Part shown: positions 1-39,844 of the stretch, one piece after another
Layout of the letters: every line of letters starts with the position of its first letter
How positions within the stretch are numbered: the first letter of the stretch is position 1
NCBI GenBank assembly: GCA_900317025.1
Contig: ONFG01000017.1
Span: 1 to 39,844 of the forward strand
Origin: an uncultured Eubacteriales bacterium
Lineage (GTDB): Bacteria > Bacillota > Clostridia > Oscillospirales > Acutalibacteraceae
Reading direction: 5' to 3'
DNA: 39,844 nt
Program-made: the position numbers and the translations under genes
The notes under the pieces: generated by a model
Seen by the model: the letters and a program-made list of their open reading frames with translations, nothing else
Told to the model about the DNA's origin: nothing
Database searches by the model: none

Positions 1-1016
1 GAAAGATCCTGAGAATCAACAACGCCCTTTACAAACGCGAACTGCTCAGGGATAAGGTCGGAGCAGTTCTCCATGATGAGAACGCCGCTGCTGTAAAGCT
101 GGAGACCCTTCTTATACTCCTTTGTGAAATAGTTATAGGGAACTCTTGCGGGAACGAAGAGGAGCGACTTGTATGTTACAACGCCCTCGACAGAGTTTGC
201 GAAAACTCTTGCCGGGTCTTCAAAATCGAGGAACTTCTGCTTGTAGAAGTCGTTGTACTCCTCGTCGGTAACGTCCTTTTTATTGCGCTGCCAGATCGGC
301 ACCATGGAGTTGAGCACCTCGTTCTCGGTGACGGTTTCGTACTCGGGGTTTTCGAGGTCACTGCCCTCCTTCATCTTCCTGTGATCCATATCCATCGTGA
401 TCGGGTAGCGGATATAATCGGAATATTTTGAAACGAGCGCGGAGATCTTGTACTTTTCGAGGAACTCGCTGTACTTCTCCTGGTCCGTGTCTTCCTTTAC
501 TTTGATTATGATCTTCGTACCGACGGTATCCTTGTTGATCTCGGTGATCTCGTAGCCGTCAACGCCGGAGCTTTGCCACTGGTAAGCCTGATCGCTGCCG
601 TACTTCTTTGTCTGAACGGTGATCTCGTCGGCTACCATGAATGCGGAGTAGAAGCCTACGCCGAACTGACCAATGATGTCAACGTCGTCTGTCTTGCCGT
701 TTTCCTGCTTGAACTTGAACGAGCCGGAATTTGCGATCGTGCCGAGATTCTCGTCAAGATCCTCCCTGTTCATGCCGATGCCGTTGTCGGTAACGGTGAT
801 GGTGCGGGCGTCTTTATCGACTTCAAGGCTTATTTTGAACTCGTCTTTGTTGATGCCGACGTTCTCGTCTGTCAGCGAGATATAGTAAAGCTTGTCGATG
901 GCGTCGCTTGCGTTAGATATGATCTCACGGAGGAATATCTCCTTATGAGTATAAATTGAATTGATCATCAAGTCGAGAAGCCTTTTGGACTCCGACTTAA
1001 ATTCGGTCTTTGCCAT
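1..1016 (-). CDS. htpG: Chaperone HtpG (Hsp90), 5' part only
   Basis: Bacterial Hsp90, an ATP-dependent cytosolic chaperone dimer. About 338 N-terminal residues are in the window and the gene runs off the left edge; the family is usually about 620 residues. The N-terminal GHKL ATPase motifs are visible in order: NASDAIDKL, DNGIGM and GQFGVGFYSAFMVAD. The start MAKTEFKSE is chosen because an AGAGGT ribosome binding site lies just upstream. A consensus promoter and a CIRCE operator sit directly in front, so HrcA repression is expected. It appears monocistronic at its 5' end. Confidence 0.97.
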   Translation of the reverse strand, partial: MAKTEFKSESKRLLDLMINSIYTHKEIFLREIISNASDAIDKLYYISLTDENVGINKDEFKISLEVDKDARTITVTDNGIGMNREDLDENLGTIANSGSFKFKQENGKTDDVDIIGQFGVGFYSAFMVADEITVQTKKYGSDQAYQWQSSGVDGYEITEINKDTVGTKIIIKVKEDTDQEKYSEFLEKYKISALVSKYSDYIRYPITMDMDHRKMKEGSDLENPEYETVTENEVLNSMVPIWQRNKKDVTDEEYNDFYKQKFLDFEDPARVFANSVEGVVTYKSLLFVPARVPYNYFTKEYKKGLQLYSSGVLIMENCSDLIPEQFAFVKGVVDSQDL

Positions 1017-1040
1017 TACATATTACCTCTTTATTGTTTT

Positions 1041-1067
1041 TTAGCACTCGGTCTGTTTAAGTGCTAA
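1041..1067 (-). promoter_or_regulatory. CIRCE operator (HrcA binding site)
   Basis: Inverted repeat TTAGCACTC - 9 nt - AAGTGCTAA, one mismatch from the consensus TTAGCACTC-N9-GAGTGCTAA. It lies just downstream of the -10 box, covering the expected transcription start of htpG. CIRCE is the operator of the heat-shock repressor HrcA, usually found before groESL and hrcA-grpE-dnaK. Confidence 0.95.
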
Positions 1068-1071
1068 AATA

Positions 1072-1100
1072 AATATATCTCAAAACCGAACTTTTGTCAA
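1072..1100 (-). promoter_or_regulatory. Sigma-A type promoter of htpG
   Basis: Reads TTGACA-N17-TATATT on the minus strand (-35 at 1095-1100, -10 at 1072-1077). It is followed within 5 nt by the CIRCE element. Confidence 0.9.
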
Positions 1101-1137
1101 TACTTAAATTGTTAAAAATCCTTTAAATGCGGTCGGC

Positions 1138-1836
1138 TCAGACAGGGCTCTTTAACTGCCTGCTAAGAAAGCTCTCGTAAGCCTCCATAACTCCGCAGCG
1201 CTCCCGCTTTCTCACCAGCACCCGCTCCCCGCTGTAAAGGAAAAAGTCGCCGTCAGCCTCGGCTATCTGCTTCATGTTCACGATGAAGCTTCGGTGGCAG
1301 CGCAGAAAGCAGTTCCCGAGCATTTCGCTCATGTTTGAAAGCGTCATCTTTACCGTTACGCTGCCGCCGGAAACGGTGTGGACGGTGCAGCAATTGTGAC
1401 CGCTTTCGATATATGTTATGTTGTCCGGAGAGAGGCTGCTGATGCCGCCTGCGCATCGAAGCAGGATCTTCCTCGCGCCGATCGTTTCCATTCCGGAAAA
1501 GAGCGTTTCGAGCGCCTTCGAGCTTACCGGCTTCATCAGAAACCCGCAGGCTCCGACGCCGTAACCGAGAACCGCAAGCTCGGCGCTCTCGCTCATGATA
1601 ACTAGTCGCCCCGAATAGCCGGCTCTTCTCAATGCCGCTGCAAGCTCCTTCTCTTCGGCACAAACACCCAAGAACACGACGTCGAAAGCGGCGCTGCCGA
1701 CATCGGAAATAAGCTGCCTTAAATTGAAATAACAGCTAAGCTTCAGCGGCTCGGATCTTTGTGAGCAATACTTCTTTAAACGAATAACTAACCTTTCCAT
1801 ATCTGCACAGCAGCGTTCACAAACTGCCAGTCTCAT
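1138..1836 (-). CDS. LytTR-family DNA-binding regulator with degenerate receiver domain
   Basis: About 232 residues: an N-terminal receiver-like fold (roughly 1-115) and a C-terminal LytTR DNA-binding domain (roughly 130-228), recognised from YIESGHNCCTVHT and the FLRCHRSFIVNMKQI segment. The receiver keeps the Lys (FLMKP), but the usual phospho-Asp position reads FDVVFLGV, with Gly in place of Asp, and the N-terminal acidic pair is missing. Phosphorylation is therefore unlikely, and no histidine kinase gene is nearby. The start MRLAVCERC is preferred over an upstream TTG (at 1944) because an AAAGGGAG site precedes it. Targets are unknown. Confidence 0.85.
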   Translation of the reverse strand: MRLAVCERCCADMERLVIRLKKYCSQRSEPLKLSCYFNLRQLISDVGSAAFDVVFLGVCAEEKELAAALRRAGYSGRLVIMSESAELAVLGYGVGACGFLMKPVSSKALETLFSGMETIGARKILLRCAGGISSLSPDNITYIESGHNCCTVHTVSGGSVTVKMTLSNMSEMLGNCFLRCHRSFIVNMKQIAEADGDFFLYSGERVLVRKRERCGVMEAYESFLSRQLKSPV

Positions 1837-1960
1837 AAAATATTCGCTCCCTTTAACAAAACAATTCTTCAAACAGCGCCTCTCCCCACGGCGCATAGTT
1901 ACACAAGCCGACGACTGCGGGGTCAGCCGATAGCCTTCACTCAATTAACTGACGAAGAAT

Positions 1961-1989
1961 ATTATACATTTCAAATTACAAAATTGCAA
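1961..1989 (-). promoter_or_regulatory. Promoter of the LytTR regulator gene
   Basis: TTGCAA-N17-TATAAT on the minus strand, giving a leader of about 118 nt before the chosen start. A small palindrome TGTCA-TTT-TGACA at 2016-2028 lies upstream of the -35 box and could be an operator. The surrounding 1945-2097 is AT-rich and holds no other gene. Confidence 0.75.
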
Positions 1990-2097
1990 TATATTCTTGG
2001 CAAAAATTTCAACTTTGTCATTTTGACATTTTTGATTTCGTTTTGTTCGATTTTAGAATTTTAATTTTGTACACTTTGCACAAGCAAATAAATACAT

Positions 2098-2144
2098 AAA
2101 AAAGATCATCAGCCGAGCGGTCTTTCAACCTCAGACTGATGATC
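2098..2144 (-). terminator. Intrinsic terminator after the patatin-like gene
   Basis: Minus strand: GATCATCAG and CTGATGATC pair around an inner helix (CTGAGGT with ACC and CTCGG), followed by six T. It ends the trxA-patatin unit. Confidence 0.88.
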
Positions 2145-2154
2145 CGTATTGCAT

Positions 2155-3006
2155 TTATTTCACTTCGAGATATTCCCTAAGCTTCGGGAGAAGACGCTCG
2201 GCGTCCTTTCTGCCGATCTGATACACCTCCTCGAGGTGGTCGGGGTCGGCGTCGGTTCGGGAGATACCAAGCTCCTCCGACGGGCGGATAAAGAAAATGC
2301 TGCCCTTTTTCTCTTCGGCAAGGATATACTCCTTCTGCTCATTGTACATTTTCGGGCGTTCCTTCATCGCATTAAGGAAATTCGGGTAAGCGTGATACAG
2401 GATATTAGCAAGCCCGATGTTCTCCGCCTCTTTGACGTAGCTGTCGGTGCGGGTCGCGACGACGACGTTCTTTTCAAAGCCCATCTGCTGAAAGCGCCGC
2501 AAAGGGATGCTGTCGGTCATGCCGCCGTCGAGCAGCTTGTAGCCGCCGACGTTCACGATCTTCGAGACGAACGGAAGCGTTGCCGAGGCTCTCAGATACT
2601 CCATCTGGACGGGGTCTTTGAGGTCGTCGACCTTGAAATACTCGGTGCCGCCCGTCAGAACATTGGCGCAGACGGCGTAAAACTCCGTCGGGTTTTCCTT
2701 GAAGGCGTCGTTGTCGATGGGGTCGAGAGTCCACGGGATATCTTCGTAGCAGAATTTTTTCCCGACCATATCGCCCGTTAATATCATATTGCGAAAGCTC
2801 ATGAAGCGCTTGTCGTGAGCGTATTTCTTATAGTAGCGGATATTCCTGCCGGGCTGGCGGGCTTTGTAGCTCGCGCCGTGTATCGCGCCCGCCGACACGC
2901 CGATTATCCCGTCGTACTCGATCCCGTTTTCCATCATCACGTCGAGCACGCCGATCGTATACGTCGCCCGCATACCTCCGCCCTCGAGCACAAGTCCTGT
3001 TTTCAT
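2155..3006 (-). CDS. Patatin-like phospholipase family protein
   Basis: 283 residues, a serine hydrolase of the patatin/RssA type that probably acts on lipid acyl esters; the real substrate is unknown. Visible motifs are the oxyanion loop LEGGGMRATY (residues 7-16), the nucleophile elbow GVSAG with Ser38, and the catalytic-Asp motif DGGMTDSIPL near residue 160. There is no signal peptide, so it is probably cytosolic. The start is supported by AAGGGGGAAAG upstream. It lies 39 bp behind the thioredoxin gene and is probably co-transcribed with it. A strong terminator follows. Confidence 0.9.
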   Translation of the reverse strand: MKTGLVLEGGGMRATYTIGVLDVMMENGIEYDGIIGVSAGAIHGASYKARQPGRNIRYYKKYAHDKRFMSFRNMILTGDMVGKKFCYEDIPWTLDPIDNDAFKENPTEFYAVCANVLTGGTEYFKVDDLKDPVQMEYLRASATLPFVSKIVNVGGYKLLDGGMTDSIPLRRFQQMGFEKNVVVATRTDSYVKEAENIGLANILYHAYPNFLNAMKERPKMYNEQKEYILAEEKKGSIFFIRPSEELGISRTDADPDHLEEVYQIGRKDAERLLPKLREYLEVK

Positions 3007-3045
3007 TTTCTTTCCCCCTTCACGCCGTTTGACGGCGCAGATCTA

Positions 3046-3357
3046 TCAGACGCTCCTAACGAAATTCAATATATCGTCTTCGCTATGGTAGCCCGTAAGC
3101 TTTGCCGCCGCCTTGCCGCCTTTAAAGACGATGAGCGTTGGCACCGACATCACGCCGTACTGCTGCGCCAACTCGAGGTCGTCGTCGATATTGACTCTGC
3201 CGACGTCGAAGCCCGGGTCTGAATCGGCTATATCCTCGATGATCGGCATCATCATCATGCACGGACCGCACCACGGAGCAAAGAAATCCACGAGCACGGT
3301 GTTCTCGTTTTCGAGCACCTCGCTTTGGAAACATTCTGCCGTAAGCTCAAATTCCAT
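3046..3357 (-). CDS. trxA: Thioredoxin
   Basis: 103 residues, the usual thioredoxin length, with the redox active site FFAPWCGPC (Cys30 and Cys33) and the cis-Pro loop VMSVPTLIVF. It acts as a cytosolic dithiol-disulfide reductant. A GAGAGGATC site precedes the ATG. It lies just downstream of the rpsR terminator; no separate promoter was recognised, so it may depend on read-through or on a weak promoter not seen here. The patatin-like gene follows. Confidence 0.95.
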   Translation of the reverse strand: MEFELTAECFQSEVLENENTVLVDFFAPWCGPCMMMMPIIEDIADSDPGFDVGRVNIDDDLELAQQYGVMSVPTLIVFKGGKAAAKLTGYHSEDDILNFVRSV

Positions 3358-3380
3358 AATATGATCCTCTCTGTCATTCC

Positions 3381-3417
3381 AAAAAAAGAGCCGCAGCTTT
3401 GTTTAAGATGCGGCTCT
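3381..3417 (-). terminator. Intrinsic terminator of rpsF-ssb-rpsR
   Basis: AGAGCCGCA and TGCGGCTCT form a perfect 9-bp stem with a 13-nt loop, followed by a run of T on the minus strand. Confidence 0.93.
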
Positions 3418-3435
3418 GTAGTTATTGATCTGATA

Positions 3436-3687
3436 TCAATCGCTTGTGTAGGGCAAAAGTGCAAGGTGTCTTGCTCTTTTGATAGCTACCGTAAGCGCTC
3501 TCTGGTGACGAGCGCAGGTACCTGTTACACGTCTGGGGAGGATCTTAGCTCTCTCAGAAAGGTAACGGCGAAGCTTTCCAACGTCCTTGTAGTCGATGGA
3601 AGCTACGTTGCTCTCGCAGAATGCGCAAACCTTTCTACGGCCTCTGCGGCCGCCCCTGCGGTTATCTCTCTCGGGTCTGTCTGCCAT
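3436..3687 (-). CDS. rpsR: 30S ribosomal protein S18 (bS18)
   Basis: 83 residues, basic, ending LALLPYTSD. The conserved core KVCAFCE...[28 protein letters not shown] is complete. It binds S6 on the platform of the small subunit. It is last in the conserved rpsF-ssb-rpsR operon, 43 bp after ssb, and has its own terminator. Confidence 0.98.
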
Positions 3688-3730
3688 TTTTATCGCTCCT
3701 TTTCATTAAAATCATCAAAATAAAATCGTC

Positions 3731-4192
3731 TTAGAACGGCAGATCGTCGTCAAGCGGAGTCTGTGCGAAATCGCTTGCGCTGCCATTCGAGTAAGTCGCC
3801 TCGGGCGCATTGTCTGCGCGCTGGGAGCCGTAGCTGCTGCCTGTGTAGCTGCTGCCGCCGCCCTGCGACTCTCTCTTGCTGCCTGTAAATTGTGCATTGT
3901 CAACGCTGACGGTGAAAGATGTTCTCTTGTTGCCGTCTCTGTCGGTGTAGGAGTCCTGCTGAAGTGAACCCTGAACGGCGATCATCTGCCCCTTAGCAAA
4001 GTAACGGGAAATGAATTCGGCGTTCGCCCTCCATGCAACGCAGTTGATGAAGTCGGTCTTTCTCTCCTCGCCGTTTCTTGAAAAGCTGCGGTCAACAGCG
4101 ATCGAGAAGCGGCAGTAGGACGTACCGTTCGACGATGTACGAAGCTCAGGGTCAGCTGTGAGTCTGCCCATAAGTACAACAACATTCAACAT
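3731..4192 (-). CDS. ssb: Single-stranded DNA-binding protein
   Basis: 153 residues: an N-terminal OB fold (about 1-108, starting MLNVVVLMGRLTADPELR), a Gly/Ser-rich linker, and the acidic C-terminal tip DDDLPF that docks replication and repair partners. The family length is normal. It lies between rpsF and rpsR as in most Firmicutes; the spacing to rpsF is 14 bp. Confidence 0.98.
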   Translation of the reverse strand: MLNVVVLMGRLTADPELRTSSNGTSYCRFSIAVDRSFSRNGEERKTDFINCVAWRANAEFISRYFAKGQMIAVQGSLQQDSYTDRDGNKRTSFTVSVDNAQFTGSKRESQGGGSSYTGSSYGSQRADNAPEATYSNGSASDFAQTPLDDDLPF

Positions 4193-4206
4193 AAATATTG
4201 CCTCCC

Positions 4207-4551
4207 TTATGCTTCTGTCTTTTCGAGCTTAGCCGTCTTTACTGCAGTCTCTTCTTTTTCGTCTTTTTTGATGATCAACGAACGAAGAACGCCGTCTGTG
4301 ATCTTGTATCTTCTGTCAAGCTCTGCCGGGAAATCAGCGTCACTTGTGAAGTTGAAGAGAACGTAGTAGCCCTCTGTCTCCTTGGCGATCTCATAAGCAA
4401 GAGCTCTCTTGCCCCAGTCGTCAACGCCCTTGAGAGCAGCGTGTCTTTCGATAACGCCTTTGAAGTAGTCAACTACCTTCTGTGCGCCCTCTTCGCCGAG
4501 CTTTGCGGAAACAACAAGTACAGACTCGTAATCATACTGTAACTTTTCCAT
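4207..4551 (-). CDS. rpsF: 30S ribosomal protein S6 (bS6)
   Basis: 114 residues with the S6 ferredoxin-like fold (YESVLVVSAKLGEEG...GYYVLFNFTSDADFPAELDRRYKITDGVLRSLIIK) and a short acidic/basic tail. The start MEKLQYDYE is fixed by a GAAGGAGGT site 9 nt upstream, not the longer open frame. It is first in the rpsF-ssb-rpsR operon and is preceded by a consensus promoter and a structured leader. Confidence 0.97.
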   Translation of the reverse strand: MEKLQYDYESVLVVSAKLGEEGAQKVVDYFKGVIERHAALKGVDDWGKRALAYEIAKETEGYYVLFNFTSDADFPAELDRRYKITDGVLRSLIIKKDEKEETAVKTAKLEKTEA

Positions 4552-4570
4552 GTCTTTTGCACCTCCTTCT

Positions 4571-4620
4571 GGACTTTGGCTCCGTATCTCTCGGAGCAAG
4601 GAGTTACTCCGTTTAGGCGG
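4571..4620 (-). promoter_or_regulatory. Structured 5' leader of rpsF, candidate S6:S18 autoregulatory RNA
   Basis: Minus strand: GCTCCG-AGAGATA-CGGAGC forms a 6-bp hairpin (4579-4597), extended by ACT/AGT across an internal loop, and is preceded by GGAGT/ACTCC. Leaders bound by the S6:S18 complex are known before rpsF in many bacteria and contain a CCG feature. The match to that family is by position and general shape only. Confidence 0.4.
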
Positions 4621-4632
4621 AATAACGTTAAT

Positions 4633-4661
4633 ATTATAACCGATACTTTCCAAATTGTCAA
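4633..4661 (-). promoter_or_regulatory. Promoter of rpsF-ssb-rpsR
   Basis: TTGACA-N17-TATAAT, a perfect consensus on the minus strand (-35 at 4656-4661, -10 at 4633-4638). Confidence 0.95.
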
Positions 4662-4692
4662 GAGATTTTTTCGCAAAAGCCGGCAAGAGCCG

Positions 4693-4752
4693 ACAGTCGA
4701 TTCCGATTTTACTTTTTCGTTAAGGTCAGCCGGTCTCCGCACCGAGGGCTGC
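4693..4752 (+). repeat. Dispersed repeat B, copy 1
   Basis: About 60 bp beginning ACAGT, through a T-rich middle, to CTCCGCACCGAGGGCTGC. It aligns with 17673-17728 over its whole length with a few small gaps. The right half can form an AGCC/GGCT hairpin. It lies in the rpsF-nadB intergenic region (4552-5011), which otherwise holds only the two promoters and the rpsF leader. Confidence 0.55.
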
Positions 4753-4870
4753 CACTAAAATTTCGCCAAAGCATCGCGGTTTTCTCCATTTTTTAACGAG
4801 GAAAACTCCATAATTTTGACTGAACAATCATACAAATTCTGCTTAATTCCGCCAATATTCAAAATTCATC

Positions 4871-4899
4871 TTGTAAGCTCGGGCAGAGTGTGTTATACT
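4871..4899 (+). promoter_or_regulatory. Promoter of nadBC
   Basis: TTGTAA-N17-TATACT, giving a leader of about 105 nt before nadB. The leader can form GGCAG/CTGCC (4938-4959) but matches no regulator or riboswitch known to me. Confidence 0.7.
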
Positions 4900-5011
4900 G
4901 GAATAAGTATATATAAAGCCACCGCAAAGCTTCAAGCGGGCAGCGCACAGCGAACTGCCGGAAAGATTTGACGGCGGGCGCTACATAAAATGCAACCGGG
5001 GAATTTCTATT

Positions 5012-6319
5012 ATGAAAAAGGCAGACATTTTGATAATCGGCACAGGCGTTGCGGGGCTTTTTACCGCGCTCAACCTGCCGCAGGACAAGAACATTCTCAT
5101 CATCACGAAGGATATTTGCGAAAACAGCGACTCGTTCCTTGCTCAGGGCGGCATCTGCGTTCTTAAAGACGAGAGCGACTACGAGAGCTATTATGAAGAC
5201 ACGCTCAAGGCAGGGCATTATGAAAACCGCAGAGAATCGGTCGATATAATGATCCGCTCGTCGCCCGAGATAATATCGGACCTTGTATCCTACGGCGTCG
5301 ATTTCGAGCGAAATGAAAATGGCTTTGTCTACACAAGAGAGGGCGCTCACTCCACCCCGAGGATACTCTTCCACGAGGACATAACGGGCGAGGAGATCAC
5401 CTCGAAGCTGCTTGCGGCAGTGCGGAAGCTTGAGAACGTGACGATACTCGAGCACAACGCGATGGTTGACTTGATCGTTGAGGGCGGCGAATGCTTCGGC
5501 GTCGTCGCAAAGGACGGCAACGGTACACTTTACAATATTTTCGCCTCGCAGACAGTTCTCGCAACGGGCGGCGTCGGCGGTCTTTACGTTCACTCGACAA
5601 ACTACCGCCACTTAACGGGTGACGCGCTCGGCGTATGCATGGAGCACGGCATAAAGCTAGAAAATATCGACTACGTGCAGATACACCCGACATCTTACTA
5701 CATGGCGAACCACGACCGCCGCTTCCTCATCTCGGAATCGGTCAGAGGCGAGGGCGCCGTACTGCTCGACAAAAACGGCGAACGCTTCACCGATGAGCTT
5801 CAGCCAAGAGACATTGTCACGGCGGCTATCCGCAAACAAATGGAGAAGGACGGCACGCCGCACGTATGGCTCTCGCTGAGGAACATCGACGAGGAGACGA
5901 TCAGAAAGCATTTCCCCCACATCTACGAATACTGCCTTGAACACGGCGTTTCGCTGCCTCAGGACAGCATTCCCGTCGTTCCCGCTCAGCACTACTTTAT
6001 GGGCGGAGTCTGGGTCGACTCGGACAGCAGGACCTCCTGCAGCAGGCTCTACGCCGTAGGTGAAGCGAGCTGCAACGGCGTTCACGGAAAGAACCGCCTC
6101 GCTTCAAATTCGCTGCTCGAAAGCCTCGTCTTCGCGAAGAGAGCGGCAAAGCACATCACCGAAACGGGTACTCCCGCCGAGATCGGCGCAGAGCTTACAG
6201 ATAAATACGAAAAGCTTCTCAAAGAAAATCGGGACTACCTGCTTCTTCGCGACGACTACGTCAGCGTGATGAGAAGCGAAATAGAAAAAGCAAAGGAGAA
6301 TCACCTCAATGGAAAGTAA
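5012..6319 (+). CDS. nadB: L-aspartate oxidase, short form
   Basis: FAD-dependent oxidation of L-aspartate to iminoaspartate, the first step of de novo NAD synthesis. 435 residues: an N-terminal FAD motif (IIGTGVAGLFTA, residues 7-18), the capping segment with REGAHSTPRILFHEDITG, and the C-terminal FAD site GEASCNGVHGKNRLASNSLLE. Proteobacterial NadB is about 540 residues; the helical C-terminal domain is mostly absent here, as in some clostridial homologues. It overlaps nadC by 11 bp. nadA (quinolinate synthase) is not in the window. Confidence 0.95.
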   Translation: MKKADILIIGTGVAGLFTALNLPQDKNILIITKDICENSDSFLAQGGICVLKDESDYESYYEDTLKAGHYENRRESVDIMIRSSPEIISDLVSYGVDFERNENGFVYTREGAHSTPRILFHEDITGEEITSKLLAAVRKLENVTILEHNAMVDLIVEGGECFGVVAKDGNGTLYNIFASQTVLATGGVGGLYVHSTNYRHLTGDALGVCMEHGIKLENIDYVQIHPTSYYMANHDRRFLISESVRGEGAVLLDKNGERFTDELQPRDIVTAAIRKQMEKDGTPHVWLSLRNIDEETIRKHFPHIYEYCLEHGVSLPQDSIPVVPAQHYFMGGVWVDSDSRTSCSRLYAVGEASCNGVHGKNRLASNSLLESLVFAKRAAKHITETGTPAEIGAELTDKYEKLLKENRDYLLLRDDYVSVMRSEIEKAKENHLNGK

Positions 6320-7187
6320 CGTAACGATGCTGCTTAATGCAGACGAGCTTATAAAGTCCGCTCTGAGAGAAGACATCTCGAGCGAGGATGTTTCGACAAA
6401 CGCCGTTATGCCCACGGCAAAAATGGGGGTTGTGAGCCTTATCGCAAAGCAGGACGGCATCATCTGCGGTCTAGGCGTTTTCAAGCGTGTATTCGAGATA
6501 CTCGACGAAAACGCGCAGATCGAATTCTACTTCAAAGACGGCGACATCGTTAAGAACAAGGACCTCGTTGCCACCGTTACGGGCGACATTCGCGCGCTGC
6601 TTTCCGGAGAGAGGACGGCGCTCAACTATCTCCAGAGAATGAGCGGCATCGCGACATATACATATGAAATGGCGAAGCTCTTCGACGGCACGAAGACAAA
6701 GCTCCTCGACACGCGGAAGACGACCCCGAACATGAGGATCTTCGAGAAGTACGCAGTAAAGACGGGCGGCGGCTATAATCACCGCTACAACCTCTCCGAC
6801 GGCGTTCTGCTCAAGGACAACCACATCGGAGCGGCAGGCTCGGTCGAGAAGGCTGTGAAGATGGCGAAGGAGTACGCGCCGTTTGTGCGCAAGATCGAGA
6901 TCGAGTGCGAGACGCTCGAGATGGTCAAGGAGGCGGCAGACGCAGGCGCAGACATCATCATGCTCGACAACATGGACATCGAGACGATGAAGGAGGCTAT
7001 CAGGATCATCGACGGCAGAGCGCAGACGGAATGCTCAGGCAACGTCACGAAGGAAAACGCCGCAAAGCTTGCGGACATCGGCGTGGACTTCGTATCGAGC
7101 GGCGCTCTCACCCACTCCGCCCCTATACTTGACCTCTCGCTAAAAAACCTTCACCCGATCTTCGACACAAAAGTCGGCGCGGTTTAA
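6309..7187 (+). CDS. nadC: Nicotinate-nucleotide pyrophosphorylase (carboxylating)
   Basis: Quinolinate phosphoribosyltransferase: quinolinate + PRPP gives nicotinate mononucleotide, CO2 and PPi. 292 residues, the family length. Key segments are LSGERTALNYLQRMSGIAT, LLDTRKTTPNMR, the KTGGGYNHRYNLSDGVLLKDNHI block and IMLDNM. An AAAGGAG site lies inside the end of nadB, so the two genes are translationally coupled. An intrinsic terminator follows. Confidence 0.97.
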   Translation: MESNVTMLLNADELIKSALREDISSEDVSTNAVMPTAKMGVVSLIAKQDGIICGLGVFKRVFEILDENAQIEFYFKDGDIVKNKDLVATVTGDIRALLSGERTALNYLQRMSGIATYTYEMAKLFDGTKTKLLDTRKTTPNMRIFEKYAVKTGGGYNHRYNLSDGVLLKDNHIGAAGSVEKAVKMAKEYAPFVRKIEIECETLEMVKEAADAGADIIMLDNMDIETMKEAIRIIDGRAQTECSGNVTKENAAKLADIGVDFVSSGALTHSAPILDLSLKNLHPIFDTKVGAV

Positions 7188-7203
7188 GAATAATGATCAG
7201 GCG

Positions 7204-7246
7204 GCAGCCGTTCGGGAAGCTTCGGATTTCCCGCGGCTGCTTTTTT
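7204..7246 (+). terminator. Intrinsic terminator of nadBC
   Basis: GCAGCCG and CGGCTGC enclose CGGGAA/TTTCCCG, followed by six T. Confidence 0.93.
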
Positions 7247-7267
7247 GCCGAATTTTCCGTTTTATTA

Positions 7268-7301
7268 TTGAATTCCTACAAAACCTATGATATAATAGTG
7301 T
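7268..7301 (+). promoter_or_regulatory. rrf2 promoter with overlapping candidate operator
   Basis: TTGAAT-N17-TATAAT (7268-7296). The spacer and -10 carry AAAACCTATGATATAATAG from 7280. This nearly repeats the palindrome over the metY -10 box (9571-9592, read on the minus strand as AAAACCTATGTATAATATAG). Autoregulation by the Rrf2 protein is inferred. Confidence 0.75.
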
Positions 7302-7330
7302 TATTATGTATGGTATCGGAGGAAATCAAC

Positions 7331-7765
7331 ATGAAGATCTCGACAAAAGGACGCTACGCTCTGCGGTTAATGATCGACCTTGCCGTAAACAGCGGCAGCT
7401 TCGTCGCATTAAAGGACGCCGCCGCACGTCAGGGCATATCGAAGAAGTACCTCGAGCAGATCGTTCCGCTGCTCAACAAATCGGGTATGCTGCTCACAAA
7501 CAGGGGCTACCAGGGAGGCTACAGGCTCGCCCGCAAGCCAGAGGACTACACCGTCGGCGATATCCTCAGGATCACCGAGGGCAGCCTTGCGCCCGTCTCG
7601 TGCCTTGACGGAGACGTCAACCTCTGCGAACGCCAGACCTCCTGCCCCACGCTCGAGCTTTGGCAGGGGCTTTACAAGGCAATCAACGACTATCTTGACG
7701 GTGTAACGCTCAAAGACCTGGTCGACAGGTACTACAAGCTCGGCGCAGACGAGTATTATATCTGA
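7331..7765 (+). CDS. Rrf2 family transcriptional regulator, IscR-like
   Basis: 144 residues. An N-terminal winged helix (MKISTKGRYALRLMIDLA... with ISKKYLEQIVPLLNKSGML and the wing NRGYQGGYRLA) is followed by a dimerisation helix. Three cysteines at 91, 99 and 105 resemble the Fe-S ligands of IscR, with slightly wider spacing; CymR-type members lack them. The ATG at 7331 is chosen because GGAGG lies 8 nt upstream. It may sense Fe-S status or cysteine supply. The metY gene next door and a shared palindrome at both promoters suggest sulfur metabolism as a target (inference). Confidence 0.93.
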   Translation: MKISTKGRYALRLMIDLAVNSGSFVALKDAAARQGISKKYLEQIVPLLNKSGMLLTNRGYQGGYRLARKPEDYTVGDILRITEGSLAPVSCLDGDVNLCERQTSCPTLELWQGLYKAINDYLDGVTLKDLVDRYYKLGADEYYI

Positions 7766-7774
7766 CAAAAGCAA

Positions 7775-7808
7775 AGCCTCGGATCCGCTTCCGGGGCTAT
7801 AAGTTTTA
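7775..7808 (+). terminator. Terminator of the rrf2 gene
   Basis: AGCCTCGGA and TCCGGGGCT pair over 9 bp (one G-U) with a 6-nt loop, followed by the weak tail AAGTTTTATT. Confidence 0.7.
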
Positions 7809-7867
7809 TTAAGAAAAATACGACGCAGGCAGCACTCCGTATGTCGCAAAAAGCTTCGAGTGTATAC

Positions 7868-7963
7868 TGATACTAAACTCAATTAAAAAGCTTTAAAAGC
7901 TTTTTATAGCGCCGCAGGCGCGTTTGAGTTTGTATGAGACGGGATGACGCGCTTTGCGCGGCG
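7868..7963 (+). repeat. Dispersed repeat A, copy 1
   Basis: An AT-rich left part (ACTAAACTCAATTAAAAAGC), a perfect GCGCC-GCA-GGCGC hairpin, then TTTGAGTTTGTATGAGACGG and a second hairpin GCGC-TTT-GCGC. Outer AAACTCAA/TTGAGTTT arms let the element fold on itself. Copies 2 and 3 are at 9395-9465 and 38379-38463. It lies 3' of metY and in opposite orientation to copy 2, so metY is flanked by inverted copies. The rest of 7809-8030 shows no gene. Confidence 0.85.
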
Positions 7964-8030
7964 GGGTGATCCCACTGCACGGGCTTTCCATGGCAGAAAA
8001 TCTATATGGTCTATTTGGTCTGTAGTATGA

Positions 8031-9344
8031 TTATTTGACTGCCTCAAACGCTGCGTCAAGCGCGGAGATGAGGTCGTCGGAGTTCTCGATACCGATGGAG
8101 AGACGGATCGTGTTCGGCTTGATGCCCTGATCCTCAAGCTCCGCCTCGGTAAGCTGAGAGTGAGTCGTGCTTGCTGGGTGAATAACGAGCGACTTAACGT
8201 CGGCTACGTTTGCAAGCAGTGAGAAGATAGCGAGATTGTCGATGAACTTTTTCGCCGTTTCGTCGCTGCCTTTGATCTCGAATGTGAATATCGAGCCGCC
8301 GCCGTTCGGGAGATACTTTTTGTAAAGATCATGGCTCGGCTCGCTTTCGAGCGACGGGTGGTGAACAGCCTCTACCTGCGGATGAGAAGCGAGGTAGGAG
8401 ACGATCTTGAGCGAGTTCTCTACATGACGTTCAACGCGGAGCGAAAGCGTTTCAAGCCCCTGCAGGAACAGGAACGCGTGGAACGGAGAGAGAGTCGCGC
8501 CCGTATCTCTGAGCAGGATAGCGCGGATATACGTAACGTAAGCCGCTGCGCCTACTGCGTCTGCGAACGAGATTCCGTGGTAGCTGGGGTTCGGCTCGGA
8601 GATCCACGGGTACTTGCCGGAGGACTTCCAATCGAAGTTGCCGCTGTCTACGATAACTCCGCCGATCGCTGTGCCATGGCCGCCGATGAACTTCGTTGCG
8701 GAGTGAACTACGATGTCTGCGCCGTACTCGATCGGGCGAACGAGGAATGGCGTTGCAAAGGTCGAGTCAACTACAAGCGGGATGTTGTGGGCGTGAGCGA
8801 CTGCCGCTACCTTTTCTATGTCAATGAGATTGGAGTTCGGGTTGCCGAGAGTCTCGATGAAGATCGCCTTTGTGTTCTCCTGAATGGCCGCTTCAAACGA
8901 GCCTTCAGTGTCGGGATCGACGAACGTCGTCGTTACGCCGGACGAAAGCGGGAGCGTGTGGGCGAGCAGGTTGTATGTGCCGCCGTAGATCGTCTTGGAA
9001 GCGACGATATGCTCGCCCGAGCGTGCAAGCGCGCCGATAGCGTAGCTGATAGCCGCAGCGCCCGAAGCCGTTGCGAGAGCCGCCACGCCGCCCTCAAGAG
9101 AGGCGATGCGCTGCTCGAAAATATCCTGTGTCGGGTTTGTAAGTCTGCCGTAGATGTTGCCGGCGTCACGAAGGCCAAAGCGGTCTGCCGCGTGCTGCGA
9201 ATTGTGGAAAACGAACGAGGTCGAAGCGTAGATCGGCACTGCGCGTGCGTCTGTCGTGGGGTCTGCCTGCTCCTGTCCGATGTGTACCTGTCTTGTTTCA
9301 AAGCTCCATGTTTTTGAATCCTTAATGTTCTTTACGTCTGCCAT
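8031..9344 (-). CDS. metY: O-acetylhomoserine sulfhydrylase (Cys/Met metabolism PLP enzyme)
   Basis: Converts O-acetylhomoserine and sulfide (or methanethiol) to homocysteine (or methionine). 437 residues, the length of MetY rather than of the shorter (about 380) cystathionine gamma-synthase/lyase enzymes. Motifs include YGRLTNPTQD, the PLP lysine near residue 218 in HSATKFIGGHGT, and the C-terminal TIRLSIGIENSDDLISALDAAF. The start MADVKNIK is preferred because AGAAGGAG lies 9 nt upstream. The gene has a leader of about 226 nt with a short upstream ORF and a repeat copy, and a palindromic promoter. Confidence 0.93.
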   Translation of the reverse strand: MADVKNIKDSKTWSFETRQVHIGQEQADPTTDARAVPIYASTSFVFHNSQHAADRFGLRDAGNIYGRLTNPTQDIFEQRIASLEGGVAALATASGAAAISYAIGALARSGEHIVASKTIYGGTYNLLAHTLPLSSGVTTTFVDPDTEGSFEAAIQENTKAIFIETLGNPNSNLIDIEKVAAVAHAHNIPLVVDSTFATPFLVRPIEYGADIVVHSATKFIGGHGTAIGGVIVDSGNFDWKSSGKYPWISEPNPSYHGISFADAVGAAAYVTYIRAILLRDTGATLSPFHAFLFLQGLETLSLRVERHVENSLKIVSYLASHPQVEAVHHPSLESEPSHDLYKKYLPNGGGSIFTFEIKGSDETAKKFIDNLAIFSLLANVADVKSLVIHPASTTHSQLTEAELEDQGIKPNTIRLSIGIENSDDLISALDAAFEAVK

Positions 9345-9394
9345 TTTATATTTCTCCTTCTGCATTATGCGTTATGTTTTGTTCTGTCAATGAA

Positions 9395-9465
9395 GTCTAA
9401 TACAAACTCAAACGCGCCTGCGGCGCTATAAGAAGCTCTTAAAGCTTTTCATTGAGTTTAGTGTA
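9395..9465 (-). repeat. Dispersed repeat A, copy 2 (inside the metY leader)
   Basis: About 71 bp, differing from copy 1 at about 6 positions, with the same GCGCC-GCA-GGCGC hairpin and AAACTCAA/TTGAGTTT arms. It lies between the upstream ORF and the metY ribosome binding site, so it is transcribed as part of the leader. Confidence 0.85.
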
Positions 9466-9473
9466 AAATGATA

Positions 9474-9542
9474 TCAGCCGCACATTCGGTTAAGGCTCAA
9501 CAGCACCTCAAACGAAACTGTGGCATTTCGGTAGCCGTTCAT
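9474..9542 (-). CDS. Possible upstream ORF in the metY leader
   Basis: 22 codons beginning MNGYR and ending NRMCG followed by TGA. A GAGGCGG site lies just before the ATG, about 28 nt from the predicted transcript start. The Met-Cys pair next to the stop would suit a leader peptide that senses sulfur amino acids. No intrinsic terminator follows before metY, and the same stretch also carries strings resembling a SAM riboswitch core, so this is a candidate only. Confidence 0.35.
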   Translation of the reverse strand: MNGYRNATVSFEVLLSLNRMCG

Positions 9543-9570
9543 GCTGCCCGCCTCGCTTTCGTGTTTCTTT

Positions 9571-9605
9571 ACCTATATTATACATAGGTTTTCTAGCTTT
9601 GTCCA
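9571..9605 (-). promoter_or_regulatory. metY promoter with palindromic operator
   Basis: TGGACA-N17-TATAAT (-35 at 9600-9605, -10 at 9577-9582). The palindrome ACCTAT-ATTATAC-ATAGGT (9571-9589) covers the -10 box, so a bound dimer would block RNA polymerase. The AAAACCTATG half is shared with the rrf2 promoter. Confidence 0.8.
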
Positions 9606-9621
9606 ATACATAAACAGTATC

Positions 9622-9650
9622 GTGAGTTATAGGTTTTATCTATAGCTCAC
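9622..9650 (-). promoter_or_regulatory. Upstream dyad at the metY promoter
   Basis: An 11-bp inverted repeat, GTGAGTTATAG with CTATAGCTCAC around 7 nt (one mismatch), just upstream of the metY -35 box. It contains a third AAAACCTAT (9629-9637, minus strand). It may be a second operator. Confidence 0.5.
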
Positions 9651-9677
9651 GCAATCATGTGACAAGCCGCTTTCCTG

Positions 9678-9953
9678 TTATATGATAAAGCGCCTTTTAC
9701 GCTTCGGCGGCTGAGAGATCCGGCAGCTAACGAGTATAGTATCCTCGCCGATCAGACGTATATCGCCCCAGCGGATCACGGTGTCGGGACCTCTGCCAAG
9801 TAAGCCGAACAACTTCGGGCGCCCGTAGATGACGATCGCCACCAGGCAGGCGTTTTTTGTATCGATCTCTACATCGTCGACGCAGCCAAGCACCGCGCCG
9901 TCCGACTCATTCACTACCTCCTTATGCCGCAGCTGAGCGATCCTGCAAGCCAT
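9678..9953 (-). CDS. PRC-barrel domain protein, YlmC/YmxH family
   Basis: 91 residues, a single PRC-barrel domain: MACRIAQLRHKEVVNESDGAVLG... followed by the hydrophobic beta strands KNACLVAIVIYG, then a basic C-terminus PPKRKRRF. The length and the LRHKEVVN...G..LG..DDVEID pattern fit the small YlmC/YmxH sporulation-associated family. The start is set by TGGAGGT 6 nt before the ATG; the longer reading frame upstream is non-coding. The function in the cell is unknown. Confidence 0.85.
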   Translation of the reverse strand: MACRIAQLRHKEVVNESDGAVLGCVDDVEIDTKNACLVAIVIYGRPKLFGLLGRGPDTVIRWGDIRLIGEDTILVSCRISQPPKRKRRFII

Positions 9954-10019
9954 AAATACCACCTCCAAAATGTCACAATATATGATATGCAGAATGGCAA
10001 AAATAATGCCCGGCGGCGT

Positions 10020-10089
10020 GGCGGGGCTCCAGTGGAGACCGCTGCCAAATGCGGAAGCACCGACCGACGCGGCAGCGGAGACCCGCACG
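10020..10089 (-). other. Structured motif shared with the MITE-like element
   Basis: Read on the minus strand, this stretch aligns with 38203-38264: a 29-nt core (10054-10082) differs at only two positions. Beyond it the hairpin arms differ while pairing is kept (CCGC/GCGG here, TCTCGC/GCGAGA there; GGTCTCC/GGAGCCC here, GGTCTCC/GGAGACC there). The terminal repeats of the MITE are absent here. It lies in the 267-bp gap between the PRC-barrel gene and era. It could be RNA structure or a decayed element. Confidence 0.5.
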
Positions 10090-10159
10090 CTGTACGCGCG
10101 CAACGGAGGCTGTATCAAAGAAAAGCTATCACCGCGAACTGCCGCCCCCGCTTGGACGG

Positions 10160-10187
10160 TTGACAAATTTTAATTTTGATGTATTAT
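10160..10187 (+). promoter_or_regulatory. Promoter of era
   Basis: TTGACA-N16-TATTAT, about 35 bp before the era start codon. Confidence 0.75.
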
Positions 10188-10220
10188 TATAAGTGAAAAA
10201 ATGTAGAGAGAGGTAAAAAT

Positions 10221-11129
10221 ATGTCCGCTCAGAAATCAGCATTCATCGCGATCGTCGGCAGACCGAATGTCGGCAAGTCTTCGATCATGAACAGGATCCT
10301 CGGTCAGAAGATCGCTATCGTGTCTTCAAAGCCGCAGACCACAAGAAACAGGATCCTCGGCGTTCATACAAGCGGCGATACGCAGCTCGTGTTCATTGAC
10401 ACGCCCGGTCTGCACAAGCCGCACAATAGCCTGGGCGAATATATGGTTCGCTCGGTAAAGGAGTCGGTCGGCGGCGTAGACGCCTGTCTGCTCGTCGCAG
10501 AGTGCGACCGCCTGCCCGGCGATACCGAAAAGCTGCTCATCGAGCGCTTCAAGGCACAGCATATCCCGGCGGTGCTTGCGCTCAATAAGATCGACCGTCT
10601 GCCCGATAAGTCGGCGCTCATGGAGAAGCTCGCCGCTTATTCGGCGGAATACGACTTCGACGATATCGTCCCCGTTTCGGCTCAGACCGGCAGCGGGATA
10701 AACGACCTCGTCAAGGCGCTTGAAAGCAAAGCCGAGGAGGGTATGCACTTCTTCGACGACGACGCGCTCACCGATCAGCCCGACAGAGTCCTCGCCGGCG
10801 AGATCGTAAGAGAAAAGATACTGCGCCTTACCGACAAGGAGATACCCCACGGTGCGGCGGTCGTTGTGGAGCGCTTCAAGCAGCGCGAGGGCAGCGACAT
10901 TACCGACGTTGACGCAACGATCTACTGCGAGAGAGACAGCCACAAGGGGATCCTCATCGGCAAGGGCGGCACGATGCTCAAAAAGATCGGCACTTATGCC
11001 CGTCAGGATATGGAGCGCTTTTTCGGCTGTAAGATAAACCTCCGCCTTTGGATAAAGGTAAAGGAGGGCTGGCGCGACCGCACGGATATACTCCGTTCGC
11101 TCGGATACGACCCGGCTAACTTCGATTGA
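10221..11129 (+). CDS. era: GTPase Era
   Basis: 302 residues, the usual Era length. The GTPase domain has G1 GRPNVGKSS, G3 DTPG and G4 NKID (near residue 122), and the C-terminal KH domain contains HKGILIGKGGTMLKKIG. It binds the 3' end of 16S rRNA and acts in 30S maturation. A GAGAGAGG site precedes the ATG. It is followed by yqzL and recO, the Bacillus order. Confidence 0.98.
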   Translation: MSAQKSAFIAIVGRPNVGKSSIMNRILGQKIAIVSSKPQTTRNRILGVHTSGDTQLVFIDTPGLHKPHNSLGEYMVRSVKESVGGVDACLLVAECDRLPGDTEKLLIERFKAQHIPAVLALNKIDRLPDKSALMEKLAAYSAEYDFDDIVPVSAQTGSGINDLVKALESKAEEGMHFFDDDALTDQPDRVLAGEIVREKILRLTDKEIPHGAAVVVERFKQREGSDITDVDATIYCERDSHKGILIGKGGTMLKKIGTYARQDMERFFGCKINLRLWIKVKEGWRDRTDILRSLGYDPANFD

Positions 11130-11236
11130 TGATACACGCTCGTCCATGACAAAATAATGAAATATTTTCCCCTTTTGAGGCGTATAATAATGACAGCACG
11201 GAAAGTGCCGGAAAACTTACGCTCGGAGGTATCGTC

Positions 11237-11419
11237 ATGAACGAATTTGATGCATGGAAGCATTTTACGGCTACTGGCAGCGTCGCCGATTACCTTAAAT
11301 ATACGGCGGCAAAGCATACGCAGGAGACAAACGATGAAGATAGTAACCGACGGGATAGTGATAAGAGAACAGAGCGTCAGGGAGACGGACAAGGTCATTA
11401 CCGTTCTGACAAGGGATAA
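11237..11419 (+). CDS. YqzL-like small protein
   Basis: 60 codons. The N-terminus MNEFDAWKHFTATGSVADYLKY resembles YqzL, the roughly 47-residue protein encoded between era and recO in Bacillus, which has the same Trp/Phe...TG.(I/V)..YL pattern. TCGGAGGT precedes the ATG. The hydrophilic C-terminal 28 residues run out of frame into recO (86-bp overlap), which is unusual. Function unknown. Confidence 0.75.
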   Translation: MNEFDAWKHFTATGSVADYLKYTAAKHTQETNDEDSNRRDSDKRTERQGDGQGHYRSDKG

Positions 11420-12080
11420 CGGCGTCGTTCACGCATACGCGGCTGGAGCGAAGAATATCAAGGCCGCCAAAAGCACCGCCACCGGTCTGCTCACCTATTC
11501 GCAGTTCGTGTTTTTCAAAAGCCGCGACCGGTTCGTCGTCGATGAGGCGCACGCAAAAGAGGTCTTCATTGAGCTGAGAAGCGACATCGAAAAGCTCGCC
11601 CTTGCGCAGTATTTCTGCGAGCTTGCGGGAACGCTTGTTCAGGAGGGCGAGCAGTCGGAGCAGCAGCTGCGGCTGACGCTCAATTCGCTGTTCCTGCTCT
11701 GCAAAGGCACAAAGCCCGCGCCGCTTGTAAAGGCGGCGTTCGAGCTGCGCCTAATGTCGATCTGCGGCTATATGCCAAACCTCGTCTGCTGCGCCGAGTG
11801 CGCCGTTTACGAGCACGAGACGATGAGCTTCTTCCCCGCCGACGGAACGCTCCTTTGCGGCGACTGCGCAGGGATAACAAAGGCCCGGCGCATCGTCACC
11901 GGGCTTGGCGTTACGGCTGCGATGCGCCACTGCGTTTACGCCGAATTCGACAAGCTGTTCGCGTTCACCGTGGCGGAATCGTCGCTGCCGATACTCGAAA
12001 AGGCAGCCGAGGAATACTCTCTTTCAAAGCTTGAACGCGGATTTACCACTCTCGACTTTTACAAACAGATCAGAACATGA
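11334..12080 (+). CDS. recO: DNA repair protein RecO
   Basis: 248 residues. An N-terminal OB fold (MKIVTDGIVIREQSVRETDKVITVLTR) is followed by a helical domain with a Cys4 zinc site (CAEC ... CGDC, about residues 147-185). RecO loads RecA on SSB-coated DNA with RecR. The start is the ATG preceded by CAGGAG, well inside the longer open frame. It overlaps the end of the yqzL-like ORF. Confidence 0.94.
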   Translation: MKIVTDGIVIREQSVRETDKVITVLTRDNGVVHAYAAGAKNIKAAKSTATGLLTYSQFVFFKSRDRFVVDEAHAKEVFIELRSDIEKLALAQYFCELAGTLVQEGEQSEQQLRLTLNSLFLLCKGTKPAPLVKAAFELRLMSICGYMPNLVCCAECAVYEHETMSFFPADGTLLCGDCAGITKARRIVTGLGVTAAMRHCVYAEFDKLFAFTVAESSLPILEKAAEEYSLSKLERGFTTLDFYKQIRT

Positions 12081-12118
12081 AACAAATCATAATGTGACCC
12101 GAAAGAGAATTTACATAT

Positions 12119-14503
12119 ATGGAAAAGGAAAACAAAACGCTCCGCCACCTCCGTGCGCTGGAGCTTGACAAAATACTCGAAAAGGCGGCACAGCTCACAA
12201 GCTGCGAAGACGCCCGCCAAAAAATGCTCGGGCTTACGCCCTCGAAGCACCTCGATACCGTGAACCGCAGGCTCTCGGAAACGAGCGACGCGCATATGCT
12301 CTCGGGGCGGTTCGGCTCGCCTTCGTTCGGCGGGCTTTCCGACGTTACCGAGTCGCTGCGCCGCAGCAAGACGGGCGCTTCGCTCTCGACAAGCGAGCTT
12401 CTTGAGATCGCCCGTGTGCTTCACGTTATCCGCACGCTCAAAGACTGGCGCAAGCGCTCGGCAGGAACGAAGACATCGCTCGATTTGCGTTTTGACGCGC
12501 TCGTCCCGTCGAAGTTCCTCGAAGACAAGATAACGTCGTCGATAATCTCGGAGGACGAGATCGCCGACAACGCTTCGCCAGAGCTTGCGGCTATCCGCAG
12601 AAAGATCCGCCTTACTTCATCGAAGGCGAGAGATCAGCTCGACAAGATGATCCGATCGAGCGTCGTTTCAAAATATCTTCAGGAGAGCATCGTCACGATG
12701 AGAAACGGGCGCTTCGTCGTTCCCGTAAAGGCAGAGTGCCGCGGAAATGTGCCGGGTCTTGTTCACGATACGAGCGGCTCGGGGCAGACAATCTTCGTCG
12801 AGCCGATGGCGGTCGTCGAGGCAAACAACGAGATCAAGGTTCTTGAATCGAAGGAGCAGGACGAGATCGCGCGGATACTCTGGCATTTAAGCGCCGAGGT
12901 CTCCGACCACTCCGGGCTTATCATCAACAGCTACAGCGCCGCCGTCGAGCTTGACGTGATCTTCGCAAAGGCAGACCTCGCATACAAGATGAAGGCTACG
13001 CTCCCAATCATGAACGGCGACGGTATAATCGAGCTTAAAAAGGCACGTCACCCGCTCATCGACAAGGATAAGGTCGTGGCATCGGACGTCACCCTCGGCA
13101 GCAGCTTCGACACACTCATCATCACAGGACCGAACACGGGCGGCAAGACGGTCTCTCTGAAGCTTATAGGTCTGCTAACTCTTATGGCGGCGTGCGGCTT
13201 CATGATACCTGCGTCCGACGACAGCCGTCTCAGCGTTTTCGACTGCGTGTATGCCGACATCGGCGACGAGCAAAGCATCGAGCAGTCGCTCTCGACCTTC
13301 TCGGCGCATATCACTAATACGATAGACATCCTCGGCCGCTGCACCTCGAAGAGCCTTGTACTGCTCGACGAGCTGGGAGCCGGCACCGACCCGATCGAGG
13401 GTGCGGCGCTCGCGACGGCGATACTGGAGGATTTCCGCAAAAAGGGCGCGACGATCGCCTGCACAACCCACTACGCCGAGCTTAAATCGTATGCGCTTCG
13501 CACCGACGGCGTTGAAAACGGAAGCTGCGAATTTGACGTTGCGACGCTTCGCCCGACATACAAGCTGCTGATCGGCGTTCCCGGGCGCTCGAATGCGTTT
13601 GCGATCTCGCTGCGCCTCGGCATGGACAAGGAACTTGTCGACCGCGCACAGGAGCTTGTCTCGACCGAGAGCCGTGAGTTTGAAAACGTAGTATCGGCGC
13701 TCGACGTTCAGAGGCAGGAGCTTCTTAAAAAGGAACAGGCTGCCGAGAATGCGCGCAGAAAGGCGGTCAAGGCTCAGCGAAAGGCCGAAGAGGAGCTTGC
13801 AAACGTCCGCAAGCAGGCTCAGAACGAGATCGAGCAGGCACGCATGCAGGCTCAGGATCTCATGACGAAGACGAGGGCGAAGGCGCTTGCGCTTCTCGAC
13901 GAGATCGAGGCTACCCGCAAAAAGGCGGAGTCGGAAAACGCCGACAAAACGGCTCTCAAGAGCAGGATAAAGGAGCTTGAAAAGACTGCCGACCCCGTTG
14001 CAAAGCGTGAAAACGACGGCTACGTCCTTCCGAGAAAGCTCAAGGTCGGCGACGATGTGCTCATCTTCGACATCGACAAAAACGGCACCGTTCTGGAGCT
14101 TCCCGACAAGTCGGGCAAGGTACTCGTTCAGGCGGGCATCATGCAGATGAGGGTAAAGCTCGACAACCTTCGCCTTGTCGAAAATAATAAGAAGAAAACG
14201 GCGGGCAGCTACCTGCGCTCAGGCAAGGCGACAGTCAATAGGAGCAACTACGACGTAAAGGCGATAACCGACGTCGACCTTCGAGGGCTTACCGCACAGG
14301 AGGCGATCATGCAGCTTGAGCTTGCGATCGATTCCGCCGTGCTCAGCAATATCAACCAGCTTACGATAATCCACGGGAAGGGTACCGGCGTGCTTCGTCA
14401 GGAGGTACACAAGTACCTGAGAACGTGCAAATATATCAAGTCGTTCCGCCTGGGCGTTTACGGCGAGGGCGAAGCCGGCGTTACGATCGCCGAGCTGAAA
14501 TAA
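12119..14503 (+). CDS. mutS2: MutS2 (MutSB) ribosome-rescue/DNA-binding ATPase
   Basis: 794 residues. MutS core and lever domains come first, then the ATPase with Walker A GPNTGGKT (near 335) and Walker B LVLLDELGAGTDP (near 415). A long Ala/Lys/Glu-rich coiled coil covers about 520-620, and a C-terminal Smr nuclease domain has VDLRG and HGKGTGVLR. It lacks the MutS1 mismatch-recognition domain. Established work links MutS2 to suppression of recombination and to splitting of collided ribosomes. It is 38 bp after recO. Confidence 0.96.
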   Translation: MEKENKTLRHLRALELDKILEKAAQLTSCEDARQKMLGLTPSKHLDTVNRRLSETSDAHMLSGRFGSPSFGGLSDVTESLRRSKTGASLSTSELLEIARVLHVIRTLKDWRKRSAGTKTSLDLRFDALVPSKFLEDKITSSIISEDEIADNASPELAAIRRKIRLTSSKARDQLDKMIRSSVVSKYLQESIVTMRNGRFVVPVKAECRGNVPGLVHDTSGSGQTIFVEPMAVVEANNEIKVLESKEQDEIARILWHLSAEVSDHSGLIINSYSAAVELDVIFAKADLAYKMKATLPIMNGDGIIELKKARHPLIDKDKVVASDVTLGSSFDTLIITGPNTGGKTVSLKLIGLLTLMAACGFMIPASDDSRLSVFDCVYADIGDEQSIEQSLSTFSAHITNTIDILGRCTSKSLVLLDELGAGTDPIEGAALATAILEDFRKKGATIACTTHYAELKSYALRTDGVENGSCEFDVATLRPTYKLLIGVPGRSNAFAISLRLGMDKELVDRAQELVSTESREFENVVSALDVQRQELLKKEQAAENARRKAVKAQRKAEEELANVRKQAQNEIEQARMQAQDLMTKTRAKALALLDEIEATRKKAESENADKTALKSRIKELEKTADPVAKRENDGYVLPRKLKVGDDVLIFDIDKNGTVLELPDKSGKVLVQAGIMQMRVKLDNLRLVENNKKKTAGSYLRSGKATVNRSNYDVKAITDVDLRGLTAQEAIMQLELAIDSAVLSNINQLTIIHGKGTGVLRQEVHKYLRTCKYIKSFRLGVYGEGEAGVTIAELK

Positions 14504-14507
14504 CGGG

Positions 14508-15272
14508 GTGATAGTTATAAAGGCTCTGAAAAAATTCCTCATGACGATAGCCGTCATTCTTCTTTTCATCGTGCTGCTGGGGCTGATCGCCTTCAAGCTT
14601 GCCGTTACCGACGTAAACGCCGGCGTATTCACGGCGAAGCCGTCAGGCGAGCTGCCGGGCGAGCTTGCAAAAGCGGTCATACTTGACAGCGAATACAGAG
14701 TAAACGAGGGGCAGCTCAACTCTTTCGCCGCATACCTCATCGGCAGCGGCTCTAAAAGCGAGTCAAAAAATCTATCCGTGACGGACGTTTACATAAACTT
14801 CAAACAGGACGGCTCCAACCGCTGCTATATGCGCCTTGCAAACGAGAGCTTCACATTCGACTTTGCCGCCGACTGTGCGATCACGCTTGAAAACGGCGAG
14901 ATCGATCTCGTCTTCACAAACGCCTCTGTCGGCAAGCTGCCGCTGCCCGACGCTCTGCTGTGCTATATTCTCGACGGCACCGACCTGGGCGCCTTCAACA
15001 AGTACGTTTACACCGGCGCCTCCTCCCCCGAGCTGCATTTTCCGACGCACTACGGGCTTGAGATACAGGACTGGGGCGAGCTTGTAACGGTCGACATCAC
15101 CTCGCTTACCATAACCGACGACAATGTCGTTATCAAAACGAACCCCGTTCTCGAGGATTCCCTCCAGAACGCCGCGGGAATGCTGAAGGATAAGCTTGGC
15201 GACATCGCGGGAGGTCTCATCTCGGAGTATTCCGATTACGATTACTCGGGGCTGTCAAGCTATTTTAACTGA
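14508..15272 (+). CDS. Membrane-anchored protein of unknown function
   Basis: About 254 residues: a short basic N-terminus, one membrane anchor (FLMTIAVILLFIVLLGLIAFKLAV), then an extracytoplasmic beta-rich region. The general plan resembles YpmS-type (DUF2140) proteins, but I cannot assign it. It begins 4 bp after mutS2. The start is uncertain: the only standard codon at the 5' end is GTG at 14508, and that GTG is itself part of a GGGGTGAT ribosome-binding-like sequence. The frame is clearly coding and a terminator follows. Confidence 0.75.
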   Translation: MIVIKALKKFLMTIAVILLFIVLLGLIAFKLAVTDVNAGVFTAKPSGELPGELAKAVILDSEYRVNEGQLNSFAAYLIGSGSKSESKNLSVTDVYINFKQDGSNRCYMRLANESFTFDFAADCAITLENGEIDLVFTNASVGKLPLPDALLCYILDGTDLGAFNKYVYTGASSPELHFPTHYGLEIQDWGELVTVDITSLTITDDNVVIKTNPVLEDSLQNAAGMLKDKLGDIAGGLISEYSDYDYSGLSSYFN

Positions 15273-15284
15273 TAAAAAAAACGG

Positions 15285-15320
15285 GAGAATGCGCTGCTTG
15301 TGCGTTCTCTCTGTTATTTT
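15285..15320 (+). terminator. Terminator after the anchored hypothetical
   Basis: GAGAATGCGC and GTGCGTTCTC pair over 10 bp (two G-U) with a 5-nt loop, followed by TCTGTTATTTT. Confidence 0.65.
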
Positions 15321-15331
15321 GGAGAAAAAAC

Positions 15332-16723
15332 ATGCGTTACACAAAAAAAGGCGAGCTTTACTCGTCTCTCGAAGCGTATTCAAAAACGAAAGCCTACCCG
15401 TTCCATATGCCGGGGCATAAGCGAAACTCAGGGCTGCTCGGCTCAGCTTTGCCCTACGATATCGACATCACCGAGATCAGCGGCTTCGACGACCTTCACA
15501 GTGCAAAAGGCATACTCAAAAACGTACAGGAAAAGGCGCAGCGGCTCTACCGCAGCGAAAGGTCGTATATCCTCGTAAACGGAAGCACCTGCGGGATATT
15601 GGCGGCAATTTCCTCGGTCGTTCACCGGGGCGACTGCGTTATCGCCGCCCGCAACTGCCACAAGGCGGTCTACAATGCCTGCTTCCTCTCGGAGCTTGAC
15701 GTCCGCTTTATCTTCCCCGATACGAACGAGCTTGGAATCTGCGCCTCGATAACGCCGCAGAGCGTTTTTCGCGCACTTGAAGACTGCCCGAACGCTAAGG
15801 CTGTTATCCTGACGTCACCGACGTACGAAGGCGTTATCAGCGATATTAAAGCGATCGCCGACATCTGCCACGCTCACGGCGCCCCGCTGATAGTCGACAG
15901 CGCCCACGGTGCGCACCTACCGTTTTTCTCGTTCGGGAAGCCCGGCGAGCCGGTAACAAACGGCGCGGACATCGTGATATCGAGCCTTCACAAGACACTT
16001 CCCTCGCTTACGCAGACGGCGGTCGCTCACGTAAACGGTGGCCTTGTCGATCACGAACGTTTTGAAAAATACCTCGGTTTTTTTGAAACGAGCAGCCCGT
16101 CTTACGTTCTGATGGCATCGATCGACGCCTGCTTCGACTTTCTAAGCGGCATCGAGGAAATGTTTTCGCAGTACGAAAATCGACTCCGGGCGTTTTACGA
16201 GAGCGTAAAGGCACTTGAAAAGCTGAACGTTCTCCGCGGTGACGCTCACGGGTGGTACGCCTTTGACAAGGGCAAGCTCGTTATCTCGACTGGCGGCACG
16301 AGCATTACGGGAGTGCAGCTTATGGAGCGGCTTCGCCTTGAATACGGGCTGGAACTTGAAATGGCATACCCGATGTACGCGCTGGCAATGACAAGCGTCT
16401 GCGACACCGACGAGGGGCTTTCGCGGCTCTCAAAGGCACTTTGCGAGATCGACAAAACGCTTAAGCGCACCTCGGGCAGCACATTCCCGCCGAAGCTGCC
16501 CCGCCCGATACGGCTTTGCATGACGAACGCCGAGCTTGACGCTTTGCCGAAAACGCAGCTTACACGCGAGCTTGCCGAAGGCGGCGGTTTCGTCAGCCGA
16601 AGCTGCATTTTCGCCTACCCTCCGGGGATCCCGATAGTAACGCCGGGCGAGATAGTCAGCACGGAAGAATTTGAGTACATCGAGGCGCTCAAGCGCTGCG
16701 GCGTTCGCGTTGAAGCGATATAA
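15332..16723 (+). CDS. Orn/Lys/Arg decarboxylase family PLP enzyme
   Basis: 463 residues. An N-terminal FHMPGHKR motif, GSTCGILAAI, the PLP-lysine motif SSLHKTLPSLTQTA (near 230), and a small C-terminal domain with YPPGIPIVTPGE place it in the short SpeA/YaaO-like group (group III fold, 460-490 residues). The substrate (Arg, Lys or Orn) cannot be told from sequence; polyamine synthesis is the likely role. GGAGAA precedes the ATG. Confidence 0.9.
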   Translation: MRYTKKGELYSSLEAYSKTKAYPFHMPGHKRNSGLLGSALPYDIDITEISGFDDLHSAKGILKNVQEKAQRLYRSERSYILVNGSTCGILAAISSVVHRGDCVIAARNCHKAVYNACFLSELDVRFIFPDTNELGICASITPQSVFRALEDCPNAKAVILTSPTYEGVISDIKAIADICHAHGAPLIVDSAHGAHLPFFSFGKPGEPVTNGADIVISSLHKTLPSLTQTAVAHVNGGLVDHERFEKYLGFFETSSPSYVLMASIDACFDFLSGIEEMFSQYENRLRAFYESVKALEKLNVLRGDAHGWYAFDKGKLVISTGGTSITGVQLMERLRLEYGLELEMAYPMYALAMTSVCDTDEGLSRLSKALCEIDKTLKRTSGSTFPPKLPRPIRLCMTNAELDALPKTQLTRELAEGGGFVSRSCIFAYPPGIPIVTPGEIVSTEEFEYIEALKRCGVRVEAI

Positions 16724-16731
16724 AAAACTGA

Positions 16732-16767
16732 CCCGGGAGCTTCATAAAAGGCTCCCGGGCTTTTTTT
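16732..16767. terminator. Bidirectional terminator
   Basis: CCCGGGAGC and GCTCCCGGG form a perfect 9-bp stem. A T7 run follows on the plus strand, and on the minus strand CAG then T6. It serves the decarboxylase gene and the convergent DUF1648-like gene. Confidence 0.93.
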
Positions 16768-17488
16768 ATTCCTTTGATCTCTTTTTTGACGCCGAATATG
16801 AGTAGAGCAGCGGCGTTAAAAACGCGATAAAAAGCAGTTCGATGACCGCTATGCAGTTGGGTATATTGTTGTTTACGACAAGCGACCACGCCGCAAGGCA
16901 AACGCCGACCATGCCCGCCATTACGCCGAGCATAGTGGAGATGCGCTTCGAGCGCTTGAGCGCCTGCGCGTTGCCTTCCAGCCATTTGACTTCGATGCCG
17001 CAGATGACAGCTTTGTCTCCTCCTCCGTAGAGCGACGAAGCAAAGATTATGAACGCGCTGAGCATAACGACGATTATCGAAGGCATAATCACTCCTATGT
17101 TTTCGATCTTATTGAGCGCAAGCCCCGTCATTACCCAGCTTATAACGGCGAAAAACCATGTGCAGAGCATATCTGCGTTATCGCTTTTCCTGCTGCGCCC
17201 GGAAAGGAACTCGTCAACGGCGCTAGTTTCACTGCCGTCCGGCTCTTCTTCCGGCTCCCCGGCCGAGCCGCCATCGCTTTTATTATTGATGATCTCCGTA
17301 AGGCGGAACACGCCCGATATCACGAGCGGGATCGCCGCATAGATCAGATAGAACCACTTGCTGCCGTGAAGCTGCGCAAGCCCCGCCGGACCGTAGAGCG
17401 TTATTACCTCGTCCGGCATAAATATCCCGATCACCATCAGATTCAGCACCGCATTCACGGCGGAAAGCGTGAAGATCAGTTTTCGCAT
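16766..17488 (-). CDS. DUF1648/SdpI-like integral membrane protein
   Basis: 240 residues with about six predicted membrane segments and an acidic cytoplasmic or linker loop (GEPEEEPDGSE, near 80). The N-terminal MPDEVITLYGPAG...HGSKW...IPLVISGVFRL fits the DUF1648 pattern (a P-x-x-(I/V)-x-x-H/Y-x-x-x-G...GSK motif) found in SdpI-like immunity/signalling proteins. The function here is unknown. It has its own promoter and a GGCGGTGAT ribosome binding site. Confidence 0.75.
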   Translation of the reverse strand: MRKLIFTLSAVNAVLNLMVIGIFMPDEVITLYGPAGLAQLHGSKWFYLIYAAIPLVISGVFRLTEIINNKSDGGSAGEPEEEPDGSETSAVDEFLSGRSRKSDNADMLCTWFFAVISWVMTGLALNKIENIGVIMPSIIVVMLSAFIIFASSLYGGGDKAVICGIEVKWLEGNAQALKRSKRISTMLGVMAGMVGVCLAAWSLVVNNNIPNCIAVIELLFIAFLTPLLYSYSASKKRSKE

Positions 17489-17541
17489 AAAGCATCACCG
17501 CCTTTTTATTTCAAAAAATGAATATACATATATCCATGCTA

Positions 17542-17570
17542 ATTATACCAAACACATCGAAAAAAGTCAA
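17542..17570 (-). promoter_or_regulatory. Promoter of the DUF1648-like gene
   Basis: TTGACT-N17-TATAAT on the minus strand, about 50 bp before the start codon. Confidence 0.88.
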
Positions 17571-17601
17571 GAAACCCTCGGGCGGAGTGTCGCACCCCGC
17601 A

Positions 17602-17666
17602 GGGCACTTCAAACGCCGACCAATCAGCCTGCGCCTTCGGCTTGACTTCTTGGGGCGTTTTTGGCG
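17602..17666 (+). terminator. Terminator-like nested hairpin in an intergenic region
   Basis: On the plus strand AAACGCC, CCAA and AGCC pair in order with GGCT, TTGG and GGCGTTT, ending in a T run (17611-17665 region). No plus-strand gene or clear promoter leads into it. It could end a small RNA made from 17571 onward, or be remnant structure. Confidence 0.4.
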
Positions 17667-17672
17667 CCGCTC

Positions 17673-17728
17673 ACAGTTCCAATTTTTATTTTTTGTAAGG
17701 CTTAGCCCTTCTCCGCGCCGAGGGCTGC
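17673..17728 (+). repeat. Dispersed repeat B, copy 2
   Basis: Aligns end to end with 4693-4752 in the same orientation (ACAGT, T-rich middle, CTCCG-CCGAGGGCTGC). It folds as AGCCCT ... AGGGCT. Confidence 0.55.
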
Positions 17729-17746
17729 ACACTGAGAATATAGACT

Positions 17747-17774
17747 CACCCCGCAGTTGTCCGGCTGCGGGGTG
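17747..17774 (-). terminator. Strong inverted repeat after the DUF3592-like gene
   Basis: CACCCCGCAG and CTGCGGGGTG form a perfect 10-bp stem with an 8-nt loop, 19 bp beyond the stop codon. The T tract is poor (AGTCTATATT), so termination strength is uncertain. Confidence 0.6.
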
Positions 17775-17792
17775 GGTATGTTATGTTATGTT

Positions 17793-18398
17793 TCAGGCAA
17801 AAGCTTTGCTTTCGATACACATTATAACGATCATAACAAGCGGCAGCATACCGAAAACGGCAGCCGCGGCGTATGTGAATCTGATCCTCTTTTTGCTGCT
17901 TTGCGGGCTGTAGCAGTCTGACGGGAACGCTGGATTAACCATCAACGCGACTTCGCCGCCGACCTCCGGCTTCGAGCTTGAAGCCGTGATATCGCGGACA
18001 ACGTATGCCTTGCCGTCGTACTGGAACATAAAGCGGCGGCGGTACAGCGTGGTCTTGTCATACTCGGTATCGAAGCCGCAAACAGAGGCCGTCACCTTTT
18101 CGGTGCAGCGGGCAACCTTCCCCTTCGTGTTCAGCCTTGTTTCGATGTAAAGCTTTACGCCCATCGCGGAAAAAGCGGCCGCAAGCCCCGCGTAGGTGAA
18201 GCCCTCAAGCGTGATCCCGCCCGTTATTAGACGAATAATCAGCGAATAAAGAGCGAACATCACGGCAAGGCTGCCGGCATAGATCAGAACGGATCTCAGC
18301 AAAGACTGATTCTCTGCGGGCTTTTTGAAGTTCATGTATTCTTTCGGTTTATCGTGTTCGTCCTGTATTCTGGTGCTGTCGTCAGTGTATCCGTTCAT
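17793..18398 (-). CDS. DUF3592-like membrane protein
   Basis: 201 residues: a hydrophilic N-terminus, two closely spaced membrane segments (about 36-80), a soluble beta-rich middle, and a last membrane segment near the C-terminus. The middle stretch (RRRFMFQYDGKAYVVRD...VGGEVALMVNPAFPSDCY) follows the DUF3592 pattern of a tyrosine-rich strand, a vGd/e turn and a YNP-like ending. Function unknown. It lies 12 bp after the 18411 gene, so it is probably co-transcribed with it. Confidence 0.7.
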   Translation of the reverse strand: MNGYTDDSTRIQDEHDKPKEYMNFKKPAENQSLLRSVLIYAGSLAVMFALYSLIIRLITGGITLEGFTYAGLAAAFSAMGVKLYIETRLNTKGKVARCTEKVTASVCGFDTEYDKTTLYRRRFMFQYDGKAYVVRDITASSSKPEVGGEVALMVNPAFPSDCYSPQSSKKRIRFTYAAAAVFGMLPLVMIVIMCIESKAFA

Positions 18399-18410
18399 CG
18401 GATCACCCCT

Positions 18411-18890
18411 TTATACTCTCTCTGTTTGCTTTCGGCTGAGGTATTTTTCCACGGCACGCCTCACCTCGTCGGCGGTCTCAAGCGCAAGCTCCTTATTTGT
18501 CGTGCTCATCTCGCTGCGCCCGAAATATATTTCGAGCAGTTCCTGCATGACCTCGCGGTCGGTAAGGCGGCGGTTCTCGTCCGCCGTTACGGAGATCACA
18601 CAGTGGCGCTCGACGTGGCTCTTTACCTCGCTCAGCATAGGCTCTTCAAGCTGCAAAAGCCCGCGCGATATGCTGGAAAGCGCCCTCGACGGGACAAGCT
18701 CCCGCTTTGCTTCGAGCTTTACGCGGATCGCGTATTCCGAGATGCGCCCAAGGTAGGTGATCGTCTTCTTGATGCGTGCAGACGACGCGTTCTTATTAGA
18801 TTCGTCAATAACACGCTTGATTTCCTCAAGCAACTCGTCGCTTATGGCCTTCGAGTCCGCCATCGTGACCCGCAGATAGTATTCGTACAT
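18411..18890 (-). CDS. Uncharacterised soluble protein
   Basis: 159 residues, charged and predicted mostly helical, no membrane segment and no family I recognise. Segments such as DELLEEIKRVIDESNKNASSARIKKTITYLGRISEYAIRVKLEAKRELV suggest a helical bundle. The start MYEYYLRVTMAD is chosen because AAAAGGAG lies 8 nt upstream; the longer open frame crosses the promoter. It is first in a two-gene unit with the DUF3592-like membrane protein. Confidence 0.7.
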   Translation of the reverse strand: MYEYYLRVTMADSKAISDELLEEIKRVIDESNKNASSARIKKTITYLGRISEYAIRVKLEAKRELVPSRALSSISRGLLQLEEPMLSEVKSHVERHCVISVTADENRRLTDREVMQELLEIYFGRSEMSTTNKELALETADEVRRAVEKYLSRKQTERV

Positions 18891-18987
18891 AAGGATAGCT
18901 CCTTTTCTCCGTGGCCTAATACCTGACTGCAACAGATACAGATCCGAAAAGGCCGTCTGAATTCTATTGAGTACAAGTATTATATTA

Positions 18988-19016
18988 ATCATACATAAAA
19001 AAGATGTGGATGTCAA
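18988..19016 (-). promoter_or_regulatory. Promoter of the 18411-17793 unit
   Basis: TTGACA-N17-TATGAT on the minus strand, with a leader of about 90 nt. Confidence 0.85.
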
Positions 19017-19039
19017 GATAAAATATACATAAAAGACAA

Positions 19040-19072
19040 CCCCCGGAGGATCGCAAAGCGGCAATCCTCCAG
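19040..19072 (-). terminator. Terminator of the 67-residue small gene
   Basis: GGAGGAT and ATCCTCC pair with an inner TGC/GCG, followed on the minus strand by GGGGGTTGTCTTTTA. Confidence 0.7.
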
Positions 19073-19086
19073 GGAGATTGTGCAAA

Positions 19087-19290
19087 TCAGTATAGCTCCG
19101 ATAAATACAGTATACGCTCGGCAAAGGCAGGATACACACGGCGCGCAGGGTAAAGGGTCTGAAGCTTATCAATAGCCTGCTGCCGCTCGGAAGCTGTAAA
19201 TGTGTAGTTGATAAGGCGTCCAACACAGGAACTCATTCTTCTCCAACGTTCAACGTCTTTCAATGTCCATGTAGGAATAGGGTGTTTCAT
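19087..19290 (-). CDS. Small protein of unknown function
   Basis: 67 residues, basic and aromatic-rich (MKHPIPTWTLKDVERWRRMS...), no signal or membrane segment. It is supported as a real gene by an AAAAGGAG site 7 nt before the ATG, its own TTGACA promoter and its own terminator. No family recognised. The N-terminal PTWTLKDVERWRRM resembles a short amphipathic helix. Confidence 0.65.
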   Translation of the reverse strand: MKHPIPTWTLKDVERWRRMSSCVGRLINYTFTASERQQAIDKLQTLYPARRVYPAFAERILYLSELY

Positions 19291-19344
19291 AATAATTCTC
19301 CTTTTGAATTTATTGATAAATATGCGCAGTATTATCGCAATTAC

Positions 19345-19373
19345 ATTTTACCATCTTCTATTCCGAATGTCAA
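19345..19373 (-). promoter_or_regulatory. Promoter of the small 67-residue gene
   Basis: TTGACA-N17-TAAAAT on the minus strand. Confidence 0.8.
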
Positions 19374-19397
19374 TACTTCATCAAAAGATTTCTATTG

Positions 19398-19438
19398 CAA
19401 AAAATTAAATCACCGTAAGCGATCTGCCCCGGTGATTT
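19398..19438 (-). terminator. Terminator of the thyX-to-U32 operon
   Basis: AAATCACCG and CGGTGATTT pair over 9 bp with a 14-nt loop, followed by AATTTTTT on the minus strand, 18 bp beyond the U32 gene stop. Confidence 0.85.
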
Positions 19439-19455
19439 ATAGGCTTATAATGACT

Positions 19456-20676
19456 TTAGCTTCGTTTTTTTCTCAGGAACGAGCCTGTTTTTACGTGGCG
19501 ATCGGAGATAAGAGTAAGGCGCTCCATCGCGTGAGGCGCAGAGTCTACGGCTTCGCCGCTCTCGTTTTTTAGCCCCAGCACGCTGATCTCGTATGATGGC
19601 TCTCCCGGAGGGAGAACGTCGAGCGTGTCGCCGACGAGAAACTTGTTCCGCTGCGTGATGATGCTTTCGTTTTCGCCGCCGCTTTCGCACATCGCAACGA
19701 CGTCGTAATTGCGGATATACCCGCCGAAGCCCGTCTGCTGACCCGGCTGTGTGCCGAAGAAGAAGCCGGTGTTATACTCGCGGTGGGAGACCTTCTCTAC
19801 CTCGTCGTGCGCCCACTGCGGCAGAACGTAGCCCTCCGGGTCGCGCTCGTAAGCACGGACCGCGCCGGCGTAGGCGTTCGTCACAACGGAGGTATAATAA
19901 GCCGACTTCGCGCGCCCCTCGATCTTCAGGCTCTTAACGCCCGCCTCGAGCAGCTCGGGCAGGTGGTCGATCATGCACAGGTCGCGCGAGTTGTATAGGT
20001 ATGTGCCGGTGTCGTCCTGCTCGACCGGGAAATACTGACCATCTCGGTTTTCCTCGTAGAGGTGATACTTCCAGCGGCAAGGCTGCGCGCAGTCGCCGCG
20101 GTTGGCGTCGCGCCCCGTCATGTAGCTTGAGATAAGGCAGCGCCCCGAAAAGGAGACGCACATAGAGCCGTGGACGAACGTCTCAATCTCAAGCTCCGGC
20201 GGGGTATTCCTGCGTATCTCTTTGATCTCGGCGATCGAAAGCTCGCGCGCGAGAACGACGCGCTTTACGCCCATTCCGAAAAGCACATTCGCCGTGGCGT
20301 AATTGACGATGCCGGTCTGGGTAGAGGCGTGCAGCTCGACCTTCGGAGCGTATTTCTTCGCCATTTCAAGCACGCCGAGGTCGGCGATGATGAAGGCGTC
20401 AGCGCCAAGCTCCTGCGCCGTCTGCAAAAAGCCGGGAAGCTCCGAAAGCTCGCTGCTTCTCGGCAGCACGTTGCACGTTATATGAACTCTTGCGCCGTGC
20501 TTATGGGCGAAATCGATCCCCTCCGCAAGCTGCTCCTTCGTAAAATTCTTCGATGCCGTCCTCATTCCGAATTGCGTTCCCGCAAGGTAAACGGCGTCCG
20601 CGCCGAAGCTTACGGCGGCCTTCAGACACTCGAGGTCGCCCGCGGGAGACAGCACCTCGTATTTATGGTCGTTCAT
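19456..20676 (-). CDS. Peptidase U32 family protein (TrhP/YrrN-O like)
   Basis: 406 residues. The U32 signature ETFVHGSMCVSFSGRC (near 175) and the Cys motif RGDCAQPCRW are present, with KSLKIEGRAKS and a C-terminal beta domain. U32 proteins such as YrrN/YrrO (TrhP) and RlhA act in tRNA or rRNA hydroxylation rather than as true peptidases; the cysteines may bind an Fe-S cluster. The position after mltG matches the Bacillus yrrL-yrrM-yrrN-yrrO neighbourhood, so tRNA U34 5-hydroxylation is the best guess. The start MNDHKYEVL has a CAGGAGTGAT site. Confidence 0.88.
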   Translation of the reverse strand: MNDHKYEVLSPAGDLECLKAAVSFGADAVYLAGTQFGMRTASKNFTKEQLAEGIDFAHKHGARVHITCNVLPRSSELSELPGFLQTAQELGADAFIIADLGVLEMAKKYAPKVELHASTQTGIVNYATANVLFGMGVKRVVLARELSIAEIKEIRRNTPPELEIETFVHGSMCVSFSGRCLISSYMTGRDANRGDCAQPCRWKYHLYEENRDGQYFPVEQDDTGTYLYNSRDLCMIDHLPELLEAGVKSLKIEGRAKSAYYTSVVTNAYAGAVRAYERDPEGYVLPQWAHDEVEKVSHREYNTGFFFGTQPGQQTGFGGYIRNYDVVAMCESGGENESIITQRNKFLVGDTLDVLPPGEPSYEISVLGLKNESGEAVDSAPHAMERLTLISDRHVKTGSFLRKKRS

Positions 20677-20744
20677 GAGATCACTCCTGTTTTGCAATAA
20701 TGCCTGTACGCCGCTTTCACAACGCACAGGCAGCTTGTGTTTTA

Positions 20745-22286
20745 TCAGTTGAGACCTGCCAGCGAGAGGTTGTACTGGTGATCGCCCGAGGTCGAGGCAT
20801 AATAAGCGACTGCGGCGCTCTCTTCGGTAGCAGCCTTATGGCAGAAGTAGTAGTAGTTAGTATCGTTCGGGTAGAGGGCAGCCTTGATGGCGTCCATTCC
20901 CGGATTGCAGACGGCGCCCGCGGGAAGACCGGCGTTCTTGTAGGTGTTGTAATTGCTTTCAAAGCCGGAGGGCAGCGTGTTCTTCTTGTATGGGTAATAC
21001 ATCGTCGGGTCGGAATCGAGCATACCTCTGATGTACTCTCCGTAGGATGAGTAGCCGTCGTTTTTGAGCGTATCGAGACGGTTGTGGAATACGCTGGAAA
21101 TGTTGTACATATCCTCGGTATTGGCTGCCTCGGACTGTATCATCGAAGCGAGAATGATAACGTCGTCCATCGTCATGCCCTGCTTTTTAGCCTGCTCTTC
21201 GATGGTGAGCTTCTCATACTTCTTGGTCTTGCGCTTGTCGGTGTCAGTCTCATACATGACATTGCCGTCATCGTCGTACATAACGTTGCCGTACTCGTCA
21301 TACATAACCTTTGGGCCGTCGTACTCGTCTTCGTCGCTGTCCTTGACCTCAATGCGCTGCTTCGTGTAGTACATTCTCGTCTCGTAGTTGTTGAGGAAGC
21401 GGTAGATCGTCGTCTCGGCGCTCTCGCCCTGGTAGAATTCGTAAGTATCGGGGAACAGGTAGCCCTCGAGCTTGTAGTACGTCTGAGATACCTTCGGGCG
21501 GTTTGCCGCAAGGAATGTGAAGTCCTCGTCAAACGTGTCGGAATTGAGCAGGCTCAGAAACTCGTCCTTGTCGCAGACCTTGTTCTCGGAAAGCTTGTCG
21601 GCGATCTCGAGAACGGTCATACCCTCGGTAAAGCGGATCTCGACCGTGTCAACGCGGTTTGCGTTCGACTGAAGGTAGTTGATGATCGCCTCGTAGTCCA
21701 TATTGTTCGTCAGCTCATAGGAGCCTTGGGTAAACATGATGTCGTCGTCCTTCGTCGCCTTTGCGTAGAGCTTGAAGTAAGACTCGCTGCTTATAACGCC
21801 GTTCTCGCTGAGGATATCGGCGATCTCGTTTACGTTGGCGTCCTGCGGCACCTTGATGATGATCTTCTCCGTCTCGCCTCTGTTGCGGCCGAGAAGGTCG
21901 TTGATGCCGACAAGCAGGAACTCGGCGAGGAAAACGCCGAGGATAAGCACGAGAACGAGCCAGACGACTCTGAAAACGCAGCCGTTTTTCTTGGCCTTCT
22001 TCTTTTTGCGCTTGCGCTCGGCTTTAAGAGCCTTTTTGCGACGGCGCTCCTCTTCCTTTTCGGAGCGGTAAACGTCCTCGTCGTTAAGCCTTGACGGGAT
22101 ATCGCTGCCGGGGCTTGAAGGGAACTCATCGGGAAGAAGATCCTCTTCGTCGTCGGGGAAGATAATGTCGTCGTCCGTATCGTCGTCGATATCGTCGATC
22201 TTCAGCTTGAAGCTGTCGATCTTTTTCTGTCTGGTCGCTTCAAGCTTCTTTTCAAGCTCTTCGTTTGAATGTTTATCGTCACTCAT
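20745..22286 (-). CDS. mltG: Endolytic murein transglycosylase MltG (YceG-like)
   Basis: 513 residues; the family is usually 340-400. A long charged cytoplasmic N-terminus (1-101, Asp/Glu then Lys/Arg rich) comes first, then one membrane anchor (102-124), a LysM-like domain (about 140-190), and the catalytic YceG domain with LEGYLFPDTYEF and ASMIQSEA (383-387, with Glu386 the likely conserved acid). Residues about 312-355 are an acidic insertion with three near repeats of VMYDxxGN. MltG cleaves nascent glycan strands at the membrane. Confidence 0.93.
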   Translation of the reverse strand: MSDDKHSNEELEKKLEATRQKKIDSFKLKIDDIDDDTDDDIIFPDDEEDLLPDEFPSSPGSDIPSRLNDEDVYRSEKEEERRRKKALKAERKRKKKKAKKNGCVFRVVWLVLVLILGVFLAEFLLVGINDLLGRNRGETEKIIIKVPQDANVNEIADILSENGVISSESYFKLYAKATKDDDIMFTQGSYELTNNMDYEAIINYLQSNANRVDTVEIRFTEGMTVLEIADKLSENKVCDKDEFLSLLNSDTFDEDFTFLAANRPKVSQTYYKLEGYLFPDTYEFYQGESAETTIYRFLNNYETRMYYTKQRIEVKDSDEDEYDGPKVMYDEYGNVMYDDDGNVMYETDTDKRKTKKYEKLTIEEQAKKQGMTMDDVIILASMIQSEAANTEDMYNISSVFHNRLDTLKNDGYSSYGEYIRGMLDSDPTMYYPYKKNTLPSGFESNYNTYKNAGLPAGAVCNPGMDAIKAALYPNDTNYYYFCHKAATEESAAVAYYASTSGDHQYNLSLAGLN

Positions 22287-22310
22287 ATTTACAATCCTTT
22301 CAGAAACTTC

Positions 22311-22907
22311 TTACCTTTCGCTTTGCGTGTGCCTTAAATAGCGCTCAGTCGCGATGATGTCGACAGGAACGTCGTAACTCGTTCGCGGCAGCTTCCATTT
22401 AACGCCGCTTGAATAGCACAGCCCGACCGAAACGCCGTGAAACTGCTTTAAGAAGCGGTCGTAATAGCCCTTGCCGTAGCCTAAGCGGTAGCCCTCGGCG
22501 TCAAAGCTCAAGCCCGGAACGACGCACAGCCCGTGTGAATAGTCGCCGACCTTCTCACACCTTTCCGGTATAGGCTCCAAAACGCCGAAATGACCGGGCG
22601 CGAGGTCGTCGAGAGACTTGATGATGTAAAACTCTATCTCGTTTGAATCGGGCAGACACCTAGGAACAGCAACTCGCTTGCCGTTGGCCCATGCGGCGTG
22701 GATAATGCCGAGAGTATCGACCTCGGTGTCTAAAGAGACGTAGGTAAAAACGAGGTCGGTCGAGGCATAGCTGCGAAGAGAGAGCACGCGGCTCTGGATC
22801 TCGGCGTCGCAGTCTGCTTTCTTTTCGCGGTCAAGACTGCGGCGGCTTGTACGAAGCGCCTTGCGAAGCTGCGTCTTTTCCGCTTTGATATCCTGGTTTA
22901 CGGGCAT
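22311..22907 (-). CDS. 5-formyltetrahydrofolate cyclo-ligase
   Basis: 198 residues, family length. ATP-dependent conversion of 5-formyl-THF to 5,10-methenyl-THF. Motifs are an N-terminal KTQLRKALRTSRR, a central VVPGLSFDAEGYRLGYGKGYYDRFL and a final DVPVDIIAT. The start MPVNQD is preferred (AAGGGAG upstream) and overlaps the DJ-1 gene by 10 bp, so they are probably translationally coupled. It sits with thyX and tmk in a folate/thymidylate setting. Confidence 0.95.
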   Translation of the reverse strand: MPVNQDIKAEKTQLRKALRTSRRSLDREKKADCDAEIQSRVLSLRSYASTDLVFTYVSLDTEVDTLGIIHAAWANGKRVAVPRCLPDSNEIEFYIIKSLDDLAPGHFGVLEPIPERCEKVGDYSHGLCVVPGLSFDAEGYRLGYGKGYYDRFLKQFHGVSVGLCYSSGVKWKLPRTSYDVPVDIIATERYLRHTQSER

Positions 22908-23437
22908 TGCATGGACTCCCTTACCTTGTTGGCAGTTTCGGCGCCGCAAAGAGTCTCGCTTATGAGAAGACCGAATTCGATTGCAGCGCCCGCGCCCTTG
23001 CCGGTGATGAAATTGCCGTCGGCAACCGCCGGAAGGTCTGTTACCTGCGCGCCGACGAGGTCTTTCTCAAAGCCCGGGTAGCAGGTCGCTTTTTTGCCCT
23101 TTAAAAGCTCCTTATGCCCGAAGACCGACGGAGCGGCGCAGATCGCGCAGAGAAGGATGTCATTAGCATCGGCATAGTCGATGTAGCTCTGAACCGTCTT
23201 GGAAGCCTCGAGATTGAGCGTGCCGGGCATTCCGCCGGGCAGCACGACAGCCTCCAGACCGTCAGTCGTAAGCTCGTCCTCGGTAAGATCCGCCTCAACG
23301 GTGATCTTGTGGGAGCTTGTGATCTTTTTTGCGCCTACGCCTACCGTCTTAACGGTAACGCCGCTTCTGCGAAGTATGTCGATCGGTGCGATAGCCTCGG
23401 TCTCTTCAAAGCCATCGGCGAGGAATACGTATACCAT
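22898..23437 (-). CDS. DJ-1/PfpI family protein
   Basis: 179 residues with the flavodoxin-like DJ-1 fold: MVYVFLADGFEETEAIAPIDILRRSG (with the conserved Glu of FEETE), VVLPGGMPGT, and the nucleophile elbow LLCAICAAPSVFG with its Cys. Members close to YajL/ThiJ act as chaperones or glyoxalase/deglycase-like enzymes; the exact role is open. GGAGGTAATAAT precedes the ATG. Confidence 0.92.
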   Translation of the reverse strand: MVYVFLADGFEETEAIAPIDILRRSGVTVKTVGVGAKKITSSHKITVEADLTEDELTTDGLEAVVLPGGMPGTLNLEASKTVQSYIDYADANDILLCAICAAPSVFGHKELLKGKKATCYPGFEKDLVGAQVTDLPAVADGNFITGKGAGAAIEFGLLISETLCGAETANKVRESMQCP

Positions 23438-23502
23438 AATTATTACCTCCGGTTGTGTTGTCAGTTGCTTTTCGTTTTATATTACAGGCGATGCCGGACC
23501 GG

Positions 23503-24168
23503 TCACAGGACCGTTTCGGCAATGCGGATGATCTCTTTTGAGATGTCTTCCAGCGGTATCGGGCTTTCGCCATCGTCACAGCGGATAACGTGCCAGCCGA
23601 GCGTCTTTGCGGCGTAGAGCGCCGTTTTGCGGCAGTTTCTCAGGAAGCCGGCGTTCTGCTCGTGGATATCCTTCTTCGACTCGTCGCCGCCGTAACGCTT
23701 TGAAAGAAGCTTCTGCGAGACGTCAACGTCCATGTCCAGATAGATCACCATGTCAGGCTTCGGCACGCCGAGCTTAGAGTATTCAAACTCCTCGAGCCAG
23801 CGAAGGTAAGTCTCCCACTCGCTCTCGGGAAGCTTCGACGTCTGATAGACGGCATTAGAGGTCGCATATCTGTCGGAGACGAAGAGCGCGCCGCTTTCGT
23901 AGTCTTCCCTCCAGTATTTAAGGTAGTCGGCGCAGCGGTCTACGGCGTAAAACGCAGCCGCGGCGTAAGGGTTGACGCCGTCGGGCGTTTTTGAAAGCTC
24001 GCCGCCGAGATAAAGCTTGACGAGCGCCGACGAGGGGCTGTCATAATTCGGGAACGAGAGCTTTTTAAAGCTTCTCCCCTCTTTTTCGAGGTGTTCGCAA
24101 AGCAGAGCCGTCTGGGTCGCCTTGCCGCTGCCGTCTAAGCCTTCGATAACGATGAGCTTGCCGTTCAT
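23503..24168 (-). CDS. tmk: Thymidylate kinase
   Basis: 221 residues; phosphorylates dTMP to dTDP. P-loop EGLDGSGKATQT (near residue 9-20), DRY-type motif SDRYATSNAVYQ, and the dTMP-pocket region. It begins 12 bp after thyX, so the enzyme that makes dTMP and the one that uses it are co-transcribed. Confidence 0.95.
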   Translation of the reverse strand: MNGKLIVIEGLDGSGKATQTALLCEHLEKEGRSFKKLSFPNYDSPSSALVKLYLGGELSKTPDGVNPYAAAAFYAVDRCADYLKYWREDYESGALFVSDRYATSNAVYQTSKLPESEWETYLRWLEEFEYSKLGVPKPDMVIYLDMDVDVSQKLLSKRYGGDESKKDIHEQNAGFLRNCRKTALYAAKTLGWHVIRCDDGESPIPLEDISKEIIRIAETVL

Positions 24169-24180
24169 ACTGTCAGTCCC

Positions 24181-24993
24181 TTATCTGAATTTTTCTCTCA
24201 TTTCAGCCGCTCTGCCGCAGCTCATCCTGCCCTCGGGGCAGGTCCCCCAGACGCAGCCGGGTCCCGCCTTTTGGAAGAGGTGCGGTGCGACCTCCTTAAC
24301 GAGCAGGAGCATTTGCTGAGCCACGTCTCTGATCTCCCACTGCGCCCTGTTGCAGCAGCGGTGCTCGAAGAAGTTTAGCAGCGAGCGGGCGTTGAACGTG
24401 CAGATTATCTTTGTCGTGCAGGCGTTCGGCAGGATAAAGCGGGCGTCTTCGTTGCTCTGCTTTTCAAACGCCGAGCATTGCGCCTTGTTTACTTTGCGGA
24501 ACTCCTCGATAAGCTCGCCGTCGGGCAGAGCCGCGTCGATATCGAGCGCCTTTTCCTTTATATGCTTGCGAATGCTCGCCGCCATCAGCCCGTTTCTGAG
24601 CTGTTCGTAAGCCTTCATCTCGGTATCCAAGGCGTCGTTGTAAAGCTTTGAAAGCTCGGGCGACTCAGCGATAACGGGCGGCGTTACGAACTCGAACGAC
24701 GTGCCGTCGACGTAGCGCTGCGACTGCTGGCTGTAGGAGGCGATCCTGTGGCGCACGAGCTGATGGGAACAGGCGCGCGAGATGCCCTCGATGCCAAACG
24801 TGAACGAGGCGTGCTCGATCGGGCTTTGATGCCCCAGCGAACTGAGCATATCGAGGAAGGACGCTGTCTTTTCTTCGGTAAGACCCTCCTTAACGTCCGA
24901 GATATCAGATTTTGAATAGCAGAGCTTGGCCGCCATCGCGACGGTCTGCTCCGGCATCGGTGTATAAGCAAGAAGAGTGACCTTTGCGCCCAT
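24181..24993 (-). CDS. thyX: Flavin-dependent thymidylate synthase
   Basis: 270 residues; methylates dUMP with CH2-THF, FAD and NADPH. The ThyX signature RHRIASYSQQSQRY (residues 81-94) is exact to the RHRxxSxxxxSxR pattern, and SPIEHASFTFGIEGISRACSHQLVRHR precedes it. First in a six-gene minus-strand operon. ThyX does not turn CH2-THF into dihydrofolate, unlike ThyA. An AAGGCGGTGG site lies upstream. Confidence 0.97.
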   Translation of the reverse strand: MGAKVTLLAYTPMPEQTVAMAAKLCYSKSDISDVKEGLTEEKTASFLDMLSSLGHQSPIEHASFTFGIEGISRACSHQLVRHRIASYSQQSQRYVDGTSFEFVTPPVIAESPELSKLYNDALDTEMKAYEQLRNGLMAASIRKHIKEKALDIDAALPDGELIEEFRKVNKAQCSAFEKQSNEDARFILPNACTTKIICTFNARSLLNFFEHRCCNRAQWEIRDVAQQMLLLVKEVAPHLFQKAGPGCVWGTCPEGRMSCGRAAEMREKFR

Positions 24994-25058
24994 CTGCCCA
25001 CCGCCTTTCGATCATTAGATTTGAGCCGCTTCATTACAGCCGCACATATACATGGTAT

Positions 25059-25087
25059 ATTATAACACAAACGCCGCCGCAATGCAA
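25059..25087 (-). promoter_or_regulatory. Promoter of the thyX operon
   Basis: TTGCAT-N17-TATAAT on the minus strand, 65 bp before thyX. Confidence 0.8.
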
Positions 25088-25119
25088 ATTTTTATTTTAA
25101 ATAAATTGTAAAAACAAGC

Positions 25120-25149
25120 AAAAGAAAGAGCCACCCGCAAGGGCAGCTC
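25120..25149 (-). terminator. Terminator of the DAHP synthase gene
   Basis: GAGCTGCCC and GGGTGGCTC pair over 9 bp (two G-U) with a TTGC loop, then TTTCTTTT. Confidence 0.85.
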
Positions 25150-25165
25150 GTGTTTTGTGAAATTA

Positions 25166-26203
25166 TCAGATCATATCGGCGATATCGTAGATGAGCTTTT
25201 CGGACTTTTCCCAGCCGAGGCAGGGGTCGGTGATCGACTTGCCGTAGATCATGTCGTCGGCTTCGGTGATCTGCTGGTTGCCGTCTTCGATGTAGCTCTC
25301 GATCATAAGACCTTTGACAATGCGCTTGATGTCGTCGTTCTGGTGTATCGAGCGGATGACCTCCTCGCTTATGCGGATCTGCTCCATGAAGCGCTTGCCG
25401 GAGTTGGAGTGGTTGGTGTCGATGATGACGGCGGGGTTTTTGAGGTTCGTCTTCTCGTAAGCCTCACAGAGGGAAAGCAGGTTTTCGTAGTGGTAATTAG
25501 AAACACTCCTGCCCTGCGGGTCCTGATAGCCTCTGAGGATGGCGTGGGCGTAGGGGTTGCCCTTGCTCTCGACCTCCCAGCCTCTGTAGATGAACGTCTG
25601 GGGGCTTTGAGCCGCCGTTACGGAGTTGAGCATGATGCCGATGTCGCCGCCGGTAGGGTTCTTCATGCCGACGGGAACGTCGATGCCGCTTGCCGTGAGG
25701 CGGTGCTGCTGGTTCTCGACGGAGCGCGCGCCTACTGCGACGTAAGACAGCAGATCGGAGAGGTAGCGGTAATTATCGGGGTAAAGCATCTCGTCTGCGC
25801 TGGTAAGCCCTGTTTCGGCGAGCACACGCATATGGAGCTTTCTGATCTTGATGATACCCTTGAGCATATCGGAATCGGAGAGCGGGTCTGGCTGGTGGAG
25901 CATACCCTTGTAGCCCTTGCCGTTCGTTCGCGGCTTATTGGTGTAGACTCTGGGGACGATCAGCAGTTTGTCCTTGACCTTATCCTGTACCTTTGCAAGG
26001 CGCGTCACGTAGTCCATGACGGACGTTTCGTAATCTGCGGAGCACGGTCCGATGATGAGCAGGAATTTGTCCGATTCGCCGGAGAAGATCTTTTTTATCT
26101 GCTCGTCTCTTTCCGCCTTGACCTTAGCCATCTCGTCCGTAACGGGGAACGAATCCTTCATCTCCTTCGGTACGGGCAGCTTTCTTTTAAATGTACAGTT
26201 CAT
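25166..26203 (-). CDS. aroF: 3-deoxy-7-phosphoheptulonate (DAHP) synthase, class I alpha
   Basis: 345 residues; condenses PEP and erythrose 4-phosphate in the first step of aromatic amino acid synthesis. Type I-alpha (AroF/G/H-like) hallmarks are LLIIGPCSADYE, PRVYTNKPRTNGKGYKGMLHQP, GARSVENQQHR, MKNPTGGD and IDTNHSNSGK. An AAGGAG site lies 10 nt before the ATG. The paralog letter (F, G or H) cannot be fixed from sequence; the Tyr/Phe-rich leader peptide upstream argues for control by tyrosine, and perhaps phenylalanine. It appears monocistronic. Confidence 0.94.
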   Translation of the reverse strand: MNCTFKRKLPVPKEMKDSFPVTDEMAKVKAERDEQIKKIFSGESDKFLLIIGPCSADYETSVMDYVTRLAKVQDKVKDKLLIVPRVYTNKPRTNGKGYKGMLHQPDPLSDSDMLKGIIKIRKLHMRVLAETGLTSADEMLYPDNYRYLSDLLSYVAVGARSVENQQHRLTASGIDVPVGMKNPTGGDIGIMLNSVTAAQSPQTFIYRGWEVESKGNPYAHAILRGYQDPQGRSVSNYHYENLLSLCEAYEKTNLKNPAVIIDTNHSNSGKRFMEQIRISEEVIRSIHQNDDIKRIVKGLMIESYIEDGNQQITEADDMIYGKSITDPCLGWEKSEKLIYDIADMI

Positions 26204-26223
26204 AATGATGTCTCTCCTTCAAC

Positions 26224-26253
26224 AAAAAACCGACGCATGAACTTTGCGTCGGT
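26224..26253 (-). terminator. Attenuator terminator (3:4 hairpin) in the DAHP synthase leader
   Basis: ACCGACGCA and TGCGTCGGT form a perfect 9-bp stem with a 7-nt loop, then six T, ending just before the aroF ribosome binding site. Its upstream arm overlaps the 9-nt antiterminator partner at 26250-26258. Confidence 0.93.
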
Positions 26254-26338
26254 CTTATAGTCATATCTGTGATCCTTTGGCGAAGCTACGCCTGCAAGCA
26301 CTTTCCGCACGACAATAAGACCGGGATAAAAGCCCGGT
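26250..26338 (-). promoter_or_regulatory. Attenuator: competing 1:2 and 2:3 helices
   Basis: Segment 1 ACCGGG (26333-26338) pairs with CCCGGT (26320-26325). The overlapping segment 2 CGGTCTTAT (26315-26323) is also a perfect 9-bp complement of ATAAGACCG (segment 3, 26250-26258), which shares bases with the terminator. Segment 1 starts inside the last Tyr codon of the leader peptide. A ribosome stalled on the Tyr codons would mask segment 1 and let 2:3 form (read-through). A ribosome reaching the stop would cover segment 2 and let the terminator form. Confidence 0.85.
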
Positions 26339-26384
26339 AAATAAAGTAAAAATACGAATACTTATACTCTGTTACAGCTGTCAT
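26286..26384 (-). CDS. Tyr/Phe-rich leader peptide of DAHP synthase
   Basis: 32 codons ending in TAG. Residues 7-16 read YKYSYFYFIY: five Tyr in ten, and three Phe in the whole peptide (positions 12, 14 and 19). A GAGGTG ribosome binding site lies 4 nt before the ATG. It is transcribed from the consensus promoter at 26415-26443, with its start about 24 nt into the transcript. The peptide itself has no expected product function; its codons would report the level of charged tRNA-Tyr (and perhaps tRNA-Phe). Confidence 0.88.
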   Translation of the reverse strand: MTAVTEYKYSYFYFIYRAFIPVLLSCGKCLQA

Positions 26385-26414
26385 AAAGCACCTCAAAAGC
26401 GGATCGTTGCGTTC

Positions 26415-26443
26415 AGTATAGCAGATAAGACGAAAAAAGTCAA
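26415..26443 (-). promoter_or_regulatory. Promoter of the DAHP synthase leader-gene transcript
   Basis: TTGACT-N17-TATACT on the minus strand. The stretch 26444-26642 beyond it shows no gene; it holds only a CCCGCGCGGG palindrome and a T run. Confidence 0.9.
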
Positions 26444-26642
26444 TAGAAAACGAAAAAATATTTTAACGATTTTATGTGCTAAAGCGGGTCGTCAAGCGCC
26501 GACAGGCAGTTCGCGGCAACAACTTTTTTTACCACCGTCTTTACCCCGCGCGGGACGGCTGGATCGGCAAGCCTGCATTATGTGCAGCTCAAGTTGTTGG
26601 CGAGACACGGGTGAATGGTTTGTAAACAATTTGTGAATTACG

Positions 26643-26671
26643 TTGAACAAAGCATATGTTTATAGTATAAT
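26643..26671 (+). promoter_or_regulatory. Promoter of the ABC-deoD-cdd-CPBP operon
   Basis: TTGAAC-N17-TATAAT, about 80 bp before the ATPase start. Confidence 0.88.
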
Positions 26672-26753
26672 TCTTTTTAAGAGACAAATTTTGGTCATTT
26701 TAGTTAATTGTGAGAGAATTCCTAAATACTATACAATAGGAGGTCGGTACATT

Positions 26754-27476
26754 ATGATCGAATTTAAAGCTGTAAGCAAAACGTACAACGGAAAGGTCAA
26801 GGCGCTTGATAACATGAATTTTACGGTCGGCGACGGCGAGCTTGTAGGCTTCATCGGCCCTAACGGCTCCGGTAAAACGACTACTATCAAGCTGCTTTCG
26901 GGTATACTCGTCCCCGATAAAGGCACGGTCAAAGTCAACGGCTTCGACGTCAATAAAGAGCCGCTGAAGGCGAAGGCTTCGATCGGGTATATCGCCGATA
27001 ATCCCGACGTCTTCCTGCGCCTTAAAGGGATAGAGTTCCTCAACTTTATCGGTGACGTATACAAAACGCCCGCCGACGAGCGCAAGAAAACCGTCGACGA
27101 GCTTGCGGAGCGCTTCGAGCTTACGAACGCGCTCAACTCGCAGATACTCAGCTATTCCCACGGCATGCGCCAGAAGCTGATGGTCATTGCGGCGCTCATG
27201 CACAAGCCGAAGGTCTGGATCCTCGACGAGCCGATGACAGGTCTTGACCCGAAGTCTTCCTTCGAGCTTAAAGCGCTCATGCGCGAGCACACAAAGCAGG
27301 GCAACAGCGTATTCTTCTCGACTCACGTTCTCGAGGTCGCCGAAAAGCTCTGCGATAAGGTCATCATTATCAAAAAGGGTCACAAGCTTTACGACGGAAC
27401 GCTCGCTGAGCTTGAAAAGAAAAACAAAGACAAAAACCTCGAGGATATCTTCCTTGAGCTGACCGGCAAAAAGTGA
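26754..27476 (+). CDS. ABC transporter ATP-binding protein
   Basis: 240 residues: Walker A GPNGSGKTT (near 36), Q-loop, signature SYSHGMRQK (near 136), Walker B VWILDEPMTGLDP, and a switch His in FFSTHVLEV. It belongs to the CcmA/EcsA-type exporters with a separate permease. The start MIEFKAVSK follows TAGGAGGT. It is paired with the membrane protein that follows; the substrate is unknown. Confidence 0.94.
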   Translation: MIEFKAVSKTYNGKVKALDNMNFTVGDGELVGFIGPNGSGKTTTIKLLSGILVPDKGTVKVNGFDVNKEPLKAKASIGYIADNPDVFLRLKGIEFLNFIGDVYKTPADERKKTVDELAERFELTNALNSQILSYSHGMRQKLMVIAALMHKPKVWILDEPMTGLDPKSSFELKALMREHTKQGNSVFFSTHVLEVAEKLCDKVIIIKKGHKLYDGTLAELEKKNKDKNLEDIFLELTGKK

Positions 27477-27490
27477 TCGGCGGTGATGAT

Positions 27491-29188
27491 ATGAACGTAT
27501 TTTTACAGCTTATGAAAATAACAGGCTCGTCGGTCGAGCCTACGCTTGAAGAAAAAAAGAGGAGCAAGGCGTTCGGCGTTGTCATGGGTATACTGATCGT
27601 CTGCCTCATCTTCATTCCCGTCGTTTTCTTCGTCGGGTTCATGGTCTATGCGCTCACGAACGGTCTCGTTACGCTTGGCGGCGAGGAGTCGGTTTCGGCG
27701 GGACTTGCGCTCATGCTGCACATCGTCGCGCTGTTCTCTGTCGTGTTCGGGTTCAGCGTGGTCATGAGCGTGTTCTACTTCTCGAGCGACCTCAACTACC
27801 TGCTGCCGCTGCCTATCCACCCGATGAAGATAGTCGGCGCAAAGCTCGCCTCGACTATGCTCTCGGAAAATGTGATGGAGTGCCTGCTCGTTTTCAGCGC
27901 GCTGATGGGCTTTATGATCGGCTACGGCTTCAATCCGCCCGTCGGCAGCGGCATAAACGCCGTGAGCATCATTGCGGCAATAGTCGGCGTGGCGACGTTC
28001 CCTGTGCTTCCGATTTGCTACTGCGCGATCATCTGCATGATCGTAATGTACTTCTCCAAGTTTCTGAAAAACAAGGACAGAGTCAGCAAGATAACGGCAT
28101 TCTCGACGATCGCGATACTCATAGTGCTCGTGGTCTGTCTCAACCTCTCAAACGGCTTTGACACGAACAAGTTTGTGTCTCAGCTCATCAATAACGAGCT
28201 GGGGCTTGTGAATGTGCTCAATAAAATCTTCATTAACGTTCCGCTGCTTTCAAAGGCGATGGCGGGCAGTATCGCGGCGCTCCTTCTTTATATCGCTGTG
28301 AACGCCACTGCGGTAGGCATCGTTCTGCTGCTTGCGTCAAAGCTCTATCTTAAAGCCGTTATCGCCATCGGCGGCGGCGAGGGCGCGTCAAGCTCAAAGG
28401 CAGACAGCGCCGACCTTGAAAAGCACTTCAAGGAGTCGTCTCACCTTATGACGTACTTCAAAAAGGAGCTTAAAATACTCGTCAGAACGCCCGCGTACCT
28501 TACGAACTGCGTCGGCATCAACCTGATCTGGCCGATCTTCATCTACCTGTTCGTAGTTCTGCAAAAGCAAAGCAACTTCCTCGGCGAGGCGTTGGAAAGG
28601 CTGCGCTACGGCGACGAAACGACTGTGCTTTACGCAACGCTCGTTGTCTTCGGCGTGTCAGTTATACTTACGGCGCTCAACTGCCTTGCTTCGAGCGCGA
28701 TCACGAGAGAGGGCAGGCACTTTGAGGTGATGAAATATATGCCCGTGCCGATCATGACTCAAATCAACGCGAAGGCTCTCGTCAGCATCGTTATCAGCGG
28801 CTCGGGTCTTATCATATATATCATCACGGCGTGCGCGCTGCTCGGCATAGATTTCCGCTTTGCATCGTACAGCGTGCTGCTGAGCATACTCGCCGTTATT
28901 TATTCGACGTACCTCGGCATCTACATTGACACGATGAACCCGAAGCTCATATGGGAGGACGAGGTCAACGCGCTTCGCGGCAATTACCACGTTTTCTACA
29001 ATATGGCGCTTGAGATAATCCTCACCGCTGCCGTATGCGGCGCGGCGATCGGGCTCAATCGCCTCGGCTTCCTGCCCGTGTTCTTTATCCAGACACTAAT
29101 CCTTGCACTTGCGGGCTTTTTGTCGATCGAGTTTTATATCGTATGCAAGAAAAAGGGCGTAAAGAACGTCCAGAAAATAGAGATGTAA
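27491..29188 (+). CDS. ABC-2 type transporter permease
   Basis: About 565 residues with roughly 12 hydrophobic segments in two halves, separated by a hydrophilic loop (about 290-330, GEGASSSKADSADLEKHFKESS). The size and plan match the large ABC-2 permeases (PF16949-like) that pair with single ATPases in clostridia. The ATG at 27491 is preferred, with GGCGGTGAT directly before it; a GTG 18 bp upstream overlaps the ATPase stop. The exported substrate is unknown. Confidence 0.88.
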   Translation: MNVFLQLMKITGSSVEPTLEEKKRSKAFGVVMGILIVCLIFIPVVFFVGFMVYALTNGLVTLGGEESVSAGLALMLHIVALFSVVFGFSVVMSVFYFSSDLNYLLPLPIHPMKIVGAKLASTMLSENVMECLLVFSALMGFMIGYGFNPPVGSGINAVSIIAAIVGVATFPVLPICYCAIICMIVMYFSKFLKNKDRVSKITAFSTIAILIVLVVCLNLSNGFDTNKFVSQLINNELGLVNVLNKIFINVPLLSKAMAGSIAALLLYIAVNATAVGIVLLLASKLYLKAVIAIGGGEGASSSKADSADLEKHFKESSHLMTYFKKELKILVRTPAYLTNCVGINLIWPIFIYLFVVLQKQSNFLGEALERLRYGDETTVLYATLVVFGVSVILTALNCLASSAITREGRHFEVMKYMPVPIMTQINAKALVSIVISGSGLIIYIITACALLGIDFRFASYSVLLSILAVIYSTYLGIYIDTMNPKLIWEDEVNALRGNYHVFYNMALEIILTAAVCGAAIGLNRLGFLPVFFIQTLILALAGFLSIEFYIVCKKKGVKNVQKIEM

Positions 29189-29201
29189 AAGGAGGGATCT
29201 T

Positions 29202-29918
29202 ATGAGCGTACCAACACCTCACATTTCCGCCAAGATCGGCGATTTTGCAAAGACCGTACTAATGCCGGGCGACCCGCTTCGCGCGAAGTTCATTGCGGAG
29301 AACAAGCTCGAAAACGCCCGCCTCGTAAATGAGGTAAGAGGAATGCTCGGCTACACCGGGCTTTACAAGGGCAAGCCTGTTTCAGTTATGGCAAGCGGCA
29401 TGGGTATGCCCTCGATGGGGATATACTCCTACGAGCTTTTCAACTTTTACGGCGTTGAAAATATTATCCGCATCGGCTCGGCGGGCGCCCTGTCAGACAA
29501 GCTCGACCTTTACGACATCGTGGCGGCGATCGGCGCCTGCACCAACTCCGCCTACGGCAGCCAGTTCGGGCTTAACGGCAGCTTTGCTCCGACGGCGAGC
29601 TACCCGCTTTTAAAGGCTTTTGACGAGGCCTGCGAAGCTCTCGGCACGAAGGCACACATCGGGAACGTTTTAAGCTCTGACACGTTCTACAGCGCCGACG
29701 AAAGCTGCAACGAAAGGTGGCGCGCGATGGGCGTTCTTGCCGTAGAGATGGAGACGGCGGCGCTTTACTTGAACGCCGCGAAGGCAGGGAAAAACGCGCT
29801 CGCGGTCTTCACGATATCCGACTGCCCGTTCACGAAGAAGGAGACTACAGCCGAGCAGCGGCAGAATTCGTTCGGCGAGATGATTACGGCGGCACTCGAA
29901 ACGGCGGCCGCATTATAA
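29202..29918 (+). CDS. deoD: Purine nucleoside phosphorylase, DeoD type
   Basis: 238 residues, hexameric PNP family: phosphorolysis of purine (deoxy)nucleosides. Motifs are MPGDPLRAKFIAE, the phosphate-binding RIGSAGAL, VLAVEMETAALY (with the ribose-binding Met-Glu) and the base-recognising Asp in FTISDCPF. AAGGAGGGAT precedes the ATG and the gap from the permease is 13 bp. Confidence 0.96.
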   Translation: MSVPTPHISAKIGDFAKTVLMPGDPLRAKFIAENKLENARLVNEVRGMLGYTGLYKGKPVSVMASGMGMPSMGIYSYELFNFYGVENIIRIGSAGALSDKLDLYDIVAAIGACTNSAYGSQFGLNGSFAPTASYPLLKAFDEACEALGTKAHIGNVLSSDTFYSADESCNERWRAMGVLAVEMETAALYLNAAKAGKNALAVFTISDCPFTKKETTAEQRQNSFGEMITAALETAAAL

Positions 29919-29957
29919 TATTTGTTTTGGTAAATTTTGTTTTGGGGGTAACTTAAT

Positions 29958-30365
29958 ATGACAGACTTGGAATTGATAGACGCAGCTAAGGAAGCGAGCA
30001 GACAGAGCTATTCGCCTTACTCGAAGTTCAAGGTGGGCGCTGCTCTGCTTAGCGATGACGGCTCTCTTTATAAGGGCTGCAATGTTGAGAACGCATCTTA
30101 CGGGGCAACGTGCTGTGCGGAGAGGACGGCTCTCTTCACTGCCGTCGCCGACGGAAAGCGCCGCTTTTCAAAGCTTGCCGTTGCAGGCTCGAGCGACGGC
30201 ACATTTGCCATCATCACCCAGCCGTGCGGCGTTTGTTTGCAGGCTTTGAGCGAGTTTTGCTCCGGCGAATTCGAGGTGCTGCTTACCGACAAAATCGGCA
30301 TCAGGAAGATGAAGCTTTCCGATTACCTTCCTTATCCGTTTGAAAAGGCTTCAATGGAGGGCTGA
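29958..30365 (+). CDS. cdd: Cytidine deaminase
   Basis: 135 residues, tetrameric type: the zinc ligands are the Cys of GATCCAERTA (with the catalytic Glu) and the two Cys of QPCGVCLQ. FKVGAAL and GCNVENASYG are the substrate-binding parts. It deaminates cytidine and deoxycytidine. Placed after deoD as a nucleoside salvage pair. Confidence 0.96.
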   Translation: MTDLELIDAAKEASRQSYSPYSKFKVGAALLSDDGSLYKGCNVENASYGATCCAERTALFTAVADGKRRFSKLAVAGSSDGTFAIITQPCGVCLQALSEFCSGEFEVLLTDKIGIRKMKLSDYLPYPFEKASMEG

Positions 30366-30427
30366 CCGGCATAGCGCCGAAACTCCATTCTTTTGTGATG
30401 ATAATAAAAAAGAGGAGAAGAAAAGAA

Positions 30428-31372
30428 ATGACAGAGAAAAAAGAAGACGTAAAAAAACTGATAATGTACCTTGCGATCACGTTTGCGGCGACATACGCGG
30501 TGGAGATATGTGCCTGCCTGTTCTTAAAGGATCTCATTCAGATCATACTTGTGGGCGTGATGTTTATCCCGATGATCGTTACACTGATCGTTTGCAGGGG
30601 GCTTACTCCGAAACGCTCGGGCGTTTTGTGGAAGCCTGATTTTAAGAAGAGCATCGGCTGGCTGCTGCTTGCGTGGTTTTTGCCGGCTTTGATGACGGCG
30701 GCGGGCGCGGCAGTTTATTTTGCAGTGTTCCCGAAGAATTTCAGCAGTGAGCTTTACGGCTTGTCCGCAATGCTCACTCAGCAGGGCATGGATATCAAGG
30801 ACGGCGCACTAAACGGAGTTCCACTCAGTGCGATCGTTATATCTCAGGTTGTGTCCGCAGTCATTATAGCGCCTTTTATAAACGCGATCCCGGCGCTTGG
30901 CGAAGAGATTGGCTGGCGAGGCTTCATGACTCCGGCATTCACCCGCCTTTGGGGGCGCAGACCGGCGCTCATCGTTTCGGGGGTTATCTGGGGCTTATGG
31001 CACGCGCCGCTCATCGTTCTTATCGACTACGAGTACAGCGGAGAATACGTCGGCAAGCCGTGGACGGGCGTTGCGCTTTTCTGCCTTATTACGTGCTGCC
31101 TAGGCGTTATCCTGTCATTCCTTTACGACAAGACTAAAAGCATCATTGCCCCGGCGCTCATGCACGGCGCATTCAACGCCATTGCGGCGCTGCCGCTCTA
31201 CTTTCTCTCGGACCTTAACGTGAATATGCTTCTTGGTCCCGCGCCGAACGGACTTATTGCGGCGATACCTATGCTGATACTCACGGCGGTCCTGCTTTTT
31301 GCGGTGAAGGAGCCGCAGATCAAGAATGATGAAAACAAAACCGAGGAACAGATAGAAGAGCAGCCTGTATAA
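30428..31372 (+). CDS. CPBP family intramembrane metalloprotease (1)
   Basis: About 314 residues with roughly eight membrane segments. Motif 1 EEIGWRGF, motif 2 GLWHAPL and motif 3 HGAFNA give the Glu-Glu, His and His-Asn set of CAAX-protease/bacteriocin-processing enzymes. The start MTEKKEDVKK is preferred over an ATG 33 bp upstream because GAGGAG lies between them. The C-terminus is acidic (NKTEEQIEEQP). The substrate is unknown; the family includes prenyl proteases and bacteriocin-immunity proteins. Confidence 0.92.
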   Translation: MTEKKEDVKKLIMYLAITFAATYAVEICACLFLKDLIQIILVGVMFIPMIVTLIVCRGLTPKRSGVLWKPDFKKSIGWLLLAWFLPALMTAAGAAVYFAVFPKNFSSELYGLSAMLTQQGMDIKDGALNGVPLSAIVISQVVSAVIIAPFINAIPALGEEIGWRGFMTPAFTRLWGRRPALIVSGVIWGLWHAPLIVLIDYEYSGEYVGKPWTGVALFCLITCCLGVILSFLYDKTKSIIAPALMHGAFNAIAALPLYFLSDLNVNMLLGPAPNGLIAAIPMLILTAVLLFAVKEPQIKNDENKTEEQIEEQPV

Positions 31373-31413
31373 GGCTGTCATAAAGCATATGAAAAGAAAA
31401 TACGGAGGACAAA

Positions 31414-32433
31414 ATGAAAAAGCTGTTTCCACAAACAAAAATGCTGCAAGAGGCAAAGGCTCAGAGCAAGGGTCACTTTTTTATCATTGAGCTGTTGATA
31501 TTTATCGTCGTACTGCTCGTCGCTGAAATCATCTCATCGCTGCCTGTTCTTGCAATTGAGATCGTTGATATGCTTTCCAACGAGCGCGTTATGGAGGCGG
31601 TCCGCCTTATGCAAAGCGGCGATATCACATATCAGGAGTACACAAGCATGATTTCGGAGACCGTCAAAAGCGGCAGCGTTGTTCTCCCCTCGCTCTTCGT
31701 GACCGGTATTGTAACGCTTGTCATCTTCATCTACTGCCGGTTTATCGAGAAACGAAAGCTCTCGACTCTTGGCTTTCGCAAAAAGGACTTCATTGCGGAG
31801 TACGGCGTCGGTATGCTTATCGGCACCTTGATGTTCTCTGCGGCTGTCGGCATCTGCGTTTTCACGGGCGCTCTCAGCGGCGGCATTGCCGACAACATCA
31901 GGTGGGGCATGATCGGGCTGTTCTTCGTCGGCTTCCTCATTCAGGGAATGAGCGAGGAGGTAATGTGCCGCGGCTACCTCATGGTCTCGATATCGAGGCG
32001 CTCTCACATCGCGCTTGCGGTGGCTCTTTCGTCGCTTGTTTTCGGCGCGCTGCACCTTGGAAACAACAGCTTCACCGTTCTTGCATTTATCAACATCTCG
32101 CTGTTCGGTCTGTTTGAGGCGCTCTACATCCTCAAAAGGGGCAACATCTGGGGAGTTTGCGGTATCCACTCGCTTTGGAACTTCGTTCAGGGCAATTTTT
32201 ACGGCATCAGCGTAAGCGGATTTGATGAAGTGGACAGTGTGTTCAAAATGAGTTCCGTCGAATCGAAGACCCTCATGAACGGCGGCGGCTTCGGGCTTGA
32301 AGGCGGATTAGCCGTAACGATCGTGCTTGTCATTTGCATCGTTCTGATAACGCTCACAAAGACAAAGTACTCTGAGCTTGCCGAAGAGCTTCCCGACGCC
32401 GCGGAAGAATCAGTACCGGCTGCGGCGGAATAA
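31414..32433 (+). CDS. CPBP family intramembrane metalloprotease (2)
   Basis: 339 residues, about eight membrane segments, with EEVMCRGYLM, FGALHLGN and GIHSLWNFVQG as the three CPBP motifs. It is not a close copy of gene 1: the motif residues and lengths differ, so it is not a recent tandem duplicate. CGGAGGAC precedes the ATG. The C-terminus is acidic (LAEELPDAAEE), as in gene 1. It is last in the ABC-deoD-cdd operon, before a terminator. Confidence 0.92.
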   Translation: MKKLFPQTKMLQEAKAQSKGHFFIIELLIFIVVLLVAEIISSLPVLAIEIVDMLSNERVMEAVRLMQSGDITYQEYTSMISETVKSGSVVLPSLFVTGIVTLVIFIYCRFIEKRKLSTLGFRKKDFIAEYGVGMLIGTLMFSAAVGICVFTGALSGGIADNIRWGMIGLFFVGFLIQGMSEEVMCRGYLMVSISRRSHIALAVALSSLVFGALHLGNNSFTVLAFINISLFGLFEALYILKRGNIWGVCGIHSLWNFVQGNFYGISVSGFDEVDSVFKMSSVESKTLMNGGGFGLEGGLAVTIVLVICIVLITLTKTKYSELAEELPDAAEESVPAAAE

Positions 32434-32447
32434 ATAGAAGACAAAAA

Positions 32448-32475
32448 AAGCGCTCCAAGACGGGGCGCTTTTCCT
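32448..32475 (+). terminator. Terminator after the second CPBP gene
   Basis: AAGCGCTCC and GGGGCGCTT pair over 9 bp (one G-U) with a 5-nt loop, followed by TTTTCCTTT. Confidence 0.85.
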
Positions 32476-32596
32476 TTATCCGTAGCGAGCAGACTGTGCC
32501 CGCTGACAGTACGCGAACCGATCAAAAGCTTTGAATGTCAGGAGTATAATGTTCTTTTAAAGAAAGTTGATTTCCGTGCATCTGCCCGAGCAGTGG

Positions 32597-32625
32597 TTGA
32601 CAGGGGGGTGGAATTTTGGTATAAT
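32597..32625 (+). promoter_or_regulatory. Promoter of the deacetylase gene
   Basis: TTGACA-N17-TATAAT, perfect consensus. The leader is about 75 nt; 32476-32596 shows no gene. Confidence 0.93.
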
Positions 32626-32706
32626 TAAGATGTATATATATAAAACCGTCGAAAAAAGGGCTTTCGGGAGCCTTCTGCGGTCCAAAATCAGAAAGAGGTG
32701 GCTTCA

Positions 32707-33912
32707 TTGTCGGGGAACGAGTCAAAAACTCCTGAGTTTTTGCAGATAAAAGGGTACAAATATCGAGCGAAAATGCTCATTGCAGCCGCGGTGCTGCTTA
32801 TTATCGTGATACTCCTTATTTCGCTCATCATTCACGGGATATCGTCAGCCATAAAGGGCGCAGCACGCAGTAAGGACGACGCGTCCGACACCGATACAAG
32901 CGCCTCCGCAGAGGTCACAAGCGCTGTTTCCTCACAGCCTGTCGTAAGCAACGAGCCGGTTTCCGAGGTGAGCAGCGTCCCGGTCGTAAAAGAAGAGAAG
33001 TTCGACGCTGACGGCAAGCTCGTTATCGACACCGATACGCTCGACGGCAAAAAGGCGATCGCCATCACTTTTGACGACGGTCCGAGCGAGTACACACAGG
33101 CGCTCGTCGAGGGGCTGAACGAGAGAGGCGCCCGCGCTACCTTCTTCATGGTCGGCAGCAACGTTTCGCAATACCCCGACACCGTCGCTCTTATGGCAAG
33201 CAGCGGTCATCAGATTGGAAACCACACCTTTAATCATACCGACATCGCCTCGGCAGGGCTTTCTGCCGCGCAGGACGAGATTTCAAAGACCGACGACGCT
33301 ATTGCCGCTGCCTGCGGTCAGCGCTCTACGGCGTTCCGCCCGCCGTACGGCTCGTTTACCGACGAGATCGCAAAGAAGATCGACAAGACGTTCACCATCT
33401 GGTCGCTCGACACGCTCGACTGGAAGGTCAGGGACGCCGGAAGGATCAAGAACACCATAGTCTCCCAGAGCAGAGACGGCAGCATTATCCTGCTTCACGA
33501 CCTCTACAAAACGAGCGTTGACGGCGCGCTCGCCGCGATAGACGAGCTTCAGGGCGAGGGCTTCACCTTCGTTACGGTAGACGAGCTGATGACGCGCTAC
33601 GGCTACCCCATCAACCCCGGCCCGCACAGCGCACAGTACGCCGTTTATGAGACGAATTCGCCTCATGCGGGAGAATACGCAGAGGATATGAAGCGCGACC
33701 TTGAAAAGGGTCAGACAAGCTCCGCTTCCGCAGGCTCCTTCTACTTCGACCGCCAGACCGACACAGATACGGACACCTCTTCCGACAAGAAGAGCAGCGA
33801 CTCCGACGTCTGGGAGGACGAAGGATATTACGACGACTACTATTACGAGAACGAAACAAGCTCGATCAGAACGGTCGAGACGCACTCCGATTCGGATCGT
33901 CTCGTTTACTGA
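32707..33912 (+). CDS. Membrane-anchored polysaccharide deacetylase (NodB domain)
   Basis: About 401 residues: an N-terminal anchor (MLIAAAVLLIIVILLISLIIHG), a Ser/Val/Thr-rich linker, the NodB domain (about 110-310), and an acidic Tyr-rich tail with DTDTDTSSDKKSSD and EDEGYYDDYYYENE. Catalytic motifs are TFDDGP, HTFNH, RPPYG, DTLDW and ILLHD, all present. It probably deacetylates peptidoglycan GlcNAc outside the membrane. The start is likely the TTG at 32707, 5 nt after GAGGTGG; a GTG at 32698 is the alternative. Confidence 0.93.
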   Translation: MSGNESKTPEFLQIKGYKYRAKMLIAAAVLLIIVILLISLIIHGISSAIKGAARSKDDASDTDTSASAEVTSAVSSQPVVSNEPVSEVSSVPVVKEEKFDADGKLVIDTDTLDGKKAIAITFDDGPSEYTQALVEGLNERGARATFFMVGSNVSQYPDTVALMASSGHQIGNHTFNHTDIASAGLSAAQDEISKTDDAIAAACGQRSTAFRPPYGSFTDEIAKKIDKTFTIWSLDTLDWKVRDAGRIKNTIVSQSRDGSIILLHDLYKTSVDGALAAIDELQGEGFTFVTVDELMTRYGYPINPGPHSAQYAVYETNSPHAGEYAEDMKRDLEKGQTSSASAGSFYFDRQTDTDTDTSSDKKSSDSDVWEDEGYYDDYYYENETSSIRTVETHSDSDRLVY

Positions 33913-33930
33913 TCTTATCCGAATAAAAAT

Positions 33931-33970
33931 TACCCGCACGATGGTTCGCCCACCGTGCGGGTATTGTTTT
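33931..33970. terminator. Bidirectional terminator between the deacetylase gene and rex
   Basis: TACCCGCACG and CCGTGCGGGTA pair around an inner GGT/ACC; the plus-strand tail is TTGTTTTAT and the minus-strand tail AATTTTTAT. Confidence 0.88.
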
Positions 33971-33984
33971 ATACTGCCTGCGGA

Positions 33985-34638
33985 TCACTGATCCGTCTTT
34001 TCTTTTTTCTGCTGATTGATACGGAAGCAGAGCTGCATGAGGCTGTCTGCAAGATGAACGTTCTCAACGATCACGTCGCTGTACTTCATGCTTATGTCGT
34101 AGTGGCTGAAATTCCAGAAGCTGCGTATACCGCAGGCGTAAAGCCGCTCGGAGATCTCTTCGACCGCCTTTTTAGGCACGCAGATTATCGCCGTAACGAC
34201 CTCGTGCATCTCACAAAAGCGCTCCAGCTCGTCGGTGCTCGTTATCGTGATGCCGCTGATAACGCCGCCGATCTTGCGCTCGTCCTTGTCGAAGATGCCG
34301 ATAAGGTCGAAGCAGCGGTTGTCAAAGATCACCTGATTGGCGATAGCCGTTCCGATGTTGCCCGCACCTACGAGGATAGCCGGGTAGCGGCACTTGATGC
34401 CGAGAATACCCTCTATCTCCTCGCGAAGCTGCGTTACGGAGTAGCCTATCCCCTGCTGACCGAACTCGCCGAAGCAGTTGAAATCCTGCCTAACCTGCGA
34501 GGCGGTCGAACGCATTCTTTTTGCCAGCTCGTTGGAGCTTACATGGGAAATGCCCTGCTTGTCAAGCTCCCTTAGAAAACGGTAGTAGCGGGGCAGCCGT
34601 CTGACAACGGACGACGAAATCCTTTCTCTTTTTGCCAT
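33985..34638 (-). CDS. rex: Redox-sensing transcriptional repressor Rex
   Basis: 217 residues: an N-terminal winged helix (RRLPRYYRFLRELDKQGISHVSSNELAKRM...QVRQDFNCFGEFGQQGIGY) and a Rossmann domain with LVGAGNIGTAIAN that reads the NADH/NAD ratio. Typical Rex genes control fermentation and NAD-linked genes. CGGAGGATCG precedes the ATG. It follows icd by 42 bp and is probably co-transcribed with acnA and icd, linking the sensor to TCA enzymes. Confidence 0.97.
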   Translation of the reverse strand: MAKRERISSSVVRRLPRYYRFLRELDKQGISHVSSNELAKRMRSTASQVRQDFNCFGEFGQQGIGYSVTQLREEIEGILGIKCRYPAILVGAGNIGTAIANQVIFDNRCFDLIGIFDKDERKIGGVISGITITSTDELERFCEMHEVVTAIICVPKKAVEEISERLYACGIRSFWNFSHYDISMKYSDVIVENVHLADSLMQLCFRINQQKKEKTDQ

Positions 34639-34680
34639 CGCAGCGATCCTCCGTTTTGCGGAATTGGCGAGATATTCGTA

Positions 34681-35889
34681 TCACATTGCCCTGAGGCGCT
34701 CGTCAACGGCTCTGAGGAAGTCTTCCGTATTGACCTTCTGCTTGTTCGGCAGAGTTGAGAGCAGCGCGAGGTCGCCGGTCATTACGCCGTCTTCGATCGT
34801 CTTGATCGTAGCCTTTTCAAGCTTGTCCGCAAACTCGCAAAGCTCAGGAGTCTCGTCAAGCTCGCCTCTCTTACGCAGTGCGCCAGTCCAAGCGAAGAGC
34901 GTTGCAACGGAGTTTGTAGAGGTCTCCTCGCCCTTCAGGTGCTTGTAGTAGTGACGCTGAACGGTGCCGTGAGCCGCCTCATACTCGTAAACGCCGTCGG
35001 GCGAAACGAGAACTGAGGTCATCATCGCGAGTGAACCGAACGCCGTTGCGATCATGTCGGACATAACGTCGCCGTCGTAGTTCTTGCACGCCCAGATGTA
35101 GCCGCCGTCGGAGCGGATAACGCGTGCGACCGCATCGTCGATGAGCGTGTAGAAGAACGAAATACCGGCTTCTTCAAACTTAGCCTTGTACTCGTTCTCA
35201 TAGATCTCAAGGAAAAGATCCTTGAAGCGGTGGTCGTAGATCTTGGAGATCGTATCCTTCGACGCAAACCAGATGTCCTGCTTCTTGTCGAGCGCATAGT
35301 TAAAGCAGGAGCGCGCGAAGCTTGAAATACTCTTGTCAAGGTTGTGAACGCCCTGAATGATGCCGTCGGTCTTGAAGTCGTGGATAAGCGAGCGCTCCTC
35401 GCTGCCGTCGGGCTTCGTTACGCAAAGCTCTGCCTTAGAGCCTGCCGTGACACGCATTTCTGTATTCTTGTAGATATCGCCGTAAGCGTGACGAGCGATC
35501 GTGATCGGCTTGGTCCATGTCGGAACGTACGGCGTGATGCCCTTAACTAAGATCGGGCATCGGAAGACCGTGCCGTCGAGAAGCGCACGGATCGTGCCGT
35601 TGGGCGACTTCCACATCTCTTTGAGGTCATACTCCTTGACGCGGTCTGCGTTCGGAGTGATCGTTGCGCACTTTACGGCTACGCCGTACTTTTTAGTTGC
35701 CTCTGCGGAATCGATCGTTACCTGGTCGTTCGTCTCGTTTCTGTGAACGAGGCCGAGGTCGTAATACTCCGTTTTGAGGTCAACGTACGGAGTGATAAGG
35801 ATATCCTTTATCATCTTCCAGATAACTCTTGTCATCTCGTCGCCGTCCATCTCAACGAGCGGCGTTTTCATCTGTATTTTATCGGACAT
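34681..35889 (-). CDS. icd: Isocitrate dehydrogenase (NADP+), dimeric type
   Basis: 402 residues of the homodimeric (type II, eukaryote-like) NADP-IDH family: [15 protein letters not shown] near the start, [13 protein letters not shown], the [11 protein letters not shown] segment and [14 protein letters not shown]...[12 protein letters not shown]. It makes 2-oxoglutarate and NADPH. The start MSDKIQMK is set by AAAGGAGAG; a longer frame is an artefact. It lies between acnA and rex; the gap to acnA (about 145 bp) carries only a small GCTC-GAAA-GAGC hairpin with TTTT. Confidence 0.97.
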
Positions 35890-36034
35890 TGTAGTTCTCT
35901 CCTTTGTGTATGTTAAGATCTGCGGTCGGTGGATTAACATCGGGGGTGTGCTTTGTTATCTCACGGACGATATCGGAAAGCAGAGACGAGCAGCAGCCAG
36001 AAGCACATAAAAGCTCTTTCGAGCAGTATGTTTA

Positions 36035-37969
36035 TCATTTATTGCTCTCTCTTGTGTAGTCGAGCAGACCGCCCGCAAGAATGATGTCTCTCGTTCTCTC
36101 GGTGAGATCGCAGTCAACGGGGATCTCGACGCCCTTCGTGACGTTCTTTACGACGATCGGCTCGCCGTTTTCGACCTTTGCGCGAACGTTCTCGATCATG
36201 AGCTCGTCGCCCTGGTCGATCTTATCATAATCGTCCGGGTTGACGAACGTAAGCGGGAGAATGCCTGCGTTGATGAGGTTTGCTCTGTGGATTCTCGCGA
36301 AGCTCTTCACGAGAACAGCCTTAACGCCGAGGTAGAGAGGAGCGAGAGCCGCGTGCTCTCTCGACGAGCCCTGACCGTAGTTAGAGCCGCCGACGATGAC
36401 CGACTTGCCAAGCTCGAGCGCTCTCTGCGGGAACTCCTTGTCGCATACCGTGAAGCAGTGCTGCGAGATAGCCGGGATATTCGAGCGGAGCGGCAGGATC
36501 TTTGCGCCTGCGGGCATGATATGGTCGGTGGTGATATTGTCGCCGACCTTGAGCGAACAGGAAGCGTCGATGCTCTCGTCGAGCGGAGAGGTCTTCGGGA
36601 AGGGCTTGATATTCGGGCCTCTGAGCACCTCTACCTCGTCCATCTTCGACTCCTCGATCGGCTCGACGACCATGTTGTCGTTGATGAGGAACTGCTCGGG
36701 GAGCTTGATCTCAACGGCGTCGCCAAGAGTTCTCGGGTCTGTGAAGACACCCGTAAGAGCGGAAGCGGCAGCCGTTTCGGGGCTTACGAGATATATCTGA
36801 CCGTCGGCTGTACCGGAACGGCCGAGGAAGTTTCTGTTAAATGTTCTCAGCGAGATACCTGCCGAGTTAGGCGACTGACCCATGCCGATGCACGGACCGC
36901 ACGCGCACTCGAGGATACGTGCGCCTGCCGCGATGAGGTCGCCCAGCGCGCCGTTGAGCGCGAGCATATTGTAGACCTGCTTCGAGCCGGGAGCGATTGA
37001 AAGCGAAACGCCCGGGTGAACGGTCTTGCCCTTAAGTATAGCCGCAACACGCATGAGGTCGAGGTAGCTCGAGTTCGTACATGAGCCGATGCAGACCTGG
37101 TCGATCTTCTGCGCGCCGATCTCTTCGATCGTCTTCACGTTATCGGGGCTGTGAGGACAAGCCGCCATCGGAACAAGCTTAGAGAGGTCGATGCTGATCT
37201 CTTCGTCGTAAACTGCGTCGTCGTCGCTCTTTAGCTCCTTCCAGACCTCTTCTCTGCCCTGAGCCTTGAGAAACTCTCTCGTTACCTCGTCGGACGGGAA
37301 GATTGAAGTCGTAGCGCCAAGCTCCGCACCCATGTTTGTGATAGTTGCTCTTTCGGGAACGGTAAGAGTCTTCACGCCCTCGCCGGCGTACTCGATGATC
37401 TTGCCAACGCCGCCCTTAACGGACATGATGCGAAGCACCTCGAGAATGATATCCTTAGCGGAGACCCACGGAGAAAGCTTGCCGGAAAGGTTTACTCTTA
37501 CCATCTTCGGCATTGTGATGTAGTATGCGCCGCCGCCCATTGCAACGGCTACGTCGAGGCCGCCCGCACCCATTGCGAGCATACCGATGCCGCCGCCCGT
37601 CGGGGTGTGGCTGTCGGAGCCAATCAGCGTTTTTCCGGGAATACCGAAGCGCTCAAGGTGGACTTGGTGGCAAATTCCGTTGCCGGGACGCGAGAACCAT
37701 ATGCCGTGCTTCTTAGCTACCGTCTGAATAAAGCGGTGGTCGTCGGCGTTCTCGAAGCCTGTCTGGAGAGTGTTGTGGTCGATGTAAGCCACGCTCTTCT
37801 CCGTCTTTACTCTCGGCACGCCGATCGCCTCAAACTCGAGGTAAGCCATTGTGCCGGTCGCGTCCTGTGTAAGCGTCTGGTCGATCTTCAGGCCGACATC
37901 CGTGCCGACCTTCATCTCGCCGCTCAGAAGATGATCCTTTATGATCTTTTGTGCTATCGTATAACCCAT
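36035..37969 (-). CDS. acnA: Aconitate hydratase
   Basis: 644 residues, a clostridial-type aconitase shorter than E. coli AcnA (about 890). The N-terminal part has SDSHTPTGGGIGMLAMGAGG, the [4Fe-4S] ligands come from GSCTNSS and CACGPCIGM, and the swivel domain has GSSREHAALAPLYLGVKAV. Converts citrate to isocitrate through cis-aconitate. The start MGYTIAQK has a GGGAGGAATC site. First gene of the acnA-icd-rex unit; citrate synthase is not in the window. Confidence 0.95.
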   Translation of the reverse strand: MGYTIAQKIIKDHLLSGEMKVGTDVGLKIDQTLTQDATGTMAYLEFEAIGVPRVKTEKSVAYIDHNTLQTGFENADDHRFIQTVAKKHGIWFSRPGNGICHQVHLERFGIPGKTLIGSDSHTPTGGGIGMLAMGAGGLDVAVAMGGGAYYITMPKMVRVNLSGKLSPWVSAKDIILEVLRIMSVKGGVGKIIEYAGEGVKTLTVPERATITNMGAELGATTSIFPSDEVTREFLKAQGREEVWKELKSDDDAVYDEEISIDLSKLVPMAACPHSPDNVKTIEEIGAQKIDQVCIGSCTNSSYLDLMRVAAILKGKTVHPGVSLSIAPGSKQVYNMLALNGALGDLIAAGARILECACGPCIGMGQSPNSAGISLRTFNRNFLGRSGTADGQIYLVSPETAAASALTGVFTDPRTLGDAVEIKLPEQFLINDNMVVEPIEESKMDEVEVLRGPNIKPFPKTSPLDESIDASCSLKVGDNITTDHIMPAGAKILPLRSNIPAISQHCFTVCDKEFPQRALELGKSVIVGGSNYGQGSSREHAALAPLYLGVKAVLVKSFARIHRANLINAGILPLTFVNPDDYDKIDQGDELMIENVRAKVENGEPIVVKNVTKGVEIPVDCDLTERTRDIILAGGLLDYTRESNK

Positions 37970-38009
37970 GATAGATTCCTCCCATAATCGGAAATTATAG
38001 TACCGTTTT

Positions 38010-38038
38010 ATTATACCAAATCTCCGCCATGTAATCAA
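38010..38038 (-). promoter_or_regulatory. Promoter of acnA
   Basis: TTGATT-N17-TATAAT on the minus strand, about 40 bp before the acnA start. Confidence 0.8.
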
Positions 38039-38046
38039 ACAACAAT

Positions 38047-38064
38047 TTGTTAATATTTTGATAA
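38047..38064 (-). promoter_or_regulatory. Candidate Rex operator at the acnA promoter
   Basis: TTGTTAA-TATT-TTGATAA compared with the Rex consensus TTGTTAANNNNTTAACAA: a full left half and 5 of 7 in the right half. It lies directly upstream of the -35 box. Confidence 0.45.
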
Positions 38065-38091
38065 AATGAATTTTTATCTGAGAATTCCTGC

Positions 38092-38122
38092 AAAAAAGCC
38101 CCTCATGCAGCCGCACGAGGGG
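38092..38122 (-). terminator. Terminator for the CAP-domain gene
   Basis: CCCCTC and GAGGGG, with inner TGC/GCA, form a stem followed by CTTTTTTG on the minus strand. It lies about 340 bp after the stop codon, beyond the MITE-like element and repeat A. Confidence 0.75.
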
Positions 38123-38141
38123 GAATAATCTCATACTGATT

Positions 38142-38333
38142 TAGGGAGCCACTGATTAAATCACGTCCTGCGGACTGAGCACTCATCTTGCTTGCATCTT
38201 TAGTCTCGGCTGCCGCCTCGGTCGGTGCTTCTCGCCTGCTGCGAGAGGTCTCCCCCGGAGACCCGCACCGTCGCAATCTGCCTGAAAATCTGGCGGCGCA
38301 ATCTGAGCACTCGCTTTAATCAGTGCCTCCTTA
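38142..38333. mobile_element. MITE-like element with terminal inverted repeats
   Basis: 192 bp bounded by TAGGGAGCCACTGATTAAA and its near-complement (2 mismatches in about 20), flanked by GATT on each side (possible 4-bp target duplication). It has no ORF. CTGAGCACTC is repeated near both ends (38175-38184, 38303-38312). The middle forms a perfect three-way junction: CGGTGC/GCACCG (38223-38228 with 38265-38270) around TCTCGC/GCGAGA and GGTCTCC/GGAGACC. The transposase family is not identified. Confidence 0.7.
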
Positions 38334-38378
38334 GATTAAATGCATTAATTATGAAATGCGCGTATTGCATACGCTGAT

Positions 38379-38463
38379 GCCGCGCAAAACGCGTCATCCC
38401 GTCTCATACAAACTCATACGCGCCTGCGGCGCTATAAAAGCTTTTTAATTGAGTTTAGTATCA
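38379..38463 (-). repeat. Dispersed repeat A, copy 3
   Basis: About 85 bp, on the minus strand, closely matching copy 1 at 7868-7963 apart from a 9-nt deletion in the AT-rich part. It shares the GCGCC-GCA-GGCGC hairpin and the GACGGGATGACGCG right part. Its left end TGATACTAAACTC supplies the TGA stop of the CAP gene. Confidence 0.85.
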
Positions 38464-39429
38464 ATCTGAAAACTCCTGCACCCAGTATTCACCGTAGATA
38501 TCGCCGTCAATATGGTAGTGACCGACGCCCATGCGCTTGAACCTCGGGTCGAGGATACTGTTTCTGTGTACCTCGGAAGTCATCCAGTAGGCGACGGCTT
38601 CCTCGGGCGTTTTCTGCCCTTCGGCGATGTTTTCCGCGCACACGCCGTAGCCTGCGCCGACCTCGGAGAACACCGTAAACCAATCGGCGCCGTCGGGGCG
38701 CTGATGCTCAAAGAGGGACGGTATCTCCTGCGAGCGCTTGTCAGCGGCTTCGCAAAGCCGTCTCTCAAGAACGAGCGGGTCGCACCCCGCCTTTTCGCGC
38801 TCGGCGTTGATAAGCTCAAGCACCGCCTCGCTGCTGCCGTCGGGCGATGGCGGCGGAGCCTCTATCTCGCCGCTGTTGACGATCGGAAACTCATCGAAGT
38901 ATATGATCGTCTCCTGCTCGACAAGCTGCGTTTCCTCGGACTGCTGAGTATTCTCCTCCGGCTGCGTCTCCTGTTCGGTCTGCTCGGACTGAGATGAAAC
39001 GGCGCTTGACTCGGCAGCGCTTGAAACCGCTTTTGACGCGGCACTTGAAGCCTTTGACGAAGCCGACTTTGACGTTTCCCCCGCCGAAGAAATTTCTTTT
39101 GACGAAGCGCTCTTTGAAGAAGCTGCGGAAGAAGCCGCTTTGGACGAATTACTTTTTGAAGAAGCCGCTTTCGACGAGGTATTCTTTGATGAAACGGCGC
39201 TTGACAATGGCTTTGAAGATGTGATACCGGACGGTTCACTCACGGCTGAAGCGGCTGTATCGGTATCGCCCGGGCTTGCAGGTGCGGACGACTCATCATA
39301 AGCCACGGCGGACTGCACGGTGCTGTTCTCCGCAAATGAAGGCACGCCGCCGGTCTCATTCACGCCGCTGTCCGCGCAGGCTGTAAGAAATAAAAGCAGC
39401 AGCGCTGCTGCCAAGGCTTTTTTCATCAT
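38461..39429 (-). CDS. CAP/SCP-domain lipoprotein with Ser/Lys-rich linker
   Basis: 322 residues. A lipoprotein signal peptide with lipobox LTAC (Cys18) is followed by a long low-complexity linker (about 55-150) of SSKA/SSKS-type repeats, a Gln/Glu-rich stretch, and a C-terminal CAP domain (LELINAEREKAGCDPLVL..., HQRPDGADWFTVFSEVGAGYG, ENIAEG, AVAYWMTSEVHRNSILDPRF, YGEYWVQEF). CAP proteins are secreted; function in Firmicutes is mostly unknown. AAAGGAG lies 9 nt before the first ATG. Confidence 0.9.
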   Translation of the reverse strand: MMKKALAAALLLLFLTACADSGVNETGGVPSFAENSTVQSAVAYDESSAPASPGDTDTAASAVSEPSGITSSKPLSSAVSSKNTSSKAASSKSNSSKAASSAASSKSASSKEISSAGETSKSASSKASSAASKAVSSAAESSAVSSQSEQTEQETQPEENTQQSEETQLVEQETIIYFDEFPIVNSGEIEAPPPSPDGSSEAVLELINAEREKAGCDPLVLERRLCEAADKRSQEIPSLFEHQRPDGADWFTVFSEVGAGYGVCAENIAEGQKTPEEAVAYWMTSEVHRNSILDPRFKRMGVGHYHIDGDIYGEYWVQEFSD

Positions 39430-39450
39430 TGCTCACAGCTCCTTTATTTC

Positions 39451-39479
39451 AAGATACTATTCTCAACAAGTTATCACAA
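39451..39479 (-). promoter_or_regulatory. Candidate promoter of the CAP-domain gene
   Basis: TTGTGA-N17-TATCTT on the minus strand, in the 55-bp gap after the tRNA terminator. Confidence 0.45.
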
Positions 39480-39484
39480 GATAC

Positions 39485-39514
39485 AAAAACAGCCGCCCGT
39501 CGTTTTGGGCGGCT
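39485..39514 (-). terminator. Terminator of tRNA-Gly(CCC)
   Basis: AGCCGCCC and GGGCGGCT form a perfect 8-bp stem with an 8-nt loop, followed by GTTTTTG, directly after the tRNA CCA end. Confidence 0.92.
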
Positions 39515-39590
<76 letters not shown>

Positions 39591-39613
39591 GTATGATCTT
39601 TTGTACGTTTGAT

Positions 39614-39642
39614 ATTATACACCATTTCCCGATCGATTGCAA
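39614..39642 (-). promoter_or_regulatory. Promoter of tRNA-Gly(CCC)
   Basis: TTGCAA-N17-TATAAT on the minus strand, about 24 bp before the tRNA. Confidence 0.85.
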
Positions 39643-39702
39643 GATGCTTTGGAGATTTTTTTAATGAATACTGAAAACTTAAAATTGAAGAATGAATAAT
39701 AC

Positions 39703-39738
39703 AAAGCAAAGATCCCGCCGACATCTCGGCAGGATCTT
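39703..39738 (-). terminator. Terminator of tRNA-Gly(GCC)
   Basis: AGATCCTGCCGA and TCGGCGGGATCT form a 12-bp stem (one G-U) with a 4-nt loop, then TTGCTTTG. Confidence 0.8.
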
Positions 39739-39743
39739 CTCTT

Positions 39744-39819
39744 TGGAGCGGATGACGGGGCTCGAACCCGCTACCTCCACCTTGGCAAGGTGGCGCTCTA
39801 CCAGATGAGCTACATCCGC
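39744..39819 (-). tRNA. tRNA-Gly (anticodon GCC)
   Basis: 76 nt with an encoded CCA. Acceptor GCGGATG/CATCCGC identical to the neighbouring tRNA-Gly, anticodon loop TTGCCAA, T-loop TTCGAGC. Reads GGC and GGU. Confidence 0.97.
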
Positions 39820-39832
39820 ATATTTAACATAT

Positions 39833-39844
39833 TGGTGCCTCCGG
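39833..39844 (-). tRNA. 3' end of a further tRNA (partial)
   Basis: The window edge reads, on the minus strand, CCGGAGGC-A-CCA: an acceptor 3' strand, discriminator A and CCA. It lies 13 bp upstream of tRNA-Gly(GCC), as in a tRNA cluster. Identity cannot be told. Confidence 0.5.

Follow-up and report, generated by a model that had tools for sequence, protein, structure and literature searches.

We consider the leader of aroF in the window, by which we mean the whole stretch of 39,844 nucleotides, from an uncultured Eubacteriales bacterium, that was analysed. It is highly likely that this leader is a ribosome-mediated transcription attenuator of the trp/pheA type that senses Tyr/Phe-tRNA, and it would very probably lead the cell to produce the aroF enzyme chiefly under a shortage of charged tRNA-Tyr or tRNA-Phe. 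The parts of the leader, their conservation, their pairing and the dependence of this pairing on ribosome position in a folding model are what the analysis shows. Conservation in the genus, the terminator arms and a separate class of Tyr/Phe leaders before aromatic genes (the GCPS class) all support the attenuator that the initial annotation had proposed here. The last of these provides independent support: the matches to the model of that class in the order sample all stand before aromatic genes.

All of the leader parts (Table 1) are on the minus strand, flanked by an ORF at 26700-27383 and by aroF; the terminator is 20 nt 5' of aroF. The consensus promoter of the initial annotation is found with ten of the twelve positions matching, and its TTGAC and the TATA-T of the -10 are invariant in all 14 of the genus upstream regions aligned (14 of the 17 in hand). 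An AT-rich block like TTTAAATCgnTAAAttTTTTT (window 26450-26485), about 10-40 nt 5' of the -35, is present in many of these 14 regions and is, judging by its sequence, a candidate UP element or operator. The leader ORF translates as MTAVTEYKYSYFYFIYRAFIPVLLSCGKCLQA followed by the stop codon; its 32 codons, its own ribosome binding site and its five Tyr plus two Phe codons in ten (codons 7-16) are as previously described, as is the third Phe, Phe19. At least seven Tyr/Phe per ten codons are reached by 1 of the 574 window ORFs of 10-60 aa and by 1 of the 46,324 ORFs in 50 dinucleotide shuffles of the window. The aroF gene encodes an AroFGH-type DAHP synthase that scores over two NCBIfam cut-offs (265.9 bits versus 173.2 for TIGR00034 and 359.6 versus 343 for NF009395), and the terminator-like site 3' of the gene suggests a transcript that may carry this one gene. 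Elsewhere in the window, two tRNA genes are found on the minus strand (39518-39590 and 39747-39819).

Table 1. Features of the aroF leader in window coordinates, with the loci of the second leader class
Feature	Position	Strand	Basis or context
Sigma-70 type promoter, TTGACT-17-TATACT, TG before -10	26415..26443	-	10/12 consensus
Shine-Dalgarno-like GAGGTG of leader ORF	26389..26394	-	sequence, ATG 4 nt downstream
Leader peptide ORF, 32 codons + TAG	26286..26384	-	translation; genus conservation
Control codons 7-16, YKYSYFYFIY, 5 Tyr + 2 Phe	26337..26366	-	sequence
Segment 1 (ACCGGG), begins within last Tyr codon	26333..26338	-	6 bp with segment 2, dG -8.5
Segment 2: CCCGGT pairs with segment 1; CGGTCTTAT + GTCGTG with segment 3	26308..26325	-	pairing
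Segment 3 (TATGAC, ATAAGACCG), antiterminator partner	26250..26265	-	2:3 dG -14.9
Terminator hairpin 3:4, ACCGACGCA/TGCGTCGGT	26229..26253	-	dG -14.2; arms covary in genus
U tract, predicted premature 3' end	26224..26229	-	sequence
aroF, DAHP synthase, presumed regulated gene	25166..26203	-	TIGR00034, NF009395, PF00793
Terminator-like site 3' of aroF	25128..25149	-	consensus match only
Second-class leaders	L116-L131, L135, L136, L140-L143, L181-L189		before DAHP synthase, chorismate mutase-prephenate dehydratase or aminotransferase

In the proposed mechanism, the RNA polymerase would start at about 26408 (as placed from the -10) and a ribosome would translate the leader. With ample charged tRNA-Tyr and tRNA-Phe, the ribosome would reach the stop codon, segment 2 behind it would pair with segment 1, and segment 3 would be left free for segment 4, so that transcription would end at about 26224. 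With Tyr or Phe tRNA in short supply, the ribosome would stall with Tyr13, Phe14 or Tyr16 in the A site and segment 1 covered; segment 2 would then pair with segment 3 over 9 + 6 bp, forming the antiterminator ahead of segment 4 synthesis, and aroF would be transcribed. In reading the leader as an attenuator, we infer that the ribosome stalls and that transcription terminates, and likewise which amino acid is sensed and how the cell benefits.

The three helices that such a mechanism uses, all of them named in the initial annotation, are present in the window. Helix 1:2 (26338-26333 with 26325-26320) has 6 bp, its first position agreeing with the earlier placement of segment 1 in the last Tyr codon; helix 2:3 (26323-26315 with 26258-26250) has 9 perfect bp; and helix 3:4 (26253-26245 with 26237-26229) has 9 bp followed by the U run. 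Helix 2:3 is longer than was claimed: past one U-U mismatch it continues for 6 bp, two of them G-U (26313-26308 with 26265-26260), which brings its dG to -14.9 versus -8.2 for the 9 bp alone. The duplex of segments 2 and 3 reaches -20.4 kcal/mol versus -12.8 +/- 2.5 in shuffled sequences, and is equalled in 7 of 1000 shuffles of the segment 2 region, in 8 of 1000 with both sides shuffled and, with a wider region, in 0 of 500; the leader as a whole folds with z = -3.2 (1 of 200 shuffles equally stable). The helices were described as excluding each other, and they do overlap; 2:3 and 3:4 have only four bases in common (ACCG), so that 2:3 opens the base of the terminator and not the whole of it. 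The location of segment 2 under the codons before the stop does not stand, since the segment ends about 20 nt 5' of the leader stop codon and is therefore not directly under the last codons in the window copy. The window has an ORF that is rich in codons for the pathway product and has its own Shine-Dalgarno sequence, an intrinsic terminator by both sequence and folding, and an antiterminator that overlaps the terminator (by the four bases) and involves leader codons. In the ribosome-free fold (window 26308-26387), bases around the GUCGUG of segment 2 are paired with the region of the leader start, which could possibly damp leader translation.

Next we turn to the ribosome-position model, an equilibrium folding in which the RNA behind the ribosome is left out and the front edge of the ribosome is set 12 nt past the first base of the A-site codon (edges at +9 and +15 move the results by about one codon). 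Before segment 3 is made, 1:2 has a probability of 0.97 without a ribosome and of 0.96-0.98 with one at codons 1-12; this drops to 0.50 with the A site at Tyr13, and it is 0 from Phe14 on. For 2:3 in the full leader, the probability is 0.30-0.49 for codons 1-12, rises to 0.60-0.79 for codons 13-17, and then declines to 0.56 at codon 18, 0.17 at codon 19 and 0 from codon 20, while 3:4 is at 0.70-0.87 for codons 13-17 and at 0.99 from codon 19. Because the RNA behind the ribosome is left out, the zeros of 1:2 past codon 14 and of 2:3 at the stop arise partly by construction, and the 3:4 pairs at codons 14-17 still average 0.70-0.72 at equilibrium. The ribosome masks 1:2 from codons 13-14, yet at equilibrium 2:3 displaces 1:2 before segment 4 is made: in a transcript that ends before segment 4, 2:3 prevails even without a ribosome (0.97). 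The off state therefore needs 1:2 to form first and to persist kinetically, which we assume. Among the 15 genus leaders modelled in the same way, the terminator probability of the full leader is 0.7 or lower at some codon in 13 (all but L003 and L009, which have hardly any dip), and several relatives reach their minimum one to five codons after the last core Phe; in L014 the terminator is at 0.10 even without a ribosome. In 13 of the 15, the left arm of the terminator is, ahead of segment 4 synthesis, less paired with the ribosome at the stop than with it at the last core Phe; L009 and L016 show no such fall.

A search of 60 genomes (the window's own included) gives a DAHP synthase match in 28, including 19 of the 22 genomes of the genus. 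The Tyr/Phe enrichment that the initial annotation expected of related leaders is borne out: a Tyr/Phe leader lies 5' of aroF in 15 of the 18 genus loci read, and a sequence model of the window class (R2) matches 17 of the 22 genus genomes, of which 15 are training genomes and two (G001 and G013) are new; R2 has no match in genus genomes G003, G007, G009, G011 and G014. Locus L004 ends at a contig end after 115 nt, and the overlapping sequence at another contig end of the same genome (L163) has the leader MNGKYSFSISYYYFTKPGYFPANLLRTKLREV. By eye, L006 and L007 among the 18 loci have promoter-like sequence and no leader 5' of aroF, and these two appear to be natural losses as far as their sequences suggest. 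One further R2 match (L164) is discounted, as it lies on the opposite strand over the G017 leader. In the window's own genome R2 finds only the aroF leader, and the 450 nt upstream of pheA, which there follows a chorismate synthase-like ORF, contain no Tyr/Phe leader. R2 also matches weakly (E 7.6e-4) at L139:645-734, in a different genus of the family; the leader there, MTNFNFTNAYFYFSFTYFMSRAYRYATQG, is 5' of a Bacillus-type DAHP synthase and a prephenate dehydrogenase-like ORF.

Within the genus, the terminator arms differ in sequence (GACGC/GCGTC in the window, GATATC/GATATC in L008, GATGT/ACATC in most others) but keep almost every pair, the exceptions being one unpaired cell each in L005 and L014, and a gap in L003. 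In the A2 leader set, several leader ends were placed by hand; the terminator search had found none for L002 and L003. Of the compensatory changes anticipated for the helices, those in the 3:4 arms are seen, while helix 2:3 is less uniform. Tested against 500 shuffles per leader, the native 2:3 duplex is at 30 or fewer in 8 of the 15 genus leaders: it is strong in the window and L008 (0 of 500), good in L005, L011, L013, L014, L015 and L017 (15-29), middling in L010, L012, L018 and L019 (57-70), and weak in L003 (158), L009 (118) and L016 (101). The native partner is better than every swapped partner in 7 of the 15. Support for the antiterminator is strong in the window and mixed in its relatives. 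The window segment 2 reads CGGTCTTAT-T-GTCGTG; in L009-L019, the left arm and loop of the terminator pair with a conserved GTCGTGC together with codons at the leader stop or close to it, and the CCGG hairpin of these leaders lies clear of the bases that pair with segment 3, so that 1:2 is no direct competitor there.

The codons themselves are kept. The last two core codons are TAC TTT in all 15 genus leaders, and the Tyr two codons before them is TAC in ten and TAT in five, a synonymous change. The peptide C-terminus has a partly conserved stretch in the genus that differs between subgroups. Ligand-dependent arrest of the ribosome by its nascent peptide operates in the tnaC and erm leaders, and the hydrophobic aromatic run, together with this C-terminal stretch, would suit a Tyr/Phe-rich peptide that arrests the ribosome on a ligand (free tyrosine, phenylalanine or a drug) rather than at an empty A site. 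We regard such an arrest as improbable: the order of residues varies, from YSYFYF to FTYFYF and YSYYYF in the genus and from FYFYYF to YYYYYY and RFYYYSY in the GCPS class, while the Tyr/Phe content holds, and the counting of codons fits this better than an arrest motif does.

As to known regulatory RNAs, the window's genome has six T-box matches with E of 1.9e-15 or better, one of them over the Rfam cut-off, which fits the earlier remark that Firmicutes often use T-boxes; the genes behind them read as pheS, trpE, alaS, thrS, leuA and trpB, by our reading of the sequences. The window leader has no Rfam family at gathering score. T-box RF00230 is absent at that score and also among the four permissive matches to 26150-26750; the best permissive match at the leader, MAT2A_A (23.1 bits versus 40, E 0.01), is taken as chance, and RF00512 Leu_leader is the only Rfam amino acid leader to appear (14.9 bits versus 50, E 2.6). 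A T-box or other Rfam RNA is accordingly rejected as the identity of the leader, there being no match at gathering score. Rfam was also run on 12 related loci (L116, L121, L124, L126, L142, L187, L193, L139, L162, L163, L008 and L014), a set that covers 5 of the 28 GCPS leaders of A6, and returned only two tRNAs and one ZTP riboswitch at cut-off, with the leaders all below it. The riboswitch (ZMP/ZTP, over the gathering score) is at L014:2849-2953, in the aroF locus of a genus relative.

These searches bear on an attenuator that works without translation, in which a protein or small molecule would choose between 2:3 and 3:4 and the ORF would be incidental. The helices alone could switch, and 2:3 is stable without a ribosome; however, we judge this quite improbable in view of the Rfam results for the window leader and the 12 loci, and of the conservation of the ORF, its start codon and its Tyr/Phe codons through a synonymous TAT/TAC change. 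Upstream of aroF more widely, 80 named loci comprise 7 with an accepted Tyr/Phe leader, 1 with a spurious ORF (L092, which passed the Tyr/Phe filter but has no terminator found and no R1 match), 2 with a T-box-like core, 44 with a gene within 80 nt upstream, 24 with none of these and 2 with too little sequence. The T-box-like cores (L070 and L111, by pattern) stand 5' of aroF in place of a leader peptide. Locus L094, with a weaker Tyr/Phe ORF, was not used.

Six more Tyr/Phe leaders 5' of aroF in other Clostridia (L023, of the same family as the window, and five from named MAGs) have a common RNA core unlike that of the window class: a Tyr/Phe run, GGCUGCCCGU or the like near the leader stop, and ACGGACAGUCC or the like opening the terminator. 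These are the founders of the GCPS class. A sequence-only model of the six (R1) matches 21 of 295 genomes in the order sample (18 judged true, 3 spurious) and 10 of 391 in the class sample (5 true, 5 spurious); on the window and 85 of the aroF loci it matches only its six members. A model of 28 leaders with the 2:3 helix included (R3) matches 27 of the 295 order genomes, 9 of them outside the model, and all 27 matches are before aromatic genes: DAHP synthase in 6, chorismate mutase-prephenate dehydratase in 6 and a PRK06836-like aminotransferase in 15. Gene identities come from BLAST comparison with references, a part of these having been scanned with NCBIfam or Pfam; the Tyr/Phe content of the R3 matches is partly built into the model, and the downstream genes are not. 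In the class sample R3 matches 8 of 391, six before the same aromatic genes (G079 and G054 also being in the order sample), one (L193) upstream of the gene for a PF04392 ABC substrate-binding protein and one spurious, and in the phylum sample it matches 1 of 398, again G054. Rejected as spurious, with no aromatic gene downstream, are the R1 matches L132-L134 (order) and L144-L148 (class) and the R3 match L194. The leader at L193:1501-1665, MKRRFFYYYYYYFSPAVECCAANI, has 9 Tyr/Phe in 10 and a weak R3 match (E 2.7e-4); its neighbour is a candidate Tyr/Phe-controlled transporter, to go by sequence. In three GCPS operons the leader heads chorismate mutase-prephenate dehydratase, aroB, aroC, aroE/K, (aroQ), aroA, tyrA and aroF; in the L195 operon the aminotransferase comes first after the leader. 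The operon genes are named by Pfam for L195 and by likeness of translations for the other two.

The pairing of segments 2 and 3 is kept in the GCPS class, with few true double changes. In 28 leaders and two model fragments (L122:1355 and the L140 minus strand), aligned without fitting to structure, 92.5% of the segment 2/3 cells are standard pairs, versus 11-43% in slid controls and with 0 of 500 shuffles reaching 92.5%. At one pair C-G changes to U-A in 5 rows; the covariation score is reached by 2 of 500 shuffles, the number of doubly changed pairs by 28 and that of doubly changed cells by 103. Counted from the first base of segment 2, the stop codon follows at 15-33 nt in 27 of the 28 leaders and at 48 nt in L140. 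The modelled mean of 2:3 is 0.81 when the ribosome stands six codons short of the last Tyr/Phe, 0.50 when it is at the last Tyr/Phe and 0.42 without a ribosome, and is 0 at the stop by construction. In the 24 of 28 rows used (four late-starting rows being left out), the duplex of the leader Shine-Dalgarno sequence with segment 2 is below the shuffled mean in all 24 (mean -12.2 versus -7.6) and at 10 or fewer of 200 shuffles in ten. Modelled in this way, the GCPS Shine-Dalgarno sequence possibly acts as segment 1; given its ability to pair with segment 2, the start of leader translation would in this RNA be tied to the choice between termination and read-through. The data do not support placing the window genus and the GCPS class in a single RNA family, since the models do not cross-match: R1 and R3 have no match in the window's genome, and R2 has none in G031, a carrier of a GCPS leader. 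We put forward only tentatively the wider proposal that Clostridia have at least two separately evolved Tyr/Phe attenuators at the entry to aromatic synthesis, where T-boxes might stand, with the Shine-Dalgarno sequence as segment 1 in the wider class and with a reach that extends at most to an entire aminotransferase-pheA-aroB-aroC-aroE/K-aroQ-aroA-tyrA-aroF operon.

The ORF might instead encode a functional small peptide, with the terminator ending the ORF's own transcript and some read-through into aroF. Its own promoter, Shine-Dalgarno sequence and terminator would agree with this, but its composition tracks the pathway product, the GCPS order matches are 27 of 27 before aromatic genes, and its C-terminus differs between genus subgroups, which makes a functional peptide very improbable. 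One shuffled ORF of the 46,324 does equal the Tyr/Phe density, and T-rich DNA yields Tyr/Phe codons easily since they are all TWY, but a chance association of a T-rich ORF with a terminator is rejected as extremely improbable on the genus conservation, the duplex shuffles and the ORF density counts.

We return to the attenuator and its meaning. In uncultured gut Clostridia, it would be a predicted sensor of Tyr/Phe supply at the step that commits to aromatic synthesis, although the same genome has T-box matches in front of pheS and trp genes, i.e., one control logic standing where another could. Leader-peptide control by Tyr/Phe is seldom described in this bacterial group, and the absence of any Rfam model at cut-off for the window leader and the 12 related loci suggests that leader-peptide attenuation is under-recorded in the phylum. 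With two classes, the apparent losses (L006 and L007) and the T-box-like alternatives (L070 and L111), the origin of leader attenuators becomes directly testable.

Leader-peptide attenuation is a classical mechanism. An attenuator of Corynebacterium glutamicum aroR-aroF was reportedly described by Neshat in 2014, and a Tyr-tRNA attenuator of aroF is said to have been hypothesised by Camakaris in 1980. The E. coli pheA and trp leaders follow, in the portions of the source at hand, a four-segment logic (PMC11802643); it is the same as that of the window leader, in a different phylum and with no sequence similarity claimed. For aroF of E. coli and Shewanella, the available sections of two papers mention a hypothesised Tyr-tRNA attenuator (PMC8632094, PMC2659441), which by description has the same gene and signal, in Proteobacteria. 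The uORFC-13-1 motif of Acholeplasma, which differs from the E. coli 5' UTR, has a promoter, a ribosome binding site, a uORF with at least one Phe codon and a terminator 5' of aroF, with 24 representatives only in Acholeplasma and environmental sequences, according to the portions available (PMC8632094); the common layout at aroF is a likeness by description. A survey of five genomes including Clostridium novyi (Stav 2019, PMC6429828) has, in its accessible part, two Phe- and Tyr-containing uORFs associated with shikimate genes, and these resemble the Clostridia leaders, by description, in their Phe/Tyr content and shikimate link. In the open-licence literature we find no account of the Tyr/Phe leaders of these Clostridia, with which the Stav 2019 motifs may overlap. 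The mechanism is thus known, and the Clostridia aroF leader is seemingly a new instance of it, with a possible Stav 2019 overlap for the wider class. The accessible parts of the literature also describe His leaders in Firmicutes (PMC2965389, PMC9413887, PMC4833913) and a Leu leader of Staphylococcus aureus ilvD (PMC5794164), i.e., leader-peptide attenuation among T-box users with other amino acids and genes; together with the 2019 Phe/Tyr uORFs, these soften the earlier view that such a leader is surprising for a Firmicute. A related arrangement is that of C. glutamicum aroR-aroF, where, as the sections at hand describe it, ribosome stalling on a Phe-Tyr-Phe leader peptide enhances transcription, and Phe limitation matters while Tyr availability does not (PMC11802643, PMC4046766). 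Likened by description, both have a leader peptide 5' of aroF, the Corynebacterium being an Actinobacterium with three control residues, and its response to Phe and not to Tyr implies that the Tyr codons of the Clostridia leader may not be the effective ones.
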